34,293 nt of DNA from an archaeon (GTDB lineage Archaea > Nanobdellota > Nanobdellia > Woesearchaeales > ARS49): the NCBI GenBank assembly GCA_020051845.1, contig JAGVQG010000032.1:1-34293 (forward strand), in the 5' to 3' direction. A program made the position numbers and the translations under genes. Shown piece after piece: positions 1 to 34,293 of the stretch. The notes under the pieces were generated by a model. It ran no database searches. It worked only from the letters and a program-made list of their open reading frames with translations, and was not told the DNA's origin. Each line of letters opens with the position of its first letter. Positions within the stretch are counted from its first letter, which is position 1.

Positions 1-75
1 CGTTCCAAAGAGATTCATCGGAAGAAGAGTCTATGTAATCGTAGTCAAAGAATAGATAATTGTGCAACACAGCAC
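1..75. other. Sequence unrelated to the adjoining LamG gene (breakpoint at window edge)
   Basis: The frame of the giant gene stops being LamG-like upstream of about position 75, where a segment such as G-x-IDEVR would be expected before IYNYALS. Instead the frame shows unrelated residues and a TAG at 53-55. The minus strand of positions 2-74 is open (reading VLHNYLFFDYDYID and onward). This fits a rearrangement, a broken gene, or an assembly junction. It is too short to name. Confidence 0.4.
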
Positions 76-3000
76 TATAATCTACAATTATGCCCTGAGC
101 GAAGAACAGATAGCGCTGAGATTCCTGCAGGATGATAGCCAGCTCTCCTACAAAGACGCGAAGAAGGACGGTTTGCCTGCGACCATAAGCGCCTGCGCAA
201 GAGCCTACGACGGGATCTATTACGGTCCGGCGACGTGCAGCAATAACGTGACCCTAATCGCCAACATACCACCAAGCATTAGCCAGGTCACACTCCAGAG
301 CACAGACCCGTCGAAGAACGACACCAGGAACAATCTCACACGCACAATAATAGACGCGAGCAACACGAACAGGACCTTCACGACCTGGCGTGTCGACGGC
401 GAGAACATGACACTTGTCTACCTTCCGTTCGAGAACACCATGAACGAGGACGAGGAGTTCATAAACGAGATCAAAACGACAGAAATCGTGTCAGGGAACC
501 AAGTGGATGTCAATGAAGCAGTCTGGCTGCAGACAGGCGGCCACGATGGCAACGGAACGTATTACTTCAACAGCTCGAACGATCACATTTTCGTGCCTCA
601 ACCCCTAGACCCTGAAGAATACTCATTGGAAGCATGGGTCAAATTGGAGAACCTGCCATCGACATGGATGTCTATCGTATACAGGACTGTCCCTGACCGC
701 GGCTCGTATTACAACAGGGCGCTCGAAGTGCACAATGACACGACGACTAACAAGACCGTGTTCGCGTTGTCCACGTACGACGCCACCGGGCCTCGAGTGT
801 ATGGCACGACCAATCTCAGCACGGGCGTCTGGTATCATGTCATAGCCACTGCCGAAGAAAGCGGAATCATCCGTCTGTATGTGAACGGCAATCTCGAAAA
901 GCAGCAGCACGAGACTATCGCGCACGCAGGAGGATCGACTGGCTGGGGCGTAGGTTATACACAAGATGGCATGTGCGGTGCATGGGGATGCAGTCCTAGC
1001 AACCTGTTCGTCGACGACGTGCGCGTATGGAACCGCGCATTGAGCGAAAGCCAAGTCAGGCTTATCAGCCAAAACAGGGACGACACGATATCAGGAATCC
1101 TCTACCCGAACGATGTCTGGCAAGCCTGCGTCACGCCCTACGACGGATCGCTCTACGGCAACATGACCTGCAGCAACAACGTGACGATAGCGTCAAACGA
1201 ACCACCGGTAATCACTGGCGTTAACCTGCAAAGCACGGATCCGACAAAGAACGACACCCTCAACAATCTCACAAGGACGATCCTCGGCAGTTACGACGAA
1301 GAAAACGAGCCGATCTTCAACATCACAAGCTGGATTGTGAGCGGTTCGCCATTGCAGGCGGTTAACCTGCCGTTCAGGAGCGTCGTGAACCACAGACAGC
1401 GGCATGTAGAGTACGCAAATACAACAGACTACTCAGGAAGCGATAACAACGCAGTCGTGAGCAACGCGCAATGGCAGGACGGCATAGGACCCAAACCCGG
1501 ATACAACAGCTACAACTTCAACGGGTATGACAGTTACATCAGCGCAGGTCCAGGAGGAGCTTTCGACTCGCTTGACGAGTTCAGCGCAGAAGCGTGGTAT
1601 CAGCTGTCGCCTAACATAGACAATCCCACCCATATACTACTCGGCACACATACCTGCGGGGTCGGAAACGGATTCTACCTGATGTATAATGAACCGGGTC
1701 TTTCAATCACGAACGGATCGCTAGTATTCTCCGTCAATAGCGGCGCCACTAACTACTATGTTGCCAGCAATGACAACGAGACAGGCGATGGCGCCTGGCA
1801 CCACCTGGTGGCTGTCAAGAAGCAGAGCAGCATGAAACTGTATCTTGATGGAGCGTTGGACAACGAGAGATCAGACACCGTTACGATGTCAGGTTCCGGA
1901 CAATCGTTATTGATAGGTCGACTACCCAATTGCGGTGCAGGATACGCCACTTTCAACGGCAACATCAGCAACGTTCGCATCTGGAAGAAAGCCCTTGGTC
2001 CGCAGATGGTCAAGGCGCTCTACCAAGGAAGGGATGAATTGATGACGAGCGAACAGCTCTTGCCAAGCGAGCGCTGGCAGTCTTGTGTGACTCCAAACGA
2101 TGGGGAAGGCGATGGCAACATGACTTGCAGCAACAACGTCACAATGCCTCTCCCTGAAATATTGTCGTTGAGCTTGAACACGACGTACAACACCAACTAC
2201 ACCACAGAAAACCTCACTGTCCATTACACGACAAAGGATACCAACATGACCGCAATAGACTTCCGCCGCGATGGAACGAGCGTCATGCTCCTCAATATGC
2301 CGTTCCAGAACAGCGTGACTTCGACAACGACCAATGCAGTGGCAGATTACTCAACCTATGCGAGGAACGGCACGCTCTATAGCGACGGAGGCGCCCTTCC
2401 AGCATACATTGATGGAATCAACGGCAAGGCGTTCTCTTTCGACGGACAGAACAGCATACACGTGACTCTTGCAGGGCTTTCGAAACCGTCAGCATACACG
2501 ATAGAGGCGTGGATAAACGCTGGCGCAGTCCAAGCTGATAAAGCGGGCATCGTGATGTCAGGCGACCAAGTGGGCGACTACGACAACAGTTGGGGAATAG
2601 CGGTCGACAACGACCACCTCTTCTCCTACAATTCATACTCACCCTTCGGCAGCACTGCCGACCCATGGGACATCGAGTTGTTCAGCACCACTGTCGCGAC
2701 GCCTGGCTGGCATCAGATAGTCGTCACTGACAATGGCTTTGAACGCAAGTATTACCGCGATGGCCAGTTCGTGAACAATTTGACCAACGACCCCGCAGTG
2801 CCGAACATCGGCGGCGTCCCTGCCTTGAGCATCGGCAGTTGGGGTAGCGAGGTTTACGGCGCGAACTCCTACTTCGACGGCAGCATAGACGAAGTGCGCA
2901 TCTACGGCTTCGCGCTATCGGCAGACCAGGTCAGGTTCAATTACAATTCTACGAAGGACAGGGTGACTCCAAGGACTTTGGTCACAGGCATCTTCAACAC

Positions 3001-6000
3001 AGGCGAGCTGTGGACCGCGAGGGTCACACCAAGCGACGGCGGCTTCGACGGTCCTTCCAACACCACCAACGAGGTGGAGTTCAGGGACTTCATCGTCACT
3101 TTAGAGCCGCCGACGGACGCGAACAACAGCATAGTGGACAGGCGTTATCTGTCGATAAACGCGAGTTGCGTCATGCCTGATGTCGAGAACGTGTCGATAA
3201 TCGTCATGAATTCGACAGGCCAGGTCATCAACACCAGCGTCGGACCATCCGCTCTTTACGTGAACGTCAGCGTGCCTGATGATGGCGATTATCTGTTCTA
3301 CGCCTCGGCCAATGACGTTTGGGGCAACACTGGAAGGACAGGCACATACATAGTGAATGTCGACACGACTCCTCCAGGGATATTCTTCACTCCACCCACA
3401 GCCGCTAACAAGAGCACCTTCCGCAGCACCATCCCTGTCAACGTGACGATGACAGAGCCGCACCCGAAGAACATCACAGTCTTCCTGTTCAGATACAGCA
3501 TGCCTGGCGCGCCGGTTCAGGAGAACACAAGCGAAACCGTGCCGTTCTTCATCAATTACACAGACCTGCCGCAGGACACCTATTTCTTCAACGCGACAGG
3601 TTTCGACACGCTCAACCACAGCAACTCGAGCGCGACGCGTCTGGTCTACATCGTCGACGTCTCACCTCCTGATGTGTTCATCACAGACCCCAGCCCAGCC
3701 GATGGCGCTTCAACCCCAATACTCAAGCAATTGCTCACCTGCAACTACAGCGACGAGAACCAGCTGAATAATTACTCGATCATAGTGCGCAATGAGAGCG
3801 GTGACACGATCTATGATGAGACCACGCAAGGCAACGGAAGCATCTACAACGAGAGGACCTACACGGTGTACTTGCCGGTCGAACGGCGTGACGCATGGTT
3901 CAACTGGACCTGTTACGCCTATGACACCAACGATGCATACGGAGCCGCGAACGAGAGCAGGATCCTGTACTACAACCTCACCAATGTAAGTGTCGACCTG
4001 ATAAGACCGATTGAACAGGAGACAACAGGAATCGACAGCAACCTGACAAACGACCCGTTGGTCAATTTCAAATGCAATGCGACGCATCCTGCTGGCATCG
4101 ATACGTTCAAGGTGGTCCTCACCAACGGATCTGGCTACATGCAGGAGACACCCCAGCCAGCAGACACCGGAGTATACGACGAACAGGAGATAGATGCAAC
4201 ACTTTGGAACGAGGGCATCTTCAACTGGACCTGCTGGGCCAACGCCACTGACAGCATGAACAACCAGGCAGACTATAGCCGACAAATCGAGCTCGATATC
4301 ACGCCGCCGAACGTCACTTTCGTGCCGCCCACCGACGCCTTCGACACCATTTACGACAGGCATTACATCATTGCGAACATCAGCGTCGAGGACGACCATC
4401 TCAGGGACGGCGAGGTCTGCATCTACGACAATCTCACACTCATAACGTGCAACAGCACTTGGACGCAGGATTCTCCGACATCAGGTCACGCTTCCTTCAA
4501 CAGGTTCATAGTCGATGGGAACTACACAGTGACAGGCCGTGGTTATGACAGGGCAGGCAACGTGGGCAACGCGAGCGGAAAACTGATGCTCCACCACGGA
4601 CCGTATGTGAATCTTATGTCACCTGCGAACATGACAGAATTCAACAGGTTCGACAACACGACAATACACCTCACATGCAACGCGAGCAGCAACCTCAGGC
4701 TCAGGAACGTCACGTTCTTCATCTGGAACGAGACAGGCGACCTCGAAGCCCAGCAGACCTTCAACACGACAGACAAGCTTTTCACGCCCGACCTTGCCTA
4801 TGACACTGGCAGGACCGGCAACTGGAGCTGGGACTGCCTTGCGTCGGATTCGCTTGGCAAATCTTCCTGGAGCGTGAACGGAAGACGGGTGTTCATAGAG
4901 AACTACACCGTGCCGGGTTCAGGCGCTGTCGGAGTTTCATTGATATCACCGCCTGATGAGAGTGTCGTTGCGACGCTCAATCCTGACTTACGATGCAACG
5001 CGAGCAGCACAGCAGGGATCTTCAACGTCACGGTCATACTGTTCGACAATGCGACAGGAACCGAGATCACACGATATCCCCGTCAATATCCACTCCACCC
5101 GACCTATATAGACAACACGACGACCGTGAGCCTTACCGAGGATCAGGCGACTCTCTGGAACTGCCTCGCGTTCGATGGCAACAATATCAGTGGTGAATAT
5201 TTCGAGAACTGGACAGTGACCGCAGACATAACGAAGCCAACAGTCTTCTTCATCGACCCGACACCCGACCCCTACGATATACTTCTGAGCGGCAGCGTGA
5301 CTCTCGCAGCCAACATGACGGACAGCCATCCTGAGAACATCACCCTCGACCACCTACAATGCGGCACGATGTTCGGTTCGCCATATTGCACAGGCACAGG
5401 CACTGATTTCAGGGTGCCTGGCCCGCATGTGGAGGAGCCGTTGTCTCTCGCTGATGGCATCTACAGGACTTATGCATTCGGCCTTGACAAGGCAGGCAAC
5501 ACTAACTACAGCGAGACAAGGTTCTTCCAGATCGACACGACACCACCGACAATTAACGGCATGTCGCCCGACGAGTTTTACTCTTCGCTGAACGTGCCGT
5601 TCTACTGCACAGTCACCGACGACACCAACATCCAGAACATGAGCCTGCTGATCTATGACGAGACAGACGCCCTTGCCTGGCATGATGAGACTGAAGTCGG
5701 CGACAGTGACACATTTTACACCACATACACTCTTTCTGCCAGCCATACACTACCCTACAATGTCCGCTACACATGGAAGTGCGGCGTTACTGACATAGGC
5801 AATCATACCATCTGGAGCGACCTGCACAATATAACCGCAGACAACATCTATCCTGGCATCAGGTTCATCGACTACACCGATCCCCACATGGAAGTGAAAT
5901 TGCCTGGCTACCACCTGTTCACAGCCAACGCGACCATGGACGATGACAATCCGAAGACTTTGAGGATCGAGCTAAGATCGCGCTCCGGCATCCATGATTT

Positions 6001-9000
6001 CGTTGAATCGTCTTCCAACCAGATTGACGCGCACTTCATCGACCCTCCAGAAGGCAAGTATTGGCTACAGGCGTTCGCCACTGACAAGGCATTGAACACG
6101 AACAGCACTGAGACGCGTGTCATGTACATCAGCGACCTCACTCCTCCCACAGTGCACCTGGACTGGCCCTATGACGATTATGTCAGTCCGACCCTTGACC
6201 TGCACACATACTGCAGCGCCACCAGCCCGACAGACGTGACGAACCTCACCTTCTTCTTCTGGGACGTTAACGGCACGTTGCTTGGCTCTGTTCCAAAACC
6301 CACTGAAGTCATGACTCCGTACTCCACATCGACATCAGTGCTTGACGTGCCTGCCGTCAGGGACTTATTGATGACGAACAACGATACCAACATAACCTGG
6401 AACTGCCTTGGCCAGGACGTCGCGAACGTGACCGCCTGGAGCGTCGAGGGCAACAGGACTTTCACCATCCAGCGCAGGAACATTTCGTTCGTCTATCCAA
6501 CAGACACCCCTGGAGCGGTTTACCACAACCGCAATTTCACCTTCTTCAACGTGTCAGTGTTCGACAACGCTTTCAGCAGGCTGTACATGTACTTCACATA
6601 TGATGGATTCGATTACACTGCGCGCGGTAACAGGGTCAGATACCCTATATACTACCACCCTACCGAATACGCGGTGCCAAACGCGTTCGAGAACCACACG
6701 AATCTTCCTGACGATATGTACTACATGCGCGGGTGCGAGGCCGACGTGCATGGCGGATCGCAGTGCACCGAGGAGCGCAATGTCACGATAGACGCAGTGC
6801 CTCCGCGCGTCACTCTTCTCAATCCAAACGCATACCAAGTCATCCCAAGACGCTGGAAATTCGTGTGCGATATCAACGAACGCAGCGCCTGGGGCGGCGG
6901 CAATCCTGTGGCGAACCTTACGCTCTACATCTGGAACAGCACAAACGGACTTGTGCGAAAGGACCAGAGCATCACGCTGGGAGAGAACAGGTACGTTCCG
7001 CCAGAGATATACCTGCGCTCGATCGTCCAGGACAGCTACGTCTTCAGCTACACGTTCAACAGCGATGGAACCTTCAAGTACAACTGCCTCGGTTACAACA
7101 AGCTAGGCAGCAACTCCTGGTCTTACGAAGGCAACAGGACGTTCTACGTGGACGGAAACCTGCCAATAGTTGAATTCCAGCCACCTACAGATGATGACGG
7201 CTCTATTGTGCACAGGACATATATCGAGATCAATGTGAGCGCCGAGAGCGCGCTGCAGACCAATATCACGGCATACCTTTACAACAAGACCGGCAGTATT
7301 GTCGCGACCATCAATACGACGAACTCCCACAACCTGAGGTCGCAGTTCACTGGCTTGCTGCCTGGAAGGTATTCGATACGGGCATCTGCGATAACTGAAG
7401 CCAACACAGTAGGATGGACCTGGGACACAAGATACATAATAGTTGATGACGGCATCGCGCCCGAAATCACTTTCATCGTGCCGCCCACGCCGCCGAACGG
7501 AAGCGTGGTCTTCAATGACACTGTGACCATCAAGGCAGAGGCGAACGAGGAAGTTACCGCGTGCAACCTCACTTACTATTTCAACGTCTCCACAAGCCAC
7601 GCTCTCCTCATAGACGGCGCCGTCGAACCGTTCGAATTCAACGGCTATTATGACATGATCGGATCCTACAACGGCAAGCCGCTCTTCGGCCACTACCGTT
7701 ACTCCGAACCGAAGCTACTCTATAACTCCTACTACTTCTATCCTGACACGGTCCTAAGCTGGCAGATGAGATGGAAGCAACCGCTGGGCAAGGAGTTGTT
7801 CTTCAGGGATTCTATCCTGGGCGATCCCGGCTACCAGGGCGCCTACAGGACCCACCTCGGCTCAGGCGACGTTGCAGCGCACAACACTTCAAGTCCGATA
7901 ACGCGAGTGGTGCCGATGACAGTGGATGACATGGGCTTCACGGCAAGCTACACAATACCCTTCCTCGTGGCAGGCACGCGCTACGTCTACTATGTGAACT
8001 GCATAGACCTCGGGGAGAGCATAGGCCAATCAGAGACCTGGAACTTCATCACCAACAACAACACCCGACCTATGATCACCAACATAACGCTCCTGAGTCT
8101 GCTCGGCACGAACACGACGTATGAGGACCTGCTGGGCAACGCCACTGCTGTCGATGACGACGGCGACATACCGACGATCATCTATGACTACAAGCTGGAT
8201 GGCGTGTCCTTGGCGTCGCTTAACCTGCCATTCGACACTGACAACCACGATTATTCATCCAACCATATCATGGTCAACATCGGAAACGCGACAGCCGGCG
8301 CCTGGCCTAACGTCACAGACGGCAAGCGCGGCGCTGCAAGATGGTTCGATGGCATCGATGATCTCATCGTCACAACTTCCCCTGTCGATGGGGCGGGCGA
8401 CTTCACGCTCAGCGCATGGATCAACACCACCCAGAACGTCGCTCCTGGCGGTTTGACAGATGGACCCGCAGTATTCAGCGTCGCAGGCCAGTTCGGCCTT
8501 GACGTGCGCGGCGGCAATCTCTTCTGGCATGACGAGTTCGGCTCGAGCCACACCTTCGATTCGTCCTTGCCCGTCGCGGACGGAGTTTTCCACCACATCG
8601 CCGTCCGCAGATCAGGCACGACGCTTGACCTGTTCGTTGACGGAGTGAAGGCTTCCACCACGACCGGCAACAATGCTGTCGGAAGCGGCCAGTTGGTGAT
8701 TGGCCATTCGGCGTTCTCTTCAGCGGCCTTCGCAGGGACTATCGATGAGGTGCTCGCGTACAAACGGCCGCTCAGCGACAACCAGATCAGCCTCATGGCC
8801 GCAAGCGTGCCCTGGACAGACATCGCCGATCAGGAGACGGAGATAGGTGAGAACTGGCTGCTGTGCGCCACTCCAAGCGATGGCTTCTGGGACGGCATCA
8901 CGCGCTGCAGCGAGAACATCACCATCGTGTTCTCTGGCGCCATCACGCCAGGGATATCGTTCTCGGTCGAGAACATCACCAACCAGAGCGCCATAGTGAA

Positions 9001-10120
9001 CATCAACACAACGCCGGCGGCGAACATGACATTCAACTACGGCACGACGACGGCGCTTGGCACATTCATCAACAACGCCACTGCCGCCGCGGTCCGCTCC
9101 TTGCTCCTCGACCTCTTACAAAACAACACGCAGTACTTCTTCAACATAACTGCCTGCGCAGAATTGTGCAACAGCACAACAGGATCGTTCACAACGCTGC
9201 AGAACGGAGATACTGGCAACCTCTTCATCGCGCCAGAGGATCCTGGCGTGAACGCAGCCTACAGGTTCGTCGGTGTCAGTGACGGACAGCTTTACAACCT
9301 GCAGCGCTACAACCAGACGCAGACTATCTTCATCGAGGACAACAGCACAGACGAGCTGCGAGTGGAGTTCAGCGGCGACTTCCTGCACCACCCTGTGAAC
9401 ATCTCCAAGTTCAGGATAAACATCACTCCATCCAAGACGCTCGTGGTCTTCGGAGAGACCACTGGCGTTGATCCATCACACACCCTCTACGTTCCGATAG
9501 GTATCGGCACAGGGGTCATTGTCTGTCCCGATGCCACTACACTTGACGATATTAACGACAGGTGCTCCAACTACACGCTCATACCGTTCGCGGATATGCA
9601 CTCAGGAACTGTGCGTGACATCGCGGGCGCGACAGTTACGTCGTCCATAATCAACAACTCACTCTACAAGCTCGCGGGCCTGCACACCACAGGAGTGGGC
9701 GAAGGAGCAGTGACCCACCTGCGCATATGGGATGAGACCGAGACCGACGGCAGCCCCTTCTCAGGCATACAATACTTCCCCGACGACATGGTGACCTTCT
9801 TCGCGAACTACACCAATTCATCAGGATTGCCGGCCAACACCACCGACGGCGCTTGCATCATAGACTTCGAGCCGTTCGGCAGCCCGCAACCCATGACCTG
9901 GAACAGCACGATACAGTTCTTCACCTACAGCCGCTCGTTCACTTCAGTAGGCACATTCAACTGGAGCGTGGACTGCACAGACGTCAATGCCACGGACACT
10001 GTCGTCATCAGCCAAGACGTTCCTGAATACGTGCCTGAGTTCGGCACATGGGCGTTGCTGCTTGCTCTTGGAATAGTGGCGGCAGGCGTCGTAAACATGC
10101 GCGGCAAGCCGAAGAGATGA
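62..10120 (+). CDS. Giant LamG/Ig-like surface glycoprotein, N-terminally truncated, with C-terminal sorting tail
   Basis: A 3352-residue open frame. Concanavalin A-like LamG domains lie at about residues 118-338, 433-656, 740-961 and 2718-2913, each closing with a motif like VRIYGFALS; a fifth remnant (IIYNYALSEEQI) opens the frame. Linkers repeat the pattern C-x-TP-x-DG ... CSNNVT ... LQSTDPTKND. Residues about 1010-2656 are repeated Ig-like modules joined by TPP-type linkers, and an FN3-like stretch lies near 2968-3048. N-x-S/T sequons are extremely frequent, fitting an N-glycosylated extracellular protein. The end (about 3319-3352) reads VPEFGTW, then a hydrophobic helix, then basic residues, like PEF/archaeosortase sorting tails. 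Likely role: surface layer, adhesion or glycan binding (inferred). The GTG at 62 is only the first start in the frame, it sits inside a LamG fold, and an in-frame stop occurs at 53-55, so the real N-terminus and signal peptide are missing. Confidence 0.88.
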   Translation: MQHSTIIYNYALSEEQIALRFLQDDSQLSYKDAKKDGLPATISACARAYDGIYYGPATCSNNVTLIANIPPSISQVTLQSTDPSKNDTRNNLTRTIIDASNTNRTFTTWRVDGENMTLVYLPFENTMNEDEEFINEIKTTEIVSGNQVDVNEAVWLQTGGHDGNGTYYFNSSNDHIFVPQPLDPEEYSLEAWVKLENLPSTWMSIVYRTVPDRGSYYNRALEVHNDTTTNKTVFALSTYDATGPRVYGTTNLSTGVWYHVIATAEESGIIRLYVNGNLEKQQHETIAHAGGSTGWGVGYTQDGMCGAWGCSPSNLFVDDVRVWNRALSESQVRLISQNRDDTISGILYPNDVWQACVTPYDGSLYGNMTCSNNVTIASNEPPVITGVNLQSTDPTKNDTLNNLTRTILGSYDEENEPIFNITSWIVSGSPLQAVNLPFRSVVNHRQRHVEYANTTDYSGSDNNAVVSNAQWQDGIGPKPGYNSYNFNGYDSYISAGPGGAFDSLDEFSAEAWYQLSPNIDNPTHILLGTHTCGVGNGFYLMYNEPGLSITNGSLVFSVNSGATNYYVASNDNETGDGAWHHLVAVKKQSSMKLYLDGALDNERSDTVTMSGSGQSLLIGRLPNCGAGYATFNGNISNVRIWKKALGPQMVKALYQGRDELMTSEQLLPSERWQSCVTPNDGEGDGNMTCSNNVTMPLPEILSLSLNTTYNTNYTTENLTVHYTTKDTNMTAIDFRRDGTSVMLLNMPFQNSVTSTTTNAVADYSTYARNGTLYSDGGALPAYIDGINGKAFSFDGQNSIHVTLAGLSKPSAYTIEAWINAGAVQADKAGIVMSGDQVGDYDNSWGIAVDNDHLFSYNSYSPFGSTADPWDIELFSTTVATPGWHQIVVTDNGFERKYYRDGQFVNNLTNDPAVPNIGGVPALSIGSWGSEVYGANSYFDGSIDEVRIYGFALSADQVRFNYNSTKDRVTPRTLVTGIFNTGELWTARVTPSDGGFDGPSNTTNEVEFRDFIVTLEPPTDANNSIVDRRYLSINASCVMPDVENVSIIVMNSTGQVINTSVGPSALYVNVSVPDDGDYLFYASANDVWGNTGRTGTYIVNVDTTPPGIFFTPPTAANKSTFRSTIPVNVTMTEPHPKNITVFLFRYSMPGAPVQENTSETVPFFINYTDLPQDTYFFNATGFDTLNHSNSSATRLVYIVDVSPPDVFITDPSPADGASTPILKQLLTCNYSDENQLNNYSIIVRNESGDTIYDETTQGNGSIYNERTYTVYLPVERRDAWFNWTCYAYDTNDAYGAANESRILYYNLTNVSVDLIRPIEQETTGIDSNLTNDPLVNFKCNATHPAGIDTFKVVLTNGSGYMQETPQPADTGVYDEQEIDATLWNEGIFNWTCWANATDSMNNQADYSRQIELDITPPNVTFVPPTDAFDTIYDRHYIIANISVEDDHLRDGEVCIYDNLTLITCNSTWTQDSPTSGHASFNRFIVDGNYTVTGRGYDRAGNVGNASGKLMLHHGPYVNLMSPANMTEFNRFDNTTIHLTCNASSNLRLRNVTFFIWNETGDLEAQQTFNTTDKLFTPDLAYDTGRTGNWSWDCLASDSLGKSSWSVNGRRVFIENYTVPGSGAVGVSLISPPDESVVATLNPDLRCNASSTAGIFNVTVILFDNATGTEITRYPRQYPLHPTYIDNTTTVSLTEDQATLWNCLAFDGNNISGEYFENWTVTADITKPTVFFIDPTPDPYDILLSGSVTLAANMTDSHPENITLDHLQCGTMFGSPYCTGTGTDFRVPGPHVEEPLSLADGIYRTYAFGLDKAGNTNYSETRFFQIDTTPPTINGMSPDEFYSSLNVPFYCTVTDDTNIQNMSLLIYDETDALAWHDETEVGDSDTFYTTYTLSASHTLPYNVRYTWKCGVTDIGNHTIWSDLHNITADNIYPGIRFIDYTDPHMEVKLPGYHLFTANATMDDDNPKTLRIELRSRSGIHDFVESSSNQIDAHFIDPPEGKYWLQAFATDKALNTNSTETRVMYISDLTPPTVHLDWPYDDYVSPTLDLHTYCSATSPTDVTNLTFFFWDVNGTLLGSVPKPTEVMTPYSTSTSVLDVPAVRDLLMTNNDTNITWNCLGQDVANVTAWSVEGNRTFTIQRRNISFVYPTDTPGAVYHNRNFTFFNVSVFDNAFSRLYMYFTYDGFDYTARGNRVRYPIYYHPTEYAVPNAFENHTNLPDDMYYMRGCEADVHGGSQCTEERNVTIDAVPPRVTLLNPNAYQVIPRRWKFVCDINERSAWGGGNPVANLTLYIWNSTNGLVRKDQSITLGENRYVPPEIYLRSIVQDSYVFSYTFNSDGTFKYNCLGYNKLGSNSWSYEGNRTFYVDGNLPIVEFQPPTDDDGSIVHRTYIEINVSAESALQTNITAYLYNKTGSIVATINTTNSHNLRSQFTGLLPGRYSIRASAITEANTVGWTWDTRYIIVDDGIAPEITFIVPPTPPNGSVVFNDTVTIKAEANEEVTACNLTYYFNVSTSHALLIDGAVEPFEFNGYYDMIGSYNGKPLFGHYRYSEPKLLYNSYYFYPDTVLSWQMRWKQPLGKELFFRDSILGDPGYQGAYRTHLGSGDVAAHNTSSPITRVVPMTVDDMGFTASYTIPFLVAGTRYVYYVNCIDLGESIGQSETWNFITNNNTRPMITNITLLSLLGTNTTYEDLLGNATAVDDDGDIPTIIYDYKLDGVSLASLNLPFDTDNHDYSSNHIMVNIGNATAGAWPNVTDGKRGAARWFDGIDDLIVTTSPVDGAGDFTLSAWINTTQNVAPGGLTDGPAVFSVAGQFGLDVRGGNLFWHDEFGSSHTFDSSLPVADGVFHHIAVRRSGTTLDLFVDGVKASTTTGNNAVGSGQLVIGHSAFSSAAFAGTIDEVLAYKRPLSDNQISLMAASVPWTDIADQETEIGENWLLCATPSDGFWDGITRCSENITIVFSGAITPGISFSVENITNQSAIVNINTTPAANMTFNYGTTTALGTFINNATAAAVRSLLLDLLQNNTQYFFNITACAELCNSTTGSFTTLQNGDTGNLFIAPEDPGVNAAYRFVGVSDGQLYNLQRYNQTQTIFIEDNSTDELRVEFSGDFLHHPVNISKFRINITPSKTLVVFGETTGVDPSHTLYVPIGIGTGVIVCPDATTLDDINDRCSNYTLIPFADMHSGTVRDIAGATVTSSIINNSLYKLAGLHTTGVGEGAVTHLRIWDETETDGSPFSGIQYFPDDMVTFFANYTNSSGLPANTTDGACIIDFEPFGSPQPMTWNSTIQFFTYSRSFTSVGTFNWSVDCTDVNATDTVVISQDVPEYVPEFGTWALLLALGIVAAGVVNMRGKPKR

Positions 10121-10145
10121 ACAAGACAAAAAGCGGTCTTCTTAG

Positions 10146-10217
10146 AAAAAAATAAGTGGAGCGCAGAAGCGTCATTTGACGACAAGCCAAGGGGCTCATC
10201 CGCACTCCGTTTGTAAC
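10146..10217 (-). ncRNA. Candidate small structured RNA with TATA box and U-tract
   Basis: On the minus strand a TATA-like box (ATTTATAT, 10241-10248) is followed about 25-30 nt later by a foldable segment. A 7-bp closing stem pairs GGAGUGC (10208-10202) with GCGCUCC (10164-10158), with one G-U pair that would be a C-A mismatch on the other strand. Inside are hairpins AGCC-CCUU-GGCU and CGUC-AAAU-GACG, giving a three-way junction. Seven U residues (10152-10146) follow, like an archaeal terminator. No protein frame explains this. It lacks tRNA arms and I see no complete C/D or H/ACA boxes. It could instead be the structured 3' UTR of the upstream Pth2 gene. The family is not recognised. Confidence 0.42.
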
Positions 10218-10240
10218 AGGGATCATGATACATCTTTAGC

Positions 10241-10248
10241 ATATAAAT
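10241..10248 (-). promoter_or_regulatory. TATA box for the candidate small RNA
   Basis: ATTTATAT on the minus strand lies between the end of the Pth2 gene (10276) and the foldable segment. No minus-strand protein start lies within 100 nt downstream, so it is only useful if a non-coding transcript begins near 10217. Confidence 0.4.
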
Positions 10249-10275
10249 ATTTGCCTAGGACCATAATCAACAAAT

Positions 10276-10626
10276 CTACGACATCAATTTCAGATCGCCT
10301 GTAACAGAGTCTATCTTCTCTTCCTTGTCAGGCCCGATGCCGAGGCAGGTGGTCGTTCCTGGTTCGAGGTGCGTGCGACCCGCGTCGATTATCAAGCCGC
10401 AGACAAGCCCCGCATCCTCAGCCAACTGTTTGTATTTGAGAAGTTCATCCAAATCCTTGACTTTGAGCACTGATTTCTTCATGCCCTGCGAACGCCATTT
10501 CGAGATGTCATCCTTGTGTGATTTGAGGAGCGCTTCTGTGGACGCGTGCGCCACCTGCGCGCTCATCTTGCCCCTAGATAACTTGAGGTCGTCCCTGACA
10601 ATGATGACTTGCTTGTATTCTGCCAT
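10276..10626 (-). CDS. pth2: Peptidyl-tRNA hydrolase, archaeal/eukaryotic type (Pth2)
   Basis: A 116-residue protein of normal Pth2 length. Pth2 releases peptides from peptidyl-tRNAs that drop off ribosomes, recycling tRNA in the cytoplasm. Hallmarks are the N-terminal strand QVIIVRDDLKLSRGK, the conserved helix start GKMSAQVAHAS, the segment DAGRTHLEPGTTTCLGIGP, and the terminal VTGDLKLM. The start at 10626 is supported by a TATA-like box on the same strand at 10648-10656, about 26 nt upstream, so the mRNA is probably leaderless. It diverges from the FabH gene across an 84-nt intergenic region. Nothing is missing from the family core. Confidence 0.95.
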   Translation of the reverse strand: MAEYKQVIIVRDDLKLSRGKMSAQVAHASTEALLKSHKDDISKWRSQGMKKSVLKVKDLDELLKYKQLAEDAGLVCGLIIDAGRTHLEPGTTTCLGIGPDKEEKIDSVTGDLKLMS

Positions 10627-10647
10627 GACCCCATATACAGAGAGGCA

Positions 10648-10656
10648 CTATAAAAA
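10648..10656 (-). promoter_or_regulatory. TATA box of pth2
   Basis: The minus strand reads TTTTATAG at this point, about 26 nt upstream of the start codon at 10626, which is the spacing of leaderless archaeal genes. Confidence 0.6.
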
Positions 10657-10679
10657 TGAGGAGGTTCCAGTTACAGAAA

Positions 10680-10689
10680 TCTATTTAAT
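10680..10689 (+). promoter_or_regulatory. TATA box of the fabH-like gene
   Basis: TCTATTTAAT lies about 27 nt upstream of the ATG at 10711, the expected spacing for a leaderless archaeal transcript. Confidence 0.55.
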
Positions 10690-10710
10690 GGGTACGCAAA
10701 CGGGCTTGTT

Positions 10711-11697
10711 ATGAAAAACGAATCGCGGTTCGCGACCATCATCGGCACTGGATTCAAGGTGCCTGAGCAGACGCTCAGCAACGAGGATCTTTCAAGAATG
10801 GTTGAGACAGATAATGAATGGATTGTGAGCAGGACAGGCATCCGTAACAGGTATATCGCCAGCAAGGATGACACACCCTGGTCTCTTGGCGCCTATGCTG
10901 CGAAGATGGCGCTTGAAGCCGCGAAAGTCAGACCTAATGACCTTGACGCCATCATCGTTGCTACCTGCACCAATGACGCTCCATTCCCTTCGGCTGCTTG
11001 CAGGATCCAGGCCAGTATCGGCGCTTCAACGGCTTATTGCTACGATGTCTCAGCAGCTTGCTCAGGCTTCATCTACGGCCTGCATGTCGCCAACATGGAG
11101 ATCGCCACCGGCCGCAAGAACGTGCTTCTTGTCGGCGCTGACACCATGACAAGGAACATCGATTATACCGACCGCTCGACCTGCATAATATTCGGAGACG
11201 GCGCCAGCGCTGCTGTTCTGCAGGAATCACCCCAGCCAGGCATCATCGACATATCGCTCGGCAGCGATGGGACACAAGCAGAGCTTCTCAAGCACGTGCA
11301 GGATCCAAGGACACGCGCCTTCGAAGGCAAGACCTACGCTCCTTTGCCTTCGATAAAGATGGAAGGCCGGCCTGTCCTGAGATTCGCGACAAGGGTGATG
11401 GTGGATAGCTGCCTTGAATACATCGACAGATACAAGCTGGACAAGAATCATCTATGCATAGTTCCGCACCAGGCGAACCAGCGCATCATCGACGCAGCCG
11501 CCGACAAGCTTCAGATGCAGCCCTATTCCAACATCGACCGCTTCGGCAACACTTCCGCCGCGTCCTGCGGCATCGCATTGCACGAATGCGTGCAGAAGGG
11601 CGTGATCAAGAATGGCGATCATGCGTTCCTCGTCGCGATGGGCGCTGGACTCACGTGGGGCTACGCACTGATGAGATGGAACGGAACGCCCGAGTGA
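10711..11697 (+). CDS. fabH: Beta-ketoacyl-ACP synthase III-like thiolase-fold enzyme
   Basis: A 328-residue protein matching the usual FabH length. FabH condenses an acyl-CoA with malonyl-ACP to start fatty-acid chains. The three catalytic residues are visible: Cys in DVSAACSGF (about residue 113), His in IVPHQANQRI (about 251) and Asn in DRFGNTSAAS (about 280). The N-terminal signature DEWI-SRTGI appears as NEWIVSRTGIRNRYIA, and the C-terminus ends with the typical GAGLTWGYALMRW. HMG-CoA synthase and archaeal thiolases lack this full pattern, so bacterial-type FabH is the best call. No acyl-carrier protein or other fatty-acid genes are nearby, so the physiological substrate is uncertain. 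The TATA box at 10680-10689 supports this start. Confidence 0.9.
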   Translation: MKNESRFATIIGTGFKVPEQTLSNEDLSRMVETDNEWIVSRTGIRNRYIASKDDTPWSLGAYAAKMALEAAKVRPNDLDAIIVATCTNDAPFPSAACRIQASIGASTAYCYDVSAACSGFIYGLHVANMEIATGRKNVLLVGADTMTRNIDYTDRSTCIIFGDGASAAVLQESPQPGIIDISLGSDGTQAELLKHVQDPRTRAFEGKTYAPLPSIKMEGRPVLRFATRVMVDSCLEYIDRYKLDKNHLCIVPHQANQRIIDAAADKLQMQPYSNIDRFGNTSAASCGIALHECVQKGVIKNGDHAFLVAMGAGLTWGYALMRWNGTPE

Positions 11698-11716
11698 TTG
11701 AAACGCCAGCATTATC

Positions 11717-11726
11717 TTTATATATA
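11717..11726 (+). promoter_or_regulatory. TATA box and GAGGT ribosome site of the VGIGT-repeat gene
   Basis: TTTATATATA at 11717-11726 is about 37 nt upstream of the ATG at 11759. This leaves a short leader carrying GAGGT at 11753-11757, so this gene probably has both a promoter and a Shine-Dalgarno site, unlike most others here. Confidence 0.6.
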
Positions 11727-11758
11727 GGCAAGACTAGTGGTTACCTATCAAAGAGGTC

Positions 11759-12919
11759 ATGGTTGTGAAGAAAAGCATCGTCGTGTTGCTCGCGCTCATC
11801 TGCGTTCCTGCTGTTCTAGCTGTCGTCGGTCATGACGCACCTTCGATAAGACCGGGCACTTTCGCGACAGGCAACTTCCTCTTTCCGCAAAATGTGAGCG
11901 TCAACGGCAACGTCGGGATAGGGACTGCGAATCCTTCTGCAACGTTGGATATCCGTAATACTGATTTCGGAGGATTGATGCCTCTTTACATGACAATGAA
12001 CTCGGACACAGCGTTCATTATCGATACGGCGACAGACAGACAGAATTCGGGTCCGATGCTATATCTTAGGACTCAGAATGACACGGTTAATGGAGATACA
12101 ATAGGCATGTTCGGTATCGGCGATTCATCAGATACTACAATCAAAGGTAATTTGTTCAGAGTGACACAAACAGGCAACGTCGGCATCGGCACAGTGAGTC
12201 CTGGCAACAAGCTTGATGTGAACGGCTCAAGCATCACTGCACGGGCGTCAAGTTCAGGTGGCACTGCTGCGATGTACGTCTATGACGAAGGCTCATCTAA
12301 CGCGCTCGGATTCTACAAGCGCGGTTCTGCGAATGTAGGCAACCTGAACTCAGGCGTGAACGCTGCCGAGATATTCAACATCGGCGGGAATATGGTGATT
12401 TATTCATACACTTCCGGGACTAACCTGACGTTCGGCACAAGCAACGTTGAAAGGATGAGGATCGCGGGTAACGGCAACATAGGGATGGGCGTTACTGTGC
12501 CTACCGAGTCTCTAGATGTCAGCGGCAAGGTGAAGGCATCAGGTGGTCTTGGCGCGGTTTATTCAAACACCTATAGCACGACAGGCTGGTCGTCGGGAAG
12601 CTGGTATACTGTCGTGCCTTCTAACACGTTCGGTACGACAGGCGCTTACGCCCTCTACTTGCATTGGGATCACGGCACTTGTGGAAGTCCTTACGTTGTG
12701 ATCGAGAGCGGTGTTGTACCAGTCACATACTCCGTGACCGGTTCATCAGCGTCAACATACACTATGAACTATGACACACACATACACTCAAGCGCTGCAT
12801 TCGCGGTCAGAGGCGTTTCTGGAAGCTACCAACACACAGGCATCGAAGTACAGCCGAATTTCAGCCCTTGTTCTGGCAGCACGTTATACGTGAAGATGAG
12901 CCCGTTGCTGACAGATTAG
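11759..12919 (+). CDS. Secreted protein with phage-fibre-like VGIGT repeats
   Basis: A 386-residue protein with a signal peptide at about residues 1-22 (MVVKK, hydrophobic core, VLA). It then carries three copies of a repeat typical of tail-fibre and large adhesin proteins: GNVGIGTANPSATLDI, GNVGIGTVSPGNKLDV and GNIGMGVTVPTESLDV, the last followed by SGKVKASGG. The C-terminal 130 residues are Gly/Ser/Thr/Tyr-rich and contain a HIHSSAAFAVRG stretch, resembling a globular fibre tip. No C-terminal membrane anchor is visible, so it is secreted or held by partners. Role inferred: extracellular fibre or adhesin. Such repeats often form trimeric beta-structures. It follows fabH by 61 nt but has its own promoter. 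Confidence 0.78.
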   Translation: MVVKKSIVVLLALICVPAVLAVVGHDAPSIRPGTFATGNFLFPQNVSVNGNVGIGTANPSATLDIRNTDFGGLMPLYMTMNSDTAFIIDTATDRQNSGPMLYLRTQNDTVNGDTIGMFGIGDSSDTTIKGNLFRVTQTGNVGIGTVSPGNKLDVNGSSITARASSSGGTAAMYVYDEGSSNALGFYKRGSANVGNLNSGVNAAEIFNIGGNMVIYSYTSGTNLTFGTSNVERMRIAGNGNIGMGVTVPTESLDVSGKVKASGGLGAVYSNTYSTTGWSSGSWYTVVPSNTFGTTGAYALYLHWDHGTCGSPYVVIESGVVPVTYSVTGSSASTYTMNYDTHIHSSAAFAVRGVSGSYQHTGIEVQPNFSPCSGSTLYVKMSPLLTD

Positions 12920-12980
12920 TTCCATCACTATCTCAAAAGAGACCGATATCTCTCATAGACTGCATGTCTGGACCATAATC

Positions 12981-13003
12981 GTTATATATCGCCCTATTGG
13001 GCG
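12981..13003 (+). promoter_or_regulatory. TATA box with adjacent inverted repeat
   Basis: GTTATATAT (12981-12989) sits about 26 nt before the ATG at 13011. Directly after it lies an inverted repeat CGCCC-TATT-GGGCG (12990-13003), which covers the stretch where the initiation complex would sit and could be an operator. Confidence 0.5.
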
Positions 13004-13010
13004 CCTCAGT

Positions 13011-13529
13011 ATGGAATCTGCAGGATGTCTTTACGTGTGCCGCAGCGGCAAGGTTCTGTTCGTCGAGACGCATAACGGCCTGCAACTTCCTCATGATATA
13101 AGACACCCTTATGATGACCAATCATACGTGACGCCTTTGCGCGCTTTGTATGAACAAAGCACGATCGATGGCATCTTCAACAAGACAATACGCATTGGTT
13201 CAAGACAACGCGGGCATAAAGGCGTCAAGTGCCACCACGGACTGTATGTATGCTGGTCAGGGCAGCAACATAATGATCGTAACGACATAAACCACAAAAA
13301 GACCGCTCTTCCCACCCAAGAGCATCCTTTGACCAATCTACCCTCTCTGCCAGCCGATACAATCGAGGATTTGGCCGCTTTCCACGAATTCATCGTGTCT
13401 TCAGTTCCTCTCAAAGGCTGGTCGCATAAGCGTCGCGTGGCGATGAGAGAAATGCTCAGGATCTTGCCCACGAATCCTTTCGGCAATAATCCATACAAAC
13501 AAGAACGCGTCGCGGTCTGCCCTGACTAG
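13011..13529 (+). CDS. Hypothetical protein
   Basis: A 172-residue protein I do not recognise. The N-terminal 45 residues (CLYVCRSGKVLFVETHNGLQLPHD) resemble the opening strands of Nudix hydrolases, but the Nudix box GX5EX7REUXEEXGU is absent. A middle segment is rich in His, Arg and Lys (GHKGVKCHHGLYVCWSGQQH). The C-terminal part looks helical (DTIEDLAAFHEFIV). It is soluble, with no signal peptide or membrane helix. The well-placed TATA box at 12981-12989 supports this strand and this start. It converges on the ThrRS gene with a gap of about 40 nt. A degenerate Nudix-fold protein is possible but unproven. Confidence 0.6.
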   Translation: MESAGCLYVCRSGKVLFVETHNGLQLPHDIRHPYDDQSYVTPLRALYEQSTIDGIFNKTIRIGSRQRGHKGVKCHHGLYVCWSGQQHNDRNDINHKKTALPTQEHPLTNLPSLPADTIEDLAAFHEFIVSSVPLKGWSHKRRVAMREMLRILPTNPFGNNPYKQERVAVCPD

Positions 13530-13570
13530 AACATACTAGAATATTATAGCTCTGCAGGTATTCCTGAGTA

Positions 13571-15484
13571 TCACTGCTTCTTCCTTATCTCTTCCTTGCA
13601 CTTGTTGACGAAATCAGCCAGGGACATCGTCTTCTGGCTCTTGTCGTCGCGACTTCGCACGTTGAACGTCCTGTCTGCTGATTCTTTCTCGCCTATGACG
13701 CAGATGTAGTTGACCTTTTCGAGTTCAGCTTCCCTTATCTTCTTGTTCAGCGTCTCGTTGCGGTTGTCGAGCTTCGCCCGTATGCCCGCTTCTTTGAGCA
13801 GTTCGACGGCTTCCTTCGCCCACTCTTCTGATTTCTCGGAGATGGTGACCACTTTGGCCTGTTCTGGTGAGAGCCAGAGCGGGAACTTGCCTGCGTAGTG
13901 CTCGACCATGACGCCCATGAATCGTTCGAGCGAGCCGAGTATTGCGCGATGTATCATGACAGGGTTGTGTTTCGTGCCGTCAGGGCCTTCGTAGGTGGCT
14001 TCCATGCGCAGCGGCATCTGGAAGTCCAATTGTATGGTGGCCAGTTGCCACATCCTGCCGAGCGCGTCTTTGACGTCGAAATCGATCTTCGGGCCGTAGA
14101 ATGCGCCTTCGCCTGGCTTGACGACATACTTCATGCCTGCTTTGTCGAGCGCGTCAGCGAGCCCTTTCTCCGCTTTCTGCCACAGATCGTCTGCTCCCAT
14201 GGCTTTTGCGGGTTTGGTGCTGAGTTTCGCTTCGTATTCGAACTTGAAGACGTCGACATAGACATGCTTGATGAAATCAAGCAGGCGCTGTATCTCCATC
14301 GCAATCTGTTCTGGCGTGCAGAAGATATGCGCATCGTCCTGCGAGAATTTCCTGCATCTCGTCATTCCGCCAAGCACTCCACGGAGTTCATTGCGGTGGA
14401 GCATGCAGAAATCAGCGATTCGCAGAGGCAGATCCCTGTAGGACTTCGTGCTGTTCTTGAATATCAATACATGCGATGGGCAGTTCATGGGCTTCAAAGA
14501 GAACTCCTCGCCATCGACGTTCATCAGGAACATGTTCTCCTTGTAGTGCTGCCAGTGGCCCGATGCTTCCCAAAGCGCCTTGTTGAAGAGTTGCGGCGTT
14601 ACGACCTCGTCGTAGCCGTTCTTCTTGTATTCTGCCCTGATGAAACTCAGCAATTCATTGTAGATTATGGTGCCTTTCGGCAGCATGAACGGGCTTCCTG
14701 GGCTCCAGTCGTGGAACATGAACAGATCAAGCTCCTTTCCGAGCTTTCGGTGGTCGCGTTTTGACGCTTCTTCTAGCAGCGCAAGGTGCTGTTTGAGTTG
14801 CTTCTCTTCTGGGAAGCTGATGCCGTAGATCCTCGTGAGCTGCTTGTTCTTGGCGTCACCGCGCCAGTAGGCTCCTGCGACTTTTGTGAGCTTGAATGCC
14901 TTGATCTGTCCTGTCATCGGCACGTGCGGTCCACGGCAGACGTCGATGAAGTTGTCGCCGATCTTGTAGGCCGTGACTTTCTCACCCTTTGTAGAGAACT
15001 CGTCCGCCATCTCTATCTTGTACTTGTTCTTGGCGAAGGTCTTCTTCACTTCGGCGAGAGTCATCTCGATGCGCGTGACTGATTCGTTCCTTTTGACGAT
15101 TTCGCGCATCTTCGCTTCTATCTTCTCGAAGTCTTCGGGCGTCGCTGGCAGGTCGTCGAAGTCATAATAGAATCCCTCTTCTACTGCTGGACCGATGGTG
15201 TTCTTCGCATCCGGATACAATTCCTGTATCGCGTAGGCGAAAACGTGGGCTGTGCTGTGCCTGAATATCTCCTTGCCTTCAGGCGTGTCGAAAGTGATTA
15301 TCTGGATTGTTCCATCAGAATCAAGTGGCAGGAAAGCGTCCATAAGGTTGCCGTTGAGCTTTATCGCGAGGCATGCCTGTGCAAGGCGCGCACCGATGCT
15401 CTTGGCGACATCCAACCCATTGACTCCTGCATCATACTCTCGTTTGCTTCCGTCCGGGAATGTGAGAGTGATCCTCTTTGCCAT
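13571..15484 (-). CDS. thrS: Threonyl-tRNA synthetase, bacterial type
   Basis: At 637 residues this has the full bacterial ThrRS length. It charges tRNA-Thr with threonine. Domain order: TGS domain at about residues 1-60, the editing domain with HSTAH (about 76) and CRGPH (about 180), the class II catalytic core with MNCPSH (zinc Cys) and motif 2 (RNELRGVLGGMTRCRKFSQD), motif 3 (HRAILGSLERFMGVMVEHY), and an anticodon-binding domain from about 535. Archaea usually carry a different N-terminal editing domain, so this copy is of bacterial ancestry. It lies last in the kinase gene run, 22 nt after the preceding gene. It also has its own TATA box overlapping that gene's stop codon, so it can be transcribed independently. 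Confidence 0.96.
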   Translation of the reverse strand: MAKRITLTFPDGSKREYDAGVNGLDVAKSIGARLAQACLAIKLNGNLMDAFLPLDSDGTIQIITFDTPEGKEIFRHSTAHVFAYAIQELYPDAKNTIGPAVEEGFYYDFDDLPATPEDFEKIEAKMREIVKRNESVTRIEMTLAEVKKTFAKNKYKIEMADEFSTKGEKVTAYKIGDNFIDVCRGPHVPMTGQIKAFKLTKVAGAYWRGDAKNKQLTRIYGISFPEEKQLKQHLALLEEASKRDHRKLGKELDLFMFHDWSPGSPFMLPKGTIIYNELLSFIRAEYKKNGYDEVVTPQLFNKALWEASGHWQHYKENMFLMNVDGEEFSLKPMNCPSHVLIFKNSTKSYRDLPLRIADFCMLHRNELRGVLGGMTRCRKFSQDDAHIFCTPEQIAMEIQRLLDFIKHVYVDVFKFEYEAKLSTKPAKAMGADDLWQKAEKGLADALDKAGMKYVVKPGEGAFYGPKIDFDVKDALGRMWQLATIQLDFQMPLRMEATYEGPDGTKHNPVMIHRAILGSLERFMGVMVEHYAGKFPLWLSPEQAKVVTISEKSEEWAKEAVELLKEAGIRAKLDNRNETLNKKIREAELEKVNYICVIGEKESADRTFNVRSRDDKSQKTMSLADFVNKCKEEIRKKQ

Positions 15485-15506
15485 GAAGAAGACGGCCAGA
15501 ATATGA

Positions 15507-16175
15507 CTATTTATAGGTTTCGCGACAGTGCTTGCAACTGCCTATTTCCTTCAATGAAGCCACAACTGCCTTCTCAAGCTCCTCTTTTGTGCCATTGTTG
15601 TGGACGACATGAGAATGAATGCCAAAAGCAGAAGCTGGTTTGTAGAATTGCTTCATCGCTTCATAAATCTTGGAGTCTGCCATCGATTCGTTCTCCAGTC
15701 CGCGCTTCGCGAGACGCGCCCTTATCACTGCGTCGTCTACCTGGACATCGATGATGACAGGATGCACCAATTCAATAGCTCGCCTGAGCTGCTCTTCTTT
15801 CGAGAATGTGGCCTCGAGTACGATGTCTTTCGCTTTGGTGGAGTTGGCCTTTTTCAACCAAGCAAGCAGTCTTTTCTTCTCGCCCGAGGATAACGTCATG
15901 TAGTCCAAGTCCTTTACTAAGTCTTCGAAGACAGTCTCAGGATCATCACCGTGTCTTTTCGCAGCAATCAAAAGGACTTCATAGACCAGTCGTTGCTGTC
16001 TCTTGTAGGCGTCGTCTGTACGGAATGTATCGCCGAGCTTGACGCTGTCGTCGAAGGCGACCTCTTTCCTGATGCCGTCAGTGGAAAGCCGCAGAGCCTT
16101 GCAGCGCTTGGCGATAGTCTCGCTCACAGCGGTCTTGCCTGATCCTACCACTCCTCGGACGACGAATATGCTCAT
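15507..16175 (-). CDS. P-loop kinase (AAA_33/polynucleotide-kinase-like) with C-terminal CxxC
   Basis: A 222-residue protein with Walker A GVVGSGKTA at residues 8-16, a hydrophobic strand with acid (DIVLEATF, about 118) and an arginine lid (RARLAKRG, about 153). The terminal segment is HNNGTKEELEKAV, typical of small-molecule or polynucleotide kinases that transfer ATP phosphate. The substrate is unknown. The C-terminus ends in CKHCRETYK, an unusual CxxC tail that could bind zinc or be redox active. It is a paralogue of the next upstream gene (16201-16869) with the same length and layout. A weak AT-rich box near 16199-16206 might give it its own promoter. Zeta-toxin-like or sugar kinase activity cannot be excluded. 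Confidence 0.8.
   Translation of the reverse strand: MSIFVVRGVVGSGKTAVSETIAKRCKALRLSTDGIRKEVAFDDSVKLGDTFRTDDAYKRQQRLVYEVLLIAAKRHGDDPETVFEDLVKDLDYMTLSSGEKKRLLAWLKKANSTKAKDIVLEATFSKEEQLRRAIELVHPVIIDVQVDDAVIRARLAKRGLENESMADSKIYEAMKQFYKPASAFGIHSHVVHNNGTKEELEKAVVASLKEIGSCKHCRETYK
15508..15515 (-). promoter_or_regulatory. TATA box of thrS embedded in the upstream gene's last codons
   Basis: The minus strand reads TATAAATA here, about 27 nt before the thrS ATG (15484). The same bases encode the final residues Tyr-Lys and the stop codon of the preceding P-loop kinase gene. Confidence 0.6.
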
Positions 16176-16200
16176 GTGAACAGTGACGATGCGCTATCTG

Positions 16201-16869
16201 TTAAATCTTGCGGCAGTCGTGGCAGAACAGCGTATCGTAGAACGCGTCGTCGAGCGCTTTCTTGAATTCGTCTTCAGAACCATTGTTCTTGACTTCATGC
16301 GCATGGTAGCCGTGCTCGTTCATGGTCTTCCAGTCAGGCAGCCACTTGAGGTATGCCTTGAGGTTGGCCAGTGATTCCGTGTCCCCTTTATTCGCGCGCT
16401 CTTCCAAACGCGGCCGTATGACGCTGTCATCCGCCACTATCTCGATGAGCGCGGGATTCGGCTTTATGCCGTGGTAGAACTTGCCTAGGTAGAAGCTTGG
16501 CTTCCACGGCGCTTCGAGTACGATATGTTCATGGGTATCCGCCACTTTCTGGGAGAGGTATTCACGCATGCGTTCCATATGGATTTCGGTGAAAGGCATC
16601 TTCGGGGTCTCTGCTATGACTGCCAAGAGAAGCTTGTCCGGGTCCTGGCCTTTTCCTATTGCTGAATAGAACATCATGTTGTACGCGAGCTTCACCAGGT
16701 CTGCTTCTGGAGCCAGCGGTATCTGTCCTTGGATCCACGGGTTTGCCCACGATTCATGTTTGCGGAACAGATCGGTCGATTCTGCGCGGGCGTCCAACCT
16801 TTTCATCAGGTGCTGGCGCGCAGTGGTCTTGCCTGAGCCGATCATGCCGCCGACCATGAAGATCGTCAT
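16201..16869 (-). CDS. P-loop kinase paralogue with C-terminal CxxC
   Basis: A 222-residue protein with Walker A GGMIGSGKTTA at residues 7-17, the conserved strand HIVLEAPW (about 113), the lid DDSVIRPRLEERANKGD, the terminal KNNGSEDEFKKAL, and a CHDCRKI tail. It matches its downstream neighbour in length and motif order but has diverged strongly, suggesting an old tandem duplication with different substrates. Its ATG overlaps the stop codon of the 825-residue kinase by 4 nt (ATGA), so the two are translationally coupled and probably work together. The phosphate acceptor is unknown. Confidence 0.8.
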   Translation of the reverse strand: MTIFMVGGMIGSGKTTARQHLMKRLDARAESTDLFRKHESWANPWIQGQIPLAPEADLVKLAYNMMFYSAIGKGQDPDKLLLAVIAETPKMPFTEIHMERMREYLSQKVADTHEHIVLEAPWKPSFYLGKFYHGIKPNPALIEIVADDSVIRPRLEERANKGDTESLANLKAYLKWLPDWKTMNEHGYHAHEVKNNGSEDEFKKALDDAFYDTLFCHDCRKI

Positions 16870-19343
16870 CTCTTCACCTCAGGCTGGAGGTCGACGACTT
16901 CGTACATCGCTCCAAGGAGGCACTGCATGGCCTCCTGCTGGATCAGGCGCTCGCCCACTTCAGGGCCGTGTTCCTTCATCTTCGAGTCCTTGTACTTGTG
17001 GCGGAGCTCGCTGCTCGCTATCTCAAGGAATACGTCGAAGGCACGGGAAGGGTTGTCCTCTATCTTTCCGATGGTATTGCGCAGGAACGAGTGCTGGTAT
17101 TCGAATTCGGGCTGGGTCAGGCGTCTCTTGTAGACATCGGTCATCATCTCGACGAATGATGTCGATATCGCTTCCTTTATCGGACGCAGGGCGACGCCGA
17201 CCTGGTAGTTTATGCCTGTCGGGAAGTGCTTGTCGATGGACGCTTCACCTATGCCCTGGTCAAGGTATTGCTCGCGCAGATTGGTGTGGAGCTTTTTGTT
17301 GTCCTCGATTGGCGTGAATTTCTTCCTCTTGGGCAACCTTGCCCAGCCATTGAAATCATATTCTACGCCCTCGACGTTGTAGTTCGCCTGCCTGTATTTG
17401 GCGAGCACGAACTTCTTTATGTTGTCGAGGACAGGGTCTTTGGTGTCCTTGTCGAAGCGGGTCTGCAGGAATTTCTCGTCATACTTTCCAGGCGAGAGCT
17501 TATCGAACCATGTAGCTATGGCGCCCATGGTTATGCCGCTCGGCATCGAGCCGTCGAACAGGTAGAGGTCGCGCGACATCTGTTCCAGTCTGAACGCCGT
17601 CGGCCTTCTGTGCCATTCAGGGTCAAGTCCTGCGTAGATCAGCTCACTGAATTTCTCAGGTATGTCAGGGCATAGTTCATACGGCTTGAGCAGGTCATAG
17701 TTGGCTGGATCCGATTTGAGCGCTTTCCATGACGCGTAATCCAACTTGCCCCTCTCCTCCTTGCGGTCAGGATAGGGCAGGGTGCCTGTGAGCAGGTAGT
17801 AGAACAGGGTGCTGAGCGCGTAGACGTCTCCTGCCTGGCGTTGCTTCCTGCGCTCGTTCGGGTCTTTCTCCTGGTCGATGAGTATGTCGCGCGGCATGTA
17901 TGCTGGTTTGCCTGCGATGACGCCCAATTTCTGGGCGCATGCGACGCCGAAGTCGACCAGACACGGGAAACCCTGGCTTGTGCTGTAACGCGCGTTGTTA
18001 CCGCAGACATCGCCGTGGCTGAGCCCTTCGCCGTGCACCACCATAAGGCCCTGCAGCAGGTGGTTGTAGGCGAGCGCGAGCTTCTCGACAGGGTTGAACT
18101 GTTTGTTCTTGACGAGCAGGTTGTGCTCATCGAGCATGTCGATGCCGCGTATCAGGTTGAAGAATATCGCGAGGTTGTTGCTTCCGTCGTGGTTTCCGGC
18201 GCCGAGGCGCTTGGCGACGTACTGGGTCTGGCCGACCTTGTTCGCGGCGGCGAGCTCTGTCTCGATGCCGCGCTGGATTTCGGGTTTCGTGCTGGCCGCG
18301 AGCTTCAGGACGCCTTCCTCATTGAGCGGATGGTTGAGGACAGCATCAAGGGATTTCTTCAGCGCCACGTCGATGGCCGGATTGGGCTTGAATATCTCGA
18401 CGGGCAATGGATCCGTCTTGGGCTCGATAGAATACGCGCGCTTGAACGCGTAGTAGAGGCGCAGCATGTTCCACGGGTCAAGATGTTCGCAGATCAGGTC
18501 CGCGGCGTTTCTTGGAGACAGCAGCGCGTTGCGTACCGCCGTATATTTATCATCAGGAGACACCACTCTGTCGACGGGCGGCGCCTGAAGCTTTCTTTCA
18601 TGGACCAGCCTGTCGAATATGCGCTCTACGCCTGCCTGGCTCAGATAGTCGACGAGCTGGGCGGGTTTCAACCGGGGATCGTTCATCGCCGTGAAGAGAA
18701 GCTGACGGACGCCCGAGGGCAGCATGAGAGGAACGTTGATCCTATGCGCCTGGTAGACGGCGCCCATGCCTCCTTGGCCGAGTGCGCGGATTATGTTGTA
18801 GGTCTGGCCATTGCTGAAAGGGAGTATGGCTGGTTCGCCTGTCTTCTTGCTCTGTTCGCGCAACGCAACCACATGTTTCAAGAGGTCCTTGTTGCGCGAA
18901 GTGAACGGAGCATCGAGATAGACTGGCTTCTGGATCTTGACAACGACATCCGCCGGCACATCGGCTGGAAGCAGCACATCAGGTTCGTGGTCTGGTATGA
19001 CCATGTCGTCATCGACGACCACCTCAAGGTCCTGCTTGCGTATCAGCAGGCCCGCTCCTTTCCTGATGTCCTTGACAACCGCATGGCAGATCGTGTTGTG
19101 GTCGACCTGGCCTTCGAATCTGCTGACAGGAGCCACAAGTTCCATGCTCAGCTGTCTTGGGGCAGGGGCTGCTTTGTAGTCTGCCGCGTTGGCGCGGGAT
19201 TCGATCGATCCTTTACGCGCTTCGACACGCCTGCGTGATGGCTTGTACACGCTTGATGGAACAGGACCGCTGAATATGCCGATGATTCCATCTACCAATC
19301 CTTCGAGGAATCCTTTCTCCTGCCTGCGTATTCTGCGCCTCAT
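16866..19343 (-). CDS. Ser/Thr-kinase-like protein with a large insertion in the N-lobe
   Basis: An 825-residue protein. The glycine-rich loop LGQGGMGAVY (about 188-197) is typical of bacterial-style eukaryotic-like kinases. The likely beta-3 lysine, VAKRL, comes only at about 376-380, so roughly 175 residues are inserted where about 15-20 are usual. The catalytic loop HGDVCGNN (443-450) keeps the catalytic Asp and Asn but has Cys where HRDLK kinases have Lys. DFG is intact at 464-466, the APE region reads YMPRD, and GDVYAL (505) matches the GDVWSLG helix. A C-terminal domain of about 230 residues follows. The N-terminus begins with basic residues and a hydrophobic amphipathic helix (GFLEGLVDGIIGIF), suggesting membrane association. 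It heads an operon with two P-loop kinases. Substrates are unknown. Confidence 0.82.
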   Translation of the reverse strand: MRRRIRRQEKGFLEGLVDGIIGIFSGPVPSSVYKPSRRRVEARKGSIESRANAADYKAAPAPRQLSMELVAPVSRFEGQVDHNTICHAVVKDIRKGAGLLIRKQDLEVVVDDDMVIPDHEPDVLLPADVPADVVVKIQKPVYLDAPFTSRNKDLLKHVVALREQSKKTGEPAILPFSNGQTYNIIRALGQGGMGAVYQAHRINVPLMLPSGVRQLLFTAMNDPRLKPAQLVDYLSQAGVERIFDRLVHERKLQAPPVDRVVSPDDKYTAVRNALLSPRNAADLICEHLDPWNMLRLYYAFKRAYSIEPKTDPLPVEIFKPNPAIDVALKKSLDAVLNHPLNEEGVLKLAASTKPEIQRGIETELAAANKVGQTQYVAKRLGAGNHDGSNNLAIFFNLIRGIDMLDEHNLLVKNKQFNPVEKLALAYNHLLQGLMVVHGEGLSHGDVCGNNARYSTSQGFPCLVDFGVACAQKLGVIAGKPAYMPRDILIDQEKDPNERRKQRQAGDVYALSTLFYYLLTGTLPYPDRKEERGKLDYASWKALKSDPANYDLLKPYELCPDIPEKFSELIYAGLDPEWHRRPTAFRLEQMSRDLYLFDGSMPSGITMGAIATWFDKLSPGKYDEKFLQTRFDKDTKDPVLDNIKKFVLAKYRQANYNVEGVEYDFNGWARLPKRKKFTPIEDNKKLHTNLREQYLDQGIGEASIDKHFPTGINYQVGVALRPIKEAISTSFVEMMTDVYKRRLTQPEFEYQHSFLRNTIGKIEDNPSRAFDVFLEIASSELRHKYKDSKMKEHGPEVGERLIQQEAMQCLLGAMYEVVDLQPEVKR

Positions 19344-19384
19344 AGTTCAAACCCCATATTATTAGTCACTCTACAGTGGTCATT

Positions 19385-19394
19385 ATTTATAAAT
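19385..19394 (-). promoter_or_regulatory. Palindromic TATA box, probably for the split kinase operon
   Basis: ATTTATAAAT reads the same on both strands. It is about 46 nt from the kinase start (19343), leaving a leader of about 20 nt with GGGGT ahead of the ATG. For the plus-strand gene it is badly spaced, because that gene has a better box at 19429-19436. Confidence 0.45.
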
Positions 19395-19425
19395 CTTTCG
19401 CCTTTTCGAGATGGAACACGTCCAA

Positions 19426-19447
19426 CCCTTTATAAAGGGCAACGCCC
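19426..19447 (+). promoter_or_regulatory. Perfect 14-bp palindromic TATA element plus inverted repeat
   Basis: CCCTTTATAAAGGG (19426-19439) is a perfect palindrome with a TATA core about 27 nt upstream of the ATG at 19459. It is followed by GGGC-AAC-GCCC (19437-19447). The spacing identifies 19459 as the likely start of the TIM-barrel gene. Confidence 0.55.
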
Positions 19448-19458
19448 TATGTATATCC

Positions 19459-20361
19459 ATGCACCGCATAGGTTTGTGCGACAATCCGTTGACGCGGACC
19501 CAGAAGCTCATTCCCGGCTCCTATTTCCTGTGCCTCCACGGCGGCGTCCTCAACTTCAAGAAGAAGATCAAGAACATGGGCGCGGTCGAACTCCAATTCC
19601 AGCTCTTCGAGGAAGTGCCGAAGGACAGGAAGAAGCTTCTCAGTTATGTGAAGAACGCCAGGGACGCGGGCCTTGATGTGATCGCGCACGCGCCGTTCAT
19701 AGAAGACAGGCACAGCGGCAGGCCATTGGACATGGATTTTGTCTGGGCTGTCGTGCCTGAAAAATACAAGAACGCGCCTGTCATGAAAGTCGGCAGTATC
19801 GCTGTCAACGCAAAGCCTGCGAAGATGTCCGAATACAGACGTTTCCTCGGTCTTCTCGGCTATCTCAAGATTCCTGCCGTCACTGTCCACGTCACGAAGT
19901 CAGGCGCTTTGCTTTCCGCTCCGGAATGGTGGCGCTATCTATCATTCCTGAAAAAGATCAAGACCGTCGCCGACCACAACAAGGTCACTCTCGCCATAGA
20001 GACAGGCGGCATGCTCGACAGGCACATCAAGGACGTTCTTGCACTCGGACTTCACATCAATTTCGACACGGCGCACTACTATCTCGAGATGCGTAAGCAG
20101 GGCAAGACCGCTGCGCAAGCCAACACGCTCGTCATCAAAGCATTCAAGCGTTTCCATGAGGGCATCGCTGTCATGCACATGTCACAGCCAGAGACTGACT
20201 TCGACGCGCACCGCAACCTGCTCGACAAGAAGGGCGCGTTGACTTGCAACGACGCAGTGCTCAAACTCGCACACAAATACGGCGTGCCCCACTACATAAT
20301 CCTTGAGACCATGCCTGACAAAAAAGCTGTAGACCACATCCATAATATTCTTAACTGCTGA
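19459..20361 (+). CDS. TIM-barrel protein of the endonuclease IV / xylose-isomerase-like superfamily
   Basis: About 300 residues from MHRIGLCDNPL. The superfamily fold appears as alternating strands: VELQFQLF, DVIAHAPF, AVTVHV, LAIETGG, INFDTAHYY, AVMHMSQ, then DAHRNLLDKKG and YIILETMP. The Glu, Asp, His and Glu at these strand ends match the metal ligands of AP endonuclease family 2 proteins, which include DNA repair endonuclease IV and sugar epimerases. The reaction here is not determined. The frame extends upstream to an ATG at 19411, but 19459 is preferred because of the TATA element about 27 nt upstream. ThpR follows after 17 nt, suggesting co-transcription. Confidence 0.8.
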   Translation: MHRIGLCDNPLTRTQKLIPGSYFLCLHGGVLNFKKKIKNMGAVELQFQLFEEVPKDRKKLLSYVKNARDAGLDVIAHAPFIEDRHSGRPLDMDFVWAVVPEKYKNAPVMKVGSIAVNAKPAKMSEYRRFLGLLGYLKIPAVTVHVTKSGALLSAPEWWRYLSFLKKIKTVADHNKVTLAIETGGMLDRHIKDVLALGLHINFDTAHYYLEMRKQGKTAAQANTLVIKAFKRFHEGIAVMHMSQPETDFDAHRNLLDKKGALTCNDAVLKLAHKYGVPHYIILETMPDKKAVDHIHNILNC

Positions 20362-20378
20362 ACCTGATTGGACGTTTC

Positions 20379-20921
20379 ATGCGATGTTTCACCGGCGTGG
20401 ACTTGTCGGCCTATTCAAGGCAGTTCAGTGATGTGGCTACAGGACTTTCATACGAACGACTCAGACAGACACAGCGCCACCACATCACACTTGAGTTCTG
20501 GCCTGCCCTGCCTGAAGTTGAGGTGTACAGGCTCGCGAGCGCATTGACACATCTCAACTTCAAGCCATTCACGCTCTCGCTCGACAGGCTGATAGCCATC
20601 CCTGACAAGAAGTCGCCCGAAGTCATCGCGTTGGCGCCAACACGACAAGAGGGGTTCAAGACGATGCAGGACGCATACTGGGAAACCACCGATAGGCTCA
20701 TGCAGGAAGCACCATACCATCACATACACACCATGCTCCGGACCGAACTCTTGCCTCACGTGACTTTGTTGCGCGCGCCGCACATCAACGGTTCTGAGAC
20801 GCACAAGACTCTGCGCAAGACGCGACCTTTGGAGATAATGATAGACAACATCTGCATTTACGGAAGTGATGGAGAAATTGGAACGGAACACTATAAAGAG
20901 ATCGCGCGCAGACGTTTCTGA
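20379..20921 (+). CDS. thpR: RNA 2',3'-cyclic phosphodiesterase (ThpR/LigT, 2H family)
   Basis: A 180-residue protein, the normal length of the family. It hydrolyses 2',3'-cyclic phosphate ends of RNA and in some species joins tRNA half molecules through 2'-5' bonds. Both signature HxT motifs are present: HITLEF (about residue 35) and LPHVTLLR (about 127), placed symmetrically as in 2H phosphoesterases. The N-terminus MRCFTGVDLS matches the family's opening strand (RxFIAIDL). It lies 17 nt after the TIM-barrel gene, and a TATA-like CATAATATT overlaps that gene's last codons, so a second promoter is possible. Confidence 0.9.
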   Translation: MRCFTGVDLSAYSRQFSDVATGLSYERLRQTQRHHITLEFWPALPEVEVYRLASALTHLNFKPFTLSLDRLIAIPDKKSPEVIALAPTRQEGFKTMQDAYWETTDRLMQEAPYHHIHTMLRTELLPHVTLLRAPHINGSETHKTLRKTRPLEIMIDNICIYGSDGEIGTEHYKEIARRRF

Positions 20922-20948
20922 ATTAATCACCACTTCGAGACAAGGCAG

Positions 20949-20957
20949 TTCTAAATA
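20949..20957 (+). promoter_or_regulatory. TATA-like box within an inverted repeat
   Basis: TTCTAAATA is about 27 nt before the ATG at 20980. It is flanked by GTTCT (20948-20952) and AGAAC (20960-20964), a short inverted repeat that may be incidental. Confidence 0.4.
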
Positions 20958-20979
20958 CAAGAACATCTGACATCGGGTC

Positions 20980-21453
20980 ATGGTGAATCTACCCGCCCTC
21001 CAGGCACAACGCCAGCATTACGATTCCAATCTGCAACAGTACGTCAAGGAACATCCTGGAGAGTGGGTGCTTATCGAAGGCGGCACAAGTTCCGAGCTCA
21101 AGGTGAGTTTCTTCAAGACGCGCGCAGAATACTTGCGCACAGTCGATAAATACAAAGGCATGTACGGCCCGACCTACCACGCAGAGCAGATCCCTGTCAG
21201 GACACATCGGTTCAACAAGGACAACAGGACTCTGGAATTCAGGACAGACGAGCACGTCAAGGTATGTCCTAACGACAAGCTCACAAAGCTTGTCACGGAT
21301 GGAGCGATCCTCTCAGTGCCTGACGACAAAGGATCTCGCAAATATGTCGAATGGGCGATATGCCTTGATTGCGGCTACAAGGTCGAGCGCAAACCGACAG
21401 CAGAAGTCATAGGACGTGTCAAGAAGCGGCAGGATAAGATGGTATTCCGCTGA
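20980..21453 (+). CDS. Hypothetical protein with HPGEWVLI motif and C-terminal Cys pair
   Basis: A 157-residue soluble protein. The N-terminal half has the pattern Y-x-x-NL ... HPGEWVLIEGG ... FFKTRAEYL, which resembles a small conserved domain of uncharacterised prokaryotic proteins (DUF5678-like; this is from memory, not a search). The C-terminal half includes VCPNDKL and ICLDCGYKVER, a pair of cysteine sites that could form a zinc ribbon. The basic tail (RVKKRQDKMVFR) may contact nucleic acid. Its own promoter box lies at 20949-20957. It is followed by the ribosomal operon, but the long structured leader there argues for a separate transcript. Function unknown. Confidence 0.65.
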   Translation: MVNLPALQAQRQHYDSNLQQYVKEHPGEWVLIEGGTSSELKVSFFKTRAEYLRTVDKYKGMYGPTYHAEQIPVRTHRFNKDNRTLEFRTDEHVKVCPNDKLTKLVTDGAILSVPDDKGSRKYVEWAICLDCGYKVERKPTAEVIGRVKKRQDKMVFR

Positions 21454-21489
21454 TTCAAAGTCAATCTCGGAATGCCATCGACCGCAACC

Positions 21490-21498
21490 CTTATAAAC
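21490..21498 (+). promoter_or_regulatory. TATA box of the ribosomal operon
   Basis: CTTATAAAC lies about 100 nt upstream of the eS19 start. The predicted transcription start near 21519 falls just before the first leader hairpin. Confidence 0.55.
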
Positions 21499-21521
21499 AA
21501 CCCCTAGTCCCCTGATATTAT

Positions 21522-21573
21522 CTCGACTACGTCGAGTCTGGGCGACAAGTCGTCCAACGTAACCCGCAAGGGT
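21522..21573 (+). promoter_or_regulatory. Structured 5' leader of the eS19 operon (three hairpins)
   Basis: Three consecutive hairpins can form: CTCGAC-TAC-GTCGAG (21522-21536), GGGCGA-CAAG-TCGTCC (21540-21555, one G-U pair) and ACCC-GCAA-GGGT (21562-21573), the last capped by a GNRA tetraloop. The 22 nt between them and the ATG are A-rich and unpaired. Ribosomal protein operons are often controlled by a product binding such a leader; that is inference here. Confidence 0.5.
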
Positions 21574-21595
21574 AAAATCAAGATACAAAAACACA

Positions 21596-22084
21596 ATGGC
21601 ACTACACGATGTTTCGGCTGAGGCGCTTATCGCCAAGACAGCCGTGGCTTTGAAGAAGGATATCAAGCCTCCAGAATGGGCTATCTTCGTCAAGACAGGC
21701 CACACCCGCGAGCGTCCTCCTCTTAATCCTGACTGGTGGTATGTCCGCGCAGCTTCCATGTTGAGGCGCGTCGCCATGATCGGTCCTGTCGGCACCGAGA
21801 AACTGCGAACCTTCTACGGCGGCAGGAAGAACCTCGGTCACGCACCAGAGCACGCTTACAAGGGTTCGGGCAGCGTCATCCGCACCATCCTCCAACAGTT
21901 GGACCAGGCAGGTCTGACTAAGATGGCGGAGAAGAGCCAGCGCAAGGGCCGCGTCGTCACGCCCAAGGGCCAGGCATTACTCTACTTACTTTCGGATCAG
22001 ATAGTGAAGGAAGCAGGTCCCAAGCAGAAGGTCGAGCCTCAGGCGAAACCTAAAGCCAAGCCTGCGGAGAGCGCGTCCAACTGA
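21596..22084 (+). CDS. rps19e: Small ribosomal subunit protein eS19
   Basis: A 162-residue protein, an archaeal/eukaryotic 30S component absent from bacteria. Family blocks are the WAIFVKTGHTRERPP segment, DWWYVRAASMLRRV, GPVGTEKLRTFYGGRKN, GSGSVIRTILQQLDQAG and GRVVTPKGQALL. The last 25 residues (Lys/Pro/Ala-rich) extend beyond the usual end of about 140-150 residues. It opens a tightly packed operon (gap to the next gene 1 nt), in the gene order eS19 - PDCD5 - eL39 - eL31 known from many archaea. Confidence 0.96.
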   Translation: MALHDVSAEALIAKTAVALKKDIKPPEWAIFVKTGHTRERPPLNPDWWYVRAASMLRRVAMIGPVGTEKLRTFYGGRKNLGHAPEHAYKGSGSVIRTILQQLDQAGLTKMAEKSQRKGRVVTPKGQALLYLLSDQIVKEAGPKQKVEPQAKPKAKPAESASN

Positions 22085-22085
22085 T

Positions 22086-22388
22086 ATGGACGAGCTCGAC
22101 GGGTTGCGACAAAACAGGATTGCTCGACTGCAACAAAAGCAGGAAGAGGAGCAGCAACTCGCGAAGCAGATTCAACAGCTCGAAGACATGGTGCGTCCGG
22201 CTATGAGCAAGGACGCGCTCGTGCGATTCGGCAACCTCAAGGCAGGTCATCCGGAGAAGGCCATAAAGGCGCTTGTCGCCATGGCACAACTGGTCGGCAA
22301 GGGTCGGAGCATCGATGACGCGCTTTTGCGCGAAATCCTTGTGCGGCTCGAACCGCCGCAGAGGGAAATCAAGATCAGAAGAGTTTGA
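22086..22388 (+). CDS. PDCD5/TFAR19-family DNA-binding protein
   Basis: A 100-residue protein. It begins with a long charged, Gln-rich helix (LRQNRIARLQQKQEEEQQ) and then the three-helix core, with ARPMS-like LEDMVRPAMSKDALVRFGNL, followed by PEKAIKALVAMAQLVGKG and a C-terminal basic end REIKIRRV. Archaeal members bind double-stranded DNA; the human homologue PDCD5 acts in apoptosis and chaperonin contacts. The cellular role in archaea is unclear. It lies between eS19 and eL39 with gaps of 1 and 2 nt, so its synthesis is coupled to ribosome production. Confidence 0.92.
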   Translation: MDELDGLRQNRIARLQQKQEEEQQLAKQIQQLEDMVRPAMSKDALVRFGNLKAGHPEKAIKALVAMAQLVGKGRSIDDALLREILVRLEPPQREIKIRRV

Positions 22389-22390
22389 GA

Positions 22391-22564
22391 ATGGCAAGGT
22401 ACAAGGCAACGGCAAGGAAGAAGAGACTGACCAAGGCAGGTCGCCAGACAAGATGGGCGCCTTTCTGGACAGTCCCGAAGATCTACGGCAAAGGCCGCAG
22501 GGTCCATCCTGGCAGGCACACGACTGTCAAGCGTAACTGGCGCCGAACCAAGCTTAAGGTCTGA
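22391..22564 (+). CDS. rpl39e: Large ribosomal subunit protein eL39
   Basis: A 57-residue, very basic protein: MARYKATARKKRLTKAGRQ, then TRWAPFWTVPKI and the terminal RNWRRTKLKV, which is the family's invariant ending. eL39 lines the peptide exit tunnel of the 50S subunit. It is slightly longer than usual (about 51 residues) because of a short insertion (YGKGRRVHPG) between the Trp block and the C-terminus. Gaps of 2 nt separate it from PDCD5 and eL31. It is short enough to be missed by automated gene calling. Confidence 0.95.
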   Translation: MARYKATARKKRLTKAGRQTRWAPFWTVPKIYGKGRRVHPGRHTTVKRNWRRTKLKV

Positions 22565-22566
22565 AA

Positions 22567-23100
22567 ATGGCAGAACTCACAAGGACGTACATAATTCCGT
22601 TGAGGAAGGCGTGGCTCAAGACGCAGCGCTACAAGCGTGCGCCCAAGGCCGCCCGTACTGTCGCCGCTTTCATCACGCGCCACATGAAGTCTGAAGATGT
22701 GCGCATCACGCCAGAGCTCAATCACGCGTTGTGGCAGCACGGCATCAAGAATCCTCCTCACAAGATCAAGGTCGACACGAAGAAGGACGACAAGGGCGTA
22801 TGCATCGTTACTTTGCACGGTATGCCTTTCCCTGTCAAGAAGGAGGCCAAGAAGGAAGGTGGCGGACTTATGGACAAGGTCAAGGGAATGGCCGGCGTCA
22901 AGGACAGCAAGCCAAAGGCCGAGACAAAGAAGGAAGAGAAGCCTGTCGAAGCGCAAGTCGTAAAGAGCGAGAAGAAGGAAGCACCTAAGACAGAATCAAA
23001 GCCAGCGCAACCTAAGCCTGTTCAACCAGCAGCTCCAAAGCCCGAACCTAAGAAGGAAGAGCCGAAGAAAGACGCTTCTCCTTTGCGTCTCAACAAATAA
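22567..23100 (+). CDS. rpl31e: Large ribosomal subunit protein eL31 with long Lys/Glu/Pro extension
   Basis: Residues 1-88 match eL31: LTRTYIIPLRKAWL, RAPKAARTVAAFITRHMK, then ITPELNHALWQHGIKNPPHKIKV. This protein sits on the 50S surface near the exit tunnel in archaea and eukaryotes. Residues about 92-177 form a low-complexity, probably disordered tail of Lys, Glu, Pro and Ala (for example EEKPVEAQVVKSEKKEAP) that doubles the protein's usual length of about 85-95 residues. eIF6 and L18a, which often follow in this archaeal operon, are not here. The operon ends after this gene. Confidence 0.93.
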   Translation: MAELTRTYIIPLRKAWLKTQRYKRAPKAARTVAAFITRHMKSEDVRITPELNHALWQHGIKNPPHKIKVDTKKDDKGVCIVTLHGMPFPVKKEAKKEGGGLMDKVKGMAGVKDSKPKAETKKEEKPVEAQVVKSEKKEAPKTESKPAQPKPVQPAAPKPEPKKEEPKKDASPLRLNK

Positions 23101-23143
23101 TTCAATATTCTATACCTGTTGTTTTCCGCGACGCCCAGACAAC

Positions 23144-23152
23144 CTTTAAATA
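23144..23152 (+). promoter_or_regulatory. TATA box of the 608-residue TIM-barrel gene
   Basis: CTTTAAATA is about 27 nt upstream of the ATG at 23175, so this gene is transcribed separately from the ribosomal operon. Confidence 0.6.
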
Positions 23153-23174
23153 GCTGGCTGTTAATAAAGAGTCC

Positions 23175-25001
23175 ATGCCCGCAGTCTCCGATTACAGCCC
23201 GCTTGACCGAGCTTACACTGAGTCCATCGGCTTCACGCCTAAGCGGCCGACGCTCGAGGATCCTATCGTTCCGATAGAGCAGATCGGTCAGACCGTTCCT
23301 GAGCAGGATCCTGCGACAGGCGCTAACATCCTTCAGAATGTCCAGGCAGCCATCCGCCGCGGTGCGGGCAATATCCAACTGGTCATGAGCACGTCTCCTG
23401 ACTCGGCGATCGGTGGACGTTTCAAGGCCTATGGTCCTGAGGTAAGGGAGGAGATCCGCACCGTGCTCGAGGTTAACAAGGTGAAGATGTCGAGCATCGA
23501 ACTGCCCACTGCCATAAGCAATCTTTCAGGTTTCGATCCTCAGCAGAACGTATTCAGCGATGAAAGACGTGAGCGTGACATGCAGGAGGTGCGAGACGCG
23601 ATAAAGTTCGCGGCAGAGGTCGCTGGTGGAGGCGGTGTGGACGTTCTTTCCTGGGAGTATGAAAGGAACCTGTCTGACGCGCCCTGGAACAAGGACAAGG
23701 AAGGCAACACCATCTTCAAATCTCCAGGTGGTCCTGAGCACGAGCACGTGCAGATCGTCAACAGCGTGACCGGCCGTATCTCCACGATCCGCAAAGGCGA
23801 GCCCGTCTTCCTCGCCTTCGACCCGAAGACTTTCGACCCCAGCATACCCGAGGACCAGTGGATCAGCAAGTTCGTGAACCTCGACGCAGAAGGCCTGCCG
23901 AAGGTGCAGCCTTGGAAGTGGGAGGATTTCGTCGCCGTCACCAAGCGCACGCAGACGGACCCTGACAAGCAGGATCCGATCCAGTTGTTCATCATGCTGC
24001 AGCAGAATTCGCAGATCGCTTCCACCGAGGGTTACGCGCGCCACTACGCGCGCATCGTCAACGAGCTCAACAGGCAGATTGATGACATGACTGCAAAGGG
24101 CGCGCCAGAGGAAGATATCAAGAAGCTCAGGAAAGAGCGTGACGGCGAATTGCAGGTCGTGACCGGCCAGCGCCAGCAGGCCGAGAGCATGAGGAAGGAA
24201 CGCGAGCGCATGACCTCTGTCGGAACGTACGCGTTGGACAGGACGACCAAATCCTACGCAGAGGCAGGCATAGCCGCCATGACTGAAACGCACAACCGCA
24301 AGCTTCAAGGCAATCCTATCCACGTCGGTCCTGAGCTTGGCTGGCCCACGTTCTACGGCAGCCATCCCGATGAGTTCATCAATGTCATCAAGAAATCACG
24401 AAAGCAGATGGTGGATATGCTCACCAGTCCTGAAAGGAAGGAGAACAGGATGGACCATGCCACAGCCGAGGATGAGGCGCGCAGGCACATCAAGGGCGTG
24501 CTGGACACGTCGCACCTGGGTATGTTCTTCCAGACCTTCATGCCTAACGAGCCTGATTTCGAGAAGCGCACCAGGGAGTTCAACAAATGGTTCATGGAGC
24601 AGATAAACCACATCGCCGATGTCAACGCCAAGGATGAGATCCTCGGCAACGTGCAGCTCGTGAACTCCATGAGCGGCGCACACGGCCACCTGCCTCCTGG
24701 CCAAGGTATTTTCCCTGTCGTCGAAGCCGGAAAGGTGCTTGTGGAAAGAGGCAAGTACAAGGGCTATCTTACTTCTGAAGGACACGAAGAGGAGAAGTTC
24801 CAGGCAGGAAGGATCCTTATCGACACATGGAAGTCCTTCAACCCGAACATCATGTCATCGACAGGCTACAGTGCGGGCGGAGCGCGCTGGACAGACGTGC
24901 ACCAAAGCTATTTCGGACGGCCCTATTCGCCGATGTTCGTCGTCGGAGACTATTCTCCAAGCCAGGAGTTCAGGCTTTGGAGCGAAGTGCCATTGGAATA
25001 A
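23175..25001 (+). CDS. Large TIM-barrel-like protein (AP endonuclease 2 superfamily) with coiled-coil insertion
   Basis: A 608-residue protein. Residues about 65-160 resemble the first half of a sugar-isomerase/endonuclease IV barrel (VREEIRTVLEVNKVKMSSIELP, then REVRDAIKFAAEVAGG-like). A charged, probably helical segment (about 285-350, with EEDIKKLRKERDGELQ) interrupts the barrel. Barrel features resume with GPELGWPTF (about 390), LDTSHLGMFF (about 444), GAHGHLPPGQG (about 502) and YLTSEGHEEEK (about 533). The Glu, Asp-His, His and Glu at these points are candidate metal ligands. No signal peptide or membrane helix is present. Normal family members are about 250-300 residues, so this is about twice as long. 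The reaction is unknown. Confidence 0.68.
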   Translation: MPAVSDYSPLDRAYTESIGFTPKRPTLEDPIVPIEQIGQTVPEQDPATGANILQNVQAAIRRGAGNIQLVMSTSPDSAIGGRFKAYGPEVREEIRTVLEVNKVKMSSIELPTAISNLSGFDPQQNVFSDERRERDMQEVRDAIKFAAEVAGGGGVDVLSWEYERNLSDAPWNKDKEGNTIFKSPGGPEHEHVQIVNSVTGRISTIRKGEPVFLAFDPKTFDPSIPEDQWISKFVNLDAEGLPKVQPWKWEDFVAVTKRTQTDPDKQDPIQLFIMLQQNSQIASTEGYARHYARIVNELNRQIDDMTAKGAPEEDIKKLRKERDGELQVVTGQRQQAESMRKERERMTSVGTYALDRTTKSYAEAGIAAMTETHNRKLQGNPIHVGPELGWPTFYGSHPDEFINVIKKSRKQMVDMLTSPERKENRMDHATAEDEARRHIKGVLDTSHLGMFFQTFMPNEPDFEKRTREFNKWFMEQINHIADVNAKDEILGNVQLVNSMSGAHGHLPPGQGIFPVVEAGKVLVERGKYKGYLTSEGHEEEKFQAGRILIDTWKSFNPNIMSSTGYSAGGARWTDVHQSYFGRPYSPMFVVGDYSPSQEFRLWSEVPLE

Positions 25002-25012
25002 AGAAACACACC

Positions 25013-25018
25013 TTTTTT
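25013..25018 (+). terminator. U-tract terminator after the 608-residue gene
   Basis: Six T residues follow the stop codon (24999-25001) by 11 nt, a typical archaeal intrinsic termination signal, in a convergent gap of 18 nt. Confidence 0.5.
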
Positions 25019-25019
25019 C

Positions 25020-25610
25020 TTACCCTACTATCAATCTCTTGTACGACTCGAAATGCACGCGTGGGTCAGAAGGGTCGAAGACGTCTTTCACAAGATATTT
25101 TCCCCGTGTGTAGGGTTTACCGAACGATGTGAAGTGCGTCGTCTCAAGCATCAATATGCTTGCCAACGGCCGCGATAACCTCTCCTTGCCTTGGGTCTCA
25201 AGTAGCGGCAACTCTCCTCCAAACCAGTAAAGTCGATGGCCACCTTTCAGGAATTCATACTGTCCTTCGACGCGCATTTTCCTGTGCACGCATTCCTCGA
25301 GCCTGCGCTGTCCTTCGTTGTATTCCCTGATGTTGCGAAGCGCAAGGTCTGGATTGAATTCGATGGCCAGGTCTGCTGTTTGTTCGCACGTGCCTTCAAC
25401 GACCCTATATTGTATTGTCGTCTTCACTCCATCATCCTTGAAATGCCTGATCTTTTCAACGATGCCTGAGAATGGCGCTCCGATCAACGGCAGTGGTTCA
25501 TTTATCCTGCAGAGAGCCTGGCCCGCGATCGTCACCTCACAGCCCTCGCCGACTTGCGGCGTCTGACCTTCATAAGGTATGGCTCTTAAAAGAACGGCTT
25601 GTATTCCCAT
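25020..25610 (-). CDS. Hypothetical protein
   Basis: A 196-residue soluble protein I do not recognise. The N-terminal 70 residues read as beta-strands (GCEVTIAGQALCRINEPLP, then GAPFSGIVEKIRHF), and the middle is a charged helix (LALRNIREYNEGQRRLEECVHRK). The C-terminal third has WFGGELPLLE and MLETTHFTSFGKPYTRGKYLV. Four cysteines are scattered without a zinc pattern. The start at 25610 is supported by a TATA box at 25633-25640, about 26 nt upstream. It converges on the large TIM-barrel gene. Confidence 0.65.
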   Translation of the reverse strand: MGIQAVLLRAIPYEGQTPQVGEGCEVTIAGQALCRINEPLPLIGAPFSGIVEKIRHFKDDGVKTTIQYRVVEGTCEQTADLAIEFNPDLALRNIREYNEGQRRLEECVHRKMRVEGQYEFLKGGHRLYWFGGELPLLETQGKERLSRPLASILMLETTHFTSFGKPYTRGKYLVKDVFDPSDPRVHFESYKRLIVG

Positions 25611-25632
25611 GACTCTATCAAGACCAAGGCGG

Positions 25633-25666
25633 TTTATATTGAATTATGTTCTATTGAATGATGTTC
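25633..25666 (-). promoter_or_regulatory. TATA box with tandem 13-bp repeats immediately upstream
   Basis: The minus strand reads AATATAAA (25640-25633), about 26 nt ahead of the start at 25610. Next to it are two direct copies of TTGAATTATGTTC (plus-strand sense, 25639-25651 and 25654-25666, one mismatch, 15-nt period), a possible binding site for a regulator. Confidence 0.45.
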
Positions 25667-25681
25667 AAGAAATGATGATAT

Positions 25682-26179
25682 TCAGAAGAACACTGTCTTG
25701 AGCATGTGGTTGCCGTACATCGCCATCCACAATGATGGGTAGAGCGACTTGAAATCATGTGCGCGTTCGCGTTCATCGAGTGATTGCGAGTAGTCGCTTT
25801 TTCGCTGGCCTGTGTTGTTGGCTTCGCGGCTCGCGTCGAGCACAGCCCATGCCGCCTCGTACAGTTTGGCGTCCGATATCTCGGCTGTGTAGGTCGCTTG
25901 CGTGGTCTTGTCGTTCATCTCGACGGCCTGCGCAGTGTAGTCAACGGCATAGCTGGTCGTCGTGTTCTCGTATGACGGTATTGTGAGCGTGTATGATTCT
26001 GCCTGGTCACCGAACGCTGGAGCGACCTCTTCCTTGGTTTCTTTGGGCGCTTCTTTTGCGACCAGCTCTTCCAAGGTCAGGGCTTTGACTATCTCTTCGA
26101 TCTTGTCCGCGAAATCCTCGCCCTTCTGAGATTTGGATTCAGAAACAATTATTTCCTTCAGCAATTCATCGATATTCAA
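25682..26179 (-). CDS. Hypothetical protein, acidic N-terminus
   Basis: A 165-residue protein, not recognised. It starts with TTG (MNIDELLKEI). Residues 1-50 are acidic and helical (EDFADKIEEIVKALTLEELV), residues 55-100 are Thr/Tyr-rich and may be disordered (SYENTTTSYAVDYTAQ), and the C-terminus is an amphipathic to hydrophobic stretch (LYPSLWMAMYGNHMLKTVFF). It is soluble or peripherally membrane-bound. A TATA-like box at 26218-26227 lies about 43 nt upstream, leaving a short leader with GGGGT before the start. Confidence 0.55.
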   Translation of the reverse strand: MNIDELLKEIIVSESKSQKGEDFADKIEEIVKALTLEELVAKEAPKETKEEVAPAFGDQAESYTLTIPSYENTTTSYAVDYTAQAVEMNDKTTQATYTAEISDAKLYEAAWAVLDASREANNTGQRKSDYSQSLDERERAHDFKSLYPSLWMAMYGNHMLKTVFF

Positions 26180-26253
26180 GCGTACAACCCCTTATGGAAC
26201 GCTTTCATCACGAACTTGTTTATATGCATTTCGGCATGGGAAACTCAAAGGCA

Positions 26254-26293
26254 CAGCTGAGATTACCCACTAATGGGTTGTATCTATCAGCTG
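26254..26293. promoter_or_regulatory. 40-bp interrupted inverted repeat between divergent genes
   Basis: CAGCTGA (26254-26260) pairs with TCAGCTG (26287-26293), and inside it ACCCA-CTAA-TGGGT (26265-26278) forms a second perfect arm. As DNA it could be an operator; as RNA a 40-nt hairpin. It lies between TATA boxes at 26218-26227 and 26306-26314. Confidence 0.45.
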
Positions 26294-26305
26294 ATGGTGA
26301 TAAAG

Positions 26306-26314
26306 TAATATATA
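26306..26314 (+). promoter_or_regulatory. TATA box of the nucleotidyltransferase gene
   Basis: TAATATATA is about 27 nt upstream of the ATG at 26337, the leaderless spacing. Confidence 0.6.
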
Positions 26315-26336
26315 ACGTCCCGACGGGTAGGAACTC

Positions 26337-27140
26337 ATGCATTTCGAGATCCAGAAGAAGCCTCATCCGAACATCGCGCGCTACCATGGTGCCGAGTATG
26401 CGCTCGCGCTTGAGTTCGCGAAGAAGATCCATGCAGAGTTGGGTGACTTCCTCAAGGCGGTCGTCCTGTTCGGCAGCGCCACAAGGCAGGCTCTTGCAGG
26501 CGAGCATGACATCGATGTTTTGATGGTGGTCAATGACCTCACCATAATCGCTTCTCCTGAAGTCATCGGCGCCTATCGCGTGATAACTGACAAGACAGCC
26601 GGTTCTGTGACAAAGCGTTTGCACATCAACACCATGAAGATGACCGCTGTCTGGGACTACGCGCGTGTGGGTGATCCTTTGATCATCAACATCCTGCGCG
26701 ATGGAGTGCCGTTGTATGATTCTGGTTTCTTCGAGCCGCTGCAGGCCTTGCTGGCGCAGGGCAGGATCAGGCCGACTAAGGAGGCTGTCTGGGCTTACTA
26801 CGCACGCTCGCCTTTGACTTTGACCAATAGCGCCAACCATATCTTGCAGGCGACGATCGACCTGTACTGGGCTGCTGTGGATTCTGCGCATGCCGCTTTG
26901 ATGCACGTCGGTGAGATCCCTGGAACGCCCGAGCATTTGTCAGGCATGATCAACGAGCGTCTTGTGAAGCCGGGTCTTGTGCCGAAGTCCGCTCCTCAGA
27001 TAATGGATTTCTTCTTCAGGTTGCAGAAGGACATCACGCGACGCGAAAGGACAAAGGTCTCGGGCGAGGAGTACGACCGCATGCGCAAGGACTGCGAGGC
27101 GTTCGTCCAGATGATGCGTTCTGTGATTGAGCAAAGATAA
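26337..27140 (+). CDS. Nucleotidyltransferase with C-terminal helical (HEPN-like) domain
   Basis: A 267-residue protein. Residues 38-70 hold the polymerase-beta-type motif GSATRQALAGEHDIDVLMVV (GS-x10-DxD), which binds Mg-NTP in enzymes that add nucleotides to proteins, antibiotics or RNA. Residues about 150-267 are helical (LTLTNSANHILQATIDLYWAAVDSAHAAL), like the HEPN-type domain fused to minimal nucleotidyltransferases. No RX4-6H RNase motif is seen in this part. The target is unknown: drug modification, regulation of a protein partner or an antitoxin-like role are all possible. Its promoter region carries the 40-bp inverted repeat. It converges on the membrane-protein gene at 27156 with a 15-nt gap. 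Confidence 0.82.
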   Translation: MHFEIQKKPHPNIARYHGAEYALALEFAKKIHAELGDFLKAVVLFGSATRQALAGEHDIDVLMVVNDLTIIASPEVIGAYRVITDKTAGSVTKRLHINTMKMTAVWDYARVGDPLIINILRDGVPLYDSGFFEPLQALLAQGRIRPTKEAVWAYYARSPLTLTNSANHILQATIDLYWAAVDSAHAALMHVGEIPGTPEHLSGMINERLVKPGLVPKSAPQIMDFFFRLQKDITRRERTKVSGEEYDRMRKDCEAFVQMMRSVIEQR

Positions 27141-27155
27141 AATCAGCTGCGGAAT

Positions 27156-27827
27156 TCACTCGGTTCTTGGCGGCGCCATAGGAGGCTGTTGCGGCACGAG
27201 CTGGATTCCTGCGTCCTCGAACGTTCTCGCCGCGGCTGCCAATTCTTCTCGTGAAGGCACTTTTTGTTTATTCGACGGCTTCTCTGCTTTTGGCCTTTCC
27301 TCGTTTTTCCTATCTTCCTTCTGCTTCACAGGCTTGTCCTGCGGGCTTTCCCTCACTATGAACCATCCGATCACGAAGAACACCACAAGCACCATGAATG
27401 GAGCGCCCCATTCAGCTGTCGCGAGGTCTGCTAGTGTCGGCGGCAGGAAGCCGAGCTTGCCTAATACTATCAGTACGCCTGCGACGATTATTATGAGACC
27501 GGCGAAGATCATCAGCTTTGATTTCTCGAAGTTCGTGCCGAGAAGCCCGAGTAACATCATCAGCACGACCATTATCACGATGCCGACGGCGCTGATGCTG
27601 CTGATGAGCTGCAGCAATTCGACCTGTTGCAATGACGCTACTCCGATGAATGATAGTATGACCGCGACCATGGCGTTGAGCGGCCTGCGCGGCTTGCCGT
27701 TCTCAGTGCCAAGGACCAGCGTGCGCTGCAGCAATCCATAGACCACCGTGAATACCAGTACGAATGGAAGTACGACATCGAGCAGTCCCAATGACACCAT
27801 GAACTCGATACCGCTTTGAAGACTCAT
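27156..27827 (-). CDS. Multi-pass membrane protein with charged cytosolic tail
   Basis: A 223-residue protein. Four hydrophobic segments are visible: about 10-32 (GLLDVVLPFVLVFTVVYGLL), 50-67, 78-95 (with GIVIMVVLMMLLGLLG), 105-124, and a fifth near 142-160 (FMVLVVFFVIGWFIV), so four or five spans. The last 60 residues are Lys/Glu/Pro-rich and probably cytosolic. Paralogues are not recognised. Its own TATA box is at 27850-27858, about 26 nt upstream. It lies in a minus-strand run with a coiled-coil protein and two large proteins, suggesting a shared envelope function (inferred). Confidence 0.8.
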   Translation of the reverse strand: MSLQSGIEFMVSLGLLDVVLPFVLVFTVVYGLLQRTLVLGTENGKPRRPLNAMVAVILSFIGVASLQQVELLQLISSISAVGIVIMVVLMMLLGLLGTNFEKSKLMIFAGLIIIVAGVLIVLGKLGFLPPTLADLATAEWGAPFMVLVVFFVIGWFIVRESPQDKPVKQKEDRKNEERPKAEKPSNKQKVPSREELAAAARTFEDAGIQLVPQQPPMAPPRTE

Positions 27828-27849
27828 GCAGAATGAGTAGCTGCGGGGC

Positions 27850-27858
27850 TATTTAAAC
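27850..27858 (-). promoter_or_regulatory. TATA box of the multi-pass membrane gene
   Basis: GTTTAAATA on the minus strand, about 26 nt before the start at 27827. Confidence 0.55.
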
Positions 27859-27882
27859 CTTCATCGCGCGGATAAGCCTAGA

Positions 27883-28401
27883 CTATTTCTCGTATACGCC
27901 TTCACTGACGAGCTTCTTCTTCTCTTCCTTGTGGTTGACGTAGGCTTTTCTGGTCTCAGGCAAAGGCTGTGTCGGGCTGACGTAGTCGCGTAAAGGTGGA
28001 TGTTCTTGGTCGAACGTTTTTTGTTCGTAGAATCTTGGCTCTGACATCTCTTTCCGTGGCTGGTATTGCTGCTGCACTTCAGCTTCCATCATCCGTCTTC
28101 TGTTGACAGGCACTTCCTCAAGCTCTTCTTCCAGCACCTTTGTCTTCTTCTCCTCTTTCTTGAAGAACAGGTCGTCCATATTTACGCCCTTGTTCTCTGG
28201 CATGGCGATCTTCTGGAGGACGATCATCTCCTCTTCGGCGCGTTCGAGCAATTCCTCGGCTTCTGCTATCTCTCTCTGGCTGTCCTTTATCTCCTTGTTG
28301 CGCTTCTCTATGAGCTTGCGCAGCTCGTCTCCGAACTTGTGCAGCGCTTCGACACGCTCGTCAGGTGGAAGCCGCCTTATCGCGCCGAAATCGAATGCCA
28401 T
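27883..28401 (-). CDS. Coiled-coil protein
   Basis: A 172-residue hydrophilic protein. Residues about 15-65 are a strong coiled coil of Arg/Lys/Glu heptads (FGDELRKLIEKRNKEIK, then AEAEELLERAEEEMIVLQKI). The rest is charged, rich in Glu, Lys, Gln and Pro, and probably disordered (QYQPRKEMSEPRFYEQK). No signal peptide or membrane span is seen. The TATA box at 28423-28431 supports the start. It lies between the multi-pass membrane gene and the large surface-protein gene, so it may be a cytosolic scaffold partner. Confidence 0.75.
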   Translation of the reverse strand: MAFDFGAIRRLPPDERVEALHKFGDELRKLIEKRNKEIKDSQREIAEAEELLERAEEEMIVLQKIAMPENKGVNMDDLFFKKEEKKTKVLEEELEEVPVNRRRMMEAEVQQQYQPRKEMSEPRFYEQKTFDQEHPPLRDYVSPTQPLPETRKAYVNHKEEKKKLVSEGVYEK

Positions 28402-28422
28402 TGTCGTATGAGAAGAACAGGG

Positions 28423-28431
28423 CTATAAAAG
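28423..28431 (-). promoter_or_regulatory. TATA box of the coiled-coil gene
   Basis: CTTTTATAG on the minus strand about 26 nt before the start at 28401. Confidence 0.55.
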
Positions 28432-28439
28432 TTATACGC

Positions 28440-30056
28440 TCACATTCCCCGTAGCCGTGTGAACGCTTCCTGCACCTTGTTGGAGTAAGCCGCGCGCACT
28501 TTTGAGTCCGCGTCATCTAGCGCGCGTTCTGCGGCGGAGAGCTGCCTCTGGGCCTTCGACTTGTCGCCTGAGATGACAGCGTCTTCGAAAGCATCGAGCG
28601 CGGATTCTATGTCAGGGGAGGAGATGGTCTCTGTCACAGATGTCGGCCTGCGGAACATTGCGAACGCGCCGCCAGCCACTATCACGAGTATGGCCAATGT
28701 CAGCAGTCCTGTCGTTGCGCCTGAGCTTTCGTTCTGGAGGGGCGCTTGGGCCGGTACTTCAAGCACGGGATTTTCCCCTCGCTCTGCCGCAGGCACTATC
28801 TCGGCGTTGCCTGGAAGCACTGGTTCTGATGGTCCTGCCTGTCCTTGCGTGACGACAATCTTTCCTGTGGGTGTCGATTTGATGCTGACCACAAAATAGC
28901 TCAGGCCTGGTGATTGCGCTTCGTAGTAGAAGTATGTGCCGTCTTCAGATATCAGGACGGCTAGAATCTCGTTCCATTGCCAGGTGTAGCGGTATAGCGC
29001 GACGTCGTTAGCGGATATGCCCTGCGCCGCTACCCACTGCTTCTCGACCTTGAACTTGAATAGCGCCGCTTCTGGCTCGGCGTCAGGCACTGTGGCCTGG
29101 AACGCGCGATAGGCGGGCTTGTTGAAAGGCATATCTGCTGGTGGCGTCGATAGTTCCTGGACTTCGACCGTTGCTTTTTCTTGCGGAACGACGACGTTGA
29201 CTTGCGTTAACGTCGTTCCTGTGGTCACGTTGACTCCGACATGGGTTCCTTCCCTTGTCTCGAACTGGCGCGAGATGGGTTGTTCGAACCTTGGCGCTGC
29301 GGTTGAGACCGTCACTGTTGTCGTGGCCTGCGGCGCGACAGGAGCTGGCTGGACGAGTGTTACCTGTACTTGTGTCGTCTGACCTGACTGTGATACCTGG
29401 CCTGATACTACCTGTGGTTGTGCGCTTGCCGGTTGTTGCGGAAGGATGGGCGCCGATTGGAACTGCGCATTGTCGTCATTGTTCAAGTTTTGTTGTGACG
29501 CTGGAGCCGTTGTCTGTGGTGCTGTCGGCATTGCATTTTGGCCTGTTGACGGCATCACAGGAGCATTCACTGGCTGAGTGCCAAGATTGGGTTGTACTGG
29601 CTGAGTGCCTGTAGATGGCATGACCGGCTGAGTGCCGGTGGAAGGCATGACTGGCGCAGATGCGACGGGCGGTTGGACCGGCTGAGTCACGGCAGGAGTT
29701 ACAGGATCGGTCACGGCAGGCGTTGTGGCTGCCGGCTGAGGTGCTTCTTTCCTGCAATTCACGTCGCAGCCATCGCCGCTGTTCGTGTTGCCGTCGTCGC
29801 ATTCCTCATTGCCTCTTATGGTTCCATCACCGCAATGCGGCTGGTTGTCGTTTTTTGGCGTGGTCTGCGCATCATGGCCGTTGTCTGTGACCAGATTACC
29901 TGTCACCGAATCATGCCCCAAGCTCGCGTAGCCTTGTATGAGCGTCGGGTTGTTTTCTATGAGAAGCACTGCTATTGATAGCGTTATCACGATGCCGATC
30001 GCAAGGAACACGCTGTCATGCGGACAAGGCGTCTTGGAGTGTCTTCTTCTCACCAT
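28440..30056 (-). CDS. Two-TM surface protein with DUF4215-type Cys repeat and PGF-pre-PGF domain
   Basis: About 538 residues from MVRRRHSKTP; the frame extends 27 codons further upstream, but the ATG at 30056, which overlaps the preceding gene's stop region, is preferred. Residues 15-33 are a signal-anchor helix. Residues 75-104 hold a disulfide repeat (CGDGTIRGNEECDDGN, then GDGCDVNCRKE). A Pro/Thr/Gln/Val-rich stalk (about 105-260) carries short repeats of MPSTGTQPV. Residues about 270-410 match a PGF-pre-PGF domain (FKVEKQWVAAQGI, then YYEAQSPGLSYFVVSIKS). A second membrane helix at about 450-468 is followed by a 70-residue helical, charged cytosolic tail. This domain is typical of archaeal envelope proteins. 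The stalk holds the domain away from the membrane. Confidence 0.85.
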   Translation of the reverse strand: MVRRRHSKTPCPHDSVFLAIGIVITLSIAVLLIENNPTLIQGYASLGHDSVTGNLVTDNGHDAQTTPKNDNQPHCGDGTIRGNEECDDGNTNSGDGCDVNCRKEAPQPAATTPAVTDPVTPAVTQPVQPPVASAPVMPSTGTQPVMPSTGTQPVQPNLGTQPVNAPVMPSTGQNAMPTAPQTTAPASQQNLNNDDNAQFQSAPILPQQPASAQPQVVSGQVSQSGQTTQVQVTLVQPAPVAPQATTTVTVSTAAPRFEQPISRQFETREGTHVGVNVTTGTTLTQVNVVVPQEKATVEVQELSTPPADMPFNKPAYRAFQATVPDAEPEAALFKFKVEKQWVAAQGISANDVALYRYTWQWNEILAVLISEDGTYFYYEAQSPGLSYFVVSIKSTPTGKIVVTQGQAGPSEPVLPGNAEIVPAAERGENPVLEVPAQAPLQNESSGATTGLLTLAILVIVAGGAFAMFRRPTSVTETISSPDIESALDAFEDAVISGDKSKAQRQLSAAERALDDADSKVRAAYSNKVQEAFTRLRGM

Positions 30057-31660
30057 GTGAGGAACCCGTTGGCGTTCTTTACGAGTTTGTAGTGGGTGAA
30101 GCAGAACTTGTACGATTCCTTGAAAGCTGCCTTCCACAAGCCTTTGTCGTCTGTTTCAACGACTTCCTTCTTGCCGAAGACGTCCTTGAACCAGTCTTTC
30201 ATACCGCCTCTTGATTCTTCCAACGGTTCCCAGAATCCCTTGACGACTGCGATGAAAGGCTCGAGCAGGTCGAGCGTCTCCTTCTTCTTCTCTGGAGACA
30301 CGTCTTTCTTGACGAATTCCTCGCCCAGGTCCTCGAGATATTTGCGTATGTCGCCTTCGACCGATTCCAGCGCGGCGCGCAATGTGCTGCTGACCGACGC
30401 GAGGAGTTCGAAGTCCTGGGAGTCCCGGTAGTTGAAGTAGTTCTGTATGTCCTCGTCTGTCCAGCTGTAGCCGCGCCAGGTGATGAATGTCCTGCCCGTG
30501 TGGACCGGTCCGCGGTGGAAGCCGCCTTCGAGCGCGAAGCTGAGCTTGGGCTGGGTGGTGTGTTCGAAAGTGCACATGAGGACGCAGTAGAACGGGTTCT
30601 TGTTGTCGACTTTCCTCTTGGCGATGACCTCTATCTCTATCATCGATCCTTCGAACGCGGAGATCAGGTCTTTGTCATTGGTCTTGTCGACGTCGAGCTG
30701 CAGCCTGCGTATCTGCTTGAGGTAGGGGCGTATCCATGCCATGTACAGCTTGATCGTCGTGTAGTATTGTCTGAAATACTTTATCATGAATCCGCGTCGC
30801 ACAGTCAATTCAGTCTCAGTGCTGTCTTTCCATATGTAGAACTGGGTGAGTTTCCTGCCTAGGACTTCCTTTATCTTGTCGTTGTAGGGCACCGCTTCTA
30901 TCCTTTGGGAGAGCTCTTCATTCTTGTCTTTGAGGTCTTTTGTGCGCTTTTCCTTTGCATCGACCTCATCATCTTTGATTTCATCCAAGGGCTTGCGGCA
31001 GGTGCGGAAGAAGAGGTCAGGGAGTATTGTGAATCCTAATTGTTGGCTGAGGCCTAGGACCGAGCCAGGGTTCTTCGAGCCGCCCTCCACAAGGTCGATC
31101 CAGAGTCCTTTGAGCGACACCTCTGCGTGTTCGCCTCTTTCTCCTTTGGATCTTGCTGCTTCGTAATAGCTTAGACGCTCATCCAGTATTCGCAGTTCTC
31201 GGATTATCTGGAACATGCCCTTGACCATGTCGTTGATCACTCTGAGATATTGAGATACCCTGTCCTGCGCGAGCCCAAGGCGTTGCTGCGCTGCGCCGTA
31301 TAGACTGCTCTGCTCGCTTGCGGCGAAGACATCGGTGACCTTGACGAAATCACCATAGCCCAAGTCCCTGGCGATCTGCGTGCAGAGGTAGTACATGGGT
31401 TCCACTGCGTCGGTCGCCTGGTAGTACTCCAGAAGGTACCGCTTCGAGGGCTCGGGATAGTCTGTGACGACCATCTGGTCCCTTCCAAGCTCGGCCATTT
31501 CATGACCGAAGTCATCAGGATGTATGCCTTTATACTTGCCAGTAAGGAATTTCTGTCCGAAGCCTTTCTCTCCGAAGCGCGCATTGTACGCACTGAAGTA
31601 CTCCTGCGGCGTCACCTTAGGGATGAAACCGCTGTCATTCATCCTCTTTTCCTCACCCAT
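30050..31660 (-). CDS. Large conserved-looking cytosolic protein, function unknown
   Basis: A 536-residue, largely helical protein with no signal or membrane span. The N-terminus includes a Tyr/Gly-rich segment (TPQEYFSAYNARFGEKGFGQKF). The middle has long helices (VSQYLRVINDMVKGMFQIIREL) and a charged coiled section (EKRTKDLKDKNEELSQRIEAV). About residues 350-410 are strand-like (FYCVLMCTFEHTTQPKLSF), and the C-terminus is helical. I know of no domain match. Its stop codon overlaps the next gene's start by 7 nt, so it is translated together with the two-TM surface protein, making it the probable cytosolic partner. The TATA box at 31685-31693 supports the start at 31660 rather than Met7. Confidence 0.78.
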   Translation of the reverse strand: MGEEKRMNDSGFIPKVTPQEYFSAYNARFGEKGFGQKFLTGKYKGIHPDDFGHEMAELGRDQMVVTDYPEPSKRYLLEYYQATDAVEPMYYLCTQIARDLGYGDFVKVTDVFAASEQSSLYGAAQQRLGLAQDRVSQYLRVINDMVKGMFQIIRELRILDERLSYYEAARSKGERGEHAEVSLKGLWIDLVEGGSKNPGSVLGLSQQLGFTILPDLFFRTCRKPLDEIKDDEVDAKEKRTKDLKDKNEELSQRIEAVPYNDKIKEVLGRKLTQFYIWKDSTETELTVRRGFMIKYFRQYYTTIKLYMAWIRPYLKQIRRLQLDVDKTNDKDLISAFEGSMIEIEVIAKRKVDNKNPFYCVLMCTFEHTTQPKLSFALEGGFHRGPVHTGRTFITWRGYSWTDEDIQNYFNYRDSQDFELLASVSSTLRAALESVEGDIRKYLEDLGEEFVKKDVSPEKKKETLDLLEPFIAVVKGFWEPLEESRGGMKDWFKDVFGKKEVVETDDKGLWKAAFKESYKFCFTHYKLVKNANGFLTW

Positions 31661-31684
31661 ACAGGCCAGTCAATACAATGATGC

Positions 31685-31693
31685 ATATATAAA
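31685..31693 (-). promoter_or_regulatory. TATA box of the 536-residue / surface-protein operon
   Basis: TTTATATAT on the minus strand, about 28 nt before the start at 31660. Confidence 0.65.
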
Positions 31694-31720
31694 GGATTCG
31701 CGTGGCGACTTATGATATGG

Positions 31721-31963
31721 TCAGCGTTTCTCTAGAACTACCACGAATCCCACGGCATGCACTATCTTGGCATTGAGCTTCTCGGCTAGCAAGCGCTTCA
31801 TGTCGTTCTTCTTGGAACCGCCTGCGAGTTCCCTGTTGAGCTGGACACGGATCAATTTATGGCGTTTCAGCTGGTTTTTCATCTCTACCAATACAGAATC
31901 GGTGAGTCCTTCTTTCCCTACAGGGACTGTATGTGGTCTTGATGTGACTCTTGTGTTTGTCAT
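31721..31963 (-). CDS. CRM-domain (CRS1/YhbY) RNA-binding protein
   Basis: An 80-residue protein spanning one CRM domain. Family features are the opening VPVGKEGLTDSVLVEMKNQLKRHKLIRVQ, the LLAEKLNAKIVHAVGFVVVLE end, and the typical small size of archaeal/bacterial YhbY, which binds pre-50S rRNA during ribosome assembly. The usual GxxG loop near residues 49-50 appears as AGGSKKND. The start codon overlaps the stop of the NFACT-R gene by 4 nt (ATGA), so the two are translated together. Confidence 0.88.
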   Translation of the reverse strand: MTNTRVTSRPHTVPVGKEGLTDSVLVEMKNQLKRHKLIRVQLNRELAGGSKKNDMKRLLAEKLNAKIVHAVGFVVVLEKR

Positions 31964-32745
31964 GTTTTCATCGTTCCCGCGGGCAGGACACGGAGCACGT
32001 CGTCTATCTCCGCGCCCAGCTTTTTCGCGATTTTCTTTGCTACGTCGCTGGGCTTGAGGTCGCCCATGTACACTCTTACTGCTTGCTTGCAGTTGGCCTC
32101 TATCGCTGCTACAGGACCGCCCATCACAAGGCCTTCCTCAGTGACGCCTACAGCAATGACTAATTTTGCTTTCATGAAGTTGCGCTTTCCTCTGACCATG
32201 AAAGCGCCTTTGACGATGTATTCTCCTGTGTTCGCTTCCTTGCTTACCTGGTCAGGGTTCACCCAGTAGACGTCTGCGAGCGATATGCCTGTCTTCCAGG
32301 CCTTGGAGTAAGAGACTGTCGCCTGTGCTGTTTCATTCAGTGTCTTCTCGCCCGGTTCTTTGCCTTCTTTCTTGACGACGAAGAACGGGCTTCCCGGCGC
32401 TTCTGTGTGGAAGACGATGTCGTCTTTGTCAGTGTGTTTCTTTATGATTATCTCATTCGTACCGGCGTCCCTTCCGCCGACACAGAGGAATCCTTCGCTT
32501 GATTTGAACCACCGGAATTTCTCGAACCAGTGCAACGTGCGCTTTGGCTGTGCTTTCTTGGCCTGCTTCAGCTGATGCGCTTGGAGGATCTTGTCGCGCT
32601 GTTCGTTGAAATCATCTAATTGTAGCTGTAGCCGTTTAATCGCCTCTTTGGCGCCTTCTATCTTGCGCTTGTATTTCTTCGACTTCTCGAAGTAATGGTT
32701 GGCGTTGTCCTGCACGGACTTCGTTATTGAGAGCGTGATACGCAT
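31960..32745 (-). CDS. Short NFACT-family protein: coiled coil plus NFACT-R domain
   Basis: A 261-residue protein. Residues 1-60 are a coiled coil (ITKSVQDNANHYFEKSKKYKRK) equal to the middle region of RqcH/NEMF/Tae2 proteins. Residues 70-200 are the NFACT-R (DUF814) domain: HWFEKFRWFKSSEGFLCVGGRDAGTNE, then FHTEAPGSPFFVVKKEGK, DVYWVNPDQVSKEA and VRGKRNF. Full NFACT proteins (about 550-700 residues) also carry an N-terminal NFACT-N and HhH domain that recruit Ala-tRNA and bind blocked 60S/50S subunits. Both are absent here, so this is either a split version or a dedicated short form. Overlap with the CRM-domain gene suggests a shared ribosome task. Confidence 0.9.
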   Translation of the reverse strand: MRITLSITKSVQDNANHYFEKSKKYKRKIEGAKEAIKRLQLQLDDFNEQRDKILQAHQLKQAKKAQPKRTLHWFEKFRWFKSSEGFLCVGGRDAGTNEIIIKKHTDKDDIVFHTEAPGSPFFVVKKEGKEPGEKTLNETAQATVSYSKAWKTGISLADVYWVNPDQVSKEANTGEYIVKGAFMVRGKRNFMKAKLVIAVGVTEEGLVMGGPVAAIEANCKQAVRVYMGDLKPSDVAKKIAKKLGAEIDDVLRVLPAGTMKT

Positions 32746-32767
32746 GAGAAGAAACGACGAGTTGCGG

Positions 32768-32776
32768 TTTATAAAT
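32768..32776 (-). promoter_or_regulatory. TATA box of the NFACT-R / CRM operon
   Basis: ATTTATAAA on the minus strand about 27 nt before the start at 32745, within the gap behind hepT. Confidence 0.6.
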
Positions 32777-32782
32777 GTGGCG

Positions 32783-33187
32783 TCAGTACTTGCTTCGTAT
32801 CGACTTCACAAATTCGTTGGAATCCTTGAGCAGCTCCTCAGTTATTGCATGGAAGACCAATTCATCGTCGACAAAACCATATTCATGCGCGATGATGTTT
32901 CGCATTCCCTTTGCTTCCCTGAGTTTTGTGGCCAAATCTTCACTTATGCATTTATGACGTGCAAGAATGTCGAACGCCATCTTGTCGTCTTCTGGAATCA
33001 CAAACTTGGATTCTTTTATCACGAGAAACGATGCGTCGACTATTGCTTCGACTATCTTCTCGAAATATCTTTCACACGCAGCTTTGGTCTTGTTATCTTT
33101 CTTGTACTCAGATATTCCATCAGGAATAATCATCTCTAATTCATGGCAGAACTTCTCGATTTCATCGAGCTTCTCTGACAATCTCAT
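32783..33187 (-). CDS. hepT: HepT-like toxin (HEPN RNase)
   Basis: A 134-residue helical protein. The RX4HXY motif is present (RNIIAHEYG, about residues 97-105), the nuclease signature of HepT toxins in type VII toxin-antitoxin systems, which cleave RNA until modified by their MntA partner. The start overlaps the stop of the nucleotidyltransferase by 4 nt, typical of such pairs. Length is normal for the family. The flanking region appears more AT-rich than the rest of the window. Antitoxin and toxin order (mntA first) allows tight coupling. A role in RNA cleavage is inferred from the motif. Confidence 0.9.
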   Translation of the reverse strand: MRLSEKLDEIEKFCHELEMIIPDGISEYKKDNKTKAACERYFEKIVEAIVDASFLVIKESKFVIPEDDKMAFDILARHKCISEDLATKLREAKGMRNIIAHEYGFVDDELVFHAITEELLKDSNEFVKSIRSKY

Positions 33188-33681
33188 CTTCGGTAGATCT
33201 CCCTGCCACCATCGATAGCTGATTGTATCTTTTGTGGCAGGACCTGGTAGATTTGTATGTCGACTTTATCATTCACGATTCCATGAAGGCGCTTTCGTAT
33301 CTGCATCGCTTCTGTCGTATCCACACCAGGTACATCAATTGCAATATCAATGTCTGAAGAAGGCGCCATCTGGCCACTAATCACTGAACCATACAGCACG
33401 ATCTTTTTGATTCTCTTTCCGATAGGATCCTGCAGTATCATATCGACTGTCTCCTTGACGATTCTCTTGATTCTCGCACCGGGTTTGATCTTGAATTCAT
33501 CGTCAAAACGCGCCGCATCCTTGACGAACGCGAACTTTGGTCTGATGCTGCGCGACAGCCTATTGCGTTCGGATTGCGTGAGACGAACACCAAGGAACTG
33601 TTTCTTGATGATGACGAGCTCTCGCTCTCCGAAGATGAGCCTTGCGTCAGATGATCTGTTAAGGAAGTCAAGCAGGTCCAT
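33184..33681 (-). CDS. mntA: MntA-like nucleotidyltransferase antitoxin with N-terminal extension
   Basis: A 165-residue protein. The nucleotidyltransferase motif GSVISGQMAPSSDIDIAI (GS-x10-DxD, about residues 98-115) fits MntA antitoxins that transfer AMP groups to a Tyr in HepT. A second Asp follows in the VDIQIYQV strand. Residues 1-85 are an extra helical segment (FGERELVIIKKQFLGVRLTQSERNRL) not needed for catalysis. It may bind DNA, since an inverted repeat covers its own promoter. The pair overlaps hepT by 4 nt. The TATA box at 33701-33709 supports the start at 33681. Confidence 0.88.
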   Translation of the reverse strand: MDLLDFLNRSSDARLIFGERELVIIKKQFLGVRLTQSERNRLSRSIRPKFAFVKDAARFDDEFKIKPGARIKRIVKETVDMILQDPIGKRIKKIVLYGSVISGQMAPSSDIDIAIDVPGVDTTEAMQIRKRLHGIVNDKVDIQIYQVLPQKIQSAIDGGREIYRR

Positions 33682-33684
33682 TTG

Positions 33685-33725
33685 TAACCTTCATTGTAGT
33701 TATTATAACCTAAATGAAGGTTATA
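33685..33725 (-). promoter_or_regulatory. Promoter and nested inverted-repeat operator of mntA-hepT
   Basis: TAACCTTCATT (33685-33695) and its exact inverse (33713-33723) form an 11-bp inverted repeat with a 17-nt spacer. A third, partial copy TAACCTAAATG lies at 33706-33716, and TATAACCT/AGGTTATA (33704-33725) forms a nested repeat. The TATA box (minus strand 33709-33701) sits inside, so binding here would block transcription: autoregulation by the pair is likely. Confidence 0.6.
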
Positions 33726-33726
33726 T

Positions 33727-34209
33727 TTAATGGTTTCGTTTGGCGTTAGAACCACCACCCATGAAACGAAATCCATCAGGGACTTGAAATCGTTTCTCAC
33801 ACGAGCCATGCATTTCGACAAGTGAGAGTTCGCCCTGCCCACGCAACCCATGTTTAGTAAGCATAATTTTCTTCAGTATCGCCACATAATGTCGATCATC
33901 AAGTGTGTCCAAAGAGGCCTTACAGATAAAACATTTCTTGTATCGAAAAGTTCGATACCTTCTTTCACCAAGAAGTGATATAATGGCGGAACGTTTTCTT
34001 TTCAATTCAGGTAAACATGAAATCACATGGTCCCGTGGAATTGTTTGATTCTTCAAACGATCACGATACTCATACATATTACAGTCAATATCATCACATC
34101 GCCCTTCAATCCTCCATTTTACGTGCTGAAGGGAATAAACAAGAAACCAATATTGTTCGTATAATTTTGACTTCTTTTTCATTACATGAATAAGATTGCT
34201 GTGTTGCAT
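33727..34209 (-). CDS. Hypothetical Cys/His protein, possible zinc-binding
   Basis: A 160-residue basic protein, not recognised. Residues about 100-150 hold a CxxC pair (KKCFICKASLD), then HYVAIL, then LVEMHGSCEKRF, an arrangement of Cys and His like zinc-binding HNH or zinc-ribbon folds. The N-terminal half is helical and charged, with two more Cys (RCDDIDC). The start may be Met10 (34182) rather than 34209, as no clear TATA box precedes either. It ends at the mntA operator. The compositional shift and adjacency to a toxin-antitoxin pair suggest accessory DNA. Confidence 0.5.
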   Translation of the reverse strand: MQHSNLIHVMKKKSKLYEQYWFLVYSLQHVKWRIEGRCDDIDCNMYEYRDRLKNQTIPRDHVISCLPELKRKRSAIISLLGERRYRTFRYKKCFICKASLDTLDDRHYVAILKKIMLTKHGLRGQGELSLVEMHGSCEKRFQVPDGFRFMGGGSNAKRNH

Positions 34210-34293
34210 AACTATTCCAAGGCTTTAGCGGCGTGATGAGAGTTACGCTTCGCCATAGCGTTTGAGTCTTTGGTACGCCCAGACTTTGCATGC
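34210..34293. other. Window edge without identified feature
   Basis: The last 84 bases hold no gene I can support and no clear TATA box, hairpin or tRNA arm. A minus-strand frame enters here from the edge but overlaps the Cys/His gene in another frame, so it is not called. Confidence 0.4.

Follow-up and report, generated by a model that had tools for sequence, protein, structure and literature searches.

The 155-bp spacer described here lies in a window of 34,293 nucleotides, which is the whole stretch of DNA that was analysed and represents contig C55 in a genome assembly of 1.33 Mb. The spacer is flanked by two convergent genes (Table 1), namely a giant gene for a surface-type protein and pth2, which encodes a peptidyl-tRNA hydrolase whose closest named relatives are found in Woesearchaeota MAGs. 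Within the spacer is a segment that folds strongly as RNA, and pth2 is the gene upstream of this segment on the same strand. The giant surface-type protein is 3352 amino acids long and ends in the C-terminal sequence PEFGTWALLLALGIVAAGVVNMRGKPKR, which we take to resemble an archaeosortase-type sorting signal.

Table 1. Genes and predicted elements at the pth2 spacer; positions are those of the window.
Feature	Position	Strand	Basis or remark
Giant surface-type protein gene	62-10120	+	One flank of the 155-bp spacer
pth2, peptidyl-tRNA hydrolase; gene upstream, same strand as fold	10276..10626	-	Pfam PF01981, E 2.9e-39
BRE/TATA-like element, CAAATA TTTATAT	10241..10253	-	Score 6.85, tRNA-promoter matrix
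Predicted transcription start, 30 nt past first T of TATA	10217..10217	-	Inferred; archaeal promoter spacing
Closing stem, 5' strand, GGAGUGCGGA	10199..10208	-	RNA fold
Hairpin 1, GAGCC-CCUU-GGCUU	10184..10197	-	RNA fold
Hairpin 2, CGUC-AAAU-GACG	10170..10181	-	RNA fold
Closing stem, 3' strand, UCUGCGCUCC	10158..10167	-	RNA fold
U7 tract, probable terminator shared by pth2 and candidate RNA	10146..10152	-	Gene 3' ends are enriched in T6+ runs
Small RNA candidate of ~72 nt, or final part of pth2 3' UTR	10146..10217	-	TATA/RNA/U6 joint scan

When read on the minus strand, positions 10208-10158 are predicted to fold into a three-way junction, where a closing stem of 10 bp with two G-U pairs encloses two hairpins of 4-5 bp, the first of which carries a third G-U pair. 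Both hairpin loops are 4 nt and the junction strands are 1-2 nt long, and with loops of this size little single-stranded sequence is on offer for pairing. An earlier sequence-only reading of this DNA had recognized the closing stem and the two enclosed hairpins, but had counted 7 bp and a single G-U pair in the stem. The minus-strand fold has a minimum free energy of -25.5 kcal/mol and a z of -4.38, a stability that was reached in none of 200 shuffles. On the plus strand of the same segment the fold is weaker and ordinary (z -0.98), which agrees with the earlier suggestion that the G-U pairs favour the minus strand as the RNA.

Upstream of the fold, the BRE/TATA-like element was identified with a matrix derived from 23 of this genome's own tRNA promoters. 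These tRNA promoters score 9.8-18.3 (6.7-17.6 by leave-one-out), while divergent gene starts have a median of 7.1. Per kb, divergent spacers contain 8.4 matches at the 6.85 level, convergent spacers 1.3 and coding DNA 0.23, an ordering that indicates that the matrix works. It is therefore plausible, judging from the match, that the element is a promoter similar in strength to mRNA promoters and below nearly all tRNA promoters. The TATA box (10247-10241) is located 39 nt ahead of the closing stem, not the 25-30 nt given previously, and in tRNA genes of this genome the corresponding distance to the mature 5' end is 31-40 nt. The 39-nt spacing fits a transcription start about 9 nt ahead of the closing stem. 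The chance of an equal TATA match at a fitting distance ranges from 1.3%, based on convergent spacers, to 4.3%, based on shuffles of the local AT-rich spacer, and a match of 6.85 anywhere is obtained in 16% of the local-spacer shuffles.

On the downstream side, five unpaired bases (ACUUA) lie between the closing stem and the U7 tract. The sequence-only reading had described seven U following the stem, and these are present, but the intervening bases mean that the arrangement is not a canonical stem-then-U terminator. A bacterial-type intrinsic terminator, with a U-run 0-2 nt past the stem, was rejected on the same ground, and a bacterial-style terminator scan did not call the element. Of the promoter and terminator proposed earlier for an RNA of its own, what stands is a plausible but modest TATA match and the U7 tract, and not a stem-then-U terminator. 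In those archaea that have been studied, U-tracts act in termination and do not strictly require a hairpin (PMC8716108), and the mostly fold-free U-tract ends of this genome agree with this (median z -0.49 at U-tract gene 3' ends). Runs of six or more T occur at 0.73-1.1 per kb at gene 3' ends versus 0.39-0.43 per kb for comparison. A strong fold (z <= -3.5 together with E <= -20) ahead of the U-tract was found at 4 of 76 gene 3' ends, the pth2 element being among them. Between the pth2 stop and U7 there is not a single run of four or more T, so that U7 is the first U-tract past the stop; since no earlier U-tract follows the gene, the pth2 mRNA should end at U7 with the fold included. Archaeal U-tract terminators are recognized as a U-tract of at least four at a transcript 3' end, and here U7 is observed and the transcript end is predicted.

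Several searches were directed at relatives of the element. At the DNA level, a search through 353 genomes of the order, in which the same genus is absent, returned only T-runs or short chance matches. The top DNA match (genome G159, 87% over 31 nt) was not accepted as a homologue, as it represents a T-run past a tRNA and has only TTTTTTTCTAAGAAGAC in common with the element. A covariance model, which was built on a single sequence and could thus be escaped by distant homologues, gave nothing credible in the family and order; one match (G130) lies inside an ORF and does not share the closing stem, and another (G007) lacks a matching fold and looks like coding sequence. The same model had no match at 61 pth2 loci of other genomes, relatives do not preserve synteny on the downstream side of pth2, and a comparably strong fold is present downstream of pth2 in only one of 59 relatives, which together rule out a conserved pth2 3' UTR. 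Phage records gave no match, viral contigs gave a single exact 16-mer match that does not extend further, and a second copy was not found in the element's own genome. The lack of a homologue implies either a lineage-specific or fast-evolving element or one that is not a functional RNA.

It had been suggested that no known RNA class fits, and this is supported by both the Rfam scan and a reading of motifs. Rfam gave nothing at the gathering cut-off, and with E values up to 10 it gave SNORD111 alone, at 16.3 bits compared to the 46 needed. Archaeal tRNA genes are like the element in their TATA-to-RNA-start spacing, a closing stem of at least 7 bp, a downstream U-run and a similar gene size; however, neither ARAGORN nor Rfam reports a tRNA here, and the element has no four-arm cloverleaf with T-loop and anticodon loop, both of its loops being 4 nt. 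An archaeal C/D box sRNA was rejected because neither CUGA nor a full RUGAUGA occurs in 10217-10146 of the minus strand. In the case of an archaeal H/ACA sRNA, the 3' flank reads ACUUAU, the sole ACA is in the 5' leader and the internal pocket is absent, while a hammerhead ribozyme is excluded by junction strands of 1-2 nt without CUGANGA and GAAA. A small protein gene (ORF 10226..10008, minus strand) has a GGAG a few bases ahead of an in-frame ATG just within the fold. This frame, however, has a hexamer coding score of -48.7 as opposed to +75.0 for pth2, crosses U7 and enters the giant gene's end in antisense, has no Pfam match and corresponds to no conserved protein among relatives, making a protein product highly improbable. 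The minus-strand ORFs that overlap the element score as non-coding by the same measure.

The background frequency of such arrangements was assessed over 1.06 Mb of sequence, 80% of the genome, which was read as separate loci with genes from a crude home-made call. A TATA match followed by an RNA of 40-130 nt and a U-tract of six or longer was found at five sites, among which the element downstream of pth2 is second by energy per base. The most stable is a simple hairpin at about 9969 of locus L150, the third is an intron-containing tRNA-Arg, and the other two fold weakly. Fold strength by itself is unremarkable, as the element comes 52nd when 277 intergenic segment-strands are ranked, and about tenth when only those of convergent spacers are considered. 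Perfect hairpins reach their highest density in convergent spacers, with 1.95 per kb compared to 0.35 per kb in coding DNA. This background of hairpin-free U-tract ends and hairpin-rich convergent spacers aids in judging similar candidates. The L150 site (9969-10020) is itself a spacer feature opposite in orientation to both neighbouring called genes, with a TATA score of 9.67, a perfect hairpin of 15 bp and a U6 tract.

Taken as a whole, the element is real and ordinary in kind, and it makes a fair small RNA candidate by its anatomy and a weak one by its conservation. On balance it is probably the folded 3' end of the pth2 message, ending at U7, with or without an extra short transcript. The strand asymmetry of the fold, the position of U7 as the first U-tract, the enrichment of U-tracts at gene 3' ends, the rarity of a fold combined with a U-tract and of the whole TATA/RNA/U6 arrangement, the TATA spacing and the non-coding ORFs point to this; the lack of a homologue in which covariation could show, the middling rank among intergenic folds, the abundance of hairpins in convergent spacers and a TATA score below that of nearly all tRNA promoters weigh against it. 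A structured 3' UTR of Pth2 had been offered earlier as a second option, and it is at least as well supported as the first, since U7 is the first U-tract past the gene, although not as a conserved pth2 feature. In the proposed mechanism, the minus strand past pth2 would be transcribed through the three-way junction to U7 (10152-10146), where transcription would end archaeal-style, by RNA polymerase release or aCPSF1 cleavage, the hairpin being dispensable. The fold at the 3' end of the pth2 message might then shield it against 3'-5' decay. The TATA within the pth2 3' UTR may also fire a second transcript of about 72 nt from ~10217, in which case the same segment would be released as a small RNA as well, with the terminator of pth2.

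There is close to an even chance that the element is only a stem-loop in the 3' UTR or terminator of pth2, set between convergent genes, with the TATA a chance product of an AT-rich spacer. The density of hairpins in convergent spacers, the ease with which an equal TATA score arises somewhere in local shuffles and the place of U7 past pth2 all fit this, but a match at the right spacing is rarely produced by chance, a hairpin with a U-tract is unusual as a terminator in this genome, and five bases part the stem from U7. That a separate lineage-specific small RNA shares the U-tract terminator of pth2, a reading which overlaps that of a folded pth2 3' end, is possible on the anatomy described above, though we lean against it. 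That the locus is a small RNA gene in its own right, in which a dedicated archaeal promoter and a U-tract terminator give a stable three-way-junction RNA of about 72 nt unrelated to pth2 expression, is somewhat less likely than not; a TATA at stable-RNA spacing, a strong strand-specific fold, the U7 tract and a stability second among the five such arrangements speak for it, whereas the promoter is below nearly all tRNA promoters, searches of the 353 genomes of the order gave no homologue, and there is no other nearby U-tract for pth2, so that such an RNA and the pth2 mRNA would at the least overlap. Finally, the element might be a chance fold in a non-functional spacer, or a decayed copy of a twin-hairpin repeat that is dispersed in this genome. 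Equally strong folds are frequent in the genome's spacers, relatives conserve nothing, and the repeat shares with the element two adjacent short hairpins in an intergenic setting, but the difference in fold strength between strands argues against chance. The repeat also has GCGC or GCAC between its hairpins and near-constant arms (ACGRARC/GYTYCGT), neither of which the element has, and the element has no second copy; a degenerate unit of the form GCA-hairpin-GCGC-hairpin-TGC was rejected for the same differences in spacer and arms. An origin by chance or by decay is quite unlikely.

In bacteria, small RNAs derived from 3' UTRs with their own promoter are known. Like these, the element would combine a promoter in a 3' UTR, a short structured RNA and a terminator common with the mRNA; it differs in being a prediction from sequence, with an archaeal TATA and U-tract termination. 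Compared to archaeal U-tract terminators linked to aCPSF1 (PMC8716108), it is similar in placing U7 at a presumed mRNA 3' end, but a strong three-way junction precedes U7, while most U-tract ends in this genome are fold-free. The candidate RNA would be complementary over its full length to any plus-strand transcript that runs past the stop of the giant gene. We regard it as rather unlikely that the element represents an archaeal small RNA that is lineage-specific, has a three-way junction and is expressed from its own TATA in the pth2 3' UTR, across from the giant gene's 3' flank. Small RNAs in DPANN archaea appear little studied, and if true, such an RNA would add a new family to those of these archaea. 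As a separate RNA, the element would be a computed small RNA candidate, with both its 5' and 3' ends exactly predicted, of a DPANN archaeon that is uncultured; as only the 3' end of pth2, it would be ordinary.

The twin-hairpin family mentioned above is dispersed and intergenic, with the form xGCA-hairpin-GCGC or GCAC-hairpin-TGCG, in which the arms resemble ACGRARC/GYTYCGT and vary yet remain complementary. Its units, which are often near tRNA genes, include L172:7138-7175, L172:12117-12232, L185:2457-2611, L161:1187-1255, L169:9887-9926, L187:2904-2941 and L163:210-296. The one-hairpin pattern of the family has 13 matches in its own genome and 0-2 in each of 56 relatives. In the 16S-23S rRNA spacer (L143:2891-3007), the T-loop of a tRNA-Ala (UGC) is apparently split by about 45 nt that are capable of forming a hairpin; this tRNA has a partial Rfam match and was missed by ARAGORN. 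At L172:12050-12250 and L161:1060-1180, partial second tRNA 3' ends (GGCCAGAGCAGATTTT and AATCCTGGCGGCGGCG) flank arrays of hairpins, which lie downstream of tRNA genes as if insertion had occurred at tRNA ends.
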